Below, in pieces: positions 1 through 64,000 of a stretch of DNA of 64,000 nucleotides (positions are counted from its first letter, which is position 1; each line of letters opens with the position of its first letter). The notes beneath the pieces were generated by a model that was not told where the DNA came from, searched no databases, and worked only from the letters and a program-made list of their open reading frames with translations. The translations under genes were made by a program, and so were the position numbers. The stretch spans positions 1,590,195-1,654,194 of the forward strand of contig JAGKQI010000064.1 of the NCBI GenBank assembly GCA_018806915.1. Direction: 5' to 3'. This stretch comes from Phytophthora colocasiae. Lineage: Eukaryota; Oomycota; Peronosporomycetes; Peronosporales; Peronosporaceae.

Positions 1-47
1 GTTAGGAATGTACCAAATTGTCAACAAAAGCTTAAAAACAAGCGTAC

Positions 48-320
48 CATTCTGGATGTCTGCTACCTTTTTGGAGATCTCACGGATAATCTGCCGTCGC
101 CAACGCTCCGCCTCCTTGAGGTTATCACACTGCGATGCCAGATACGGTCTTCGACTGTTAACAACAAACAGTAGCAACAGGAAATGGTCAATCAAACGAA
201 CACTTGTCCTGACTGACTGCCATCTAATAGCTCTCACTTCTTGAAGGTGTCTGCAAAGTCCTGCTTCATGGACGTCCATCGGTTCAGCAGCGACTGCGCC
301 TTCTCTTCATTGCGCGCCAT
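48..320 (-). CDS. ISY1: ISY1 pre-mRNA splicing factor, 5' exons (partial)
   Basis: This is the start of the ISY1 gene, a component of the catalytic spliceosome (NTC-associated) that acts in the nucleus. Exon 1 is 320-238 and begins MARNEEKAQSLLNRW. Exon 2 is 154-48 and reads RRPYLASQC, then ERWRRQIIREISKKVADIQN, which is the highly conserved ISY1 amino-terminal block. The intron 237-155 is GT-AG and keeps phase (two bases before, one after). The next donor is at 47-46, so the rest of the gene lies left of the window. It is head to head with the transhydrogenase gene, with about 205 bp between the two start codons. No long ORF marks it because the exons are short; recognition rests on the motif match and the phase-consistent splice sites. 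Confidence 0.9.
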
Positions 321-525
321 CCTGTCGTCTTAGACTCGTCTAGCGTCAAGCAAGTAAGCGTCTACCTAATTCCTCGAGCCAAAAGCTCATTGTGTTTTGA
401 ACATAATAACATGTAGACCACACGAATTAAATATGTTCACCACATCACAAACATTCTAACCAATCACAGACGCTTATTCAAAACTTGGGGACGTGTGCAG
501 CGGATCACTCGTTTAACGGTAGGAA
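321..525. promoter_or_regulatory. Shared intergenic promoter region with a CCAAT box
   Basis: This AT-rich spacer of 205 bp separates the start codons of ISY1 (minus) and the transhydrogenase (plus), so both promoters must lie in or near it. A CCAAT box is visible at 460-464, about 60 bp before the transhydrogenase ATG. I see no clear TATA box. Use of the spacer as a bidirectional promoter is inferred. Confidence 0.4.
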
Positions 526-2296
526 ATGCTGGGGCTCTGGACGGCTGCGACTCGCGCGGCTCCGCTGCGTCGTCGCCTGTTCTCCTCTGCGACTCTCAAG
601 CACCAAGTGGCTGCCTACGACCTTGTCGTCATCGGTAGTGGCCCCTCCGCCACACAATGCGCGCTCGAGTCCGCCAAACAGGGCAAGCGCGTGGCGATCG
701 TAGACAAGAAGACGCGACTGGGCGGCGTCTGCGTGCACACGGGCACAATCCCGTCCAAGACCTTCCGTGAAGCAGTGCTGCATCTGTCGGGATACCGTCA
801 TCACGGGTTTTACGGCAAGTCTTACAGCATGAAGACTGTTACGATCGAGGACATTTTGTACCGAGTTCAACGCGTCGTTAGCTCCGAGGAGGATGTGGTT
901 CGTGCGCAACTCAAGGCTGCACGTGTTGACGTCATCCCAGGCTTCGCTCGCTTCGAGAACCAGCACGAGATCTCCATTATTCGAGACGATGCCGACGTCA
1001 AGAAGAACGGGGCGGTCGGGGCCAATGGCAGCAGTTCCAACAGTAACTTGGACTCGCTCTCTCGCGTGAAAGCGGACAAGTTCCTCATTGCATGCGGTAC
1101 CAGACCTGCGCACAACCCACTGGTGCCTATTGACGGCAAAGTGATCATTGACAGCGACCAGATTTTGAGCCGCGACATGCATCAGCTGCCTCGCTCGCTC
1201 ATTGTCATGGGCGCTGGAGTCATCGGTATGGAGTACGCGTCTATGGTGAATGTTGTGCCTGGACACTCTGTTACGGTGGTGGATGGACGACCCGATGTGA
1301 GTTTTTAGATGGCAAAGGATGGCGGTTCTTCACGACTGACGAGTGCACAACGTTTGTATGCAGATTTTGTCCTTCTGTGACCGCGAGATCATTAGCAACC
1401 TCACGTACGAGATGCAGAGCAACGGTGCTCGCTTCCTGCTTGGCGAAAACGTCAAGAAAGTCGAGGTAACAGTGCTGTAACTATGAACGAAGGAGAGCTT
1501 TCCTTCTAATGATTGAGTTTGATGACATTCCAGACGACGGAGGACCGGGTGAAGGTGTTCTTCGAGAGTGGCAAGGTGCTCAGTGCCGATGCGCTACTGT
1601 ACACTGTTGGTCGCCAGGCTGCCACGGACGGACTGAACCTGGAGGCGGTCGGTCTCTCTCGTAACCAACGCGGTCTGATCAACGTGGATAAGAACTACCA
1701 GACTGACCAGCCCCACATGTACGTTCAGGCATCCCATTGAGTTTTACTCTGATGCAGCACTCACCTTTATATTTTGCTGTCTTAGTTACGCCGCAGGCGA
1801 CTGTATTGGCGCCCCCGCACTGGCGTCCACGAGTATGGAGCAGGGTCGTTTGGCATCGTGCCACATGTGGAACCCGGACGAGGAGCTCGCTGCTACGAGC
1901 CAGTTGGAGAATGGCAACTACCCGTACGGCATCTACACAATCCCGGAGATCTCGATGGTGGGACAGACGGAGCAGCAGCTCACGAAGGCTTGCATCAATT
2001 ATGAAATCGGTGTGGCCAAATACTCGGAGCTGGCGAAGGGCCAGATGATGGGCGCCATGGCTGGCGGCACTTTGAAGATCCTGTTTGACCCGGACACACT
2101 CAAGGTGTTTGGAGTGCACGCTATTGGAGAGGGTGCCACGGAGATTATTCACATCGGACAGGTCGCTATGGCCATGAACTGCTCGCTCACGTACTTCCGC
2201 GACGCTGTGTTTAACTATCCTACCTTGGCGGAGGCCTACCGAGTGGCTGCCTTGAACGGACTGGGCCGTCTCAGCCGTGACACTGGAGACCTGTAA
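526..2296 (+). CDS. sthA: Soluble pyridine nucleotide transhydrogenase (SthA-type), four exons
   Basis: The enzyme moves hydride between NADPH and NAD+ using FAD. Exons 526-1296, 1364-1465, 1534-1718 and 1786-2296 join in phase to give 522 residues. The FAD dinucleotide fold VVIGSGPSATQ is near residue 30, followed by GGVCVHTGTIPSK. The second redox cysteine of dihydrolipoamide dehydrogenase is replaced by Thr, as in SthA. The second nucleotide fold VMGAGVIGMEYASM follows, then YAAGDCIGAPALAS, which the last splice junction restores. The carboxyl end PTLAEAYRVAALNGL is also SthA-like rather than the HxxxxE disulfide-reductase end. The first 25 or so residues (MLGLWTAATRAAPLRRRLFSS) are Arg/Ser/Ala-rich without acids, as in a mitochondrial presequence. 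Family assignment is secure; mitochondrial location is inferred. Confidence 0.9.
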
Positions 2297-2433
2297 GCAC
2301 ACACAAGTAGCTGTCTGCGTGGGTGGACAGATAGAATGTGCAAACAAATACATGGGATGAACCCAAACAGATTCCCAACAGCAGCAGGTGATGTGGTCGT
2401 AGCTCACTAACGACTAACGTGTGTATTTTCTCT

Positions 2434-4827
2434 TTACCCACATTGCAGCAGCACTGACATTGGGACGTCTCTGGAATTGGCGGAGTCTAGCAGTTTGTAT
2501 TCCCCGCCACTCAGTCCCGTGTACTCTTCTACTTCGTCTCCCCTGAATGGTAACACGATAGCAAATGAGCTTGACCTCCTGTTGTTCTGTGACTGACTAG
2601 GATGGATCTGGTAGAGATACACCTGAATGCCAAGAACACGGAGCCACACGAGATTCCAGGGATCGGTCATCATGGCGACGTTCATCAGCTGCACGATAGA
2701 GCGGACCTCCATGGAGCGCCAATTGACTCCACGCAAAGGACCTCGGCTTAAAGTGCCAGGACTTACCAGATTAAAGGGCCGAACAAGCCTCGACGGACTG
2801 TAAAAACTTGGAATCAAAGCAGTCGTTGGAGCCAAAGTCGATTGGTGGGTTGGCCCTAGAAGCGGCGTAAGATGGGAACTGCGCGGACCTTGGACGATTG
2901 AAGGACGAGTCGCTGCATGGAATCGAATACTCAGAACAGACGTGGGCCAGAGGCGCCTTGCCCCACTAGGAACTATGGGCGTGAAGCTCAGGATAACACC
3001 TTCGCTTTGTCGGTGAATCCAACTACTTGGTGGTGCGAAGGACCCAACGGCCTTGATGCCTACTGCCACTACCGAAACAATGCCAATGCAGAAGAGGATC
3101 ATTGTTGCGCTGTCGTCAAAAATGTACGAGGAAGCGTTCATGTAGCCGCTGGGATTGCAATGGATGATGTCCATTGTTGATCCTTCGTCAGCAATTCGGA
3201 AGACGTTGGTGATGTTCGTGTCTCGAAGCCTGGCCATCTTGTACGGGCCAGATATTGTCAGTGTGGACGTGAAGCTGATGAGAAGACCGCGAATTCCGGG
3301 GACTCCATCATACCAGTGACCTCGAGTCTTTCGGACAACAAAAACCACCAAGAAAGCAAGAAGAGCCAAGAGCCAGACACTGCGCATCTGCACTGCTGTT
3401 GTTTCGAGAAAGGGGACGAGCTGGAAGTTGACCGCTCCTCCGACCGACGCCCAGTACGAATCCAGGAAGATATCCGTGAAGCTGCTGTCCAGAAGTAGCG
3501 CCCCAACATACGCGCAAACAGGCAAGGGACTGGAGTATACGATGACTTAGAACGGGATCTTGAGCACGAGCGTTGCAGTTGCTAGCCAACGAGAAACCCA
3601 CCCCAACTCCCCGTCATCTCTCTGCTCATACGCACCGTAGACCAACAATACCAGACGAACCCACACGTAGCCTTGAGCTGCGCCTCTCAAGGTCGAAATG
3701 ATACCGTACCAGTCCACGAGGTTCGTCTGGACGATATCCCGCTCATAGCGATAGTCATCCACAAAGACCGTCGTACAAGAACCCCCTATACAGCGTCTGC
3801 CTCGAGTAAGGACAACAATCTCCAGCGCTTCATAGTTGTAAAAAGTGGACCGCATGGCTCCAGATGTGGACGAGAGCCTCTGGGACGACACCAGTGCCAC
3901 CTCAAGCTTCAAGTCTGGGTATTGTCGCTGTAAGGACTGAAGACGGAGATCCATGTGGTCCCAAAGGCGAACAGGAGGTAGTGAAGCGTCGAGTGGGTTG
4001 GCACACTTCCAGATACCTGGGTGGTTGCAGAATCTGGGTCGAGGTGGAGATCGTTTGTTGTTGGAGCAGATTGCGAGTGATAATGGCTCGAGGGAGATTC
4101 GTGGAGTATGGAGCGAGTGCAGTCTCCAGGCAGAGTTCTTGGATACGAAGCTGACGACGTAGTGGTGGAGTCGGTCCACCCAGTTGTGCTTGGTGGCGTA
4201 ACGTAATGTGGTGGATGTGCCGTCGTCAAGCATTAGCCGATTCTGTGCGGTAGTGATAAAGGCATCCAACATCTGGAAAGCGACGTTGAAGGAGATGACA
4301 CTATTGGCATTCTTGCGGTGTTCGAGGTGTTGTGGTTTGTACAGTAACGAAGACGGGAATTCTGTCACGTTGAGTAATTTCGTAGCCCCTCGCAGTCCGA
4401 CAGACGTTGTATCATATTGATACGACCAAATTCGAGCTGCTGCAACCGGTTGAGTACCTTCCGCTCCTGTGAACGTAGCCGTCGTGTCATTTGTTCCATT
4501 ATCCGTACGCCACAAGCGTAGCACAGGGTAGTTGAAGGGCCCGAACCGAACTGCAGTGCTGGGCATGAGTGGAACTGGGTAGAACTCCTGGAGGTTCCGT
4601 ACACCTAGACCTGTACGGGGGATATCGGTCATGAGAAGACCGAGGGATACTAATGTGATGATACATCGCAGTTTGGAGAGGACGACGCAGTGATTGATGT
4701 CTGGTTGGGGTAGGAACTTCTGCCAGTTTCGAGCTCGCACCCATGTGATTGTTCTAGAGCTTGGATCTTTGATACTACTGGTATGTCGACTGTGTCTCGG
4801 TGGTACCAGAGGACGGATCACTGTCAT
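2434..4827 (-). pseudogene. Tandem membrane-protein family, copy A (nonsense codon)
   Basis: This is the most downstream of four tandem paralogues on the minus strand. Its frame is continuous over 798 codons except for one in-frame TAA at 3547-3549, where copy B has Gln (KIPFQVIVYSS). That single C-to-T type change splits it into 426- and 363-residue reading frames. It keeps the family layout: a hydrophobic segment before DIPRTGLGVRNL, a large ectodomain-like part with Cys and NxS/T sites, a cluster of membrane segments, and a C-terminal block with LMNVAMMTDPWN. I do not recognise the function. The stop could be a real null allele, a readthrough site or a sequence error. The middle third is nearly identical to copy B. 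Confidence 0.75.
3630..4200. repeat. Near-identical tract shared with copy B (gene conversion)
   Basis: About 571 bp here match 6117-6687 at a constant offset of 2487. I see one difference (3919 G versus 6406 A). Outside the tract, copies A and B diverge clearly at both DNA and protein level. Abrupt edges inside coding sequence point to recent gene conversion or unequal crossover between the tandem copies. Confidence 0.85.
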
Positions 4828-4935
4828 AATGGAGACGGTGGGGACTGGTTAAGAGTTGATCATGATCTCTGCAGTCCACATTTGGACACAGGAAACGGAT
4901 GGAGCTATCCAGGTTTAGCAGTTCTCTTGAATTCA

Positions 4936-7278
4936 TCAACTTTGAAGAAGAACAGACATGGAAACGTCTTTCGAACTGGCCGAGTCAAGCAATTTGAACT
5001 CTTCACAGTTCAAACCAGTTCGGTCTTCCAGTTCGTCTTCCATGTACGGCAAAACAACGGCGTAACTGTTACCATTATCAACTTGAATTCGGTACAAGTA
5101 GAGCTGGATGCCAATAACACGAAGCCAGAAGAAGTTCCACGGATCTGTCATCATGGCGATGTTCATGAGCGTCAGGACGGAGTGCGACGCCACTGTTCGC
5201 AAAGTGAAGCTCCTGGTCACTGGCGGATTTCTCTTGTCTGCGGTTTTCTTTCTACTCCACAAGCGCCACGGATGCCAGGTAGAAGACGAAGGATGGACAG
5301 TGAATTCCGTTCCAGATAACCCTCGAACACTGGGAGGTGGCGATGGAGCGACTCGCGCCACACCGGAACTCGTTGATGAAAAATGAATTGGGATCTGTGG
5401 ACGAATTTGTGTGTGGAAGTGAATAACTGGCGGCGTGGTCCTCCAAAGTCTCTCGATTCCGCATGGAGCTGGAGATTGTCTACATATCATTCCACGAGTA
5501 GCGCGATACGTCCAGGAAGTTCGAGGCGTGAGGAACCCCAGAGTCTTAATTGCTATAGCGACCAAAGCTACAGCAACTAGACACAAACGAACCGTCTTGG
5601 AAGTCCCTCCGTAAAAGTATGAGGAGGAATTGAAGCAGTCGCCAGGGTTGGACGACCGCACGATGTCCATGGTCGGACCTTCGTTCGGGATGAGGAAGAT
5701 ATTGACGATGTTCATATCCCGGTAGAAGACGCTCTTGTACGGTCCGAAGACGGTCAGTGAAGACGTGAAACTGATCAAAAGTCCTCGAACTCCAGGAATC
5801 CCGTCTTGATGTCGCAGGCGCATTGCAAACAGCACGACAGTCGCGAACAGAGCCAGCGCCCAAACGCCTCGCATTTGTACCGAAGTTGTCTGGATAAACG
5901 GCAGCCACTGGATGTTGACCGATCCTCCAACTGAAGCCCAATATGAATCCAGGAAGATATCCGTAAAGCTGCTGTCCAGGAGAAGTGCTCCAACGTACGC
6001 ACAAACAGGTAAGAGACTGGAGTACACGATCACTTGGAAAGGGATTTTGAACACCATCGAAAGAGCTAAAAGCCATCGACTACTCGACTGGGGCTGCTCG
6101 GCTGATGCGTACATGTACGCACCGTAGACCAACAATACCAGACGAACCCACACGTAGCCTTGAGCTGCGCCTCTCAAGGTCGAAATGATACCGTACCAGT
6201 CCACGAGGTTCGTCTGGACGATATCCCGCTCATAGCGATAGTCATCCACAAAGACCGTCGTACAAGAACCCCCTATACAGCGTCTGCCTCGAGTAAGGAC
6301 AACAATCTCCAGCGCTTCATAGTTGTAAAAAGTGGACCGCATGGCTCCAGATGTGGACGAGAGCCTCTGGGACGACACCAGTGCCACCTCAAGCTTCAAG
6401 TCTGGATATTGTCGCTGTAAGGACTGAAGACGGAGATCCATGTGGTCCCAAAGGCGAACAGGAGGTAGTGAAGCGTCGAGTGGGTTGGCACACTTCCAGA
6501 TACCTGGGTGGTTGCAGAATCTGGGTCGAGGTGGAGATCGTTTGTTGTTGGAGCAGATTGCGAGTGATAATGGCTCGAGGGAGATTCGTGGAGTATGGAG
6601 CGAGTGCAGTCTCCAGGCAGAGTTCTTGGATACGAAGCTGACGACGTAGTGGTGGAGTCGGTCCACCCAGTTGTGCTTGGTGGCGTAGCGCAGCATCGTC
6701 AGTTGGTGCTTATTTGGTCTCAGATGTTCCAGTGAAGCGGAGATGAAGGCGTCTAACATTGTGAAGACGGTGCTAAGCTCTAAGAGGCTGGTGGCATTGG
6801 TTTCTTCACCTTCTTGCGGTTTATACAGTAAAAAAGATGGGAATTCCGATACGTTAAGCAGTTCCACAGCCCCACGCATTCCGACAGATGTGGTATCGTA
6901 CTGGTAGGACCAGACGCGAGCTGTGTCAATGTGCTGTTTGCCTTTGAGTCCTACGAATTCACTCGATGATTCGCTTTGATTGCCCCTCGAGATATGCAGA
7001 ACGGGGTAGTTGAACGGTCCGAAGCGAACGGCAGTACTGGGCATGAGCGGAACTGGATAAAACTCGTAGAGGTTTCGAATACCAAGACCTGTACGGGGGA
7101 TGTCAGTCATAAACAAGACGAGAGAAATGAATGTGACGATGCATCGGAGCTTGGAGAGGGCGATGCAGTGACTGATATCTGCTTGAATGAGGTTCTTGTG
7201 CCATTCCAGAGGTGGATGCATCGTCCTCGTGATGAAAGTCTCATTGAAATTTGGTTGATAACGGACGTCTCTCTCCAT
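4936..7278 (-). CDS. Tandem membrane-protein family, copy B (intact)
   Basis: This is the only undisturbed copy of the four, at 780 residues. A hydrophobic segment near residues 42-58 is followed by DIPRTGLGIRNL and a long, probably non-cytosolic part with several Cys and NxS/T sites. From about residue 380 come several membrane segments, including LVLLVYGAY, QVIVYSSLLPVCAYVGALLL, VWALALFATVVLFAM and LCLVAVALVAIAIKTLGFL. The carboxyl end has LMNIAMMTDPWNFFWLRV and an acidic DELEDRTGL block, conserved in all four copies. No known domain comes to mind; it looks like a lineage-specific multi-pass surface protein. The start is the first Met of the frame; a later Met (MHPPLEW) is also possible. 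Confidence is high that it is a gene, low on function. Confidence 0.8.
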   Translation of the reverse strand: MERDVRYQPNFNETFITRTMHPPLEWHKNLIQADISHCIALSKLRCIVTFISLVLFMTDIPRTGLGIRNLYEFYPVPLMPSTAVRFGPFNYPVLHISRGNQSESSSEFVGLKGKQHIDTARVWSYQYDTTSVGMRGAVELLNVSEFPSFLLYKPQEGEETNATSLLELSTVFTMLDAFISASLEHLRPNKHQLTMLRYATKHNWVDRLHHYVVSFVSKNSAWRLHSLHTPRISLEPLSLAICSNNKRSPPRPRFCNHPGIWKCANPLDASLPPVRLWDHMDLRLQSLQRQYPDLKLEVALVSSQRLSSTSGAMRSTFYNYEALEIVVLTRGRRCIGGSCTTVFVDDYRYERDIVQTNLVDWYGIISTLRGAAQGYVWVRLVLLVYGAYMYASAEQPQSSSRWLLALSMVFKIPFQVIVYSSLLPVCAYVGALLLDSSFTDIFLDSYWASVGGSVNIQWLPFIQTTSVQMRGVWALALFATVVLFAMRLRHQDGIPGVRGLLISFTSSLTVFGPYKSVFYRDMNIVNIFLIPNEGPTMDIVRSSNPGDCFNSSSYFYGGTSKTVRLCLVAVALVAIAIKTLGFLTPRTSWTYRATRGMICRQSPAPCGIERLWRTTPPVIHFHTQIRPQIPIHFSSTSSGVARVAPSPPPSVRGLSGTEFTVHPSSSTWHPWRLWSRKKTADKRNPPVTRSFTLRTVASHSVLTLMNIAMMTDPWNFFWLRVIGIQLYLYRIQVDNGNSYAVVLPYMEDELEDRTGLNCEEFKLLDSASSKDVSMSVLLQS
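6117..6687. repeat. Near-identical tract shared with copy A (gene conversion)
   Basis: This is the partner of 3630-4200, at a constant offset of 2487 bp with one difference seen. It encodes the stretch from RYATKHNWVDRLHHYV to VRLVLLVYGAY of the membrane family. Confidence 0.85.
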
Positions 7279-7339
7279 TTAGTCTTCGTCGAAGATGGAT
7301 ACATTTTGATTCTACAGGGCGTTCGCTACCCAGGGCAGT

Positions 7340-9672
7340 CTACCCTGCCTGCAGCAGTACTGATATTGGAACATCTCGAGAGTTTGCAGAGTCTACAAGC
7401 TGGAGGTCGCTGGGGCTTAATCCCGTGTGGTCTTCGATCTCGTCGTCAGCGTATGGTAAAAGCACTGCGTACGTCCCGAGACTTCGACCAGAGCGAACTT
7501 TGTACAGATACAACTGGACCCCAAGCACCCGCAGCCACAAGAAATTCCACGGGTCGGTCATCATGGCAATGTTCATGAGCTGAACAATGGATCGACACTC
7601 AGTTGAGTCGTATCCTGCCTCACCGGGGAGATTCCGTAGAGAGGCCCTTTTCGATGCAGTAAAGGACTCAAATGGTCTCACTTTGGTCTGGTCTGTTACA
7701 AGCGATGGTTTAGGCGATGGAGGAAGACGCGGTTGAACGAAGAACTGAACGCTCAGAACCGACGCCAACCACAGTCGATGCGTCCCACAAGGAATCGTCG
7801 GTGTTGAGCTCAGAATGACATCTCTAGCTTTACCACTGCGTACAAGAAGGACTCCAGTGTCCCGACAGCTGCAGCCAGTGCAATTACGACGCCAATGCAG
7901 AAGAGAAGCATCACGGCGCTGTCGTCGAAGAAGTACGTGGACACGTTGTAGTGGCCGACGGGGTTCCCGTGGACGATATCCATCGTTTGGCTCTCATCTG
8001 ACAGCAGAAACAAGCTGGTGATGTTGGTATCTCGCTGTGTCGTCTTCTTGTATGGACCAAATACCGTCAGAGTCGATGTAAAGGTGATCACAAGTCCTCG
8101 AATGGCTGGGAGACCCTCGCCCCAGTAATCTCTCGTCTTTCTTACGGCTAACACAACCAAAGTCACGAGTAAAGCTAAGAGCCAAACGTTGCGCATTTGA
8201 ACTGCAGTAGATCTCAAGAACGTCACGAGGTTAATATGGATAGAGCCACCAACAGCAGCCCAGTACGAGTCGAGGAAGATGTCCATGAAGCTGCTGTCCA
8301 GTACTTGAGCCACCACGTAACCACTGACGGGCAGCAAACTCGAGTATACGATCACCTCGAAGGGGATTCGAAACACAATGGACATTGCAAACCTCAATCG
8401 GAAACGGAAACTCAAAGCCAATTGACCTGCAGCAGTGTAAGCTCCGTACATTAACAGCAGTAACCGGATCCAGACGTACGCTTGGGCTCCACCACGCAGC
8501 ACTGCAATGATTGTGTACCATTTCACGAGGTTCGTCTGCACTGTGTCTCGCTCGTACCGGTAGTCGTCTACGAAGACGGTGGTGCAGTTCATCTTCTTCT
8601 CTTTACAATGTCTGCCTCGAGTTATTACCGTCACTTCCAGAGCTTCGTAGTTATAGTACGTAGATCTACTCAAGGCCCCGGAAGTGGACGAAAGTCTCTG
8701 GGACGACAACAGAGCCACCTCCAGCTCCAAATGCGGGTATTTCTGCCTCAAAAGCTGCAGACGAAGGTCGATATGATCCCAGATGCGAACGGCAGGAAGC
8801 TCTGCATCCGCTGGGTGTGTTAACTTCCAAATCCCTGGATGATTACAGAAGCGAGGACGAAGGGAAGGTGCTTTTCGTCTTGAGCAGATCTCAATCGACT
8901 GAAAAGTTCCCGAGAAACGAGGAATATGAAGAGAATGAAGCCGCCACGCGGGGTTCGCAGACGCGAATCGCACGACGTAGTGGTGGATGCGGTCGATCCA
9001 GTTGTGTTTGGTGGCGAACCGCAGAACTTTCGCTTCTCCACCATCTTCTGGCTGTAACTTAACGTACGCTGCGTTAACCAGAGCGTCCAGCATCGTGAAG
9101 GTCGGCTCAAGACCCACAAGACTCTCTCCATTGGTAATTGGCTCACCTTTTGCTGGTTTGTAGCGCAAATATTGAGGGAATTCCGTCACGTTGAGCAACT
9201 CCACAGCTCCTCGAATACCAACTGACAGAGTATCGAACTGGTAGGGCCAAGCTCGAGCTGTGGTGATCGTTTTGGAGCCTTTTTGTCCTACAAACGTTGA
9301 CGATCCGTTGGCATTGGGAAAGCGGCAGATGTGCACAACGGGGTAGTCGAATGGTCCGAACCGAACGGCAGTGCTAGGCATGAGCTGGACTGGGTAAAAT
9401 TCTTGCAGATTGCGGATACCTAAGCCAGTTCGGGGGATGTCTGTGATGAGGAGTGTGAGTGAAAGCACTGTGAAGACACATCGCAGTCTGGAGAGCACGA
9501 TGCACTGAGGGATATGCGGAGGTTTGAGGAAGTTCCCCCAGAGTTTCGTCCTCTCCAACGTCCGAGTTCTGGCACTGTTGGCTCGGTTGAAAGCAGAGGA
9601 GGAAGCGTCTTCCGGTGCTCGAGTGGGTCCATTGCCATGCCATGCAGCAGCATGGGGGTGAATTGCTGCCAT
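7340..9672 (-). pseudogene. Tandem membrane-protein family, copy C (frameshift)
   Basis: This third copy reads from MAAIHPHAA (ATG at 9672) to a stop at 7340. The frame is open upstream to 9768, but that part overlaps the 3' end of copy D, so the later Met is the better start. A one-base frameshift near 7825-7850 separates the N-terminal frame (ending KLEMSF) from the frame that continues the family sequence (ILSSTPTIPCGT, then RLWLASVLSV). The C-terminal 142 residues keep LMNIAMMTDPWNFLWLRV and the DEIEDHTGL block. No plausible intron fits so short a gap, so it is a real frameshift or a sequence error. Function is unknown. Confidence 0.7.
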
Positions 9673-9712
9673 GAATACTTCCGTTATATGGTATAAATAA
9701 ATAAATCTCTCT

Positions 9713-11963
9713 CTATCCGCTTTGGAGAAGAAATTCCAGTTGGAGATCTCTGGAATTGGCATGTTCAAGTAATTGAAAGTCGTTTGAGCTCAGTCCTGTG
9801 CGTTCTTCCATCTCTTCTTCAGTGTACGGTAAAATGACAGCATAGGAGAAGAAACCACTGCTCTTGTCCACGTCTTCAGCCACTGAACGACTCGAGTGGA
9901 TCCTGTAGATGTACAACGGGACGCCCAACACTCTCAACCAGAGGAAATTCCAGGGGTCCGACATCATAGCGATGTTCATAAGCTGCAGTATGGAGTGAGA
10001 CTCAATCGTTCGAGAACAGAGGCCACCACTGGGTAATTGGGCTGGTCCGAAATCAACTCGGGCGATTTTTGTAGCGTTGAAATAGGACGCGCGAGGAGCA
10101 GACGCTGGCAGATATTGAGGTTCTGGAAAAATTCTCATCACACTTGGCCGTATGAGGAGATCGGATCGGTAAGGCGTGGGGCTGGTTAAGGCATTGAACC
10201 GAACGCTCAGTGAAGATGTCGGCCAGAGGAACTCCGTGCCGTACGGGACATTGAGTGTCGATATCAATACCAACCCTCGATCTAAACGTCTACAGAAACT
10301 CACCATTCTCGCTACACTGGCCAAAGCTGCTACAACCGTCATGCAGAAGCCCAACATCGTCATTGAATCGTCGAACATGTACGTGGACTCATTGAAGAAC
10401 CACTGAGGGACGGACTGTACTGTATCCATTCGTTGTCCGACACCAGGGAGGGTCATCGTTTGAACGATGGCTGCACTGCGTAGTGCCGTTTGTCTGTATG
10501 GGCCGATGATTGTCAGAGCCGACGTGAAGCTGATGGCGAGGCCTCGAATGCCAGGAATCTTCTCCTCCGACCCGTTGATCGGTTTTCGAGTAACAAGAAC
10601 CATCAGATCCACCAGCAAGGCCATGAGCCAGACAGTCCGCATTTGAGTGACTGCAGATTTCAAGAAAGACAGGAGATCAAAGTTGGAAGTCCCTTCCACT
10701 GTGGACCAGTATGAATCCAAGTAAATATCCATGAAGTTCCCGTCTAGCATCAGCGCCACCACGTACCCCACTACAGGCACCAAACTGCTGTAGACGATGA
10801 CCTGGAAGGGGATTTTAAACACTGTAGTGATAGCAGACACTACACGTGAGTGCCAGAGACCTCCAAATGTCTTTGTACTAACGAAAGCTGTGTGATACAA
10901 GAGAACTAACCGCAGCCAGAAGTAGCCTTGAGCACCTGCGCGTACAGTGGCGATAAAGAAATACCAGTCCTCAACGTTCGTTTGGAGAATGTTTCGTTCG
11001 TATCGGTAGTCGTCCACAAAAACTGTCAGGCAGAAGTCCTTCAAGCAACGTCTTCCTCTCGTTAGCATGACGATCTCGTGCTCTTCAAAGTTGAAAAACG
11101 TGTAGCTCAACGTCCCAGAGGTCATGGACGGTCTGTGGGTCGAAAGCAGAGTCACTTCCAGCTCTAACTCTGGGTATTGACGTTGGAGCCCCTGGAAGAT
11201 CCATTTGTTGTGAGAGTCGAACGGGTGGAAGCGAAGAGTTTAACGGGTTTTCACAATGCCAAATGCCTTGGTAAGTGCAAAAGCGAGGTTGTTCCATGGT
11301 TGAAGCCGTGCAGACTCGAAGAGATTTCGCCCCTTTCGGTACATGAGCAATGTGGAGTGAGTGGAGACTCCAGATCGTGCTCTGCTTTATAAATTGAATC
11401 AAGTAGTGATGTACTCGGTCTACCCAGTTGTGCTTGGTCGCAAAGCGGAAAACAGTCCAACCTGAAGTGTTCGTAGGCAGTAGTCGAGCTCGAACCGTGG
11501 AAATGAACGAGTCGAGCATGAGGAACGTCGTATTTAACGCCAGAACAGCTCCGTGGTCGCTTTTCAAGCCCAATGGACCCTTGTAGAGCAGGAAGTCCGG
11601 GTACATTGGGATGTTCAGCAGTTCCACGGCCCCTCGCATTCCGAGAGATGTCGTATCATATTTGTAGGACCAAACGTTGGCTGAATCTACTGGATCTGCT
11701 CCTTCTCGTCCTCTAAACTCTTCTCCTTCTCTCCGAATGTGCCTCACAGGATAGTCATAAGGCCCAAAGCGAATAGCAGTGGCTGGCATTGTGTTGGTCG
11801 AGTAAAACTGGTTGAGATGCCGTACCCCAAGACCTGAACGGGGGATGTCAGTGGCCAGTAGAACGATAGAAATGATCGAGATGAGGCACCGCAACTTGGA
11901 GAACTTGAGGCATTTGGCAACATCAGGGCGCAGCAGAAGCTTCTGCCACTCGCGGGAGTTCAT
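9713..11963 (-). pseudogene. Tandem membrane-protein family, copy D (frameshift)
   Basis: This most upstream copy starts at MNSREWQKLLL (11963). The N-terminal frame leaves the family sequence after QQMDL near 11200. The other frame picks it up as QGLQRQYPELELEVTLL and runs to 9713. Compared with copy B (MDLRLQSLQRQYP) about five bases are missing, which explains the shift. The rest has the usual membrane segments and LMNIAMMSDPWNFLWLRV near the end. Gaps between the tandem copies are only about 40-110 bp, so each promoter must be very short or overlap the preceding gene. Function is unknown. Confidence 0.7.
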
Positions 11964-12034
11964 TTTGCGTCTCTAACTCATGTTTAAAGCACTTGGCGCC
12001 ATAACGGACGCGCTTTCATTAGACTTTTTATCGT

Positions 12035-14626
12035 TTACAATTCAATTTGCTGTGTTCTCTCTTCTCCACGATGCACCAACGTCATACTCTCCACTTTGTA
12101 CGCATCCATAAGAGGAGGCTCCGATCCATCGCGTTTGACTGGCACCAGCATCTTCTTGTACACGAGTGGCGGGTAGTCTGCGTTTGTCTTGAGCGCCACA
12201 AACTTTTCGGCTGTGGTTGTCCCAGGCTCAAAGTATTCAGCCCGTCGGATGGGGAAGAGCAGGATGATAAACATGAAAAGAACCAGCACGATGCAGCCCA
12301 CGAAGGAGATCCAGAACGAGTTGGAAGGGATAGACATGGCGATACGACGCAGTTGTTTGTCACCTTTCAGTTGAACGTTTGCAAGCGGATCCGACGACGT
12401 GGAGATCTTTTTGGCGGACGAACCAGAGCCGGACGAGGAGCTCAACTCGGTCACTGCAGCTCTCTCCATGAAGAGGAAGAAGATGGACGAGTACATGACT
12501 TCCAGTGGCTTTTCGAGGAAATAGTTGTTGTCCTCCAGTTGGAACAGATACGACTCCATGATGGATGAGCACGCGTCACTGGCCAGCGTTTCGTCCAGAC
12601 TGGCGTTCCAGTGCGTTTGGAGAAAGTTGTTGGGGTTTAAGTACTCCAACTGAGTCGTCGTTTCATCAATCAAGAAGGAGGGAGAATTCAACTGCACTAG
12701 AGGACTGGGAGAGTGGAAATCTCCATCCATGATGTAGTCCACTGGTAGTACGTCCTCCCCTGCGAACAGATAGCGTTTGGTCTGAGGGAGTTGATACCAC
12801 ATTCCTCTGCAATCTCCTCCATCCTCTCCAGTTACGTCGCACTGGGCATCAAAGTTTTCGTGGACTGGACTGGTGTCCCACGAGAGCAGAGCAAAGCTGA
12901 ATTGAACGTGACGTCGCGGATTCTCAATGTACGGGCCCAAGTACATGTTCAATGACTCACCAAAGACTTGATACTCTCCATCGTAGCCACCGACCGAGAA
13001 TGTGTCACCTGAAATGTACGAGCCGATACCGTAGATCACTGCCTGGTTAGAAGCTTTCTCACACTCAACTGGGTACCACTCGCCGTAGTTAGCGTCGTAG
13101 CTGATGCTGGTACAGTTGTCCACTAGCGGAATGACGCCGATCTCCTTCTGGAGATTGAAAGTGTTGCTGAAATCGTAGAAAACACACGATGTGTTGCCGC
13201 AGAAGCTCGTGCTGAAGTAGCTCCAGAGATAATCCGGTACGGAACTCACGTTGGCACCGAAAGACTCGGTGGAGGAGTCGTTTGACCCACAAACTTGATC
13301 GAAGCTGCACGCGACATCTTCGATCCCCCAGCCGTAGGCGACGGACGAGTTGAAAACGACGTCAATCGTTAACGCTTCGATGCTCATTTGATCCGTGAGA
13401 GTCAATTTCTCCATTGATACGTTGGTCTCATCTAGAGCGAAAGAATTAGGGAACGATTTGTTCAATCCCGTAGTGATCAACCCCATCACGGAGTCAATGG
13501 AAATGGACGAAATGTTTTGCACCGCGTCCATCAGCGTGAAGAGGGAAGTTACAGGCCCCTGACAGATCCTCGTCCCGTCCGCTGCGTACGTCCAGCCACC
13601 AGTACTGAGGTTGCTGTTCGGGTATTCGTCCAGATCCGTCCGACCATCCGACAGCGAGCAGTTGTGTTCCCGTCGCTCGGAATTGGCAATGGCCCGCTCC
13701 ATCATGACCGTCCCATGGAGATACACGTTGATCATGTTAAGGATGTCAAAGTCTTCTGGCCAGTCTTCATTGCCCTGAGCCTCTGTGTACGAGACAGAGT
13801 ACTCTGCGTCTGGCGTTTTATTCATGAAGTTGACCTCCGTGTTCCACTCGTTCGGGAAGAAACCGTAGACCACAGCAATGGAAGCCAAATCGTCCACGTT
13901 GATAGGTGCCAGACTCTGCCCAGCGTACGTGACAGTGGAGTTCTGCTGCGTACAAGTCGGATCGGCAGTGAAGCTGAAAGGGGTCGTCTTCTGTCGTACT
14001 GCGTTCTTTAAGATGGTGTCACTTGGCCGTCGGATGTTCGACTCGTTCTTTAAAGCATCAGCCTGGAGCTTCTCAATGGACGACTGGGATCTCTGGAAGT
14101 CGTCGATGATCATGGTCGAATTAAAGCCTACGGTGCTGTTAGAAGCTTGGAAACCTCGGATACTATTACCCAGAGTAAGCACAACGATGATCGGCACTAC
14201 GAAGAGCACGACAGAGCGGATCCGACCCACAACTTTACTGGGCGCCTCCTTCTCCTTGGACGACCAGAGCAAGTTGTGCAGGAAAACAATGTACGTGGGT
14301 TGAATTTTGTCCAGCCACCAGCCCATGACCACCTCGATGAAGGCCATGAACAGACCAGAGCGAAAGTTGTACGTGTCGGTCTTGTCGTTGGCGTTCTTGG
14401 AGGACCCGACCTTGTCGTAGATGGTCTCCGGTAGAGTGATCCCCCAGAGGGCGATTCCCGTGAAAGCTCCAATGAAGCCGCAGAGCACAGCCACGTGGAA
14501 GGCCAAACGACTGGGGGACAAGGTGATGTCGAGGGAGGGAGAATTCCCCTCCAGTTTGTCTTCCAGTAGAGCGATGTCCAGGGGCTTGTCAGCATCGTCT
14601 TTGTGATCGTCAACCTCCTTGGGCAT
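12035..14626 (-). CDS. Large membrane protein, paralogue of 15289-17883
   Basis: This is an uninterrupted 863-residue protein. Three hydrophobic segments lie in the first 170 residues (near AVLCGFIGAFTGIALWGI, LFMAFIEVVMGWW and VVLFVVPIIVVLTLG), with DKVGSSKNANDKTDTYN between the first and second. Residues of about 180-765 form a long, probably extracytoplasmic part rich in NxS/T sites and Cys. One further membrane segment near residues 771-793 precedes a 70-residue tail with DYPPLVYKKML and KVESMTLVH. The divergent neighbour shares the GSSKNA block and the DYPP and MTLVH tail motifs, so the two are paralogues. I do not recognise a named family or an enzymatic motif. Starting at the first Met gives an acidic cytosolic N-terminus (MPKEVDDHKDDADK). 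Confidence 0.8.
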   Translation of the reverse strand: MPKEVDDHKDDADKPLDIALLEDKLEGNSPSLDITLSPSRLAFHVAVLCGFIGAFTGIALWGITLPETIYDKVGSSKNANDKTDTYNFRSGLFMAFIEVVMGWWLDKIQPTYIVFLHNLLWSSKEKEAPSKVVGRIRSVVLFVVPIIVVLTLGNSIRGFQASNSTVGFNSTMIIDDFQRSQSSIEKLQADALKNESNIRRPSDTILKNAVRQKTTPFSFTADPTCTQQNSTVTYAGQSLAPINVDDLASIAVVYGFFPNEWNTEVNFMNKTPDAEYSVSYTEAQGNEDWPEDFDILNMINVYLHGTVMMERAIANSERREHNCSLSDGRTDLDEYPNSNLSTGGWTYAADGTRICQGPVTSLFTLMDAVQNISSISIDSVMGLITTGLNKSFPNSFALDETNVSMEKLTLTDQMSIEALTIDVVFNSSVAYGWGIEDVACSFDQVCGSNDSSTESFGANVSSVPDYLWSYFSTSFCGNTSCVFYDFSNTFNLQKEIGVIPLVDNCTSISYDANYGEWYPVECEKASNQAVIYGIGSYISGDTFSVGGYDGEYQVFGESLNMYLGPYIENPRRHVQFSFALLSWDTSPVHENFDAQCDVTGEDGGDCRGMWYQLPQTKRYLFAGEDVLPVDYIMDGDFHSPSPLVQLNSPSFLIDETTTQLEYLNPNNFLQTHWNASLDETLASDACSSIMESYLFQLEDNNYFLEKPLEVMYSSIFFLFMERAAVTELSSSSGSGSSAKKISTSSDPLANVQLKGDKQLRRIAMSIPSNSFWISFVGCIVLVLFMFIILLFPIRRAEYFEPGTTTAEKFVALKTNADYPPLVYKKMLVPVKRDGSEPPLMDAYKVESMTLVHRGEERTQQIEL

Positions 14627-15288
14627 TGTTGACTCTTCTTGTTGCTCGGTTCCAGCGCTTTTTCAATAGTGAGTGAGTAGCAGCTACACGAACAGCTGAA
14701 CGAAGTGACATCGTTGGGTACAGCCTAAGCTTACCATTTCCTTCCGTTGGTTGCGCGTCTTAAGCCGACACTTCAGTTGGTAGAGGCACCGAGCTGCTGT
14801 TCCGGCGTGACGCTTGATTTGTTTTCCGTCCAGTATGTGTCAGAAATAGTACTTGTCTCAAATAGTAGCCTGATTTACAGCACTACCCTCAATTTTGACA
14901 TAAAGCATAACCCTGACATATAGCATTTTAGTAAGTTTGATTTTATTATTCATAAATTCTGTAATATAGAATATACCTATCATATTGCAGAGCTTAATAT
15001 ATATTATACTCGTTCACATCGAACATACTACTCGTTAAAGTCATGCTGCATTTGTTGTGGAAATTACTATTGACTGTTCGTTGACATGTTTCTGACTTCA
15101 TCGGTGATATCTCACACTTTCACCCAAGAACAGTATGCTCAACCCTTTTAGCTCCTATGCTCCTGCGCTCCGGCGCCATGTGAACCCACTGACGAGTGAC
15201 TGACCAGGCTCCAGCTGGGGACGACATCGTTTTACTATCATTTCCATTTCAGAGCCTTGGACCGCACTGCTTCACCACGTTAGAAAAA
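14627..15288. promoter_or_regulatory. Intergenic region between divergent paralogues
   Basis: This AT-rich gap between two divergently transcribed membrane-protein genes shows no coding sequence or RNA gene that I can see. Both promoters are expected here. I could not identify specific elements. Confidence 0.4.
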
Positions 15289-17883
15289 ATGGTGGTACAG
15301 TCGCCATCAAACGAGTTCGAAGCGGTCGTGGATACCCCAAAGAAGAACCGACCTCAAGACTTCGAAGGCAACAACAATACTATACTACTCCAGAATGATA
15401 CTCTACTCGATGCTGAAACATTGGAGCCGGACGTAAAGCTCCAAGCTCTTCCGTTCATGGCCATTGTGATCCTCAGCAACGGAATTCTCATCGGCTTCAT
15501 GGCCATTTTTCTCTCTGAAGTCACAATGGGATCCAAGATCAGTGACCCTGTCGGGTCCTCCAAGAACGCAGACAAAAAAGTGGAGACGTACCAACTCCTG
15601 AATGGCTACATCTCTGCTGCGGCTGGAGAACTGCTCAACTTTGCCTACTTCGTCTTCCTGGCCGTCATGGTCACGTACTTCGGGAACCTCCCATGGCATC
15701 CAGGACAGCAGGTGGAAATGGGGAGGGGAAACGTCAAGAGGGCGGTTCTATGGTGGTTCATCCCTTTCATGATGTACGTGGTGAACGTCGGCATCACTTC
15801 GATGAATATCAAACATACGATCGTTGGGGTGGAGCACATTTTCGTCCAAGACGATCTCGTCACCACGGCAGCTTCCATCAACGACAGTGATTCCATCTAC
15901 AACATCCAGAACTCTATCCTGAGGGGTGCCGTACTGCAACAGGTTAACCCATTCATCATTCAGTCAGGCTCGAGCTGTCTGCTCTCCAATTCCTCTGCTG
16001 TCCCGGTAGAAAAACTCGAGACTAGCATCAGTGATAGCAGCAAAATGCCAACAGTCTCCAGTATCGATTCGACCTCAGCAGGCTACGGCTTCACGCTGAA
16101 CTCGTGGAACTACGAGGCACTTCCGTACGGCGTGGACCCTTCGTACTCCGTCAACTTCACCGCCAACGACCTCACTACTGGAGCATTCGAAGACTTCCAA
16201 GCAACAACTGGATTCGATTTCCTCACAGGCTACGAGATGTTCTTACAGGGGAAAACGCTCTTCGAACGGTCCGTGTCGGACGCCGATGTATCCGCCGAGT
16301 ACCCGTGCTATTGGGTAGACGGGAAGTCGGACGAGAACAGTTTGGATCAGGATGTTTTCGCAGTGTACGACAACACGAGTGAGTACGCCGGCAGACGCAA
16401 ATGCAACGGAGCTGTCAGTTCTCTGCAGAAGCTGACCAACATCACGGATTCATCCACTCACAACGTCGAGACGTTCGTGAATACTATACTGGATGGAATG
16501 AACACGACTTTGAGTCAGTCCACCCAACTCTCACTGGATGAAACCATTTTCTTCCTGGAGACATACACGATATCAGACCAGTTGAACCTCACGATGATCA
16601 CACTCGACATCCCGTTGGACCCGTCCGTACAGTACCGAAACTTGAGTACTGACTGCACCGACAACGGCACCTTATCGTCGGATGTCTACGACACGAGCTT
16701 GTATACGGCAGACCAGCTAGCTCAGATCAGTGAACAGTACTGCAACACTTCCATCTACCTCTACACGAGCCCTTCGTCCACGTGCGGCTCCACCAGCTGC
16801 GTCTTCCGCGATGACTCGGGTATGGTGCCGTTCAAGAGGCAGGTCTTGCTCTTACCGTACTTGAAAAGCTGCTCTGTAGACAGCATGACGTACGGAAGTG
16901 ACTACCTCAACTTCCTTCCTTCCGGATGCAAAGCAGAAGAAGACTCGGCGTTTCTCTACGGGGCAGGAACGTACATTTCAGGCGACGCGTTCTACGAGAC
17001 GGAATCCCTCCCGTACCTGGTGAACCCACGTCGTCATCTCATGTTTTCCTTTGCCAAACTGGACTGGCAACTGGAAGACGTGAGCAAAATGTTCAACGCT
17101 GGCTGTGGCGTCCCGGGAGGCTGCGATGGTCTCGTCCACGTCCTGGAGAACTCGACCAACCCCAATTCTAAGACAGTTTCGGTTCTCGTGGTGGGAAACA
17201 GCACTCTTCCTGCTGAAAGGATGGACGCCAGGTTCATTAACCCTGTACAACTCGTGACGCTCAACACTCAACCGCTCTATTACCCGAAAACAAACGACCG
17301 ACACTTGTGGGAGTACATTCAGATGGATCGGTTCGGGGAATTCTTGTGGGCGGATGAGCATTTGGGGGAATTGAACTGTTCCGTCCTCGTGGACTCGTTC
17401 ATTACTCAAGTGGAGAACAACAATTACTTTATTGATGACCCGCGACAAGTCATGTACACGTCTGCGCTCTACTATCTGTTCCAAGATGCAGCCACGAAGA
17501 CAGTGACATTGGATACGAAGACGCCCAATGGAGTGAGCAATTCGTATATCGGCACTACCCGCTTGAATGGCGATATGGAACGGAAGAAGATCAAGTACTC
17601 GATCCCTCTGAGCTCTGCCATCGCCACGTTCATCGGAATCGCCATCGTCATCGGCTTCTCCTTCATCGTCGTCCTCACCCCCATTGATCGCGTCATGACG
17701 TCTCGAGAAACGAACTTTGCTGCTCGATACACGGACGTGTTGACGAAAGAGGATTATCCACCAGAAGTCCACAACCGATACTTACGGCTCCCAGGGGGAG
17801 AGCTTTTCCCGATGGAGGACTGCACAGTGGAGAGAGTTACGCTGCACGCTCTAGCTGATGAGCACGAGAAGGTTTACCTGTAA
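15289..17883 (+). CDS. Large membrane protein, paralogue of 12035-14626
   Basis: This is the divergent partner of the minus-strand gene. From the ATG at 15289 (context AAAAATGG) it gives 864 residues, close to the partner's 863. The frame is open back to an ATG at 15196, which would add 31 uncharacteristic residues, so I prefer the later start. Hydrophobic segments lie near the start (FMAIVILSNGILIGFMAIFL, FAYFVFLAVMVTYFG, VLWWFIPFMMYVVNVGI). DPVGSSKNADKKVETY matches the partner, and a long glycosylation-site-rich part follows. A late membrane segment (FIGIAIVIGFSFIVVL) precedes a tail with DYPPEVHNRYL and VERVTLHA. Function is unknown; a pair of surface or organelle membrane glycoproteins is the safest reading. 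Confidence 0.8.
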   Translation: MVVQSPSNEFEAVVDTPKKNRPQDFEGNNNTILLQNDTLLDAETLEPDVKLQALPFMAIVILSNGILIGFMAIFLSEVTMGSKISDPVGSSKNADKKVETYQLLNGYISAAAGELLNFAYFVFLAVMVTYFGNLPWHPGQQVEMGRGNVKRAVLWWFIPFMMYVVNVGITSMNIKHTIVGVEHIFVQDDLVTTAASINDSDSIYNIQNSILRGAVLQQVNPFIIQSGSSCLLSNSSAVPVEKLETSISDSSKMPTVSSIDSTSAGYGFTLNSWNYEALPYGVDPSYSVNFTANDLTTGAFEDFQATTGFDFLTGYEMFLQGKTLFERSVSDADVSAEYPCYWVDGKSDENSLDQDVFAVYDNTSEYAGRRKCNGAVSSLQKLTNITDSSTHNVETFVNTILDGMNTTLSQSTQLSLDETIFFLETYTISDQLNLTMITLDIPLDPSVQYRNLSTDCTDNGTLSSDVYDTSLYTADQLAQISEQYCNTSIYLYTSPSSTCGSTSCVFRDDSGMVPFKRQVLLLPYLKSCSVDSMTYGSDYLNFLPSGCKAEEDSAFLYGAGTYISGDAFYETESLPYLVNPRRHLMFSFAKLDWQLEDVSKMFNAGCGVPGGCDGLVHVLENSTNPNSKTVSVLVVGNSTLPAERMDARFINPVQLVTLNTQPLYYPKTNDRHLWEYIQMDRFGEFLWADEHLGELNCSVLVDSFITQVENNNYFIDDPRQVMYTSALYYLFQDAATKTVTLDTKTPNGVSNSYIGTTRLNGDMERKKIKYSIPLSSAIATFIGIAIVIGFSFIVVLTPIDRVMTSRETNFAARYTDVLTKEDYPPEVHNRYLRLPGGELFPMEDCTVERVTLHALADEHEKVYL

Positions 17884-17924
17884 CATCCTTTGCATAATTA
17901 AAACGTATAAAACAACACAAAACC

Positions 17925-19324
17925 TTACTTCTCCCCCGACAATGACGTTCGAACGGCGTTGAAGAGGAGATTTCCTCTGCATGACAAGCGGTCGATGGTC
18001 TCCTGCATTTCCACTTTCGACAGGGGCAACGACGTGCGGTGCAGCTTGAAGAAGTTACTCCGAGTCATCACAACGTCTGTCTTGATCAATAACTTCTTTG
18101 GGTTCTGTGGGCACGGCACCTTGTGCTTGTACGTTTGGACGGCGATGATGGACGTGAGGTCTTGCCGAAGATTCTTGTCTGGTGCATACGGGTGCAGTTC
18201 GTCCTTGTCCACGCAGTCAATGGCTATGATCCCATACTCACGACCGGCGCCAAACTCCTCGTTGTGTGCGTCAAAATGGCTGAAAATGACGTCGTTCGAC
18301 TCGACCTGGTACCCACTCGGTGTTGAACGAAGGAAGCGATGCTGCGAGACGGCCTGGTTGCCAGGTTCTTCCTCTTCGCACAGCGTGAGATCGCCTGTAG
18401 CTTCGGAGATCATAATCTCCATGTGGAACAGGTAGAAGTGGAGCATATCGAAGACCTGCTTGGCGTCGAATTCCCCCTCCAGTGGCATAACGACGAATTT
18501 CAGAGTGCAATAGTCCCCCAATGGGGACACGAAGCTGCTCTGTTCGGAGCTGGGGGAGCTCAAATCAGTGAACCCCGTGCGTTCGCGCATGAACCGTCGA
18601 GCGTCACGAAGCATTCGAGGCTTCAGATGGAGAAGGGTCTGCAGTCGCAGCTTCCGTTCAACTTTCAAATGAATGAAGTTGTCGAAAGGGACGAGTTTTT
18701 CCTGACGATTCGTAAAGTCCGAGAGCGCCGAATGAATCCGCGTCAAAGCGAACTGCTGGCGATGTGCCGTTTCCCGTAGACACGAGTTCACGAGCTGCTG
18801 CTTCTGCATCGAGTTGGTCTGGTTGTTGATCTTGGCGGCCTGGTGCTTGAGATAGTCCACGTACGCTTCAAGGGCTGGCAGCTCCTCCATCAACGACTCG
18901 ATCTCTTTCTGAAGTTTTTGCAGCCGTTAATATTAAATGGACTTGAGTTATGAGAGAGAAAAATCTACATGTACCTCACCTTTCGAGCGGTGTACGTCCG
19001 CATTCGGACTTGGGATCCTTTGGCATCATCGTCGTCACTACCAAACGATCGTTTCCTCTTTCCGATGGTCATAAGTTGGTGCGGATCAGTTAGTGTGGGG
19101 GAAGAGCAGAATTCATCCGAACTGCCGTCGGTACTGTAGAGTTCCTCGACGCCGTCCAGCAAAGCCGAAAGTTCATCAACGGCAATTGTCTGGATCGTTA
19201 AATCGTCCGGGGAGGCAGCTCCAATGTCGGACTGGAATCTGCTCACGTTGACCTGCTCAATAGCCGGCATTTTGCGGAATGAACCAAAGTGGAATTGAGG
19301 GAAAGGTGCTAAAGGTGCTTTCAT
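17925..19324 (-). CDS. Two-exon coiled-coil protein, START/M96-like
   Basis: Exon 1 (19324-18980) and exon 2 (18908-17925) join in phase 0 across a 71-bp GT-AG intron to give 442 residues. The N-terminal part is acidic and Ser-rich. A basic stretch with RKRSF and RMRTYTARK runs straight across the splice into KEIESLMEELPALEAYVDYLK, a basic region plus heptad-like coil resembling a degenerate bZIP. The rest has no membrane segment and ends in a region (MTRSNFFKLHRTSLPLSKVEM) like the START-like domain of the large oomycete M96 mating-specific family. That family match is from memory and moderate. The 3' end faces the convergent membrane gene 42 bp away. Confidence 0.65.
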
Positions 19325-19765
19325 AAATCACCGGAAGCATCCGGCCTGACAAGCGTGAAACGTGCTTCAGTTGTGAACAGCGTAACCAGCGCTTGACCAA
19401 ATTGAGTCATCCAAAACTTGTACGGTGAAATGCTGTATTGGTGGTGAAGGCAGGATCGTCTCTATTCAGACCGGGGATGGGCCGGTCATTAATCCAGGCG
19501 TGACGCGCAGCGAATCCCGCGACGGGTGCGCCTATGGAGGTCTCTGAAACGGAGTCCGACGCCGCGTCACTCATCGCTACGACCACTGAGTCATCCAGAA
19601 TGTTCAAGCCCGAACAAAATGGTCAACGGAACACGTACAATCCCTGCGCTGCCAAAGATGCAGGCCTTGACGATGACTGCGAGCGAATAGCGATTTCCCA
19701 CAGCCTGCAGATACGCCACAAGTCTTCAACCACGTAATAGTTAATAACCACATACGACAAACAAC
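19325..19765. other. No supported gene
   Basis: Only short open frames occur on either strand, none with recognisable content. A possible extra 3' exon of the PIG-Q gene could lie here (a donor-like GTGCGT follows codon QLTR at its end), but I see no clear coding signal. Confidence 0.4.
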
Positions 19766-21535
19766 TCACACGATAACAGCAACAGCAACGCACCTCGTCA
19801 ACTGTGCTGAGAAACTGGCCGCAACCGGTACGAGTTCGAAGGCAATGATGTCCTTACTCTCTTCTCGGCCTTCGCATTGGAACGATTCAAGTACCTGTCG
19901 GAATTTCCGCGAGTTCTGAGCATCCAACTGCGGAGACTGACGCCCTACGCCAACGTTTTCTATGGTTTCACTGGCGTCGGTCGGGTCCTCACACGTTTGA
20001 AGCTGCATCCCGACGACGAAGAAGCTCGGATTCCACACACGATACAGCAGCGACGCCAGTGGCAACGAGTTCAGCATCACAACCGGCAACCACAGCAGGA
20101 GCGATAGAAGGACGATACTGCCGCGCACACCCGCGAAAAACACGAAGAACACAAAGTTGGTTGTCACGAGGAACACCAACACTGTGAAGAGCAGCGTGCC
20201 CAGCAGAAGCTGTCCGACGTCGTACTCGCACGTGTCCACTCGGTGTCGAAGCACATTGATCTTCTTGCCCAGGAAGAGCTTCGACAGGGACGAGAAGAGC
20301 CCGAACTGCAGGCGGTTGAGCTTAGCAAAATAGAGGAAGACCCAATGCGAGTGCCACGTCGCCAAGTTCACCAAATCGGTCACCAGCGACAATTGTAACG
20401 AGATGCCCATGCATCTGTATACCTGCAGGAACCATCCCAAGGAAATGTGACTCCCCAATGCCCAGAGATCCTCGAACAGGAAGCTCCACAGGCTCAGCCA
20501 CAAGAGAATTCCATTGCCTAGGATGGACGCCAGAGGCTTGTTCAGCTTGAAACCGGCAGGAGCGCCCATCAGCCATTCTACGTTTCCACGTAAAAGTTCT
20601 ACAAAAGAATTTGGAGACCTGATCAGTTGATCAGTAGAGAAGGAGATTACGTTAGATACGATAGAAGACAAGTTAAAACTTCCAACAACCTACATGTTCA
20701 TCTCTTGAAGGTCTGGTGGGCCTTGTCTACACGTGTAAGAGAGTATCAATTGACCAAGTGCCACGTCCAGTACTACGACACAGATCCAATTGAATACTTG
20801 CAGCACTTGTAGTTCTATAGAAGAAGCACTGTAGGTTAGTAGTGGCTAAAAGAAAGATGAACCAGTAGAAGAACTTACTTTCTTGGTGCGTTAGACGTCT
20901 CTCCTTGCTCAACAGGTAAAAATGCCTCAACCTCTTAGGGAAACTTGCTGCGTTGTGCAGTTGCTGAGCCAATACTGCTAGAAACGTCGACAGTTCCTAC
21001 AAATGAGAATCATACAAATATCAAACAAGCGTTCTGGAATCAGACGTAGAATTCTACAAGTTACCGCCAAACTCTTCCCACCACCAAGAAACAGCCACAA
21101 TGGAGTACGTATATCCTGGACAAGGTACTGAAAAGTGGTAGTCACTGCCAACAGCGCTGAGAACGGCAAGTAAAGGGAGTAGTACCCCACCGTCTCCAGT
21201 ATCCCAGCGACTGCTCCTCCTGAAGCCGCCACTGCTGTTGCCTCACTCGTGCAACTGGAGTGAAAATAATCCCCAATTTGGCGAAGATATTGGGGTGAGT
21301 GGAGCGTCTGGAAGTCCCCGAGCGCCACCACTTGAGCGTCGAACAGCACAACGCGACGCGATTTCGAGCTCTTCACGGGCAGCAGTTCGAGTCCAGCGGG
21401 AGAATTTTTCTCACCCAGTGATACAACGCACACAGCAGTAGGAGATAGACGACGGCATAAGTATAGTGCAGTCTGCTGGGATGTAGCGCCGGAGGACAAG
21501 TGCCGCGGCCAGTACACCACCTCGTACTCCTCCAT
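19766..21535 (-). CDS. PIGQ: GPI-GlcNAc transferase subunit PIG-Q/GPI1, four exons
   Basis: PIG-Q/GPI1 is a subunit of the ER complex that starts GPI-anchor synthesis by adding GlcNAc to phosphatidylinositol. Exons 21535-21065, 20996-20879, 20814-20694 and 20618-19766 splice at GT-AG sites with consistent phases to give 520 residues. Key family features are NWICVVVLDVALGQLI in exon 3 and VEWLMGAPAGFKLNKPL in exon 4, followed by repeated hydrophobic segments as expected for a multi-pass ER protein. The exon 3 acceptor at 20815 was chosen over an earlier AG because that one would create an immediate stop. The last ten or so residues are less certain. The gene is head to head with a small membrane-protein gene, with 75 bp between starts. 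Confidence 0.88.
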
Positions 21536-21610
21536 CAGTCTATCTAATTCTAGTTCAACCTACAGTATAGATCGGATTCATCCTATAGAATAAAGCTACA
21601 ATTCTTCGCG

Positions 21611-22327
21611 ATGGAGGACGAGTTGATCGCGCAGCGCGATGCGGCCATCGCCGTGACGAAGGAGCTCCAGAGGCAACTGCAAACACACAGGGAAGAGGTG
21701 GAGAGGACCTTCGAACGTCGCACACTCAACGCTGAGCGACTGCGGCTTCATGCAGAGGAGAAACTTCGACGAGCAGTGGAAGATCGCGACTGGAGCGAGA
21801 GCTGTTGTCGACGGTTGCTGGCTCTGGCTCTGTTTCTTGGTTGTAGTGGGGCTGTGGTGGGTTGGGTGGTTGGATTGCTGGTGCTTCTTGCAGTGGGTGA
21901 ACCGCTTGTGGGTTTTCTGTTGGTGCTGCCTGGGATGGCAATGGGGACGTTGACAGGACTAGCAGTGGCCAAAGCGAAGATCCAGTTGGAGAGCAGACGT
22001 CGAGATGCTAAGAACAGAGACGCCAGACGTCACTCAGAGGTGGAGATGGCGGTGAGTAGTGGAATAGCAGAGCAGGACGACCCATTGGAGCCTCTGGAAG
22101 ATGTTCCAGGCTTAGAGGAAAAGGATTCAAGGCAGGTTAGAAGGAGAACGATGGAAGGAGAAGAAGAGGAACAAGAGGAAAGACCCACGTCGCTGCTGGG
22201 TATGGGCTGGAATGCGGCGTGGTTCACGCTGCAGACGTCCATGGACATTGCGGTGGGTCTTTATCACGGAGGAGACTACGTGCGAGGTATCCTGTACCCG
22301 CCCAACGAGAGCAAGAAGAAGCAGTAG
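21611..22327 (+). CDS. Small coiled-coil membrane protein, unknown
   Basis: This 238-residue protein starts with about 65 residues of charged helix (QRDAAIAVTKELQRQLQTH onward) likely to form a coiled coil. Two hydrophobic segments follow at about 70-125 (LLALALFLGCSGAVVGWVVG, then FLLVLPGMAMGTLTGLA). The tail is acidic and Glu-rich and ends KKKQ, a possible ER-retrieval-like dilysine context. I do not recognise a family. It shares a 75-bp promoter region with PIGQ, so co-expression is plausible. A single exon fits the whole frame. Confidence 0.6.
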   Translation: MEDELIAQRDAAIAVTKELQRQLQTHREEVERTFERRTLNAERLRLHAEEKLRRAVEDRDWSESCCRRLLALALFLGCSGAVVGWVVGLLVLLAVGEPLVGFLLVLPGMAMGTLTGLAVAKAKIQLESRRRDAKNRDARRHSEVEMAVSSGIAEQDDPLEPLEDVPGLEEKDSRQVRRRTMEGEEEEQEERPTSLLGMGWNAAWFTLQTSMDIAVGLYHGGDYVRGILYPPNESKKKQ

Positions 22328-23321
22328 CACACAAGCGTTTGTCAGGGTCTCGGCAGCTTCTAACAGAGTGTTGAATTCCAAGTACTGCTGCTGTAGGCTG
22401 TTTTCACTGCTGACCTTTGTGCCTATGACGCTAGCAGCGAACCAACATCACATGTCGATGCCTCGTTCCGTTGACTCATGTGTCTTGCCTCGTACTGTAC
22501 CTGTAGGCGTTCGCTGCCTGCCAGTCCCGTAGAGAGCGTGAAGCGTACAGGGATGCTGACCGAGGGTATCCACATAGAGGCTTTCCTTCGCTCGCTCCTA
22601 AGCAGCCAAGTCAGAGCTTTGTTGGCTGATCTCACGCGCCATCAATGGAGCCGTCAATGCCTCAAGGATCGGCAGTGCGTGCAGACGACAGTTCTCGTCG
22701 TAGAATTGCAATGGATCAGCGCACTTCGACACCCTTCTCGAATGCCGTCGCGATCTGCTACTTCCTCGCGCATTCAGGACCAATCAGGCCCCCCCCCTCT
22801 CTCTCTCGAATCACCTTGGCCAAGATCAAGTACACGTGTGTCCTGCAAGGAGCTTCTTGTACTACATGTACTAGAGCGCTGGTGTTTGCTGCTTGCTGTG
22901 CCTGTGCGTTTGGTTCCTCCACTGCTGGATGGCTTCGCTGTTGCCCGCCATATGGGGTCTCGGTCAAGGCGCATTGATCCGACCTTGTCCAGCTGTCCTA
23001 GGAGCAGATGGCCCTGTGGCTCGGAGCTGTCGACGCTAACGCGATGCGGCACTTGGGCAACGCGCTATTCCCGCACTGGAGCAAGCGCTCGTTGTGTTTC
23101 ACGGCAGCAAAGTAGCTACCGGTGGTTGATGGAGGGCACAGACGAAGGAGACCAACAGCAGAATTGTCAATAGGTTATATGTTACATTTTATCTACAAGT
23201 GGCCAAGCCTTCGCCTCCTAAGCCGCTGCAGTGCTCTGGGTGGTGAGCTCTGCTAAGTAGATTCGCATGCATAAGGTATCTCACACATTTGGTTGGTCAC
23301 TCGCTCGGTTTTGCTCCAGAC
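22328..23321. other. Unassigned region, possible unrecognised spliced gene
   Basis: No frame is convincing throughout. A plausible terminal exon on the plus strand follows an acceptor near 23000 (EQMALWLGAVDANAMRHLGNALF) and stops at about 23114. An upstream open stretch reads FLRSLLSSQVRALLADLTRH near 22580-22640. They may belong to one gene, but I could not find a secure join. A short C/CT run lies at about 22790-22806. Confidence 0.25.
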
Positions 23322-24383
23322 TTACAAAGCGAGGTCGCTCACACCGGAAGGGCTGGACTCCTTGGGCATCTCCGGCTTGACTTCGCTCGAGTATGCATTG
23401 GAGCTTGGAGTCGAGAAGTCTGACGAGATCTCGAACGGCACGAGGCTGAACTCGACGGAAGTCACGACGTTGTCATCGTCCATGAGCACTGACGCCATCA
23501 GAGTGAGCATCACGACGTTATTACCCGGGCCCTGCGCTTGAACGATGGCACTGATAGGCTTCATGTTGCTGCTAACCGACTGCACAACAGCGTCAAGCTT
23601 GCCGTTGTCCAGACAGAGGCTGGCACGCAGCATGTTGGTGTCCATGAGGTTTTCCTCCGTCAGGCCAGTCTGAGCCAGGAAAGCGGGGTTCACCGCCAGC
23701 ATCTGCATGTTCAGGTCCGTCACGAGGCGAGGAGTCGACGACTGGTCGAAGCACCGTTTGAAGACAGCGTCCATGTGACCACCCGTCTGCGCTTGCGAGC
23801 GGAAGCCGTCTGCCTGCTTCTCGGCGCGCTCAGCCTTCTGCTTGGCGATGAGGAGGTTGCTACGCAGCATACCAATGTAGTGGTACGTGTTGTCCAAAAT
23901 CGACTGTTTGTTCTTCTTGGACTGCACGCCAGCCTCGTCCAGCAGCGTCTTGAGCTGGTTGATGCGGTCGTTCAGCTTGAACATGCGCTTCTTCTCCTTC
24001 ATGTTGAGCTCCTCACGCGAGCGCTTGGATCCAGCGTGTGAAGGGGTACCCGAGCCGCCCGAGTTGTAGTCCGTGGACACGTGCAGCATCTGCGCCGTCA
24101 TTGGCGGGGGAGCGTAGTACTGCCCCGGGTGCTGCATGTTCATCATGATTGGCTCATGGTCGAACTCGTTCTGCTGCTGGTGCTGCGGGGTCTGCGTTTG
24201 GTGCTGCGGCGTCATGTTGTTCGGGTGCACGAGTTGCTGGAAGTTGTGCATCCCCTGACTGTGGTAGCCTCCAGCGTGGCCGTTGTCCAAGGCCGCCCCG
24301 AACAGCTTGGGGCGTTCCCCACTGTGTTGGTGGTGGGGTGCCTGTGCCTGGTAGTGCGAGTATCCGTAGTCGTTCTGCAGCAT
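23322..24383 (-). CDS. bHLH-PAS transcription regulator
   Basis: This 353-residue nuclear protein starts at MLQNDYGYSH; the frame is open 40 codons further upstream, but those codons look like 5' leader. Residues 1-115 are rich in Gln, His, Pro and Met, typical of an activation region. Residues about 120-178 form a basic helix-loop-helix: KRSREELNMKEKKRMFKLND is the basic part and helix 1, and KNKQSILDNTYHYIGMLRS is helix 2. A PAS-like segment follows at about 203-310 (MDAVFKRCFDQSSTPRLVTD, then NPAFLAQTGLTEENLM). The C-terminus is Ser/Pro-rich. DNA binding as a dimer is inferred from the fold. The long GC-rich upstream region to 26.5 kb probably includes its promoter and leader. Confidence 0.8.
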   Translation of the reverse strand: MLQNDYGYSHYQAQAPHHQHSGERPKLFGAALDNGHAGGYHSQGMHNFQQLVHPNNMTPQHQTQTPQHQQQNEFDHEPIMMNMQHPGQYYAPPPMTAQMLHVSTDYNSGGSGTPSHAGSKRSREELNMKEKKRMFKLNDRINQLKTLLDEAGVQSKKNKQSILDNTYHYIGMLRSNLLIAKQKAERAEKQADGFRSQAQTGGHMDAVFKRCFDQSSTPRLVTDLNMQMLAVNPAFLAQTGLTEENLMDTNMLRASLCLDNGKLDAVVQSVSSNMKPISAIVQAQGPGNNVVMLTLMASVLMDDDNVVTSVEFSLVPFEISSDFSTPSSNAYSSEVKPEMPKESSPSGVSDLAL

Positions 24384-26576
24384 GTTTTGAGGCGGAGAGA
24401 GGTGCGTGCAGTGAGGTGAGCGGCCGAGTGAGTGACGAGCTGCTGGCTGCTGGCTGCTGCTGCTGGGCAAGTGAGTGGGACGCGGCCAAATAGGAAATGA
24501 CAATCTGGCAGACAGCAGCTGGTAGAGGCGGCGCCTCCAGTAGCCTCTTCAAATCGATCGTTCCGTTTAAACGGGGGAACGGCCTTACCGTCTTATCGCG
24601 AAGCCTCTACAGACAAGAAAGCGAGGGCGGCTAAATTCTTCCAAGGAGGACTAGGGGCTGGGCAATTCACTCTTGTGGGGCCGTCGCAACTGATGCAGAG
24701 CGAGGCGCGAGGCGATTACCTGGTGCAGATGCTGGTGGCGTGCAAACGCACGACACGACGTCCTCATCCGCGGCGGAAAGGAAGCAGCGCCGTGTTTTTG
24801 ATGTGATGTAGAGCAAAAGGCCTAAAGTGCATCCTCTGCCCATGGAGAGCTTTTAGAGAGCAGGTCAGGCTCCTGCGTTGACGGGCACTGGACTTGATGC
24901 CGACTTCCCCATCCTGCACGCAAGCTCCAAGAGCTTCACAGCGCACCCATGCAAGTTCTGCTTCAAGGTGCCATTTCCCCCTGACAGATTACCAAGCTGC
25001 TGCGTGCGTGTTAGCACGGGGCACGGACTAGACGTCGCGGCCAGTATTCGTCGCCTAGACTTTCTTCAGAGCTCGGTGTGGGCGAGGCTCGCTCCTGATG
25101 GCCGTGAACAGCTGCCTGAGACTACCAAAATCGACAATCCACCCTCGCGTGGGCTGGTAAACTACGCGCGGCACCAGCCGGCACCGGCAGCACATGGGGC
25201 AGGTATTTTGGTATGCTGCAAAAGGAGACAACGAGGCAGAGAGCTCTTCGCAGTGACGCTGTACAAGAAGTATGTACATGTGCGAGATTTTCAAGCGGTG
25301 CCTCGCCATTGACGATGCCATTGCCATCACTAGGGTTTGCTGGCCTCAGTCCAGCGAGGCGAATTTCCGACATTGTGGCGACTGCCGATCTCGCAGGATG
25401 GCCCTGACATCGCGGCGCGCCTACGTCACGCACGTACCCCGTGTTGCTCTTGGCGACCGATAAGAGAGCCCTTTAACGCGGCTCGGCAGCTGCTTTCGGC
25501 GAGCTGCTGTTTGAGGGCCCTGTGAGTCAGCGGGCGCACGGAGAGTGACCGCTTTGCCGCCGCACCGCTTGATCGCCTTGCATAGAGCAGCCCTACGGCC
25601 AGAACAGGTGGCCGCGGCCACGCGAGGACGCGAGCGCCACCCGCCAGACGATTGCCATGCGCACTGTTCGAGAAGCGATTCGGGCTCTGTTGACGCCGTG
25701 CGTCTAAAGACGATGGCACCGCGCGCTTCTTCTCTGTCGAGCGCTGCTGACGCCACTACGCTGTATTGGGCGCCAGCAGCTCCGGATAGCTGTTCCCGTC
25801 CCCGTTGCTCGCTTTCGCGCTGCTTCGTGCGGGCTTCACACCACCATACTGCTCGAGGTCGGAACCAGACGTTGCAGTGTTAATTTATTGACACTTTCCT
25901 TGTCAACGCAGCGAGCAGACATGCCACAGTGAAGCCATTGCGCTTTCTGCTCGGGAACGGATGCAGTTCGTCTGTCGTCGATCGATGTCACGGCTTCAAG
26001 CTGCTCTGTATCACATGCGCAGAGCCTGTGTGATACAATTCAGCTAGTCAGACTTGCAACGGCAACTACCGGCAGCTATCTGCTGGTAGCCGTTGGGTCT
26101 CATTGAGACGGCCAAGGTGGCCTGATAGTTGCGGCGAGGAATGGCGTGAGCCGGAGCATCCAACGCCAAGCAGCAGCAAAGCTGAAGTGCACGTACAGTA
26201 AGTAGATCATTGAAGCCACACTTCAGTACTGTTCGCCAGCACGCTTGCCTATACGGTACTGACAGTAATATACATCTTGCTGCATGGGCCAGCCTTGACT
26301 TCTGCGTGGCCGTAAGCATGTACATGTAGTGTATCCATCGTGTCAACTTGTCGCTGCATTGTGTACAATGCTACGGCGAGACAAGCAACTTCAACCCGTA
26401 TGGATCTGAATTGTGCCACGACAAGATCCACCGAACAGGACCATGACAAATAAACTCATTCCTCCCATTTCATGCGGGACTATTTACACGTCAAAGCCCC
26501 AGTAAGTGTTGTAGTTCCATTTCGACGGTGTTTTTTTTCGGTGCACCATTACAAGTGCACATACAGTAGTAGCAGT
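24384..26576. other. Long non-coding stretch
   Basis: About 2.2 kb without a supportable gene. The first part is GC-rich and is probably leader and promoter of the bHLH-PAS gene. Many overlapping short frames occur in all directions, as expected from GC-rich non-coding DNA. No RNA gene or repeat was recognised. Confidence 0.4.
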
Positions 26577-29372
26577 CTACTGCACGTGAAGCGCATGCTC
26601 ATCCAAGACGACAACCAAGAACCGGTTGTGTGAGGGCATGGGTGTGCGCAGCCACTCCTCCTTACCGGAAGCGGATGCCACCGAGTCCAGCAGCTCCAGC
26701 TCGAACGACAGTTGGTCCAACGCGCGCAACTCGAGCACCGTATCCACTCGCGAGACGCGCCTCTTATTATCGTATAGTAACACCTTTGTTGGTGTGGTCT
26801 CTCGTCGGATGGCGGCGCTCTCGTCAGAACTAGCCGACAAAACCACAAGTCGCAGAGCCACTAAACTGTCATGGCTCACGTTAGCATTTACTTGATACAC
26901 ACCGCCTTTTACGACAGTAATGGACCGCATCAACCCGCTGTCAGACACATTGCTGGGCTGGAAGAAGGGCTCCGCGATCTCATCGACATTTTTCCACTCG
27001 ACAACATACTTGCGCGTAGCGGCTGCTGTTCCTGGTTGAAGGAGAGATGTACCCCCATGACCAGAGCCGGCAGCAATCAGTGCTCGGCATGGCTGGAACG
27101 ACGACATCCAGTCAGAATACGCAAATACCCACCTCCTGGCACGATCTCGGTTGCGCTTGTCCGTCTCCTGGGCCTGAACAAGATCGGCGGTCTTCACTTG
27201 GACAAGTTTTGCCACGCGGCGCTCGATCTCCTCACTGCTTTGTTGTTCCTGAACTCGCGAATTCTGAGCTGTCATTCTCGCTCTCACCTGTTCCTCAACC
27301 TGCTGCACCAGAGTTCGTTCGTTCTCCTCTTCTTGCTGGCGGAGCTGCTCGCACAGATTATCCCGGTCACTCTGAACGAGGGTAAGTTGCTCTCTCAAAT
27401 TCTCCACTTCCTTAGAGAGCTGCTGAACTCGCTGCTCTGCAGGGACCAACTTCAACGGGAAATTGTGCAGAACTTCGAAAAGGTCCAAGTTCGGGTACGC
27501 CACGACCATCGTCCATCCGTCACCTCCATCGGCTTCCGCGGGGCCTTTCTCCGCAGTAGACATCACCAGCTTTACTTCCCCCTTCTCGAACGTAGTTTTG
27601 GAATCCGCTGTTGCCTTTGGCTCTGGTCCTACGATCACCTCTGCATTAGGCTGACTACTCAAGCATCGAAACAGCGCAGTCAGGACAGCGCGAGTTGGCA
27701 CACGAATGTCTGGATCTGCACCTGGTAGCTCCCTGACATCAACAAAGCTATACTCGCGCTGCTCGTGCGATGACAAATTCTTCACCCAAATCGTATGAAG
27801 TGGCGGTTTGTCCGAGGACACGGATACCCGGATGTGATATTTGTTCTTGCAATCAGGAGGTAGCACCACTTGCGTTAGCTCCATAGACATATCTGATGAA
27901 GAGTCCTCATGACCAACATCGCTTCTCTTGCTATCAGAAGGATGTGATGTGGGTGCTGCAGTAACATCGTTTAATGGAGAGAGAGGCGGGTGTGGTGTGG
28001 CTGACACTGCGGGGGCAGCGCGGCAGTCGGCCGTTCCTGAGGTCGATCGCACCGGTGGAGCTGCATCTTTTTGTTGTACTGGAGAATCTGGCGGCGGGCT
28101 GCCAGCCGTTGCTGGCGAAGACCGGACGCTGTTTGCCCGGGAGTGCACCCTTGACGGTGGCCGACGTGGTGGAGACTCTCCATACAGGTCGACCCCCAAA
28201 TCGAAGCTGTTGTCATCGTTTTCACCCAAGTTTCCGCCTTGAGTAGTCTTGGTGGTGTTCTCCAGCAAATTTCTTGGTGCGGACCTCACTTTCTTGGCAA
28301 CTAATCTGGTTTTCCCTTTCGTGGGCCCGGAATATTTATGTTTGCCATGGTGTGAACTTGCATTGCGGGGCCCTGTTGGATTCTTCCCAGTATCGTTCAC
28401 ACGCCATCTCCCTGATGTCTGCATCACCCTGCTGCGCTTCCTCTGAGACGTCGTCAAAAGAGGCCGTGGACCCTTGTGTTTCTGTTCCAATTTCTTCACA
28501 TCCTTATCACCAGAAGTGTCTCCATCTTTAGCTTCAAACTTGGCCTTGACTTCCCCATTCATCTCCCGTTTGCTTCCTCGAAAAGCTGCATCCGATCGAG
28601 CATTACCAAGTTCTGAATCACCCTCTGAGTCTTCTCCCTCATCTTTCTCTGACTCTGACGACGAGTCTTCCCCCGTTTCCTCGTCATCGCCTTCATCCTC
28701 TTCTTGGTCAAACCCTCCTCGAGTATCTCCCTCCGACCGCTCTTCTTCACTACTGCTAGCGCTGTCTTTAGGAAGCCCAGCAGTATCATTTCTCGTATCA
28801 TCATCGCTTGATTCGGAGGCCAATGCGATGGGGTTCTGCGCTGAGCTACCCACCTTCATCTTGGTCGGCTGCCGTCGACGCCGCTTGCGCTCGAAAGTAT
28901 CATCATCGCTACTTTCACTCTTCATATCAGCGGTGACTGCACTAGACCTGGCGCTGCTACTACTGCGCGTGCTTTGCTTGGCTCTCGCCACTCCATTGGC
29001 AGGAAGTGGCTGCATCACTATCGTCTCTTCTCCAAAGATCCTCCTTTTTCGTGCATACGCCACGAGCTCTGCTTCGCCCAGAAAGTAGTCAATACCCCGT
29101 TTGTGTGCCTTGTTCCTTGGGTTTTTGCCTGGTTTAATGTAGTAATGATCGTAGCTCAGCTCTGGTCCAGCAGTGGCTCGCCATCCCTCCTTCGTGAAGA
29201 AATACTGCTTGACATCTTTGAAGTTATACACACCATAGGAGAGTTCTTGTAAAAGAAGGTAGCAGCATAGAAAGGAGGGAGGGCGGCGTCAACAACATTA
29301 AAAGCTTTGCGTCGTCATGGAAAGCAAGGGGCTCGACTCACCGTGGCGCTTCCGTCGTTCCTCGGGGTCCAT
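26577..29372 (-). CDS. Coiled-coil protein with C1q-like end, two exons
   Basis: A 31-base first exon (29372-29342, MDPEERRKRH) splices over a GT-AG intron (29341-29246) to exon 2 (29245-26577), giving 899 residues. The join reads LSYGVYNFKDVKQYFF in phase; without it the frame has no ATG at its start. The N-terminal module of about 75 residues (GWRATAG, YYIKPGKNPRNKAHKRG, DYFLGEAELVAYARK) is distinct but I cannot name it securely. Residues of about 90-440 are a low-complexity acidic, Ser and Lys/Arg-rich region, as in nuclear proteins. A coiled coil follows (VQQLSKEVENLREQL and QVEEQVRARM). The last 160 residues look like a beta-sandwich of the C1q/TNF type (GLMRSITVVKGGVYQVNANV). Role unknown, probably nuclear. 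It is head to head with the ELMO gene. Confidence 0.7.
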
Positions 29373-29579
29373 TTTTGCTGATGGGAATGCTTATTGGTTG
29401 ACAATTAAATCATAATACAGTGGAGCGTCAAGTAGCTGCGCCATTAAATTATATATTCCTGAATAATATATACTTTCACAAATGATGCGGTTTAACAAGT
29501 TCTAATGTTGAAGCGGAGATGGCTACATCAATAAGAATTTCGACCAATCCTGATCCATTTTTGCATTGCCCTATCTTCT

Positions 29580-30832
29580 ATGGACGCGACTCGGCCACTA
29601 CTAGCTGGTGACACTGGCGATGACGAAGAAGTGGGCGATCGCTCTCCTGACTGCTTGTCCAGGTACCTTTCAGCTGGTAGCAATGCGAATTTAGCCAATG
29701 GTACAACACTACACAACGGACATTTCACCTCAAGCGAACGCAAAGGAGACGAAGAGGTGGATGAGGACAAGAAACTGCTGTGTTGCCGTCCTTGCAGCCA
29801 ATGGCCGTGCTGGAAGTGGGCCTTCCCGGATCGTATCGTTGACTACGAGGACTTTGCCACGTCAGCTCAGATGGGAGAGATCTACGTCCTACGACAGGCA
29901 GCACGAGAGCAGTTTGACTCTTCACTACCAGGTACTGAAAGAAACTTTCATCAGTCACTGGGAGAGTCTGACACGAATATCTATGGAGCAGAGGATGACG
30001 ATATGCTACAGCATTTGTGGAGCGGACTGTTCCCTACGTTGCCTTACGAAGGACGTGTCAATGTGCGCTGGCGTGATGTGGGCTTCCAAGTAGGCTGTTG
30101 TTATGGTCTCTTATAACAACTAACCGTTCGAGAACTAACTTGAAGATACGATTTTATAATGACAGAACGATGATCCGGCGTCAGATCTCCGCACATCCGG
30201 TCGACTAGCCATTCGGATGCTGCTCTACTTCTCGGACCACCTCAACGATGAATTTAAGGTTAATCGGCCACATATCTGCTTCAAATGTTGTCTTTTATGA
30301 CGCCCACTCACTGTGCGGTGTTGCTGGCATCTTGCAGCGTATGCTACGTGAGAATCGCTTCCCTGTGTGTCTGTGCGCGCTGAATCTACTGGAAATGTTG
30401 CTGTGCCACTTGAAACTGAAGGAGCCACTCCCGCTTGTTTGTCCATGTTGCGGCACGGAGAACGCCGAGCTTGAGACATCGCGGCAACCCAGTCGAACAC
30501 ATCCAGAGTTGCGCGGGTTTGCAGCACTTATGGGCGATGCGTCCTCACTCGCATCGTCAGCGTTCTCTCATCAACTAGCGTGTGCAGAGGGCGGACCAGC
30601 AGAGATCGCACTCGCGCACGTGTTCGCGCACTCGTTACTGGTCATGGACGCCGTGTGGAAGCAACAACTACAGCGAGATCCAACCACCACATTGATGCAC
30701 TTCCGTGAAGCTCTCGTTGAGACACGAGTGCGTGTTGTGGCTTTCCTTTCTCGTCTGCGCATGCCCCTCACTCTGACTGAGCTCGATGTATGGGGCTATC
30801 GGCAAAGAGCACGGTGCCGCAGCTTAGCATAG
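29580..30832 (+). CDS. ELMO-domain protein, three exons
   Basis: ELMO/CED-12 domain proteins regulate small GTPases (Arl GAPs or Rac GEF partners). Exons 29580-30089, 30166-30258 and 30338-30832 join in phase 0 to give 365 residues. The signature is LWSGLFPTLPYEGRVNVRWR, with DVGFQ, then NDDPASDLRTSGRLAIRMLLYF across the first splice. This is the core ELMO motif (W..lGFQ..dP..D.R..G.l.l..L.yF). The second splice continues with NRFPVCLCALNLLEMLL. The N-terminal 70 residues are acidic and Ser-rich with a Cys cluster (CCRPCSQWPCW) that might be lipid-modified. The length suits ELMOD-type Arl GAPs rather than the longer ELMO1 type. Which GTPase it acts on cannot be seen. Confidence 0.88.
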
Positions 30833-30897
30833 ATACTGTATGTCAGTTTTTGCATTAGGTAGTACTTCAGAAGTAGCTAACAAACTTACACCAGATA

Positions 30898-31836
30898 TTA
30901 CTTGACGTTCCAGTCAATAGGCTCCTTGCCATGCTCTTTGAGGTAGCTATTGGCACGCGAAAAGCATTTAGAGCCCAGGAAAGGGGCGTTTGTCTTGGTA
31001 GCGCCAAGTGGTGACGGGTGCGAAGAGCGAACCACAAGGTGACGCTTAGTGTCGATCAGTGCGCCTTTTTCCTGTGCAGGTTTCCCCCAGAGCAGGAACA
31101 CGACGTTGGAGGCGTCCTTGTTGACCTTGGAGATGATGGCGTCTGTAAGCTGCTCCCACCCGCGCTTTTTGTGAGAGTTAGCCTCACCTCGCCGCACTGT
31201 GAGCACTGTATTGAGGAGGAGAACTCCCTGTCGACTCCAGCAGGACAAACATCCGTGGGTAGGACGAGCAATGTCCACATCGTTCATGGCCTCCTTGTAG
31301 ATATTCTTGAGACTTGGGGGAGGCGGAATTCCATGACGCACCGAGAAACTCAGTCCATGCGCTTGTTGTGGTCCGTGGTACGGGTCCTGACCAAGAATCA
31401 CCACTTTGAGGTCGGAGAAGGCGCAGTCTCGTAATGCTGCGAAAACGTCCTCTGGAGGCGGATAAATGGTCTTCTTGCGGCCTTCCTCGCCCTCCAGAAA
31501 CCTCGCCAGCGCCTGGAATGAACTGCGCGCGAATTCTTTCTGTAGCAGATCGAACCACGACTGGTGCATGAGAGAGCGCAGCTGTATCGTCTTTTGCAGC
31601 GAGATAAAACTCGTTACGAGGGCTGCTTCGCTCTGGCCATCGTCCTCCTGAACCTCTTCTTGTTGCTCATCCTCCTGCTTTTCATCGCCGATAGAGCTCC
31701 TATCTTTCTCGGCTATAGTTGTGCTAACCTCAGCTGGCTTTGGCTTGTCGGAATCTGCTTCACCAGGCGCCGTTCGAAGCTTCTTGGCTGGCGGTTGAGT
31801 CGCGAAGAACGAGCGGATGTCTCGCATGCCTACCAT
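30898..31836 (-). CDS. UNG: Uracil-DNA glycosylase (UNG family 1)
   Basis: The enzyme removes uracil from DNA in base-excision repair. From the Met at 31836 it has 312 residues; the frame is open a further 30 codons, but MVGMRDIRSFF at this start is a PIP-box-like PCNA-binding motif as at the start of human UNG2, so I prefer it (31827 is also possible). An acidic linker follows, then the catalytic core: GQDPYHGPQQAHGLSFSV with the catalytic Asp near residue 151, LLLNTVLTVRRGEANSH, VVFLLWGKPAQ, and the uracil and DNA intercalation loop SSHPSPLGA. All key motifs are intact. It ends 66 bp from the convergent ELMO gene, and the large retroelement lies about 570 bp upstream. Confidence 0.93.
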   Translation of the reverse strand: MVGMRDIRSFFATQPPAKKLRTAPGEADSDKPKPAEVSTTIAEKDRSSIGDEKQEDEQQEEVQEDDGQSEAALVTSFISLQKTIQLRSLMHQSWFDLLQKEFARSSFQALARFLEGEEGRKKTIYPPPEDVFAALRDCAFSDLKVVILGQDPYHGPQQAHGLSFSVRHGIPPPPSLKNIYKEAMNDVDIARPTHGCLSCWSRQGVLLLNTVLTVRRGEANSHKKRGWEQLTDAIISKVNKDASNVVFLLWGKPAQEKGALIDTKRHLVVRSSHPSPLGATKTNAPFLGSKCFSRANSYLKEHGKEPIDWNVK

Positions 31837-32177
31837 GCTTTTTGGCACCCGGTAGAGCCGATAATTTCGGTAAAACTGTCTCGCCCTTTTTTTTGGAGAC
31901 GGTATTACCGATAATATTGGTTCCATCAGCCCACATCCGTTATTTTAGTATACCGGTAAATGATGAGTCACGAATGATGTCCGTATCGGAGGGTTACGGA
32001 ACAAAAACCCGTACTTAGGAAGAGAATCTCGGTAAACTGTAACCTTTGTTCCAAAATGCCTCCTTGGAATAAAGCGAGGTCCAGTTATTCCAAGGAATAA
32101 GTGCCTCCAAAACCGATATCTTTTGATAACCTCCTCATCATCATGCGAATCCTTATGCCAGAAAACAGGTCTCGAGG

Positions 32178-32401
32178 TTGCCGAAAAGGAAACATGCGAG
32201 CGAGCTCGCTAGGCAAGCGTTGTGGCACCCTTCCGCGCCTCTGAAGGCGCGTGCGATGGTAGCCGAAGAGCAGACGGAAGAAGGCCTGAAGAAGGACGAC
32301 TTGGCCGAGACTCAAGCTGCGGTGAGGGCTCCTATCGTCGTGGAGACAGTTGCGGTCGCGTCAGATGACGACGGAGAAGGAGCTCGCGCTGAAGCTGCTA
32401 C
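32178..32401 (+). pseudogene. 5' part of an ORF interrupted by the retroelement
   Basis: An open frame (MPKRKHASELARQALWHPSA) runs to the target site and is cut by the LTR. Across the empty site (GCTAC joined to TGATAAG) the frame continues as DKKKGASNKKQQQR after 46320. The downstream part, with at least two further frameshifts, contains TKEDCLMVKVVLGDNGKE, WVAITDRVKDVLGKDVEPES and RYVELQLKK, a pattern that could be a Myb/SANT-like helical unit. It was probably already decaying, or belongs to an older repeat family. I cannot name it. Confidence 0.5.
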
Positions 32402-33871
32402 TGTGGTGAAGCGCGAATAAGAAATCCGAGAAAAGGCAACGTCAGGCCCAGAGAGAGTCGGATCAAGCGACAGGGGCCTCTGGCGTAGCAAGATACCGGT
32501 TGATGACCCCAGATTGCGCGAACGACGGCTGACGAATGGACCCGGATCGGTAATCGTCTTGATCTCTCCGCAAGTGGATGATGGATGGCGTCTTGGTCGA
32601 GTGAGACTAAGCGATCAGAGGGCCCCGCTGTAAGGTCTCACGTAGTGGCTCAGCACCGGGGAGAAGGAGACCAAAGCAGCGGCAGATCAGGACAGGCACG
32701 ATCTGCTGTGGATCGACAACGACCTGATCGTGAGATGCCGTCGAAGAAGGGGGCCGTTATCCAACGATCAGTGTGAATTGCTCAAGATCAGTGACGCTAC
32801 ACACCGTGTTAAGCCGAAGGAGATTCGAAGAGCATCCAAGGAAGCAGTCATGCAGAGGTCATCCCAAGAGGTGATTTCTGGTTCGGACGATGGCGGCAGC
32901 ATCAGTCGCGCGGGGGAGCGATGCTCAAGTGCAGGGAGATCGCGATCTTAAATATCGGTGACGCGGAGATACGAGATCAAGTGAGAAGATTGCCGATCAG
33001 GATCATTGTTCAAACTGGCCGATCAAGGCTACGGTCAAGACTACTGTTCAGAGCAGCTGATCAAGACTGCCAATCGAGATCGAGATCGATGACCGAGATC
33101 GATGACCGAGATCGGTGATCGAGATCGCGATCAAGGGTTAGGTGAGATCGAGATCGAAGATCGGAGGAGCAGCTGTGTAGCCGGATGTCAGGTGATCGTA
33201 GGATAGCGGATGAGGATGGGACTAGTAGACATAGGAATGACCATAAGGAGAATCGAATTTGCTCTGGACCTCACAAGTGCCTTCATTCAAGACTGGAACC
33301 GGGAATTACTTTGGCCCACCAGCACCAAGAAGGTAAGGAGTAGAGATCTAGTATAGAGGTTAATTCTGGATAATACATTGGCCAGTTTTACCCTATCTAG
33401 TGATCTATCCTTTACGTGCGAACTACGGATCGGAAGGAATTGGCTGCTTGGCCTGACGATCCCGTCGACTCTCAACCCATCAAGACACCCGCTATAGGAA
33501 GCGGCAAGCATCGTAAAGGAAGGGATCAGATCCCGAACATTGGACCCTTGGAAGACCTGGATCGAAGACCAGGCGACCGGATCAAGGCTCGAGAACTCGC
33601 CCACGACCCGGATCAACCCCTCCGAGGTAGAGTGAAGTATTCCCACGCTATCTCACACCCCTGCGTCACCCAAGACGTTCTTCTCGTCCCAAGACATCTT
33701 CAGAAGTCACCTGGAAGAGCGTAACCCGCCTACCGACGGGTACACAAGGTGAACACTACACGCAGCAAGATCACGGATCATCGGGGGACCCCCTCCGTTA
33801 GTCGGTGTCTGGGCGCAAGTGGCGATCGCGATCGGCCTCAACCAGATTTTGGCCAGATCCGCTCCACCACA
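32402..33871 (+). repeat. 5' LTR of element 1
   Basis: A 1470-bp LTR bounded by the inverted ends TGTGGTG and CACCACA. It contains a GATC-dense simple array near 33070-33160 that is missing from the 3' LTR. Confidence 0.93.
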
Positions 33872-33872
33872 A

Positions 33873-33901
33873 TGGTGCGCGTGCCCGGATTCGAACCGAG
33901 G
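33873..33901 (+). other. Primer binding site with tRNA T arm
   Basis: One base after the LTR, 29 bases are the reverse complement of a complete tRNA 3' end: CCA, discriminator A, seven acceptor bases, a five-pair T stem (one G-U) and the canonical loop TTCGAAT. The tRNA identity cannot be told from this half. Ordinary primer sites match only 12-18 bases. Confidence 0.85.
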
Positions 33902-33989
33902 ATATCACCGTGAGTCCCAAGAAGATGTCAAGATTAAAGAAGAACAAGGGGAAGAAGTGCCTACGAAAGTTGGATCGACGGAGGCACCG

Positions 33990-36194
33990 ATGAAAACAGA
34001 AAGATCCACAGATCAGCAGAGTTCTGGGAGGATCTCTACTGACAGGCACGAGGCAGACCTGGATCGCAATCCAGATCTTGAAGAAAAACCTCGAATTCCT
34101 CCCAAGGCCCCTTCGAGGGCCACCGCGGATCTCGATGAGAATCGAGATCCGCACACGAGCGATAAGGAATCAGCAAAGCTGAAACCTAATCTGCTCACCA
34201 AGTCCACTGTTGCCTCAAGATCGACCAAGAAAAAGAAGATCAAGAGCACCCGGACGAAATTGAAAGCTCCAGACTCAGAGCCAGAAGATATGATCAGCCC
34301 AGGATCGACGATCACCAAGGACGCGATCGAGCAGGCCTATTACAGGAAGATGCTAAGCGAGACCTTGCTTAACGATCCCGTTCTTACGATCATACAAGTC
34401 CGCCAGATCGGTAACCTCACCGGCCCAGTGACGAAGCCGCGGACTAGCTCGGACCGCCTGAACGCGGTGAAGATTCTACTTGATCTGCTCCAAGAAGCTG
34501 GTTTAGTGGCTGGAGAGTTCGACCCAAACTCTCTATTTGACTTGGAACTGCAAGCGATTCAATCTGCGACCCGTGATCTATTCGACTCCCTCAAGATCTT
34601 GGTCGGCGAGCGCCCACTGACGCCTGATCCAGGCTATCAGACTGGATCGTCATGCTACGCGTCAGCGACCTCGGAACCAGACTCCGACAGCCCGAGAAGG
34701 CTGCAACGCATGTCGTTGGGCCCTTCCGGTGCGAAGTTCCTGAAATCGCGTATGAAGAAACAAGATGCACGATCGGTGGCTGCGAAACTGGAGGCCAAAA
34801 CGCCTGATCAGCAAGAAAATCGCCGGATCCGGACAGACCAGACCGTGCCGACAACTAATTCCACTGGATCGAGCAACAAGTTGGACGACTACTTCCAAAT
34901 GGCGATGGATCGTTTCTTAAAGGAACGGAGTCTCGCGACACCCCGATCGCCGATAAAAGTGGAGTTGGATGTTGATATGGAGTCTGTTACCGCCTCAGAT
35001 CCCGATGCATGGGAATACGATCCAGACGACCTGGGCATACCGAGTTCCGGTGGACAGATGTCGAGCCGAGCAGCGATCGCATCCGCGGCGATCGGTCAAG
35101 GAGGATCGTCGATGATCCAGCGGGTCCGGATCTCAGCGATCTCGGATCTAAAGGATTTTGCGGGTAAAGATCTGGACGAAGATCGCGCTCGGGCCTGGAT
35201 CGGTAAGGTCAAGTCAGCGTTCCAGCGTGATCAGGCTACGGAAGAAGAAAAATGCCTCACGTTTGCAGATCTGATGGTGGGACCGGCAAAGAACTGGTAC
35301 AGGCAGCTTAGTCGAACGACGAAAACCAAGTGGGCAGATCTGCTGGACAGTTTCCAGACCCAGTATTGTGGGTTGGGTATGTCGGTCGCGTGGCAATACT
35401 ATCACGCTCGCAAGCGATCAGAAGAGACTCCTCTCAATTATCTCTACCGGCTCAATGTGGCGGCTTTACGGGCTAGGCTGAAGATCAAGGATGGGAGCCC
35501 TAAGGCCCGCCGGGAACATGTAGACCACTACATCGAGACATTGGGAGATCCGGAGTTAGCTGATCGGCTGACCCTACTCCGGCTAAGCGACGTCGATGAA
35601 CTGGAGGAGGTACTTCGTGCCCGGGAACGGGCGAAAAGCAGACAGCGTAAGTCTGCGTTCGGATCGAAGTACAGACAAAAGGCACCGGCCAGCGCCCCGG
35701 CAGCGCCCACCCGAGCGGTGGTACGAGCGATCCAAACCCAAGATCCGAGCTCGGAATCGGAAGAAATATCCGGATCGGACGGATCCGATTCTGAAGGCGA
35801 TCTCCGGAGGATATATCTTGCCGCGTCAGAAGACAAGCCGATCGGCACTGGGGGCGCTCCCCACCAACAGGATCAGTCGCGATCGCACACGAACGCGCAA
35901 GATCGAGGCCGGATCACGGATCGCGGGGGATCAGATCGCGATCGAGGTCGCTGTTCGCACTGCGGATCGCGGAAGCACACGGATCTGGATTGCTGGAGAC
36001 GTCTAACCTGTGATAAGTGCGGAAAGAGGGGCCACCAAACGGATCGCTGTCTGTACACATGCCGTGGTTGTGGGGAGATCCATGAAGCTGAAGAATGCCC
36101 CATGGAGGAATTCTACAACCAGATCCGCAAGTGGTACGATCCGACCCGACATGCCGGATTGTTCCCCGAGAAGGGAGAAAAGATGTTAAACTAG
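33990..36194 (+). CDS. gag: Gag polyprotein of element 1
   Basis: The first Met after the primer site (33990) gives about 734 residues; the frame is open back into the LTR. A long charged, probably disordered N-terminal region precedes the capsid-like Retrotrans_gag domain (RARAWIGKVKSAFQRD, WYRQLSRTTKTKWADLLDSF, SEETPLNYLYRLNVAA). Near the end are three nucleic-acid-binding zinc knuckles: CSHCGSRKHTDLDC, CDKCGKRGHQTDRC and CRGCGEIHEAEEC. The frame stops at 36192-36194, immediately after a GTTAAAC slippery site, so a fraction of ribosomes should enter pol. Gag forms the particle that houses reverse transcription. Confidence 0.9.
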   Translation: MKTERSTDQQSSGRISTDRHEADLDRNPDLEEKPRIPPKAPSRATADLDENRDPHTSDKESAKLKPNLLTKSTVASRSTKKKKIKSTRTKLKAPDSEPEDMISPGSTITKDAIEQAYYRKMLSETLLNDPVLTIIQVRQIGNLTGPVTKPRTSSDRLNAVKILLDLLQEAGLVAGEFDPNSLFDLELQAIQSATRDLFDSLKILVGERPLTPDPGYQTGSSCYASATSEPDSDSPRRLQRMSLGPSGAKFLKSRMKKQDARSVAAKLEAKTPDQQENRRIRTDQTVPTTNSTGSSNKLDDYFQMAMDRFLKERSLATPRSPIKVELDVDMESVTASDPDAWEYDPDDLGIPSSGGQMSSRAAIASAAIGQGGSSMIQRVRISAISDLKDFAGKDLDEDRARAWIGKVKSAFQRDQATEEEKCLTFADLMVGPAKNWYRQLSRTTKTKWADLLDSFQTQYCGLGMSVAWQYYHARKRSEETPLNYLYRLNVAALRARLKIKDGSPKARREHVDHYIETLGDPELADRLTLLRLSDVDELEEVLRARERAKSRQRKSAFGSKYRQKAPASAPAAPTRAVVRAIQTQDPSSESEEISGSDGSDSEGDLRRIYLAASEDKPIGTGGAPHQQDQSRSHTNAQDRGRITDRGGSDRDRGRCSHCGSRKHTDLDCWRRLTCDKCGKRGHQTDRCLYTCRGCGEIHEAEECPMEEFYNQIRKWYDPTRHAGLFPEKGEKMLN

Positions 36195-36235
36195 GACGCT
36201 CGCCGGTTTGGAAACCGGTACGAGCCGAGCGTTCT
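36185..36235 (+). promoter_or_regulatory. Programmed -1 frameshift signal (gag-pol)
   Basis: The heptamer GTTAAAC (36185-36191) is in the correct phase (G TTA AAC) just before the gag stop TAG. Slipping back one base reads GTT AAA CTA, which is exactly the open pol frame. Downstream, 36193-36202 pairs with 36226-36235 (ten pairs, one G-U), and 36203-36209 pairs with 36212-36218 inside it. The same heptamer and stem are kept in element 3 (63472 onward). GUUAAAC is a known slippery site in arteriviruses; function here is inferred. Confidence 0.8.
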
Positions 36236-38220
36236 GAGTACTGCATCTATGCATATGTGAACAAGAAATCGAGAGATCAAGATAGGGAGAATTCGGATCT
36301 GCGCGGTAATACATGTAAGTTGCATTCGTATACTGCTAAGATCGCGAGTCTTCCCCGGATCGATGAGTTCTCGCGATCTGGTGCGGAAGTGGCTTTGGAT
36401 CTCAAGGAAGGAGAATCCAGGGGGTATTGGAAATACCACGCACCAGGGAAATGGTTCCGCCAAGCCAAGATCTCAGGCAAGATCAATCATGAAAGAGCGA
36501 TCTTGCTCCTGGACACTGGCGCCGAGGTATCCATCTTGGATACCGCCTTTGCTCGTAAGGTTGGGTGCCACTTTGACACTAGTCAGAGACAGGAATGTGT
36601 TGGGATCGGTGATAATGTGTACACCACCGAGGGAAGAACGAGGGTCAAGATCACGCTCGCGGGATACTTGGTCTACTTTTTCGACATTTGGATCGGGGAT
36701 CTATCCGGACAAGATGCGATCCTGGGTATGGATTTCATGATTCCGGCTGGGGTCCGGATGGACCTAGCGAAGGGATCGATGTGCTTACCTAATGAAGTGG
36801 GGATCCCACTTAGTGGTCGCAAGAGATTATACGGGGAGAAGGTAAGATTGGTAAAATTGGAGGAAGATCTACATATCCCAGTTGGGGCATCCGAAGAGAC
36901 CGCATCGAGAGTGAAATTATCGGCTACGGAGAAATTGTGGGTGACCAGAGGCGACCGATGGGTACCTACCGTGGTAGATGGACCCGGCCGAACTCGGTAC
37001 CTAGTGATCACGAATTTGAGCGAGAAGATTTTACGATTGGATCACAGACTACATGTCGGAATGGTACTTGATCAAGAAAAAGTTCCTCGATACCCCGGGT
37101 TTGTGTCGGTCGGATCTCGGCGCTACATGGAGTGGCAGAACCTAGCTCTAGAGGCGACTGTGGACGCAAGACCAGAACCTCAGGAATCCGTAGAGATCCC
37201 CTTACCGTCGGTCGAGCGGCCGACCTACGTTACGCCGCGATCCATACTCCGCCGAGGTGGGACGACCAAGACCGATCCTGATCCTGCGTCAATATCGACA
37301 TTGGAACCTCGATCACCAACCGATGCGGCCGAAGTCAAGGTCGCATTCATCGATCCCCAATCGGATCCCAGGGATACCCCACCGATTACGATCAGTTCCG
37401 ACAAGACCCCGAGTGGCGAAGCTGGGGGCGGTGAGACTGAGACGAATGAGAGCTTGCCAGATCAGGCCCCAGATCGGACAGATCGGACATGCGAAGAAGA
37501 GATCGAGGTAAAAACAGAAAAACCAGATTTTCAAATCGAGATCAAACATGTATCCGACGCTGACGCCGGCCCCACGGTTGAGGACGCCCCGATCCTGACG
37601 GCCAAGTACGATAGACTTCGTGATCAATCAACGGATGAACCGGATCCGACATCTTTTGAAGGGATCGAGAACGCCGATCAGACCCACTTACACGAAAGCG
37701 GCGATTTTTCGGCCGAAGATCTGGCCGATAACCTCGCAGTAGTACCAGAAATCCAGATCTCCACCACTGAAGAAGTCAGGATCGAAGATCTGCAGGTAGG
37801 GAATCCGGGATCGGCTACCCCGGAGGAGATCGAGAAACTTCGACAGATTATTTGGAAGAAGCGACATCTCCTGATCGGGAAAGGAAACGCACTTCCTCCA
37901 GCGGCCAAGGGTGTTATATGCGATATCGACGTGGGTGATGCAAAGCCGATTGCACGAGTCCGAAAGGTGGCGCCACAGTTCCGCGAGAAAGTATCGGATC
38001 TTATCAAAGGACTCCTAGCTGCCAAGATCATCCGGCCGTCGACCTCGCCATGGGCATTTCCGATCGTGGTGATCATCAAGAAGAACGGTGTAGACATCCG
38101 ACTATGTATCGATTATCGGCTGGTGAACGGTCTCACAAGGCTGATGATCTACCTGATGCCTCTGATCAATGACCTGCTAGAAGATCTTGACAAGGTTCTG
38201 TGGTATTGTTCATTAGACGA
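36185..38220 (+). CDS. pol: Pol part 1: protease and first half of reverse transcriptase
   Basis: The frame is open from 36095 but is entered by -1 frameshifting at 36185. The aspartic protease has ERAILLLDTGAEVSILD (DTGA active site) near 36500-36545. A long acidic linker of some 250 residues separates it from reverse transcriptase, which begins around KPIARVRKVAPQFREKVSDL and contains SPWAFPIVVIIKKNGVDIRL and CIDYRLVNGLT. The frame goes wrong at 38220 within the LDxxSGFW motif that carries the first catalytic Asp. SLDD is followed directly by FWVVSM in another frame, so about ten bases, or one, are missing. Confidence 0.85.
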
Positions 38221-40981
38221 TTCTGGGTCGTATCAATGACCGATCGAGCTCGCGCGATCTCAGCTTTCATCACTCCATTTGGTCTTTTCGAGTGGAATCG
38301 CATGCCGTTCGGGCTGAAGAACGCCCCTCAGATCTATCAACGTCTTGTGAACAACGCTCTATATGGATTTTTGAAGATCTCCCAGTCAGGGAATACGGAA
38401 GACTCCGCAGATGTGTTTGAATCAGGGATCCCGGAGGATCCTGATCGCCCGTCGGTTCTAGGGCGGAGATCATACATCGACGATATCTTGATCACGGCTG
38501 GATCCTGGGATCAAATGTGCGAACGAGTAGAAGATCTGCTGGAGGCCTGTGATAAATGGAATCTCTCGATCAGTGTGGCAAAGAGCTTCTGGGGCATGGA
38601 TAAGGTGGAATATCTCGGACATAAAGTGTCGATCGATGGATTGGAGGCAAACCCGAAGGACTTGAAATCTCTGACGGATCTACCATTCCCTGGATCACTC
38701 CGATCTATGCAATCGTTCCTAGGGAGTTTGAACTACTATAGTCGGTTCATCGAGGATTACGCGATCTATGCATCGGTCCTGTATGAACTACGTGAAGTGG
38801 AGTTCGCGGAACTGAAGAAACGACCAGACCTACGAAAGATCATGGATAGAATGGGCCCGATCACTCAAGATCCCGTCGCGCTTAAGTCAAGTCGGGATAG
38901 ATCACTAGATATCCCGACTCAAAGAAGCGATAGTACACCGGATCCTGACTTGGGGGCGATGTCTTCACCCTGTTCAAGCGAGATCGGAGCCAACCTGGGC
39001 CTAAAGACTGGCGACGAGAGGTGGGGTAGGGCATACAGGGCGTTTACAGCCTTGAAAGCCAAGATCGCGTCGACCCCGATCCTTCGTCACTTCGACATGA
39101 CGAAGTTACCCGTGGTGATCGTGTATGCTAGTGACTGGGCGATTTCCGCCGCACTAATGCAGGAACACGACCAGATCTACCACCCGGTCGCGTTTGCCAG
39201 CCGAACCTTGAAGACGAACGAGCTGAACTATAATGTTGCCGAAAAGGAGGTGTTGGCTCTACTTCGGATCTTGGATCTACACTACACCCTGTTGGTGGGA
39301 CGTCGGATCAAGGTCCTAACCCGACACTCCACGCTTGCCTGGCTGTTCAAGTCTGCCGGCCTCCAAGGACGTCTGGGACAATGGTCTGCTCTTCTGTCCC
39401 CATGGACACTCGAGATCACGAAGTGTACGAAGGGAGAGGATGAGATACTGGGGGCGATCGCTGCTAATATAACGCCTAGATCGGAGATCGACGAAGCCCT
39501 GATCGCGATCGCGCCACGAAAGGAGCCAAAACGTCGGATCCAGATGCCGATCCCCACCGTAGACCCAGATGAGGAGCTGTGGGTTATAAGTTTCGACGGA
39601 TCGGCACGCGTGAAACGAGGAGGAGGCGCTTTCAGCGCGATCGTGTGGAGTTTGCCGGAGTGGAAAGTGATCAAGGCTAGATCAGACTATGCGGAGAGCC
39701 TTACTGTCAATGAAGCGGAATACCGTGGACTCTTGCTAGGTCTTGGCATGATCGCACAGTTAGAACGCCACCGTCTAGTAGTTTGCGGCGATTCGAACCT
39801 CGTGATCCGACAAGTCCGGGGCGAGATCGACTGTAAGGCGCCAGGATTGATGTTACTGAAACAGAAGGTGCTGGATCACTTGCGGAATTGGGGAGATCAT
39901 GAGCTTGTCCATGTGAAGAGAGACTGGAATGGGAGTGCAGATAGCTTGGCGAGTGCCGCGCTGCAGCGAGGAAGCGGGATCGAGGTCCACGATGAGACGG
40001 ATCGGTGCGATCTGATCACCCTGAATCGGCTTAATGAGGTGTTGATCCCTCGAGTTGAAGATCGAACTGTGAAAGTGTCGGCAGTAGCCACGCGTGCAGC
40101 CCGAGCGCGACCTGGTGCCGCTGTCCTGCGAGAGGAACTGATCCGGGAGATGCGGGTTGATCGGATCAGGCGAGCCCAGGACGAGAAGGTCTGGATCGCC
40201 GGACTAAAGAAGTACCTGGCTGGGCAGATCGCGGCTCGAGCCGAATCTGGATCCTACGCCAAGATCGCCTCCGAGTACGAGGTAGATGAACAGGATCTGT
40301 TGTTTTACTGCCCACCAGGGCCGAGATCAAGTGGTGATCGCGACCACCTGATGAGACTTGTAGTTCCAGAAACGCTACAGCAGGATGTCCTCCACCACTA
40401 CCATACGACTCTGGAAGGGGGACATCAGGGGATCGGACGTACTTATCAGCGAATCCGAGATCATTTCCACTGGAGGGGATTATATCGGAGCGTGCAGCGA
40501 TACGTAGGCGAGTGTGTAGACTGTGAGACTGGAAAGGGGAGGCCCACGATCCGGGGCGAGTCGCCGGGGAATCTGCAAGCGACATACCCATTCCAGATCA
40601 TAGCGATGGATCACATACCTTCTCTGCCCAGATCCAACAAAGGCAACACCGAACTACTGATCTGGGTAGATCTGTTCACGGGATATGTGATCGCGAAGTC
40701 CAGTTCCTCCCGATCAGCCCAGACCGTCGCAGAATCCTATGAAGAATGCGTGTTCCGCAGATTTGGTGCTAGCGAGATGATCAGGCACGATCGGGAACCG
40801 GGTTTCATGTCCGACTTCTTCAGATCGTTCAATAGGATCCTGGGGCAGCGACAACGGGCGACGATGGCCTACCGGCCACAAGCCAATGGGACTGCAGAAC
40901 GGATGGTGCAAACGGCGACTAGGGCAATCAAGATGTACGTTCAAGATCTCGATCAGAAGGACTGGGTTGAATATGCGGAGA
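38221..40981 (+). CDS. pol: Pol part 2: RT, RNase H, second RNase H, integrase
   Basis: This continues from FWVVSM. Reverse transcriptase has TPFGLFEWNRMPFGLKNAPQ and the catalytic YIDDILI. The usual Ty3 RNase H follows (VVIVYASDWAISAALMQEHD, FASRTLKTNELNYNVAEKE). A second, separate RNase H lies at about 39575-39960: SFDGSARVKRGGGAFSAIVW, NEAEYRGLLLGL, GDSNLVIRQVRGE and HVKRDWNGSADSLAS, the archaeal-like type. Integrase has the HHCC zinc finger (HHYHTTLEGGHQ to CVDCETGKG) and the DDE residues in IIAMDHIPS, RHDREPGF and NGTAERMVQ. The frame shifts near 40981. Confidence 0.88.
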
Positions 40982-41764
40982 CTGACGTTCGCTATTAACA
41001 CGGCTCACGATCGGGTTCGGGGAGATACCCCTCACTATTTGGTACACGGATGGGATCCGAGATCGACGTTGGAAGCAACGATCCCGATCGGGTCGACGAG
41101 ACGCCACGATCGCGATCCAAGACGGTGGAGATATCGGGTTCAGAGATACTACCAGCAGTCGCGAGAACAGGTCAACGCTAGGCTACGAGAAGCGATCGCA
41201 GACCGAGCCGATCGGCACAATGAAGATGTCGATCCGCATCAAATCGAAGCTGGATCACGAGTTTGGCTGTATCTAGATCGTGTGAAGGAAGGATATGCGC
41301 GTAAACTCGCTCACCTTTGGCACGGCCCGTTCCGTGTTGCAGAGAAAATCAATGAATTCACGATCAAGCTGGAGATCGCGGGATCTGATTACCATATCTT
41401 CCCAGTGGTCCATGTTTCTAAGCTAAAGATGGTGCGGAATTTTTCGGATCGACCACGGATCGAGTTGACTGTGGATGAAGCAGATCGGCTCGATTTCGAT
41501 GAGATCCTCCTTCCGGAGGACAGTTGGGTCCCAGATCTGGATGCCGATGAGTACGAGGTCGAACGGATCTCGGACATGCGAAGTGGGAAACGGACTCGCT
41601 ACGGCCGGATCTATCGTGAATTCCTGGTGCACTGGGTCGGTTATGATGAGCCGACTTGGGTCGACGAAGCTGATCTTAACTGTGGAGCCATATTGTGCGC
41701 GTTCCTACGTGATCATGCTAACCGAAATCGGTTTGGCGTGATGCAGTCGCACGAGGAGGTGTAG
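40982..41764 (+). CDS. pol: Pol part 3: integrase end and chromodomain
   Basis: After the frameshift the integrase resumes at LTFAINTAHDRVRGDTPHYL. The typical post-core region follows (RVWLYLDRVKEGYARKLAHL, WHGPFRVAEKI). The last 70 residues form a chromodomain: YEVERISDMR, REFLVHWVGYDEPTWVDEA. Chromodomains guide chromovirus-type Ty3/gypsy integrases to marked chromatin; target choice here is inferred. It ends EEV at 41764. Confidence 0.85.
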   Translation: MTFAINTAHDRVRGDTPHYLVHGWDPRSTLEATIPIGSTRRHDRDPRRWRYRVQRYYQQSREQVNARLREAIADRADRHNEDVDPHQIEAGSRVWLYLDRVKEGYARKLAHLWHGPFRVAEKINEFTIKLEIAGSDYHIFPVVHVSKLKMVRNFSDRPRIELTVDEADRLDFDEILLPEDSWVPDLDADEYEVERISDMRSGKRTRYGRIYREFLVHWVGYDEPTWVDEADLNCGAILCAFLRDHANRNRFGVMQSHEEV

Positions 41765-42149
41765 ACGCGAAGAGGGCGACGTGACCAGGTCACAACGCCG
41801 AGATCGCGAATGCAGATCTGGATGTCTATCTGGATCGGATGTGGAGATTTTATATATATTTTTTTTTTCGTGGAGATTTTATATTTTTCTTGTATATGCA
41901 TGTGAAACCAGAGTGATTGGAAGGAAGATATGGAGATTTCGAAGGTGCTAAGTGGGGATCGAAACTGTGGAGCAAGTATGGAGATGAACGCTGATCTTTG
42001 AAGTTGAAGAAAATTATGTGGGATTGAATGGAAGTTAAGCTGGAATCGGGATTGCGCGATGAGGCACCGGATCGTGATGAAGAACATGTAGGCGTACTGA
42101 TCGACTCCAGGTTCGGCTGATCACCTCCGGACTGGCCGAGATCGCGAGA

Positions 42150-44797
42150 TCAAGGAGTCCCGGAAGGTGTAGGCGGGGCCGGCGGGTTGAACTTGTTTTC
42201 GAGCCGTGGGATCTGTCGAGACGGGTGATCTGCCGGCCGATCGCGGTAATGGTTGCGCCAAAGGTCCTCTTGATCGCATTCTGCCAACGCAGAGATCAGG
42301 TCGGTGGGCTCCGGTCGGTTCAGAGTCGGCGGGGCTAGGTTGGCCATTCGGGAGACCGATCCGGGATACCAGTGTACCCGATCACGGATAGTGGGGAAGT
42401 GCAGGAAGTAGGGATCGAGCAGAAGATCGATGTCTGCCCACATCGCACGCATCATGGGCAGGAATCGCTCCAACTGTTGCCGCCAACGTTCTCCGGTGCG
42501 GCTACGCCGTTGCCGACGTTCGAGGTAATACCGATGAAGATCAGGATCAGCTTCATACATCGCCTTCGTGATCTCGAGATAATGGGTCGACTCCCAGTAG
42601 GCCTGCAGGTGATCCGACTCGTAGGCGGCGTAGGCATCCGCGATCTGCCCCAGCGGGGTTCCAGCAGGACGATGTAGACCGAGATCGAAGGTGAGGGGGG
42701 CCGGTCGGTTGCGGAGCACCTCCCAAGGTCGAGTAGCAAGTAGGGCCCGCACGTTGGGCCCAGTGATCAGGTTGGCCAACCAACCGACCCCAGCTCGGGG
42801 AGGTCGGTTAGCCGGAGATCTCGCTGGGTAGAGGAATCCGGGGGGTAGCAGCAACCTCTTGGCCAGTGTGGAGAGAATCATACCGACGATCGCCAAAGTT
42901 CCGACGAACATCGGGTCCCACGGGAAGACATCACCAGCCGCAAACTGCCGGACGTTCGCATACCCGGGAATGGACAAGCGGATCGCGAACAGAGGAGGGT
43001 GCAGCTGGGGGCGCGGCGACCCACCGGGAGAGCCGCCACCCGGGGATCGCCCACCGGGAGGGCTCCCGCCGGCCGGACTACCCCTCGGGGATCCCTGAGG
43101 AGAGGTGATCGGAGTCTGTGGGGAACTGCCCTCCGGAGGTGTCGGCTGCGCCGGAGGCGTCGGAGGAGCAGACCCCCCTTGATCACCGGATGCCGGAGGA
43201 GGAGGCGTCTGAGGAGCGGGGCTCCCTTGATCACCGGATGCCGGAGGAGGATTTCCATGCCGACGGTGCCACGACAGCGATCGGAGTATCATAGCCCGAA
43301 GAGCGTCGTCGGATCCAGCGCCAGAATCCTCTTCGTCATCGTCATGCCCCGGATCGGGTTTGCGTTTGGACCGATTGGACCGATCCGAGCTACCCTTCTT
43401 CGGGGGAGGTGCTTCCACGGTCACTTGCGAGGTGGCCTGGGTGCGATCTGCTTCCTCCGCATCCGGCCCAGTCGGGATCACGGGTTCAGGACCCAGATCG
43501 AAGGGGTCTGGGCCTTCCTCGTGCTTTTTTTCGAGCTCGGTCGCCTGGGCCTGGCCACCAGGTTGGTCTCCAGCGGGAACGTCAGGTGTAGCCGCATCGT
43601 GATCGGTCGGGGGAGGCTCCGTCCGCGAAGCCTTGTGCGGGGGCGATGTAGCGGGAGATGGGGGCGGACTGAGAGCGCGTTTGACCCCCCGTTCATCTTG
43701 AGCAGCGCGGAGCCGAGACACCATTTCGGTCAGGACGTTGGTAGTCGCCCATACGTTATCTTCCGCCTGATCGTAGTTCTCCTGCAATGCTTGAAGACTC
43801 GCTTCTAACTCCTGCACTTCGGCATGGGTACCGATCAGATCATCCTCTACAACGACAAACAGAATATGAGTGATCGTGGTCAGGTGGAGGGGGATCTAGC
43901 CTATATGCGTACCTAGACGAGTGGATCGCTGTCGCTCGGTGCCGAGATCTGTCTGTGCCCTGTCGCGATCTGCAAACGCTTGGTCTCGTTCCACGAATAG
44001 GCGATCCCGCTCCGAAGTGACTCGGTTCAGTTCGGAGTTAGCGTGGGCGAGTTGATCGGTGATCAAGTCGCGTTCGGCAACGATGTTGGTCAGGGAAGCG
44101 GTCGCTCGGGCGAAGTCCGCCAAGGCTCGATCTCGCTCAGCCAGGGCCAATCGGGTGGGAGCCCCGGTCGAAGGCGTGGGGCTGGAATCCAGTTGGAGAT
44201 GTGCAAGATCAGCTGAGATCCGGTTGTAGCTGGCCTTGGCGGTGACGGAGTCTTGCTTCGCCTCAGCCAGATCGCAAGCATGGATCCGGGCTTCCGCCTG
44301 GAGATCTTGGATCTCGTTAGTGGCTTGTTCCACCTCGTCAGTCAAACGATCCCGGTCCTCTGTAGCTCGATCTAGGTCTGCCTGGGCGGAGTTGAGACGC
44401 CGCGCGAACTCGTCGCGTTCCGATCGGAGCTGGTGAACCTGCACGCGCAATCCATCGAGATCAGAGGCTTCCTCCGCGAGATCGCTGATCTCGCGCTCCA
44501 GACGCGCGATCTCGTTCTGCTGGTCCGCCCGGAACCGCTCCATGGCGTCGACATGCGCCCGAAGTTCCATGGCTTCACGACTTAGCTGATCGCGTTCGCG
44601 CACCAGGCGATCCCGCCCTGACTGCCCGGCATCGGCCCAGCCTCATCGGATGAGAGCGGGCGCGCGTGGTCTGGAGCCGGACCCGACGAACGTCGCGAGA
44701 TGTCGGAGTGGGGAGATGGCGGACCGTCAGGAGATCTTGGGGAGTCGGGAGGTGTGGACAGATAATCGCTCCCCGGATCACTTCCTTGTTGACTCAT
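42150..44797 (-). CDS. Spliced antisense coiled-coil gene inside element 1
   Basis: This gene lies between pol and the 3' LTR on the opposite strand. Exon 1 runs 44797-43913 and exon 2 runs 43846-42150. The 66-bp GT-AG intron restores phase (RSTRL then EDDLIGTHAEVQELEASLQ), continuing a coiled coil. One apparent one-base deletion lies in 44600-44660; with it corrected the length is about 860 residues. Layout: Ser/Pro-rich head (MSQQGSDPGSDYLS), about 300 residues of heptad-like coil full of RDR and ERD, a basic Pro/Ser stretch (KRALSPPPSPATSPPHK), low-complexity Gly/Pro/Ser, a hydrophobic segment (FVGTLAIVGMILSTLAKRLL, about 42850-42915) and an acidic/aromatic end. A homologue occupies the same place in element 2. 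Function is unknown; it could be env-like, assembly-related or regulatory. Confidence 0.75.
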
Positions 44798-44910
44798 GTA
44801 GGCCGGAGAAAGTCGGATGATGGTGGTCGAGACGCTGTTGGGTAACTTGTGCCTTGGACAGAAGATTGGAGAATGAGACCTGAAGTGGACCGAGACGGAC
44901 CAACTTGCAG

Positions 44911-44922
44911 GCTGGGGGCGGA
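44911..44922 (+). other. Polypurine tract of element 1
   Basis: GCTGGGGGCGGA directly abuts the 3' LTR start TGTGGTG, where plus-strand synthesis would be primed. The same sequence, inverted, abuts the LTR of element 2 at 54088. Confidence 0.75.
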
Positions 44923-46316
44923 TGTGGTGAAGCGCGAATAAGAAATCCGAGAAAAGGCAACGTCAGGCCCAGAGAGAGTCGGATCAAGCGACAGGGGCCT
45001 CTGGCGAAGCAAGATACCGGTTGATGACCCCGGATTGCGCGAACGACGGCTGACGAATGGACCCGGATCGGTAATCGTCTTGATCTCTCCGCAAGTGGAT
45101 GATGGATGGCGTCTTGGTCGAGTGAGACTAAGCGATCAGAGGGCCCCGCTGTAAGGTCTCACGTAGTGGCTCAGCACCGGGAGAAGGAGACCAAAGCAGC
45201 GGCAGATCAGGACAGGCACGATCTGCTGTGGATCGACAACGACCTGATCGTGAGATGCCGTCAAAGAAGGGGCCGATATCCAACGATCAGTGTGAATTGC
45301 ACAAGATCAGTGACGCTACACACCGTGTTAAGCCGAAGGAGATTCGAAGAGCACCCAAGGAAGCAGTCATGCAGAGGTCATCCCAAGAGGTGATTTCTGG
45401 TTCGGACGATGGCGGCAGCATCAGTCGCGCGGGGGAGCGATGCTCAAGTGCAGGGAGATCGCGATCTTAAATATCGGTGACGCGGAGATACGAGATCAAG
45501 TGAGAAGATTGCCGATCAGGATCATTGTTCAAGCTGGCCGATCAAGGCTACGGTCAAGACTACTGTTCAGAGCAGCTGATCAAGACTGCCAATCGAGATC
45601 GAAGATCGGAGGAGCAGCTGTGTAGCCGGATGTCAGGTGATCGTAGGATAGCGGATGAGGATGGGACTAGTAGACATAGGAATGACCATAAGGAGAATCG
45701 AATTTGCTCTGGACCTCACAAGTGCCTTCATTCAAGACTGGAACCGGGAATTACTTTGGCCCACCAGCACCAAGAAGGTAAGGAGTAGAGATCTAGTATA
45801 GAGGTTAATTCTGGATAATACATTGGCCAGTTTTACCCTATCTAGTGATCTATCCTTTACGTGCGAACTACGGATCGGAAGGAATTGGCTGCTTGGCCTG
45901 ACGATCCCGTCGACTCTCAACCCATCAAGACACCCGCTATAGGAAGCGGCAAGCATCGTAAAGGAAGGGATCAGATCCCGAACATTGGACCCTTGGAAGA
46001 CCTGGATCGAAGCCCAGGCGACCGGATCGAGGCTCGAGAACTCGCCCACGACCCGGATCAACCCCTCCGAGGTAGAGTGAAGTATTCCCACGCTATCTCA
46101 CACCCCTGCGTCACCCAAGACATTCTTCTCGTCCCAAGACATCTTCAGAAGTCACCTGGAAGAGCGTAACCCGCCTACCGACGGGTACACAAGGTGAACA
46201 CTACACGCAGCAAGATCACGGATCATCGGGGGACCCCCTCCGTTAGTCGGTGTCTGGGCGCAAGTGGCGATCGCGATCGGCCTCAACCAGATTTTGGCCA
46301 GATCCGCTCCACCACA
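44923..46316 (+). repeat. 3' LTR of element 1
   Basis: A 1394-bp LTR, same ends as the 5' copy. It differs by roughly ten substitutions seen by eye and lacks about 75 bp of the GATC-rich array. It probably also carries the promoter for the reverse-strand gene, whose ATG is only about 125 bp away. Confidence 0.93.
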
Positions 46317-46320
46317 CTAC

Positions 46321-46552
46321 TGATAAGAAGAAGGGCGCAAGCAACAAGAAGCAGCAGCAACGTGTCTTACAAGACGAAAGAGGACTGCCTCATGGTGAAG
46401 GTGGTGCTCGGTGACAACGGGAAAGAGGAGGATCAAAACTGAGAGGTGGGTTGCCATTACGGACCGCGTGAAAGATGTCCTGGGCAAGGATGTAGAGCCC
46501 GAAAGTCGGTACGTCGAACTTCAGCTAAAGAAGCACTTCATAGCCTCTATCC
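46321..46552 (+). pseudogene. 3' part of the interrupted ORF
   Basis: This continues the frame broken at 32401. The coherent protein sequence switches frame twice (near 46360 and 46440) and ends in LKKHFIASIRSKK with a stop at about 46565. See the entry at 32178 for interpretation. Confidence 0.4.
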
Positions 46553-47100
46553 GCAGCAAAAAATGAGTTGTAACTCGTCTTGAGCAGCGTAACTCGTCTT
46601 GAGTAGCGTACAAATGCATTTTCTTTTCACGCGTTCTGATGTGTGCCCTGATTTCTAATTCCATTAAATTTACTCCGACTACTACAGTTCATCTTCGTGC
46701 GCTTAGAACACCGCCTTGGAACAACTCCGACTTATTCCAGTTCCAGGACCAGCTCCGAAAACTAAAGTTCTCTATTATGGAGCCGTAACGGACAGCTCGT
46801 AGTTGCCGGCTCCCTTTCAAAAGACGCCGTACTTTAGAGGGTCGCCCAGTTCCATAATCATTTGATTTCATTGGCTGGCCAAACGACTAATCCATAGGGT
46901 CGCGACCTTCTAAATCGTCGCTTTGCCTGTCAGCATTGATTCGGTACACTGCTTCAACAGTGAGACCAGCGGGAGCTTTGTTCATTTCCTTTTATCCCTG
47001 CAACCCTCGCTACAACATCGAACTACGAACTTCTTTCAACAATGCTTCCTAACCACCAAGCATTGAGGCGGCCATCGACAGTTTTCAACCCCCTAGTGGA
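46553..47100. other. No supported gene
   Basis: AT-richer sequence between the interrupted ORF and the hAT transposase remnant, probably including the 5' end of the hAT element. I could not identify terminal inverted repeats. Confidence 0.35.
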
Positions 47101-49343
47101 TACGTAGTGGTGCCGCCTCGACGGAACGAGAACTCGTTGATATTCGAGTTTGGCGTCCGAATTTCGGAAGCCCCTACTCCCCCTGCTACTTCAATTGCTC
47201 CGGGAGCACCATATGTGTGGATGTGCTTAGCTGCGGATGCTTGAAGAGGGAAAAAAGATGTTTTTCTATCCGCTATCTGCTGGTAAAACTTCCAAGGCGA
47301 CAAAACATCTACGCGAGGTCCACGGTATTGTTTCCAAAAAAGCTCAAGTAGAGGACGAGAAGAAGCGCTCCAGAGATGAGGAGCTTGACCGCGTTCGTAT
47401 GTCACAGCTCTTTCGCACGGACCCTGGGCGTATGTACACGTTGCTGGAGACTTTACGCATCGTGAATAACAACCTCCCGTTCCGGTTGGCGGAATACGAA
47501 GAGTCTATATCAATTAGAGAATTGGTAATAAAGGACTGCATCTACGCTTCGGTCAACGCCAAGGTGGTAGCCCATGCTATCGTGGAGTTATATTCAGCAT
47601 CCAAGAAATGTATTGTCGCTTTATTAGCCAAGAATCGCATTGGTACTGCCGCTTCGTTTACCGTTGTACTCGATTTTTGGAGTCCGAAAGCCAAAACAGC
47701 CAAGTTCCTCGGTCTTCGTCTGTACTTCATCGATGAAAGCTATACTCTCCGCTCTATCCTGCTTGGTGTTCGGCACTTCAATCCAAGATACAGCGAACGT
47801 GCAGGCGGCATCCGTGGACCATTCATGCGTTGGGTTTATGAGCTTTTAACCGACTTCGGCTTGAGCACATCCGACTTATTTGGCTCAACGATGGCCCAGA
47901 ATGGGATGCAGTTGAATTGGGAGTGGTGTATTCCCCACCTTACCAATGCAGCTACTAAGCGCGCATGTGGAATGGTCGGAACCTCAAGCTCGTCTAAAAA
48001 TCCGCCGTTAACAGACGTATTGGGTCGTGTCGTCAAGACAATTTACCAGACCAAGCACGTTGAGGTAATGGGTTCGCTGTTTACAGAGTTGTGGCAAATG
48101 GGAAGCGACGACTTTAAGCGCTGTCCACAACAACTCCTGGAGTATAAAGCTCACCGCTTTCTTGGACTTACTCGAGTCATCCGACGGATTTTGTGTCTCT
48201 AGTTGCGTGGTATGGAGAACGACTACCAAGGCTCAGCGTGAAGGCAAGGAACCTCCATCACCTTTTCCGCTCAGTAATGAACGCGACAGCCTCATGCAAT
48301 TACTCTCAATGCTAGAGCCAATAACAGTTCTCAATCGCAGAGCCCAAGGCGAAACAGCAAACCAAGTGGAGGTCCTTTTGACAATGTTTAAACTTCGGCT
48401 GACGACGTTAAATCTGACGAGTGCATTGCGAGACTACCGTTCGAGACCAGACAACAACATGTACTTCCGACCCGATCAGTTGACACCCGTTATGGCTAAT
48501 ACCCGTTCGCTTTTGAACGATGCATTCCAGCGAAACTTCTTTTCCCGCTACACCGACAGAAAAATGTTAAAGTGCTCGTTCATCTCCGAGATTCAGCTGT
48601 TCCTGCATCCAAACTTTAAGCAGTTTGACGTTCGCAAGGACGTGATTCTCCTGTGTAGCACACAGCAAGGAGCCCCAAAGCCCACTGCAGAGCGCAACGT
48701 CGTAAAGGTGATAGATGCCGTGTATGACAAACTACGTGCTTTGATGAAGACGGTTGTCGTTAACGAAGTGGATTGTATGCCGAACATTTTCCCTGCCCCT
48801 CCCCCGGTAGTGTTTTCCGAAGACCTGGTGGAGTTATTTTCGGGTGCCACAAGTGAGCCGATCGCATCTGAACACCAGCAAGATATTAACGAGAGCAGAG
48901 TCGAAGAGGAACTGCAGCGTTGGCTGGTAACTCCTACCACATTGCGCAGGACCGATGAAGGAAAACCGGAATCTGTGCTTTCCTTTTTGAAGCGTCAACA
49001 AGAGAGCGGTACATTCAGGCTTCTACCTCTAGCTGCACGAATTATCTACGCGATGCCAGTCTCTTCAGCTCAAATTGAGCGCGATTTTGGTGTTGCGGGA
49101 CGAATGGTGACGCCTCAGAGGTCTTCGATTGCTCCTCACAACATTGACATGTCTATCTTCCTCAGTTGCAATCGAGAGTATGTCGATTTGACCCAGTGCG
49201 TAAAGATCAGCACTGCTGATGCACGTTCACACATCCCAGGCCACGTAATGATCACAATGGATCCCGATGACAATGTGGATTACGAAGAGATGGTGAATGA
49301 CTATTTTTCAGGTGACAGTGCAAACGAAGACGATGATAGCTAG
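47101..49343 (+). pseudogene. hAT-family transposase, frameshifted
   Basis: hAT transposases cut and paste DNA transposons. An N-terminal BED-like finger spans a frameshift near 47235 (VWMCLAAD, then GKKMFFYPLSAG and HLREVHG). The core has FTVVLDFWSPKAKTAKFLGL and CIPHLTNAATKRACGM, and the frame shifts again near 48190. The rest reads LLSMLEPITVLNRRAQGETA and ends with the hAT dimerisation block (ARIIYAMPVSSAQIERDFGV, then NIDMSIFLSCN). An acidic tail follows. At least two internal frameshifts make it non-functional as read. It is an old insertion beside the retroelement. Confidence 0.82.
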
Positions 49344-49999
49344 AGTGGGGCGCATTCATCAGCAGCTTTTCATATTTGAGAAACAATGCATTACCTTTGA
49401 TTCAATTGTATTTACTTAGTGCGTGATGCACGCCTGTTCCTTCTACATGTAATTGCTGGGGATGTACGCCTTCTCCAGCGAAACTGGACTTGGAGCAAAT
49501 TGTGAATGACAATTTCCGGTGGAGTAGTAACAGTTCCTCCTGGGCGACGTAGTCATGCTGCAGGAAACAAAAAGACTCTATGCATTCCATAAGCTCTTCG
49601 TCACCTTCATATTACTCGTTTAGGTCTCCCGTACAGCTACAGAATCTGTAGCTGTGCGAAGAAGAAAGCCTTTTGCTTTGAATCATAAGATTCCCAATTC
49701 ATTAATCATTATCTAATTGGTTTGTTTACTTAATTATTACTGACAAAGGATGCTACTTGATGAACTAAAATGAATCGTACATTTGAAGACCAGGATGTCA
49801 GCTATGCTATGCATGTTGAAACTCTGTCATCGGCTTCTTATTGATGAAGAAGAAGCAAAAGAAAAAGTGGATCGCGCGGCAGACTGTTTTCCCGTCTAAA
49901 CAAAAATATAATAAATAATCAGATTTTACCGAAATACTAGTAGTTCTTCCCAAATCCTAGAAATTTTATAAGCGAGGGATAAACGAACGCCTGCAGGAC
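49344..49999. other. AT-rich stretch without a gene
   Basis: No coding sequence is seen. A 9-bp-arm inverted repeat (ACAGCTACA and TGTAGCTGT) lies near 49632-49655 and could be a transposon remnant. Confidence 0.35.
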
Positions 50000-50496
50000 A
50001 TGTTCATGCGGATCACCCACCGAGTTGGACGCAAAAGAATTTCATTCAAGTCACTGTCCCTCCGGGTTCTCTAGGTCTACATCTCTCTATGGAGATAGGG
50101 CAGCACGCTGTGGTGAAGGGGTTCGCTGAGGACAGTAGCACAGGGACTTTGATCGCCTCCAAAGGAGTTCGTGCAGGTCACACTGTCACAGCCATCAACG
50201 GAGTGGGCGTGAGCTCACTGGAGCGTGATGCAGTATGCAGCGTGCTGGAAAATCTGCTGGGCCGCGAAAAAGAGATTACTTTCGCTGAGGGTTTCCGGGA
50301 AACGCTAGGTGTTGACACAACGAAGGTGGCAGACATCGAGCAGCCGCGGTTCTTAGTGTGTGCGTGCGGCTGGAAGATCCACGTCGTGCTGGCTACAGTT
50401 GGGAAACGAGCTGCTGCTGCTTTGCATGCTCTGCAAGTGCTTGGCGCGTATGTATGGCAGCTCGAGGGTGTATTTCATCGGTTGGTACGAATCTAA
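50000..50496 (+). pseudogene. PDZ-domain fragment
   Basis: A single frame without an upstream ATG reads VTVPPGSLGLHL, VVKGFAEDSSTGTLIASKGV, RAGHTVTAINGVGVSSLERD and VLENLLGREKEITFA. The GLGL-like loop, strand order and INGVGV turn fit one PDZ domain. The first Met in the frame (50089) would cut off the carboxylate-binding loop, so the fragment most likely lost its start. It sits among transposon debris and was probably moved there or left behind. The last 40 residues do not look PDZ-related. Confidence 0.45.
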
Positions 50497-50908
50497 GCCC
50501 CCCCCCCTGAATTTCACGCCGGAAAGCGTCGTCTTAGACGAAAGAACTCTGTACTTAGTAGCTGAAGTTCGAGCTCTACTGTTTCTCAAACGCATGCGAG
50601 CAAGATGCAGGATTGCAGTGGAGCCTACCACCAGCAGCCAATCGTGAAAGAAATAAAAGAAATTCTGTTGTATTATGCTCGATAAAATTGTATGTATTCC
50701 GTCCGTCGAGATAGTAATCGCAGCCATTTGCTCGTGGGAGACCATTACCACTCTTTGTTGGCTGAACCCCAACGTGCGGCTTTTGCTTTCCGTTTTTCTC
50801 TGAGTTTCAATGCCATAACAACGCATTCCTTAGTCGAAGATCCTTTTTTCTTCGGCAAAGAACTCGTGGACTTTGAATTAGAGGACCGACGAAGAGTCTT
50901 TGCTCGGC

Positions 50909-52161
50909 TCAAAGCACGAGCCATAACCTTCTGTTGTTCTGAAATGACAACTTGGTGGTACCGCTGCGGAGGTGTACGGATTTCAGTAGTACTGTTTTGA
51001 ACTTGATTTGACGCTGGAACAACGACAGCTGTAAATTTGCCAATAGCATTCGGTACGTCGAGGATCGATAGCTTTCATCATCGTCACTGAGAAACACATC
51101 CTCCGTCAGATTTACAGGAGGGCTTGATGTGGGTTGTTCAGTCACTCGTGACACGATTGAAGAAGCTACATCTGACGAGGTAATTCCAAGCGTTGCGGCA
51201 TCTTGAAGCTGTCTCGTCACCAATCCGTCAACAAGAGTCTTTGCACTATTCTGGGACCTTCGTACAGCCCGCTCTTCGCTGTCTGCTATTGCTTGAAGTA
51301 GCTTTTGCTCCAACTCATTTAATCCATGGTTCTCATGCGCGAGATGGCGGCGGACGGCTGCACGTGCCCTTTTCTCGGATAACTTTGCTGAATTCTCCAT
51401 GTGTGTCGTTACTCGACTTTCAAGAGCAGCGATATGATCCTAGTATTTGAGCTGTCTGGCGCACTTCTGCTCCGATAGCAACTTTGGTCTATGCGGCATG
51501 ATGCTTGAAGTTTACGCCCAACAGCTTCTTTGTTCGTTGTTCAGAGCTGGATATTGCCGCCGTTTGAGCCTGTTGTAAAGCTGCTGTCAGCCTCGTTTCC
51601 ATCGCCTTCTGCGCTGTTAACTGCTGCTCTGAAGCAGTCCCAAACTGGGTCAAAGCTGCCTCTACAGTAGTTACTCGTGCCGTCAATGATTGATTCGCTT
51701 GCATTTGTTCCTCAGACGCAAGCTGAATGTGAGCAACTGATTCAGATACCGCATTGAGCTTGTGGGCCAAGGATATTTGCTCTCGGGATTGGTGTTCAGA
51801 TGAAGCTTGTATTTGTGTTAGTGCGTGGCCAATGTCAGTAATCTTTGACTCCACGCCCAACTGTAGTCTGGCTTGAAGCTGGGAAGTAGCCTCATCTCGA
51901 GTTGCTGTCTCGTTGCGTGTCTCCTCCATCGCCGCCCGGATTCTAGCGGTAATATGATGGTCAATTTGAGTGGGATTTACCTGGTTTTGCTGTATGAAGT
52001 GTGAGTTCAAGGCTTCTTGCGTTTGCTTCAGCTCTGGCTTGCTCAACTCGTGCCTCAACATATTGCTGTTGTTGGAACATTTGATGGCTCTGCCGATACT
52101 GTAGATGATATTGAGCATCCGCAAGTGTTGTGGCTTGTGCGGACACATGCGTAATCGCCAT
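50909..52161 (-). pseudogene. Coiled-coil ORF remnants
   Basis: Three frames on the minus strand together look like one decayed coiled-coil protein. It begins MAITHVSAQATTLADAQYH (52161). After a frameshift near 51970 it continues with ITDIGHALTQIQ, QLASEEQMQANQSL and EAALTQFGTASEQQ, then in another frame from 51400 with KLSEKRARAAVRRHL and a Ser-rich acidic end. No membrane segment or catalytic motif is visible. It may be an accessory protein of a mobile element. Assignment is weak. Confidence 0.35.
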
Positions 52162-52812
52162 GCCGAGCGTATGGGGTGAATATGACTTTGAACATCAATC
52201 CATTTGAAAATGGTTCTAGAGCGACTATCTCCGTCGATCCTTCGATGTACCCGCATACAGAGACTCCACTTCGACGATTGGCTCCATGCGATCTTTATGA
52301 AGCGTAATTTGTAGTGAGACCTGTAAAACTGAGCCTCAATTCTACTGGCGATAATGCTAACCAATGGTCGTGCGAGTGGGAGCTGCTCGAAACCACCGCC
52401 TCGGCTAGGTGCGGTTCCAGGGAGTTTTATGGAACCACTAACTGCCGTGGAACCAGGTTCCCCCTCTTAGTTCGTCTCCCTTTTTTCGGGGGAGACCGTC
52501 TCTGGTTCGTCTCGTCCGAGGGGTGGATAATTGTAAGAGACACTTCCAAACAGGAGCCTCTAATAATTAATGGCGGCTGCATGGATGATGTTGCCGACAA
52601 ATTTATACTGGTTTGAATATTGTCCAAACACAATTAGGGTAGGGTAATATGTTAATGTAGGCAACGAGGGGGAATATGTTTTGGGTCTATACGATCCACC
52701 TGTACAGTTCATATCACTCGAATATTTTCCTTTCTGCCAACAGAAGACTAAGAAACAGTATAAGCCTCCCAGACCACACACCAGTCAATTGCCAGCACGC
52801 TCTACAGACGGC
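52162..52812. other. No supported gene
   Basis: Short repeated GGAACC-type motifs with inverted symmetry occur at about 52410-52460, otherwise AT-rich sequence. Nothing is recognised. Confidence 0.35.
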
Positions 52813-54087
52813 TGTGGCGAAGCGGATCTGCCAAAATCTCGTTGAGGCCGATCGCGATCGCCTCTTGCGCCCAGACACCGACTAACGGAGGGGGTCCCCC
52901 GATGATCCGTGATCTTGCTGCGTGTAGTGTTCACCTTGTGTACCCGTCGGTAGGCGGGTTACGCTCTTCCAGGTGACTTCTGAAGATGTCTTGGGACGAG
53001 AAGAATGTCTTGGGTGACGCAGGGGTGTGAGATAGCGTGGGAGTACTTCACTCTACCTCGGAGGGGTTGATCCGGGTCACATGCGAGTTCTCGGTCTTGA
53101 TCCGGTCGCCTGGTCTTCGATCCAGGACTTCCAAAGGTCCAATGTTGGGGATCTGATCCCTTCCTTTACGATGCTTGCCGCTTCCTATAGCGGGGGTCTT
53201 GATGGGTTGAGAGTCAACGGGATCGTCCAGCCAAGCAGCCAATTCCTTCCGATCCGTAATAAGCATTTGAAGGATAGATCACTAGATAGGATAAAACTGG
53301 CCAATATATTACCCAGTTATAACCTCTATGCTAGCTATCTTCTCCTTACCTTCTTGATGCTGGTGGGCCAATGTAGTTCCCTATTCCGGGCTTGAGTGAA
53401 GGCACTTGTGAGGTCCAGAGCAAATTCGATTCTGTTTATGGTTATTCCTATGCCTACTAGTCCCATCCTGATTTACCATCCTACGATCACACGACAGTGG
53501 CTACATAGGTGATCCCTAGCTTGGTTCCCCTAACCCTGATCGGGAGCTGATCTCGCGCTTAACCGGGATGTGATCTCGCACTTCACTGGGAGGTGATCGT
53601 TGCGTGATCCCACTTGGTCATCGCCTGAGGAACCCGGATCAAGCCGGTAGAAGTGTCCACGCCAAGTCTGGGGCTGAGCTCGATCCGATGTTGATCTCGT
53701 ACTTAAACGGGAGAGGATCACAACGTGATCCTGCTTTGTCGCCGCCCCGAGAATCGGGATCAGGTTATTAGAAGGTTCCGGGGCGCCGGGGTGAGCCGTG
53801 AGCCAAGATCGTGCCCACTTAGGACCCGCCATCGCCGATCGCGCGAGAACACCCTTGATCTCCTTACTCTTCCACCCGGTAGAACTCCGATCGCCAACGA
53901 ACACCGCTCCACGTCCCTCGCTTCCGCAGGTGTCTCCGTTGCCTGTTCCCGGGCGGGACCCATCATACCTTCGTCTGATTCGACTCAGATCTGGGTATCA
54001 CAAATCCCCCTGTCGCTTGTTCCGGCTCTCTTCAGCTTCGTGGCTGGCACTGCCTTTCCGGGAAATATTCTCGTTCGCTCTACCACA
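52813..54087 (-). repeat. LTR of element 2
   Basis: About 1275 bp. The left 700 bp align well, inverted, with the element 1 LTR end (GTTGAGGCCGATCGCGATCG onward). The right part is diverged but ends in TACCACA next to the same polypurine tract, and is again rich in GATC. Confidence 0.82.
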
Positions 54088-54180
54088 TCCGCCCCCAGCA
54101 CGTAAGTTGGGCTGACGCAGCTCACTTCGCGCTCATTTCCATACTCGTACAAGTCGTTCAAGCACCGTCACCCCTCCACA

Positions 54181-55610
54181 ATGTCTGATCCGCCTCCGCC
54201 TCCCCGCTCTCCCTCGACGCCGAGAACGCCCTCGAGCGAACGCTCGCTCCGATCAGCTCAATCCGCTGCCTCACACTTCTCCACTCCCGGTGTAAGCTCT
54301 GAGCTGGTCACCTTACGGGCGAGATTAGCCCATAGTCAACGGATGCGTGAGACCCTGGGTCGTGATCGGGATCACTTGGATGGAACCGTCCGCCGGTTGC
54401 GGTCTGAGATTGAGGACATGGAGCACTTCCGGGACGACCAGGCAGAGGAGATCCTGCGTCTGAACACTGAACTTGCTCGTCTGCGGTCGAGAATGGGAGG
54501 TGCCGTCAGTGGGGACGCAATCGCCGCCTTGCAAGCTCAGCGAACCCAGCACGGAGCCGAGCGACGGGATTCCGAGCAGCGAATGGTTCGGATCCAGGTG
54601 CAGCTAGACTCTGCGCTTGGGGATCTCGACTCCTACTGGCCGAACTCCGCGAGGCAGGGGAGGCCGAGATCGAACTCCGGGACAAACTCCAGGATCGCGA
54701 ACGGAACTCGCCGCAGTGCGCTACGATCTCGTTCTCGCTCAGCGTAGCCTCGATCGCCGGCAGAGGGATGATTCTCTCCCAGGTCAGCAGGCTGCCATGG
54801 CCGCGCCTTGCAGTCAGGCGCACGCCTCTACAGTGGAAGCCCGGTTGAGGTTGGCAGGACCCAAGCGGAATTACTCGCAGCTCAAGCTGAGGTCACGTAT
54901 TTGGAACGCGAGGCTGAGGATCGTAAGGCTGAGCTGGCTCGGGCAATATCTCGCTCTGGAGGATGCGCCTGCATCGGGTCCCCTGTTCCGTCCTCGCTGT
55001 GACGCGGCTGCCGATACCGCCGCCTTCTCCAGTTTAGAGCAAGATCTGGCGGATGCCTTGGGGAACCTGGAGATTGTCCAGTACGACCGGGATCAACTCT
55101 CCGTCAAGCATCGTTCAGGCTGTCACCGACCGGGATCAGGCCCGCTTCGACCGGGATCAAGCGATGCGCGATCTCGATCGGGTTACAGCGGATCGGGATC
55201 GGATCCAGGCCGACCTGGACGCTGCCGCCCAAGACCGCTTAACAGGTCTCGCGGACTGCGAAGTAGCTCGCTCTGCTCGGGACGCGGCCACACAGGAGCT
55301 CAACCAACTCCAGCAGCAGAACACCGAGCTCCGACAGGCTCACCAGGAGCTGGACGCCGATTATGCGGAAGCTGAACAGCAACTGCATCATGCCGAAGAC
55401 TCTTCTGCTCGGTTGTCCTCGTGGATTGCGGACCGGCGGATGACCCGTGCTACCAAAAGATCCCGAAGCGGCTCCGTTTCCCCCGCTGTCCCTCCTTCGG
55501 CGCGTAAGCGTCCGGTTCGGAGTTCTTCGGCCCCCCGTGCTCCAGGTGCCGCTGCCAGCGGAGCTGCCGGGTCAGCCAAACCCGCCCCACCCGCAACACC
55601 AGCTCCTGCA
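54181..55610 (+). pseudogene. Antisense coiled-coil gene of element 2 (truncated)
   Basis: The ATG is 93 bp from the LTR, as in element 1 (125 bp), and the gene runs against the element's own orientation. The N-terminus is Ser/Pro-rich (MSDPPPPPRSPSTPRTPSS). A coil follows with RDHL, DMEHFRDDQAEEILRLNTEL, which aligns with AMERFRADQQNEIARLEREI of element 1. After several frameshifts the coil continues (TDRDQARFDRDQAMRDLDRV, QELDADYAEAEQQLHHAED) into a basic Pro/Ser stretch (KRSRSGSVSPAVPPSARK), again parallel to element 1. It is truncated by the element starting at 55611. No intron is apparent at the matching place. Confidence 0.75.
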
Positions 55611-56071
55611 TGTAACGGGGTTACACGTACAAGTGGTTGTACCACTTGTAACTCTAACAGTTAGGATAACTGTTAGAGGTTGGAAATGGGCCTCAGACCT
55701 TGGTGTGCTGTACACACCAAAGGATACATGGGCGAACCACATTATTGGATGGTTCGTGTGCATTTGTGCATATTATTGGTAGAAAGTAACGGATTTCTAC
55801 CAATCACTGAGCAGAGTTTCTGCCAACCACACGTTGGCAGACCCTTTAGAAATAGATTACAAACAGTTTTAGGAGGTCCATAATTGGCTTATGCCAAATT
55901 CAATAACAGTTCTCATTTTACGGTATTTTGCAGTTTAATTTAGTTATATTTGATTTAATTATACTTATTTAAATAAGTATACTTAAATTAAGTCTATTCT
56001 AATTGCACGCTTCCTCATACACGTAAGCGCACGTGTACGCCACCCTAATAGGTCTAGGTAGACCCATTACA
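55611..56071 (+). repeat. 5' LTR of the hairpin element
   Basis: 461 bp bounded by TGTAA and TTACA. It contains strong inverted repeats at 55628-55650, 55652-55678 (12-bp arms), 55775-55804 (11-bp arms) and 55819-55841, and an AT-rich palindrome near 55960. Confidence 0.75.
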
Positions 56072-56073
56072 CC

Positions 56074-56087
56074 TGGTAGCACTTTGT
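56074..56087 (+). other. Probable primer binding site
   Basis: TGGTAGCACTTTGT begins two bases after the LTR. TGG at the LTR-proximal end matches a tRNA CCA end. No T-arm sequence follows, so identity is open. Confidence 0.5.
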
Positions 56088-56399
56088 AGTCCGGTCCCAC
56101 GACCGACTGCTGTTCGTTCGTAATGGAGTCATACGAACGCGGGGTAGAGAACTCCCAATGGATGAGGGATCCACTGGGACTTCACATGTCCGTGACGCGC
56201 ACGGACTGTGCCCACCTGTCAGATCCAGAGTGGGGAAGCTCTCCAAAGACTTTCACAAGTCATTGGAGAGGCAGCGGTAGCGACGATGCTTCGTACGCTA
56301 GTCGCCGACAGAGCAACACGGTGTTGCTCTGGGGTACATTGTTAAGGAGCAACGAGATGTTGCTGCCTTCGGTGGCTTCCCCTGGCTACGCGTGGAGTC

Positions 56400-57080
56400 G
56401 TTGAAACTCCACGAGTACCTTCACACGGGGAAGCGGAGGACGAGACCCTCCTTCGGTGGCTTGTCGAACTCGACACAGCCGTTGCGGCTCGACGTATCGT
56501 CGATCCGATGTCGAAGGTCGCGTTCGCCATGTCATGTCTTGGCGGACGTGCGAGGAGTTGGGCCTATGGGCGCCGACTTCCGGATCCTACGTGCTTCAGC
56601 ACGTACGAGGTGTTCAAGGAGGAACTCAAGCTTGCGTTTGAGCCTCCGAAGAACGAGTTCAGATCGAGAGCAGAGTTTCTCGATCTGCAACAGGGCAAGG
56701 ATGATGTTCACACCTTTGCCCAGCGTGCTCGATACTTGGTATCGAACATAGTGGCCAACCCGATCGACGAGGCGACCAAGGTCGTCACGTTCATGAAGGG
56801 ACTAAGAGATGGTCCCGTCAAAACATATCTCTTCCGGAGAGTATCCGAATACTCGAGGAGGCGATCAGCCTTGTAATGCAAGAGGAGTTTAGCCGGCGTC
56901 AAGCTAAATCTCCATGCGAAACGCGCCGAAGCCGGCGCGTCCTGTTGTGAAGACGGGAGGTCCGGAACCTATGGACCTTCGAGTGCTACGACTGCTGGTC
57001 AACAGCAGCGTAGATACGGCAAAGGTTCGATGTTACAAGTGTAGTAACATCGGTCACTATGCACGCGAGTGCACAGCGGG
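56400..57080 (+). pseudogene. gag: Gag of the hairpin element
   Basis: Capsid-like sequence reads MSCLGGRARSWAYGRRLPDP, FKEELKLAFEPPKNEFRSRA and VVTFMKGLRDGPVKTYLFR, typical of Retrotrans_gag. The frame is lost near 56845 and recovered before a zinc knuckle CYKCSNIGHYAREC (57031-57072). Upstream sequence back to about 56120 is probably the N-terminal part, in broken frames. Confidence 0.75.
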
Positions 57081-57243
57081 CGGGCGTTCAAAAACGCCAA
57101 GGACCAGTAGGCGCGGGGCGTCCTGGCTGGTGATGCAGTCTCGCGTGTCGAGCTTGGACACGCGACGATGAGGACTGCTGCCCCAGCGAGAAGGTTTCTC
57201 GCTGTAGCCGCAAGATGACAAGCCAAACCTTGTCATCCTGAAC

Positions 57244-57957
57244 GTGATGTCGAAGAGAGCGAACTCTCTTCGTGCCCTAGTGGACTCGGGCGCGTCGAAC
57301 AACTTTGTTCGACAGGGAAGTCTTCGAAGGCTTGACTTCGAAGAGGCCGACACGCCTCGCGGCGTGTTGGAGGTGCGGTTGGCAACAGGTGCCACCGTGA
57401 GAACTGAGAAGCGCGTAGTCCGTGTGCGCTTCTCTTACAAACGAAGGACGTTTGTAGAAGATCTTATCGTCTTGGATCTAGACGATAAGTTCGACTTGGT
57501 ATTAGGCATGCCGTGGCTTGCACGGCATGACCCGGTGATCAACTGGGAGAAGCGTACACTCGTACGCTTCAACGACACATGCGCGACAGAGAGCGATGGC
57601 CCTGTCAGTGCTGCACATGCACCGGCCGGTGCATGTGGATCCCCAGTTGAGGCAGCAGCGGCCGCCGCTGCCTCCGATCGCCGCCGGCGACCATCAACGA
57701 CTCCGGGAGTCGTTGTGAGAAAATGTGTGTCGACTCAGAAATCTGAGCCGAAGGGTCGCGGTCACATGAGTGATGGTCAGGTGAATGTGAATCACCTGAC
57801 GCGTAAACATCTGAATGATGTTTGTCACATGAGTGATGGTCAGGTGAATGCGATTCACCTGAGAGAAGGTAAAATACCGGTATTACCGGTATCCTTGGAG
57901 GTACTTCAAGCCCCCAAGGGTCGCGCCGACGACGTCAGCGTCAACTCTGGGAGTTGA
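57244..57957 (+). pseudogene. pro: Aspartic protease of the hairpin element
   Basis: Open over 237 codons. LRALVDSGASNNFVRQG (DSGA active site), then VLEVRLATGATVRTEKRVVR and DLVLGMPWLARHDPVINWE, the retropepsin pattern. From about 57600 the protein becomes a low-value linker where hairpins dominate. The protease half itself is intact in frame, with eight strong hairpins in its coding sequence (57251-57529). Confidence 0.8.
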
Positions 57958-58869
57958 CGAAGAAAAAATAAAATTCGGGGAACCGAAAGACGTGCGTCAG
58001 CTCTGGGAGCTGACGCCACTGGCGCTTCGCTGCTAGTTCCGGGAACTATGATCGGTCATCGTAGCTCCGGGAGCTGATGAGACGTGTATAGGCGAACAGT
58101 CGCTGCTAGTTCCGGGAACTATGATCGTACATCCGCTCTGGGAACGGATGATATGTGTACACGCGAACACTCGCTAGCGCAGGAAGCTAGCGAGAGCACG
58201 TCGACTCCGGGAGTCGACGATGCGGTTGCTTCATCCGCTCCGGGAGCGGATGGAGGCGCAGCGGTTCAGGGAACCGACTGCGCGGCAGGAGGTGCTGGCG
58301 GTTGCAAAACGCCCAGCACCCGAACAACTCCGTGCTCACGTGCAGCAGCGCTGCACGCGATGAGCGGCACCAAGCCGGGCTTGATAGTGCGAGTCAGCGG
58401 AAGGAATCCGCTGACGATAGCGATAACGTCCCGTCCAAGGTGCGATGCCTTGACGTGGAGCACCCGGAGCCGGGCTCCATGGTAGACTCGCGGCGCAAGC
58501 TCAGGAGCTGCGCGAGTCTCAGTCCGGGACTGGAGACGGGTGTGTCTGCAGTGCAGACACCGAGTGTCGAGACGTTGAACGTCTTGACACTCGTACCAAG
58601 CCACAGTACCAGAGGATGCGGTTAGAGAATCCGCCGACGAGTGCGTCGGCGTTGACCGCACTTCCAACGATGAGTTGGAAGCGCTTCGCACGAGACTTGT
58701 ACGATGGACGCATCGAACAATTTTGCATTCTCTCGGATATCGAGAGAGTGGAGCGCGAGGCCGAAGAGCTGAAGCAGCTCGTCGTCGATGGGATCACTGA
58801 GGGTGATGACTCCTCAGTGCGAAGACTAAGAAGCAGCGCTTCGAGGAGCAGAGTTGGGACTCGCTGGAG

Positions 58870-61300
58870 GTCGTGTCCCTACTACGAGTTCTGCGGGAGT
58901 ACAAGGATGTACTCCCTGACGAGATTCCTTCGGAGCCTGAAGGATAAGGGCGTACAGCACGAGATTGATCTCGTGCCGGGCACGAAGTATCTGTGTTACA
59001 CGGCAGTGGCCACTGCCGCGTGAACAAGTGTAGCGATCGACGACTTCTTTGAAAGTCGTCGTCTTGCAGGTCAAGTGTGCGGGAGTCAAAGTCCCCGCAC
59101 AGTGCCCCAACGTTCTGTGTTAAGAAACCACAGGGCGGCTGGCGTATCGTCTATGCGTACAACAAGTTGAACGATGCGACGATACCGGCGCAGACGCCGA
59201 TACCGCGAAAAGATGTTATCATCGATTCGATGGCCTTGAGCACTATCTTCAGTGCTCTAGATCTGCGTGATGGATTCTATCAGATCTTCATGCGTGAGAG
59301 GGACATCCTCTCACTGCGGTAAGCACTCCAAGCGGTATGCTTTGGGAGTGGCTCATCATGCCGCAGGGGCTTAAGAACGCCCCTGCGACGTTCAATAGAT
59401 GCGTGACACATCTATTGCGCTTCGGTGCGCGACTTCGCACCGAGCTACTTCGACGACGTGTTCGTCCACAGCCGGGCTGTGAACGGGAAGATGGACATTG
59501 AGATGCACAAGGTGCATCTCCGGAAGCTGCTAGAGCTTATGAGGAAACATAAGCTCTATGCGAACCTGAAGAAGTGTATCTTCGGGGCGAGCGAGATACC
59601 CGTGCTGGGGTGTCTCGTGGGGAAAGATGGCGTGCACCCTGACCCAGAGAAGGTCAGAGTGATCAATGAATGGCCCACACCATCCAATGTGAAGGAACTG
59701 AGGCAGTTCTTTGGGCTTGCCACGTACTTGTGCAAGTACGTGGACAACTACGCGGGCAAGATTCGCCCGTTGTCACAGCTTCTTAAGAAAGAAGCTGAGT
59801 GGATTTGGACGACCGAGTGCGAGCATGTATTCGGTGCAGTCAAGCAGGGCTTGACTGAAGCGCCGATCTTGGCCGTGGCGGACCAAGATCGTCCATTCCA
59901 CGTAGTGTGCGATGCATCCGACTTTGCAATCGGATGTGCATTGATGCAACACGATCACGAAGGGCGTGATCGTAGTTCATTATCAATCGCGTCAGCTGAA
60001 GCCAGCTGAGCGTAACTATCCGTACATGACAAGGAGCTCCTTGCCATGAAGTATGCACTCGCAAAGTTCCGAGTGTATCTACTTGGGAGTAGACCGTTCG
60101 TGGTCTATACAGACCACGCATCATTGCGTACGGCGATTGTCGCCGCACATCTCGCAACGTATGGCGAGATGGTTGTCCTTCTTCGCGGAGTACAACTTCC
60201 GGGTGGAGTACAAACCCGGAAGACTCAATCGTAGTGGCCGACGCGCTATCGCGTCGACCTGACTATGCGGAGACGGTCGACGCCAACGCTGCTGGCGTCG
60301 TGAGGACAGTGCCGTCGTCAACGCTGATTGACGACGTGAAGAACGCGTATGCAAGGGATGCAGACGCGAAGGGGCTGCTGGAGTTCGTGGCACCTTCCGA
60401 CGTGGCACGTCGGAAGCTAACCCTCATCTTTCGAGCTCGTGTACACCGCTATCGTGTACACGAAGGCCTACTGTTGTACAGTGCAGTAGACGACAATGCG
60501 GATCGCATTGTCGTTCCGAATGACCGCGACCTCCGGTTGAGGATCATGTTCGAGTATCACGATGCCCCCACGGCAGGGCATCCGGGTCGTGAGAAGACAT
60601 ACACTCTTCACGCGTGACTTCTACCGGCACCACCAGTACAGTGGGTGCGCAAGTACGTACGTGCTTGCGAGGTTTGTCAACGCGTGAAGCCTGCGCAGTT
60701 CTCGCAGGCTCCTCTTCAATCACTACCGACTCCGTCGGAGTGTTGGCAGTCCATGTCCATGGACTTTGTCTTCGGTCTTCCGCTTGACAGCAAGCGGAGT
60801 GACGGGCATCGTTGTCTTTGTGGACTGATTCAGCAAGATGGTTCATCTTGCTGCCGTCCCGGTTACTGTTACAGCCGCGCAGACTGCGCGACTGTTTGTT
60901 GACATGGTGTTCAAACACCATGGCATGCCGCTCGACATTGTGTCGGACTGTGATCCACGCTTCACAGCGTTCTGGCAAGAAGTGTTTACACTTCTGGTTC
61001 ACAGTTATCAATGTCGACTGCGGATCATCCGCAGACGGACGGACAGACCGAACGTGTCAACCGTGTATTGGGTGACACGTTGAAGAGCTACGCTCACTCG
61101 TTCCCGCATTGGAGCGAGTGCTTGCCGATGGCAGAGTTTGCCATCAATAACTCGGTGCATGCCTCGACAGGGCATGGCACCGTTCTACGTGAACGCCATG
61201 AGGCATTCACGATTGCCGAGCATGCTCGGCAGGGTAGCTTCCTCCTTATGGGGGAGGATCTACGGTTGCGTCCGAACAACCGCAGAATGCGCAACTGATA
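58870..61300 (+). pseudogene. pol: RT, RNase H and integrase of the hairpin element
   Basis: Reverse transcriptase is recognisable through frameshifts: HSAPTFCVKKPQGGWRIVYA, FSALDLRDGFYQIFMRERD, EWLIMPQGLKNAPATFNR and the catalytic YFDDVFVHSRA. The thumb has VLGCLVGKDGVHPDPEKVR. RNase H has FHVVCDASDFAIGCALMQHD and VYTDHASLRT. Integrase has the zinc-finger start HPGREKTYTL, then ACEVCQRVKPAQ, MSMDFVFGLP, IVSDCDPRFTAFWQE and HPQTDGQTERVNR. Frames change at about 59310, 59430, 59985, 60230, 60615, 60840 and 61010. Codons are conserved enough that the family is clear. Confidence 0.85.
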
Positions 61301-62560
61301 GCAGCACACCATCAGCCGTGGTGACGCGTGCGACGTCTCGTTCGAGCAGGAACGAGTGCGCGATGTCTGTGCCGGGCACAGACATGAGATGATAGCGAGC
61401 AGGCAGGGCCTGCTGCTGACAGGCGACAAGCTGAAAGAATTAGCTCGGGTGCGCTAGACTTTGTCCAGCCGAAGACAAGCCGTCATACGGTTTGTCCAGG
61501 ATGTTATCGCAGCTTCATGTCGATCGACAGAAGCTGAACGCAGATAATGCTGGTAGGGGCAACATAAATGAATTCAAATTGGGTTCTATTGGTTTTGTTA
61601 GCTACATGCAAAACCTACCTCAAACATGCAGTGTTTCCTGACTTTGGAGCAAGCAAGCTTGTCTAAGATTCATTGGGCAACGTTCAAAGTACTTGAACGC
61701 GCACGGCAACGCGTACCGGCTGGACATACCGTCCAGCATGAGGATCCACCCGACCTTTCTACGTCGGGCGGTTGAAGTTGCGTACGCGCAGCACGGGCTA
61801 CCGGCGGCTGGTAGTCCGGGCTGGAGCAGTGCGAGAGAGGTCGATCAACCGGCCTGCACTCTTGTCCCAAGATCGGACGAGAGAGAGGTTCGAGGCAGTC
61901 TGAGCTGCCTCGCAGACCTCAGCACGGAGGACACGAACCTCCTGCTTCAGAGCCGCTATCTCAGCGCTCTGTGTCTGCTCCAGCGGCAGCAACTCGATCG
62001 TGCAGGGCACGATCGTCATGGTCATAGCGTTGACCACGCGGAGGGAGGTGTTCCCACCCCTCCGCTGCCGCCGTTGCGCGACGTGCGCGTGGAGCGATCC
62101 GCTGGATTGTTGAGCGGATTCGTGGCTCATAAGATTATAAACGAACTCTCTGCGTTCGTTTTCGTATTCGTTGGAGATGGATTTCCTCCCCCATCGAGAT
62201 ACGTGGAGCTGGGCGGAACGTCCTGATGGAGGACGCGTTCCGGAAATGGTGAGGGCGTACGAAGCCCACTCATAATCCTGCAGGGGTAAGCCCTCGCACG
62301 AGGAGTGCCTGCGGTTAACCACAGCACTCGAGCCTCGCGTGGCACAATACGACCACGGAGCTCCTTACGATGTGATCGGGTACACGGACGACCGTGTACT
62401 CCAGGAGATCACTTTCGGTGAGATCGTGCTTTTGCCAAAGCTGCTGGCAACACGGACAGGGTGTGCCAAAGGGTAACGGTACATGGGATCCCCGCTTCCA
62501 TGGACTGATTCATGGAGGCGTTCAGCACTTTACCACGCGCAGTGGTGAAGTAGCGATCGC
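61301..62560 (+). other. Post-integrase region of the hairpin element
   Basis: HGNAYRLDIPSSMRIHPTF (about 61700-61760) is the conserved stretch that follows integrase in this group. The rest is not recognised, but hairpins continue (61995-62015, 62380-62399). On the minus strand a 174-codon frame (62322-61798) contains a coil-like EIAALKQEVRVLRAEVCEAA. Confidence 0.55.
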
Positions 62561-62564
62561 GAGC

Positions 62565-64000
62565 CGCGCTAAGTCGAACGACGAAAAACCAAGTGGGCGG
62601 ATCTGTTGTGACAGCTTTCCAGACCCAATATTGTGGATTGGGTACGTCGGTTGTGTGGCAATATTACCATGCCCGCAAAACGGTCCGAAGAAACCCCTCT
62701 TGATTACCTTTTTATCGGCTCAAAACTCAAGATCAAGGACGGGAGCCCCAAAGGCCTCGTCGGGAACACGTCGATCATTATATCGGAGACATTGGGTGAT
62801 CCTGGGAACTAGTCGATCGGCTGACCTTGCTTCGGCTCACGGATGTCGAGGATCTGGAGGAAGTGCTTCTGCACGCGAGAGAGCAAGAAAAAGCAGATAC
62901 AGCGTAAGTCCGCATTCGGCCTTCCGAAATATCGGCAGAAGATACCCGCTAGCGCCTCAACAGCGCCAGCTTCCGGGCTGTGGTGCGCGCGATTCAGCGC
63001 CCATGATCCAAGTTCAGAGTCAGAAGAAGTCTCAGGATCGGACGGGATCTCGACTCGAAGGGCGATCTCCGGAGGATATATCTCGCTGCGGCAGATGACA
63101 AGTCAACCGGTACTGGGGCGTTCCCACCAGGCGGATCAACCACAACCACGCGAACACGCGCACGATCGGGAGCCGGATCTCGGGATCGTCGCAGCTCGCC
63201 GGATCGATCGGAGCCGCTGTTCGCACTGCGGGTCCCGGAAACACACAGATCTGGACTGGTTGGAGTGCGTCTAACCTGTGATAAGTGCGGGAAAAAGGGG
63301 GTCACCCAACGGATCGCTGCCTATATACCGGCAGCCGTGTGGTTGTGGGGAGATCCATGAAGCTGGAGAATGCACCCCATGGAGGAATTCCTCCTTAAGC
63401 AACCAGATCCGCAAGTGGTAACGGACCCGACCCCGACATGCCGGATTGTTCCTCGAGAAGGTGGAAAAGATGTTAAACTAGGGACGCTCGCCGGTTTGGA
63501 AACCGGTAACGAGCCGAGCGTTCTGAGTACTGCATCTATGCATATGTGAACAAGAAATCGAAAGATCAAGATAGGGAGAATTCGGATCTGCGCGGTAAAT
63601 ACATGTAAGTTGCATTCGTATACTGCTAAGATCGCGAGCCTTCCCTCAGGTCAGGATGAGTTCTCCTCGGATCTGGTGCGGGAGGTGGCCTTGGATCTCA
63701 AGGAAGGAGAATCCAGGGGGTATTGGAAATATCACGCACCAGGAAAATGGTTCCGCCAAGCCAAGATCTCAGGCAAGATCAATCCATGAAAGAGCAATCT
63801 TGCTTCTGGACACACTGGCGCCGAGGTGCATCCATCTTGATACCGGCCTTTGCTCGTAAGGTTGGGTGCCACTTTGACAGTAGTCAGAGCACAGGAGTGT
63901 GTTGGGATCGGGGATAATGTGTACACCAACTGAAGGGAGAACGAGGGATCAAGATCACGCTTGCAGGGATACTTGGTCTACTTTTTCGATATTTGATCGG
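62565..64000 (+). mobile_element. Element 3: degraded gag-protease of the GATC-rich family (partial)
   Basis: From about 62565 the sequence aligns with 35310 onward of element 1. It contains the end of gag (zinc knuckles broken by small insertions, CSHCGSRKHTDLD kept), the GTTAAAC slippery site at 63472-63478 with its stem-loop, and the protease start (near 63790, DTGA region disrupted), then leaves the window. It differs from element 1 mostly by one- or two-base insertions. The junction with the hairpin element is abrupt. Confidence 0.85.

Follow-up and report, generated by a model that had tools for sequence, protein, structure and literature searches.

The window, which is the whole 64,000-nucleotide stretch of Phytophthora colocasiae DNA analysed here, carries at positions 55611-62567 a member of a multicopy Ty3/gypsy family, here called F1, that is truncated at its 3' end. 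The copy is damaged: its reading frames are broken and its 5' long terminal repeat (LTR) alone is present. The LTR has the TG...CA ends of Ty3/gypsy elements, and protease, reverse transcriptase (RT), RNase H and integrase follow one another in the Ty3/gypsy order (57244, 59425, 60234). The features are as follows.

55611..56071, + strand: 5' LTR of 461 bp (TGTAAC...CATTACA) containing six perfect hairpins; can be aligned with either LTR of other copies
56074..56090, + strand: putative tRNA primer-binding site TGGTAGCAC..., read in the sequence 2 nt past the LTR
56508..56876, + strand: gag fragment (Retrotrans_gag PF03732, E 4.7e-14)
57244..57957, + strand: aspartic protease region (RVP_2 PF08284, E 1.1e-8)
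59077..59322, + strand: RT fragment, its translation matching the RT stretch of loci L045 and L031
59425..60009, + strand: RT end and RNase H start (RT_RNaseH_2, E 4.2e-16; RVT_1, E 4.6e-5, under the curated cut-off)
60234..60617, + strand: integrase zinc-binding (H2C2) fragment (PF17921, E 1.6e-6)
60838..61298, + strand: integrase core fragments in two frames, matched by eye to the integrase of L048 and L031 (Pfam match in 0 of 2 ORFs)
62560..62567, no strand: end of the family match in the alignment to the family; 3' part and 3' LTR absent
55628..62399, no strand: the perfect inverted repeats, 78 in a full scan, with arms of 8-12 and loops of 0-10

F1 is about 8.3 kb long with LTRs of about 461 bp, and its putative primer-binding site, TGGTAGCAC, presumably resembles an initiator-Met site. 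Six copies, on six contigs, are bounded by LTRs whose matches span 460-471 bp at 99.1-100% identity; one of them, L016, is flanked on both sides by GCTGG, a candidate target-site duplication read by eye in this one copy. Protein relatives, up to 88% identical, occur in named Phytophthora species. In a scan of IMG/VR none of the six stretches that matched encoded a relative. Copy comparisons used 21 copies, out of more than 100 F1 places.

Hairpins were scored as perfect inverted repeats with an arm of at least 8 and a loop of 0-10. The 78 in the window copy cover 25% of its bases, compared with a mean of 1.03 and a maximum of 3 in 40 dinucleotide shuffles. Window positions 1-54000 hold 13, slightly more than the 8.0 given by shuffling, and the flanks (50001-55610 plus 62568-64000) hold 1. 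A first-pass annotation had verified 35 repeats, considered about one to be expected by chance and described the pattern as starting and stopping at the element edges. The coordinates and arm lengths of all 16 repeats it quoted are exact, the full count is greater, the shuffle mean agrees with its chance estimate, and all hairpins (55628-62399) lie inside the family match. The six LTR-bounded copies hold 106-122 hairpins each, with 122 in L016 versus 1.55 in its shuffles. Because the reading frames of the window copy are broken, codons were shuffled in the open pol frame of L016, where 78 hairpins stand against a mean of 2.55 and a maximum of 6 in 60 shuffles. Shuffles, codon shuffles and independent copies therefore exclude chance, codon bias and assembly error, to which we attach practically no credence.

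Arms in F1 are 8-13 long (mode 9) and loops 0-10, with a sharp fall beyond; many loops have just 0-2 nt. At one per about 68 bases, hairpins take up 33% of the element; they occupy coding and non-coding sequence alike and are even in codon register (29/25/23). An evenly spaced layout of the packaging-array type was considered and rejected, the spacing being random (CV 0.68 vs 0.65). The earlier impression that hairpins in conserved protein motifs are made by codon choice was broadly right, with amino-acid identity to relatives only slightly lower in the arms. A protein cost was looked for at sites invariant in three relatives, and the fractions changed (12/73 in pure-arm codons, about 8/58 in mixed codons and 29/277 outside) showed no clear difference. 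The potential for synonymous hairpins per 1000 sites was 16.2 in F1 versus 11.0 with residues shuffled once, and 10.6-15.7 versus 8.5-13.9 shuffled in four other families.

The trait extends to three further families of the same genome. F2, F2b and F4, all related to F1, are enriched, with 30, 30 and 11 hairpins that mostly lie elsewhere than those of F1. Only 2 of 49 F1 pol hairpins in gap-free alignment are kept in F2, and these alignments suggest that hairpin gain was largely independent in the two families. One motif carries a hairpin in F1, F2 and F4:

60831..60853, no strand: hairpin on the integrase SKMVHL motif; in F2 and F4 placed on the same motif by eye, with the outer pair changed in F4

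Thirteen loci of other Ty3/gypsy families hold 1 hairpin vs 4.8 expected, which is below chance. The RT motif was rejected as the cause, as the YFDD clade also contains the hairpin-poor families F5 and F6.

Comparison of F1 copies revealed hairpins whose loop is the exact reverse complement of that in another copy. Seven hairpins in five of the 21 copies are of this kind, four of them exact against L016 and three read against another allele or through a scan of substitution clusters. Those placed in the window copy are listed below, followed by a hairpin that is itself inverted in one copy.

55819..55841, no strand: hairpin TCTGCCAAC-CACAC-GTTGGCAGA; in L017 the loop is GTGTG in one LTR, not in the other
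57840..57862, no strand: hairpin with loop GCG; the loop is CGC in L009, L018 and L019
59951..59973, no strand: hairpin ACGATCACG-AAGGG-CGTGATCGT; the loop is CCCTT in L019
60978..60995, no strand: hairpin AGAAGTGT-TT-ACACTTCT; L045 has it in inverted orientation at a deletion junction

In L045, 25 nt that include the hairpin at 5387-5408 (element numbering) are inverted at the deletion junction 5408|5899. Among 421 substitution clusters, copying as the reverse complement fits 15 times (the sum of both directions, in each of which a single LTR event appears twice), compared with 1 for the reverse-only decoy and 0 for the complement-only decoy; the same scan of F2 and F2b found zero inversions. 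Breakpoints, taken as BLAST alignment ends by a rule-based list that includes some apparent nested insertions, lay no more than 5 nt from a hairpin edge in 16 of 28 cases (30.3% expected, p=0.003) and within 10 nt in 17 of 28, where there was no enrichment (p=0.29). This list supersedes a hand-picked one (13/24 within 5 nt, p=0.013). Inverted loops, the hairpin turned round at the L045 junction and clustered breakpoints form the signature of template switching. The first-pass annotation had named intrastrand template switching by reverse transcriptase as a possible cause; the exact loop inversions and the L045 junction give the switching direct support, and we infer that the enzyme is the element's own RT. 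Alternatively, the palindromes may be landing sites, with the family inserting into palindromes and using its own copies as safe targets. LTR elements have been reported to target palindromes (PMC6911290, in the part consulted), and of three apparent F1-in-F1 junctions, both of those in L009 (4362 and 5243) fall within hairpins, the third, in L010 (6468-6473), being 7 nt away. These are three cases only in an element one third covered by hairpins, and landing would leave both stem perfection and loop inversion unexplained; we consider this account very improbable.

The timing of the inversions bears on the enzyme. L019 carries four of them, one common to two other copies. Its LTRs differ at 1 position in about 443, while its private internal substitutions number 92 against 8.3 expected since insertion; most of its private changes predate the insertion, and the inversions probably do as well. 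This argument for RT comes from one copy and one LTR substitution. The LTRs of L017, in contrast, differ in the orientation of one loop, and that inversion may therefore postdate reverse transcription. A host process, replication or repair, that switched templates once the element had inserted could account for L017, and such switching is described for DNA replication in the part of PMC8794818 consulted. Evidence against a host origin comes from the 13 repeats versus 8.0 at window positions 1-54000, the single hairpin versus 4.8 in thirteen other Ty3/gypsy loci, the probable age of the L019 inversions and the sharing of the CGC loop by three loci; we consider this origin quite improbable.

At pol third positions, stems had a ratio of shared to private variants of 0.22, compared with 0.65 elsewhere (p=0.0013); when all 21 copies were used to define the hairpins, the values were 0.33 and 0.65 (p=0.015). 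Outside hairpins, the ratio at first plus second positions was 0.23, near the value for stem third positions. Stems take private mutations and hold few shared, older variants. Private point mutations were tried as a test of correction and gave no signal: among single changes, 18/619 created a hairpin against a null of 20.5/674, and 147 destroyed one against 160. Of the both-sides changes in true pairs, 13 of 23 kept pairing, versus 0-7 of 3-15 in slid pairs, and one F2 hairpin has two coupled both-sides changes. As to whether substitutions move toward pairing, both-sides changes exceed those in slid pairs and private single ones show no excess. An initial set of 40 compensatory F1 pairs from a plain multiple alignment was discarded, as L002, L045 or L048, whose ends are unaligned there, had supplied 23 of the 24 pairs checked; later counts use rows anchored on L016. 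A second Watson-Crick type occurs in more than one copy at only two pairs, apparently both in a tandem-repeat hairpin. Because shared changes of both arms are not common, upkeep of the stems by switching alone is disfavoured. Upkeep of the palindromes is best read as selection or correction.

Selection could act on the sense RNA alone, through genomic stem-loops that serve packaging, stability or evasion of Argonaute and arise by point mutation. Structure kept in RNA should tolerate G.U pairs and favour the sense strand. Folding of the sense strand is strong, with z of -4.83 in F1 (39 windows) and -4.53 in F4 (15 windows), whereas host DNA gave 0.02 and three loci free of hairpins gave 0.01 to 0.67, and F1 folding energy lies below shuffles along the element, as in genome-scale ordered RNA structure. 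The constraint on stem third positions, the little-disturbed proteins and the small RNAs that match transposable elements in oomycetes (PMC3522703, in the part consulted) also fit. The F1 data, however, show no preference for G.U or for the sense strand. Shared non-Watson-Crick states in stems are G.T 25, A.C 24 and other 28 for all-copy hairpins, and 12, 7 and 12 for L016 hairpins; stems with one mismatch have A.C 21, G.T 15 and other 19. The equal frequency of G.U and A.C mismatches is evidence against simple sense-RNA folding selection. Antisense z is lower than sense in F1, F2 and F4 (p 0.001-0.008), although F2b is reversed (p=0.054); the frequent 0-2 nt loops and even codon register also count against such selection, and point mutation leaves the inversion of entire loops unexplained. 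Of the earlier proposal of selection for RNA structure, selection finds support in the scarce shared third-position variants and simple selection on sense-RNA folding does not; we regard the sense-RNA account on its own as unlikely. For the targeting or silencing role that was also proposed, the analysis gave no direct evidence. Selection on hairpins in the single-stranded minus-strand cDNA, which might shield it or guide plus-strand synthesis, is favoured by the lower antisense z in three of four families and by the mismatches of stems that have just one, where A.C (G.T on the minus strand) is no rarer than G.T. The z difference is small, however, F2b runs the other way, and shared stem variants show no strand bias; we consider selection on this strand improbable.

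The hairpin excess, the loop inversions, the inverted junction hairpin and the shortage of shared variants in stems are observations. We tentatively hold, at just short of even confidence, that the hairpins were likely made by template switching during reverse transcription and were then likely kept by selection on the stems. At a near-palindrome, the growing strand would fold back or jump to the other strand, write one arm as the other's reverse complement and then return. The arms would thereby become perfect and the loop would sometimes be turned over; through repeated cycles, palindromes could come to occupy every part of the element in which the protein permits them. The likeliest benefit would be a compact, self-folded single strand, either genomic RNA or minus-strand cDNA, with which neither silencing RNAs nor its own complement could easily pair. 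A bolder and rather doubtful extension is that an oomycete retrotransposon clade has a palindrome-writing RT that turns the element's own genome into an almost unbroken series of short perfect hairpins and spares its proteins, self-complementarity having become a further heritable trait under selection as strong as that on the protein sequence.

The origin of RNA stems, and how their arms stay matched, is an old puzzle, for which template switching has been proposed from scattered rRNA and microRNA cases (PMC8794818, in the part consulted). F1 records the process about 120 times, recent copies catch it in the act, related families differ in density, and hairpin-poor families of the same nucleus serve as controls. 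Should RT prove responsible, its strand switching would be extreme for a polymerase, and testable. Should the hairpins be kept by selection, an element-wide fold has evolved in a mobile element under constraint about equal to that on its proteins, for which the literature searched yielded no described reason. Template switching is known; our literature searches found no description of a hairpin-saturated Ty3/gypsy or other mobile element.

In its LTRs, gag and protease-RT-RNase H-integrase order, F1 resembles the Phytophthora Ty3/gypsy elements (Metaviridae). In viral genome-scale ordered RNA structure, folding energy lies far below shuffles along the whole genome. F1 shares this property, but its pairing is local, perfect Watson-Crick, 8-13 bp long and blind to G.U, and its sense strand folds no better. 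The closest parallel is quasi-palindrome correction, described by Monttinen and Loytynoja (2022, PMC8794818), in the part consulted, as a template-switch replication error in rRNA and microRNA genes. There, and by our reading in F1 too, reverse-complement copying creates or perfects stems, with multi-base compensatory changes and, rarely, inverted loops; in those genes complete loop inversions are called very rare. Unlike the cases given in that part of the source, F1 has about 120 hairpins in one protein-coding element, seven of them with loop inversions among 21 copies, and its enzyme is likely a reverse transcriptase.

The element belongs to a known kind, and its hairpin saturation is both real and extreme as a sequence trait. 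Scanning the window for perfect inverted repeats with arms of at least 8 and loops of 0-10 (hairpins) gave 91 in all; 78 fall within 55611-62567, the span of the element, where 40 dinucleotide shuffles gave a mean of 1.03 and a maximum of 3. The first-pass annotation had put the chance expectation at about one, which the shuffles bear out, and all 16 places it quoted were exact. The pattern is also confined to the element, as it had claimed: the flanks (50001-55610 and 62568-64000) together hold one repeat against the 78 inside. Positions 1-54000 contain 13, against 8.0 in shuffles.

The window lies near one end of contig C93, in a genome of 92.5 Mb and 105 contigs. Pfam pieces of gag, retroviral protease, RT, RNase H and integrase zinc-binding domain occur in Ty3/gypsy order in broken frames. 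Alignment to copies elsewhere defined the 5' LTR and indicated that the 3' end is absent:

55611-56071, 5' LTR, 461 bp

The family, F1, is multicopy, since all 40 candidates scored, of 277 in one search, matched. A query from F2, a related family, placed at least 119 of 150 scored candidates (of 2770) in a 74-78% identity band holding F1, which was counted by eye without inspection of the individual places. The nearest named protein relatives are from Phytophthora (88% for F2; 80% for F1 over the full query), which makes an oomycete the likely host; P0150, a record that is labelled Aeromonas veronii and shares 70% identity with the integrase, is probably oomycete contamination. The element is hosted by a coiled-coil-like reading frame at 54181-55610 that, judged by eye, may belong to another retroelement. 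In-frame tandem repeats at 57776-58260 comprise MSDGQVN..HL and SAPGAD-like units, several with a hairpin of their own.

The six LTR-bounded F1 copies (8.2-8.3 kb) carry 106-122 repeats each. The reference copy, L016, has 122 (1.55 when shuffled), which are spread over the LTR, gag, pol, 3' frame and 3' non-coding part at 8-20 per kb and cover 33% of the copy; repeats are absent from just two stretches (61 and 27 nt). Arm lengths run from 8 to 13 (mode 9), and loop counts drop sharply above 10 in a search allowing loops up to 60. A codon-shuffled control had been proposed in the first-pass annotation; in the L016 pol frame (1733 codons), 78 repeats are present against 2.55 after synonymous codon permutation (maximum 6 in 60 permutations), and 25 against 0.23 for arms of at least 10. 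At 6662-7189 of L016, 3' of pol, lies an extra, hairpin-rich open frame of 176 codons. Several broken frames are already present in each of L013, L018, L019 and L020 despite LTRs more than 99% identical, and private substitutions exceed the LTR-age prediction in L012, L016, L018, L019 and L020 (L013 fits its own age), so that F1 copying looks error-prone.

Hairpin excess recurs in the related families F2 (L051, 174-bp LTR; 30 repeats against 1.3 expected), F2b (L053, 309-bp LTR; 30 against 1.6) and F4 (L056, 3150 bp; 11 against 0.4), whereas F5 (L057) has 1 against 0.5 and F6 (L058) 2 against 0.3. Other Ty3/gypsy families fall below chance, with 1 repeat against 4.8 expected at arms of at least 8 and 7 against 19.9 at arms of at least 7 (42,858 bp in 13 loci, L021-L028, L032, L040 and L042-L044, forming five clusters at 90% identity). 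This shortage looks like the result of selection against hairpins in those families. In a quickly built tree from 521 shared columns, hairpin-poor F5/F6 adjoin F4 and F1 stands next to that pair, so one or more changes in hairpin density took place inside the clade; rooting on distant families leaves F2/F2b outside, with support of 0.79. Hairpin sites mostly differ between families: among F1 pol hairpins, at least arm-1 pairs are kept by 2 of the 49 of 78 that align gap-free to F2, 3 of 46 alignable to F2b and 2 of 36 to F4. Gain of hairpins was thus largely independent between families.

Within F1, private variants per site number 0.098 in stems, 0.106 outside and 0.165 in loops, and shared variants 0.017, 0.043 and 0.077, respectively; stems thus nearly equal the outside in private variants but not in shared ones. 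At pol third positions the shared/private ratio is 0.22 in stems against 0.65 outside hairpins (p=0.0013), and at first and second positions outside hairpins it is 0.23; constraint on stem third positions is thus about that on amino-acid positions. Because defining hairpins as intact in one copy biases the ratio, the comparison was repeated on hairpins drawn from the full set of 21 copies, where the ratio was 0.33 in stems and 0.65 outside (p=0.015); four other single-copy definitions gave 0.21-0.31 against 0.61-0.63 (p 0.004-0.043). The 3' non-coding part showed the same direction, with p 0.047 for L016 hairpins and >0.1 in five other definitions.

Either broken stems are removed by selection or they are restored by correction. 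The first-pass annotation had asked whether substitutions move toward pairing. Double changes in F1 stems do, 13 of 23 being complementary (6 of the 13 in one hairpin of a tandem-repeat region) against 0-7 of 3-15 in slid controls; private single changes do not, 18 creating a hairpin against 20.5 expected. F2 has five compensatory pairs among 165, two within one hairpin. Correction should spread changes to both arms, and such spread is seen but rare; part of the upkeep, we infer, requires selection.

Were folding of the sense RNA the target, G.U would be expected to survive. Among the non-Watson-Crick states that copies share in F1 stems, 25 are G.T, 24 A.C and 28 others when hairpins come from all copies, and 12, 7 and 12 with L016 hairpins; one-mismatch stems over four families comprise 21 A.C, 15 G.T and 19 others. 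Folding z was lower for antisense than sense in F1 (-5.89 against -4.83, p 0.001), F2 (-1.50 against -0.85, p 0.008) and F4 (-5.66 against -4.53, p 0.003), but not in F2b (-1.06 against -1.47, p 0.054); F5 is moderately structured (antisense -2.48, sense -1.90, p 0.13). Neither three hairpin-free loci nor 10 kb of window host DNA gave a folding signal. What is constrained seems to be Watson-Crick complementarity, as would be expected of copying or DNA pairing.

Template switching, the likely writer of the hairpins, was partly caught in the act. Twenty-one distinct F1 copies were set against L016, several as 3.3-kb pieces only; in some of them a loop has become its own exact reverse complement while both arms stayed intact:

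Loop inversions in F1 copies
CACAC to GTGTG, L017, one LTR
AAGGG to CCCTT, L019
GAGCTT to AAGCTC, L019
AAGGGTT to AACCCTT, L019 (AAGGGTT is the allele of other copies, not of L016)
TT to AA, L045
GCG to CGC, L009, L018 and L019 (GCG is the allele of other copies, not of L016)
inverted GAAGAAG...CTTCTTC repeat, L009 (low complexity)

Across 421 substitution clusters (two or more changes each) from 20 comparisons, a reverse-complement explanation with a run of at least 14 fitted 15 times (six distinct events, since the two directions were added together and one LTR was scored against each of the two LTRs), against 1 for a reverse-only and 0 for a complement-only decoy. Clusters of three or more substitutions with runs of at least 12 (132 clusters, both directions) gave 9 against 0 and 2. 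There were no fits in F2 (~334 clusters), F2b (~45) or two outgroup sets (~353 and 5), one outgroup pair, unalignable at 80%, being absent from the scan. F1 loops exceed stems and remainder in private and shared variants, the shared excess extending to first and second codon positions; inversions probably explain only part of this.

In L045, a 25-nt stretch with the hairpin at 5387-5408 is inverted precisely where 490 bases are missing. Of 28 distinct, rule-chosen alignment ends, which count one LTR end at both LTR positions and include some resembling nested insertions, 16 have a hairpin edge no more than 5 nt away (expected 30.3%, p 0.003) and 9 no more than 2 nt away (14.2%, p 0.013), with no excess at distances up to 10 nt (17, p 0.29). 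Hand-picked breakpoints were not enriched inside hairpins (9/24, p 0.39). Some F1 copies are apparently inserted in others (L009, L010), with two of three junctions inside hairpins, and at 8092-8958 of L017 the 3' part, together with its LTR, runs opposite to the remainder, its ends near hairpins.

The LTRs of L019 differ at 1 of ~443 sites, yet it has 92 private internal substitutions against 8.3 predicted since insertion, or ~46 by our arithmetic even if the single LTR substitution is raised to its upper 95% Poisson limit. Most of its changes therefore arose before insertion, while the lineage was copied through RNA, and so, probably, did its inversions; gene conversion between the LTRs could also account for the mismatch. 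Counting against pre-insertion timing, L017 has the inverted loop in one LTR and the normal loop in the other, itself inversely oriented; that inversion may be later than reverse transcription, or L017 may be composite.

A search for hairpin- or palindrome-rich retroelements in a paper library with few subscription journals found no description of hairpin saturation. In the relevant passages of Monttinen and Loytynoja (PMC8794818), template switching in replication is proposed to create and maintain RNA hairpins, and complete loop inversions in rRNA genes are termed very rare.
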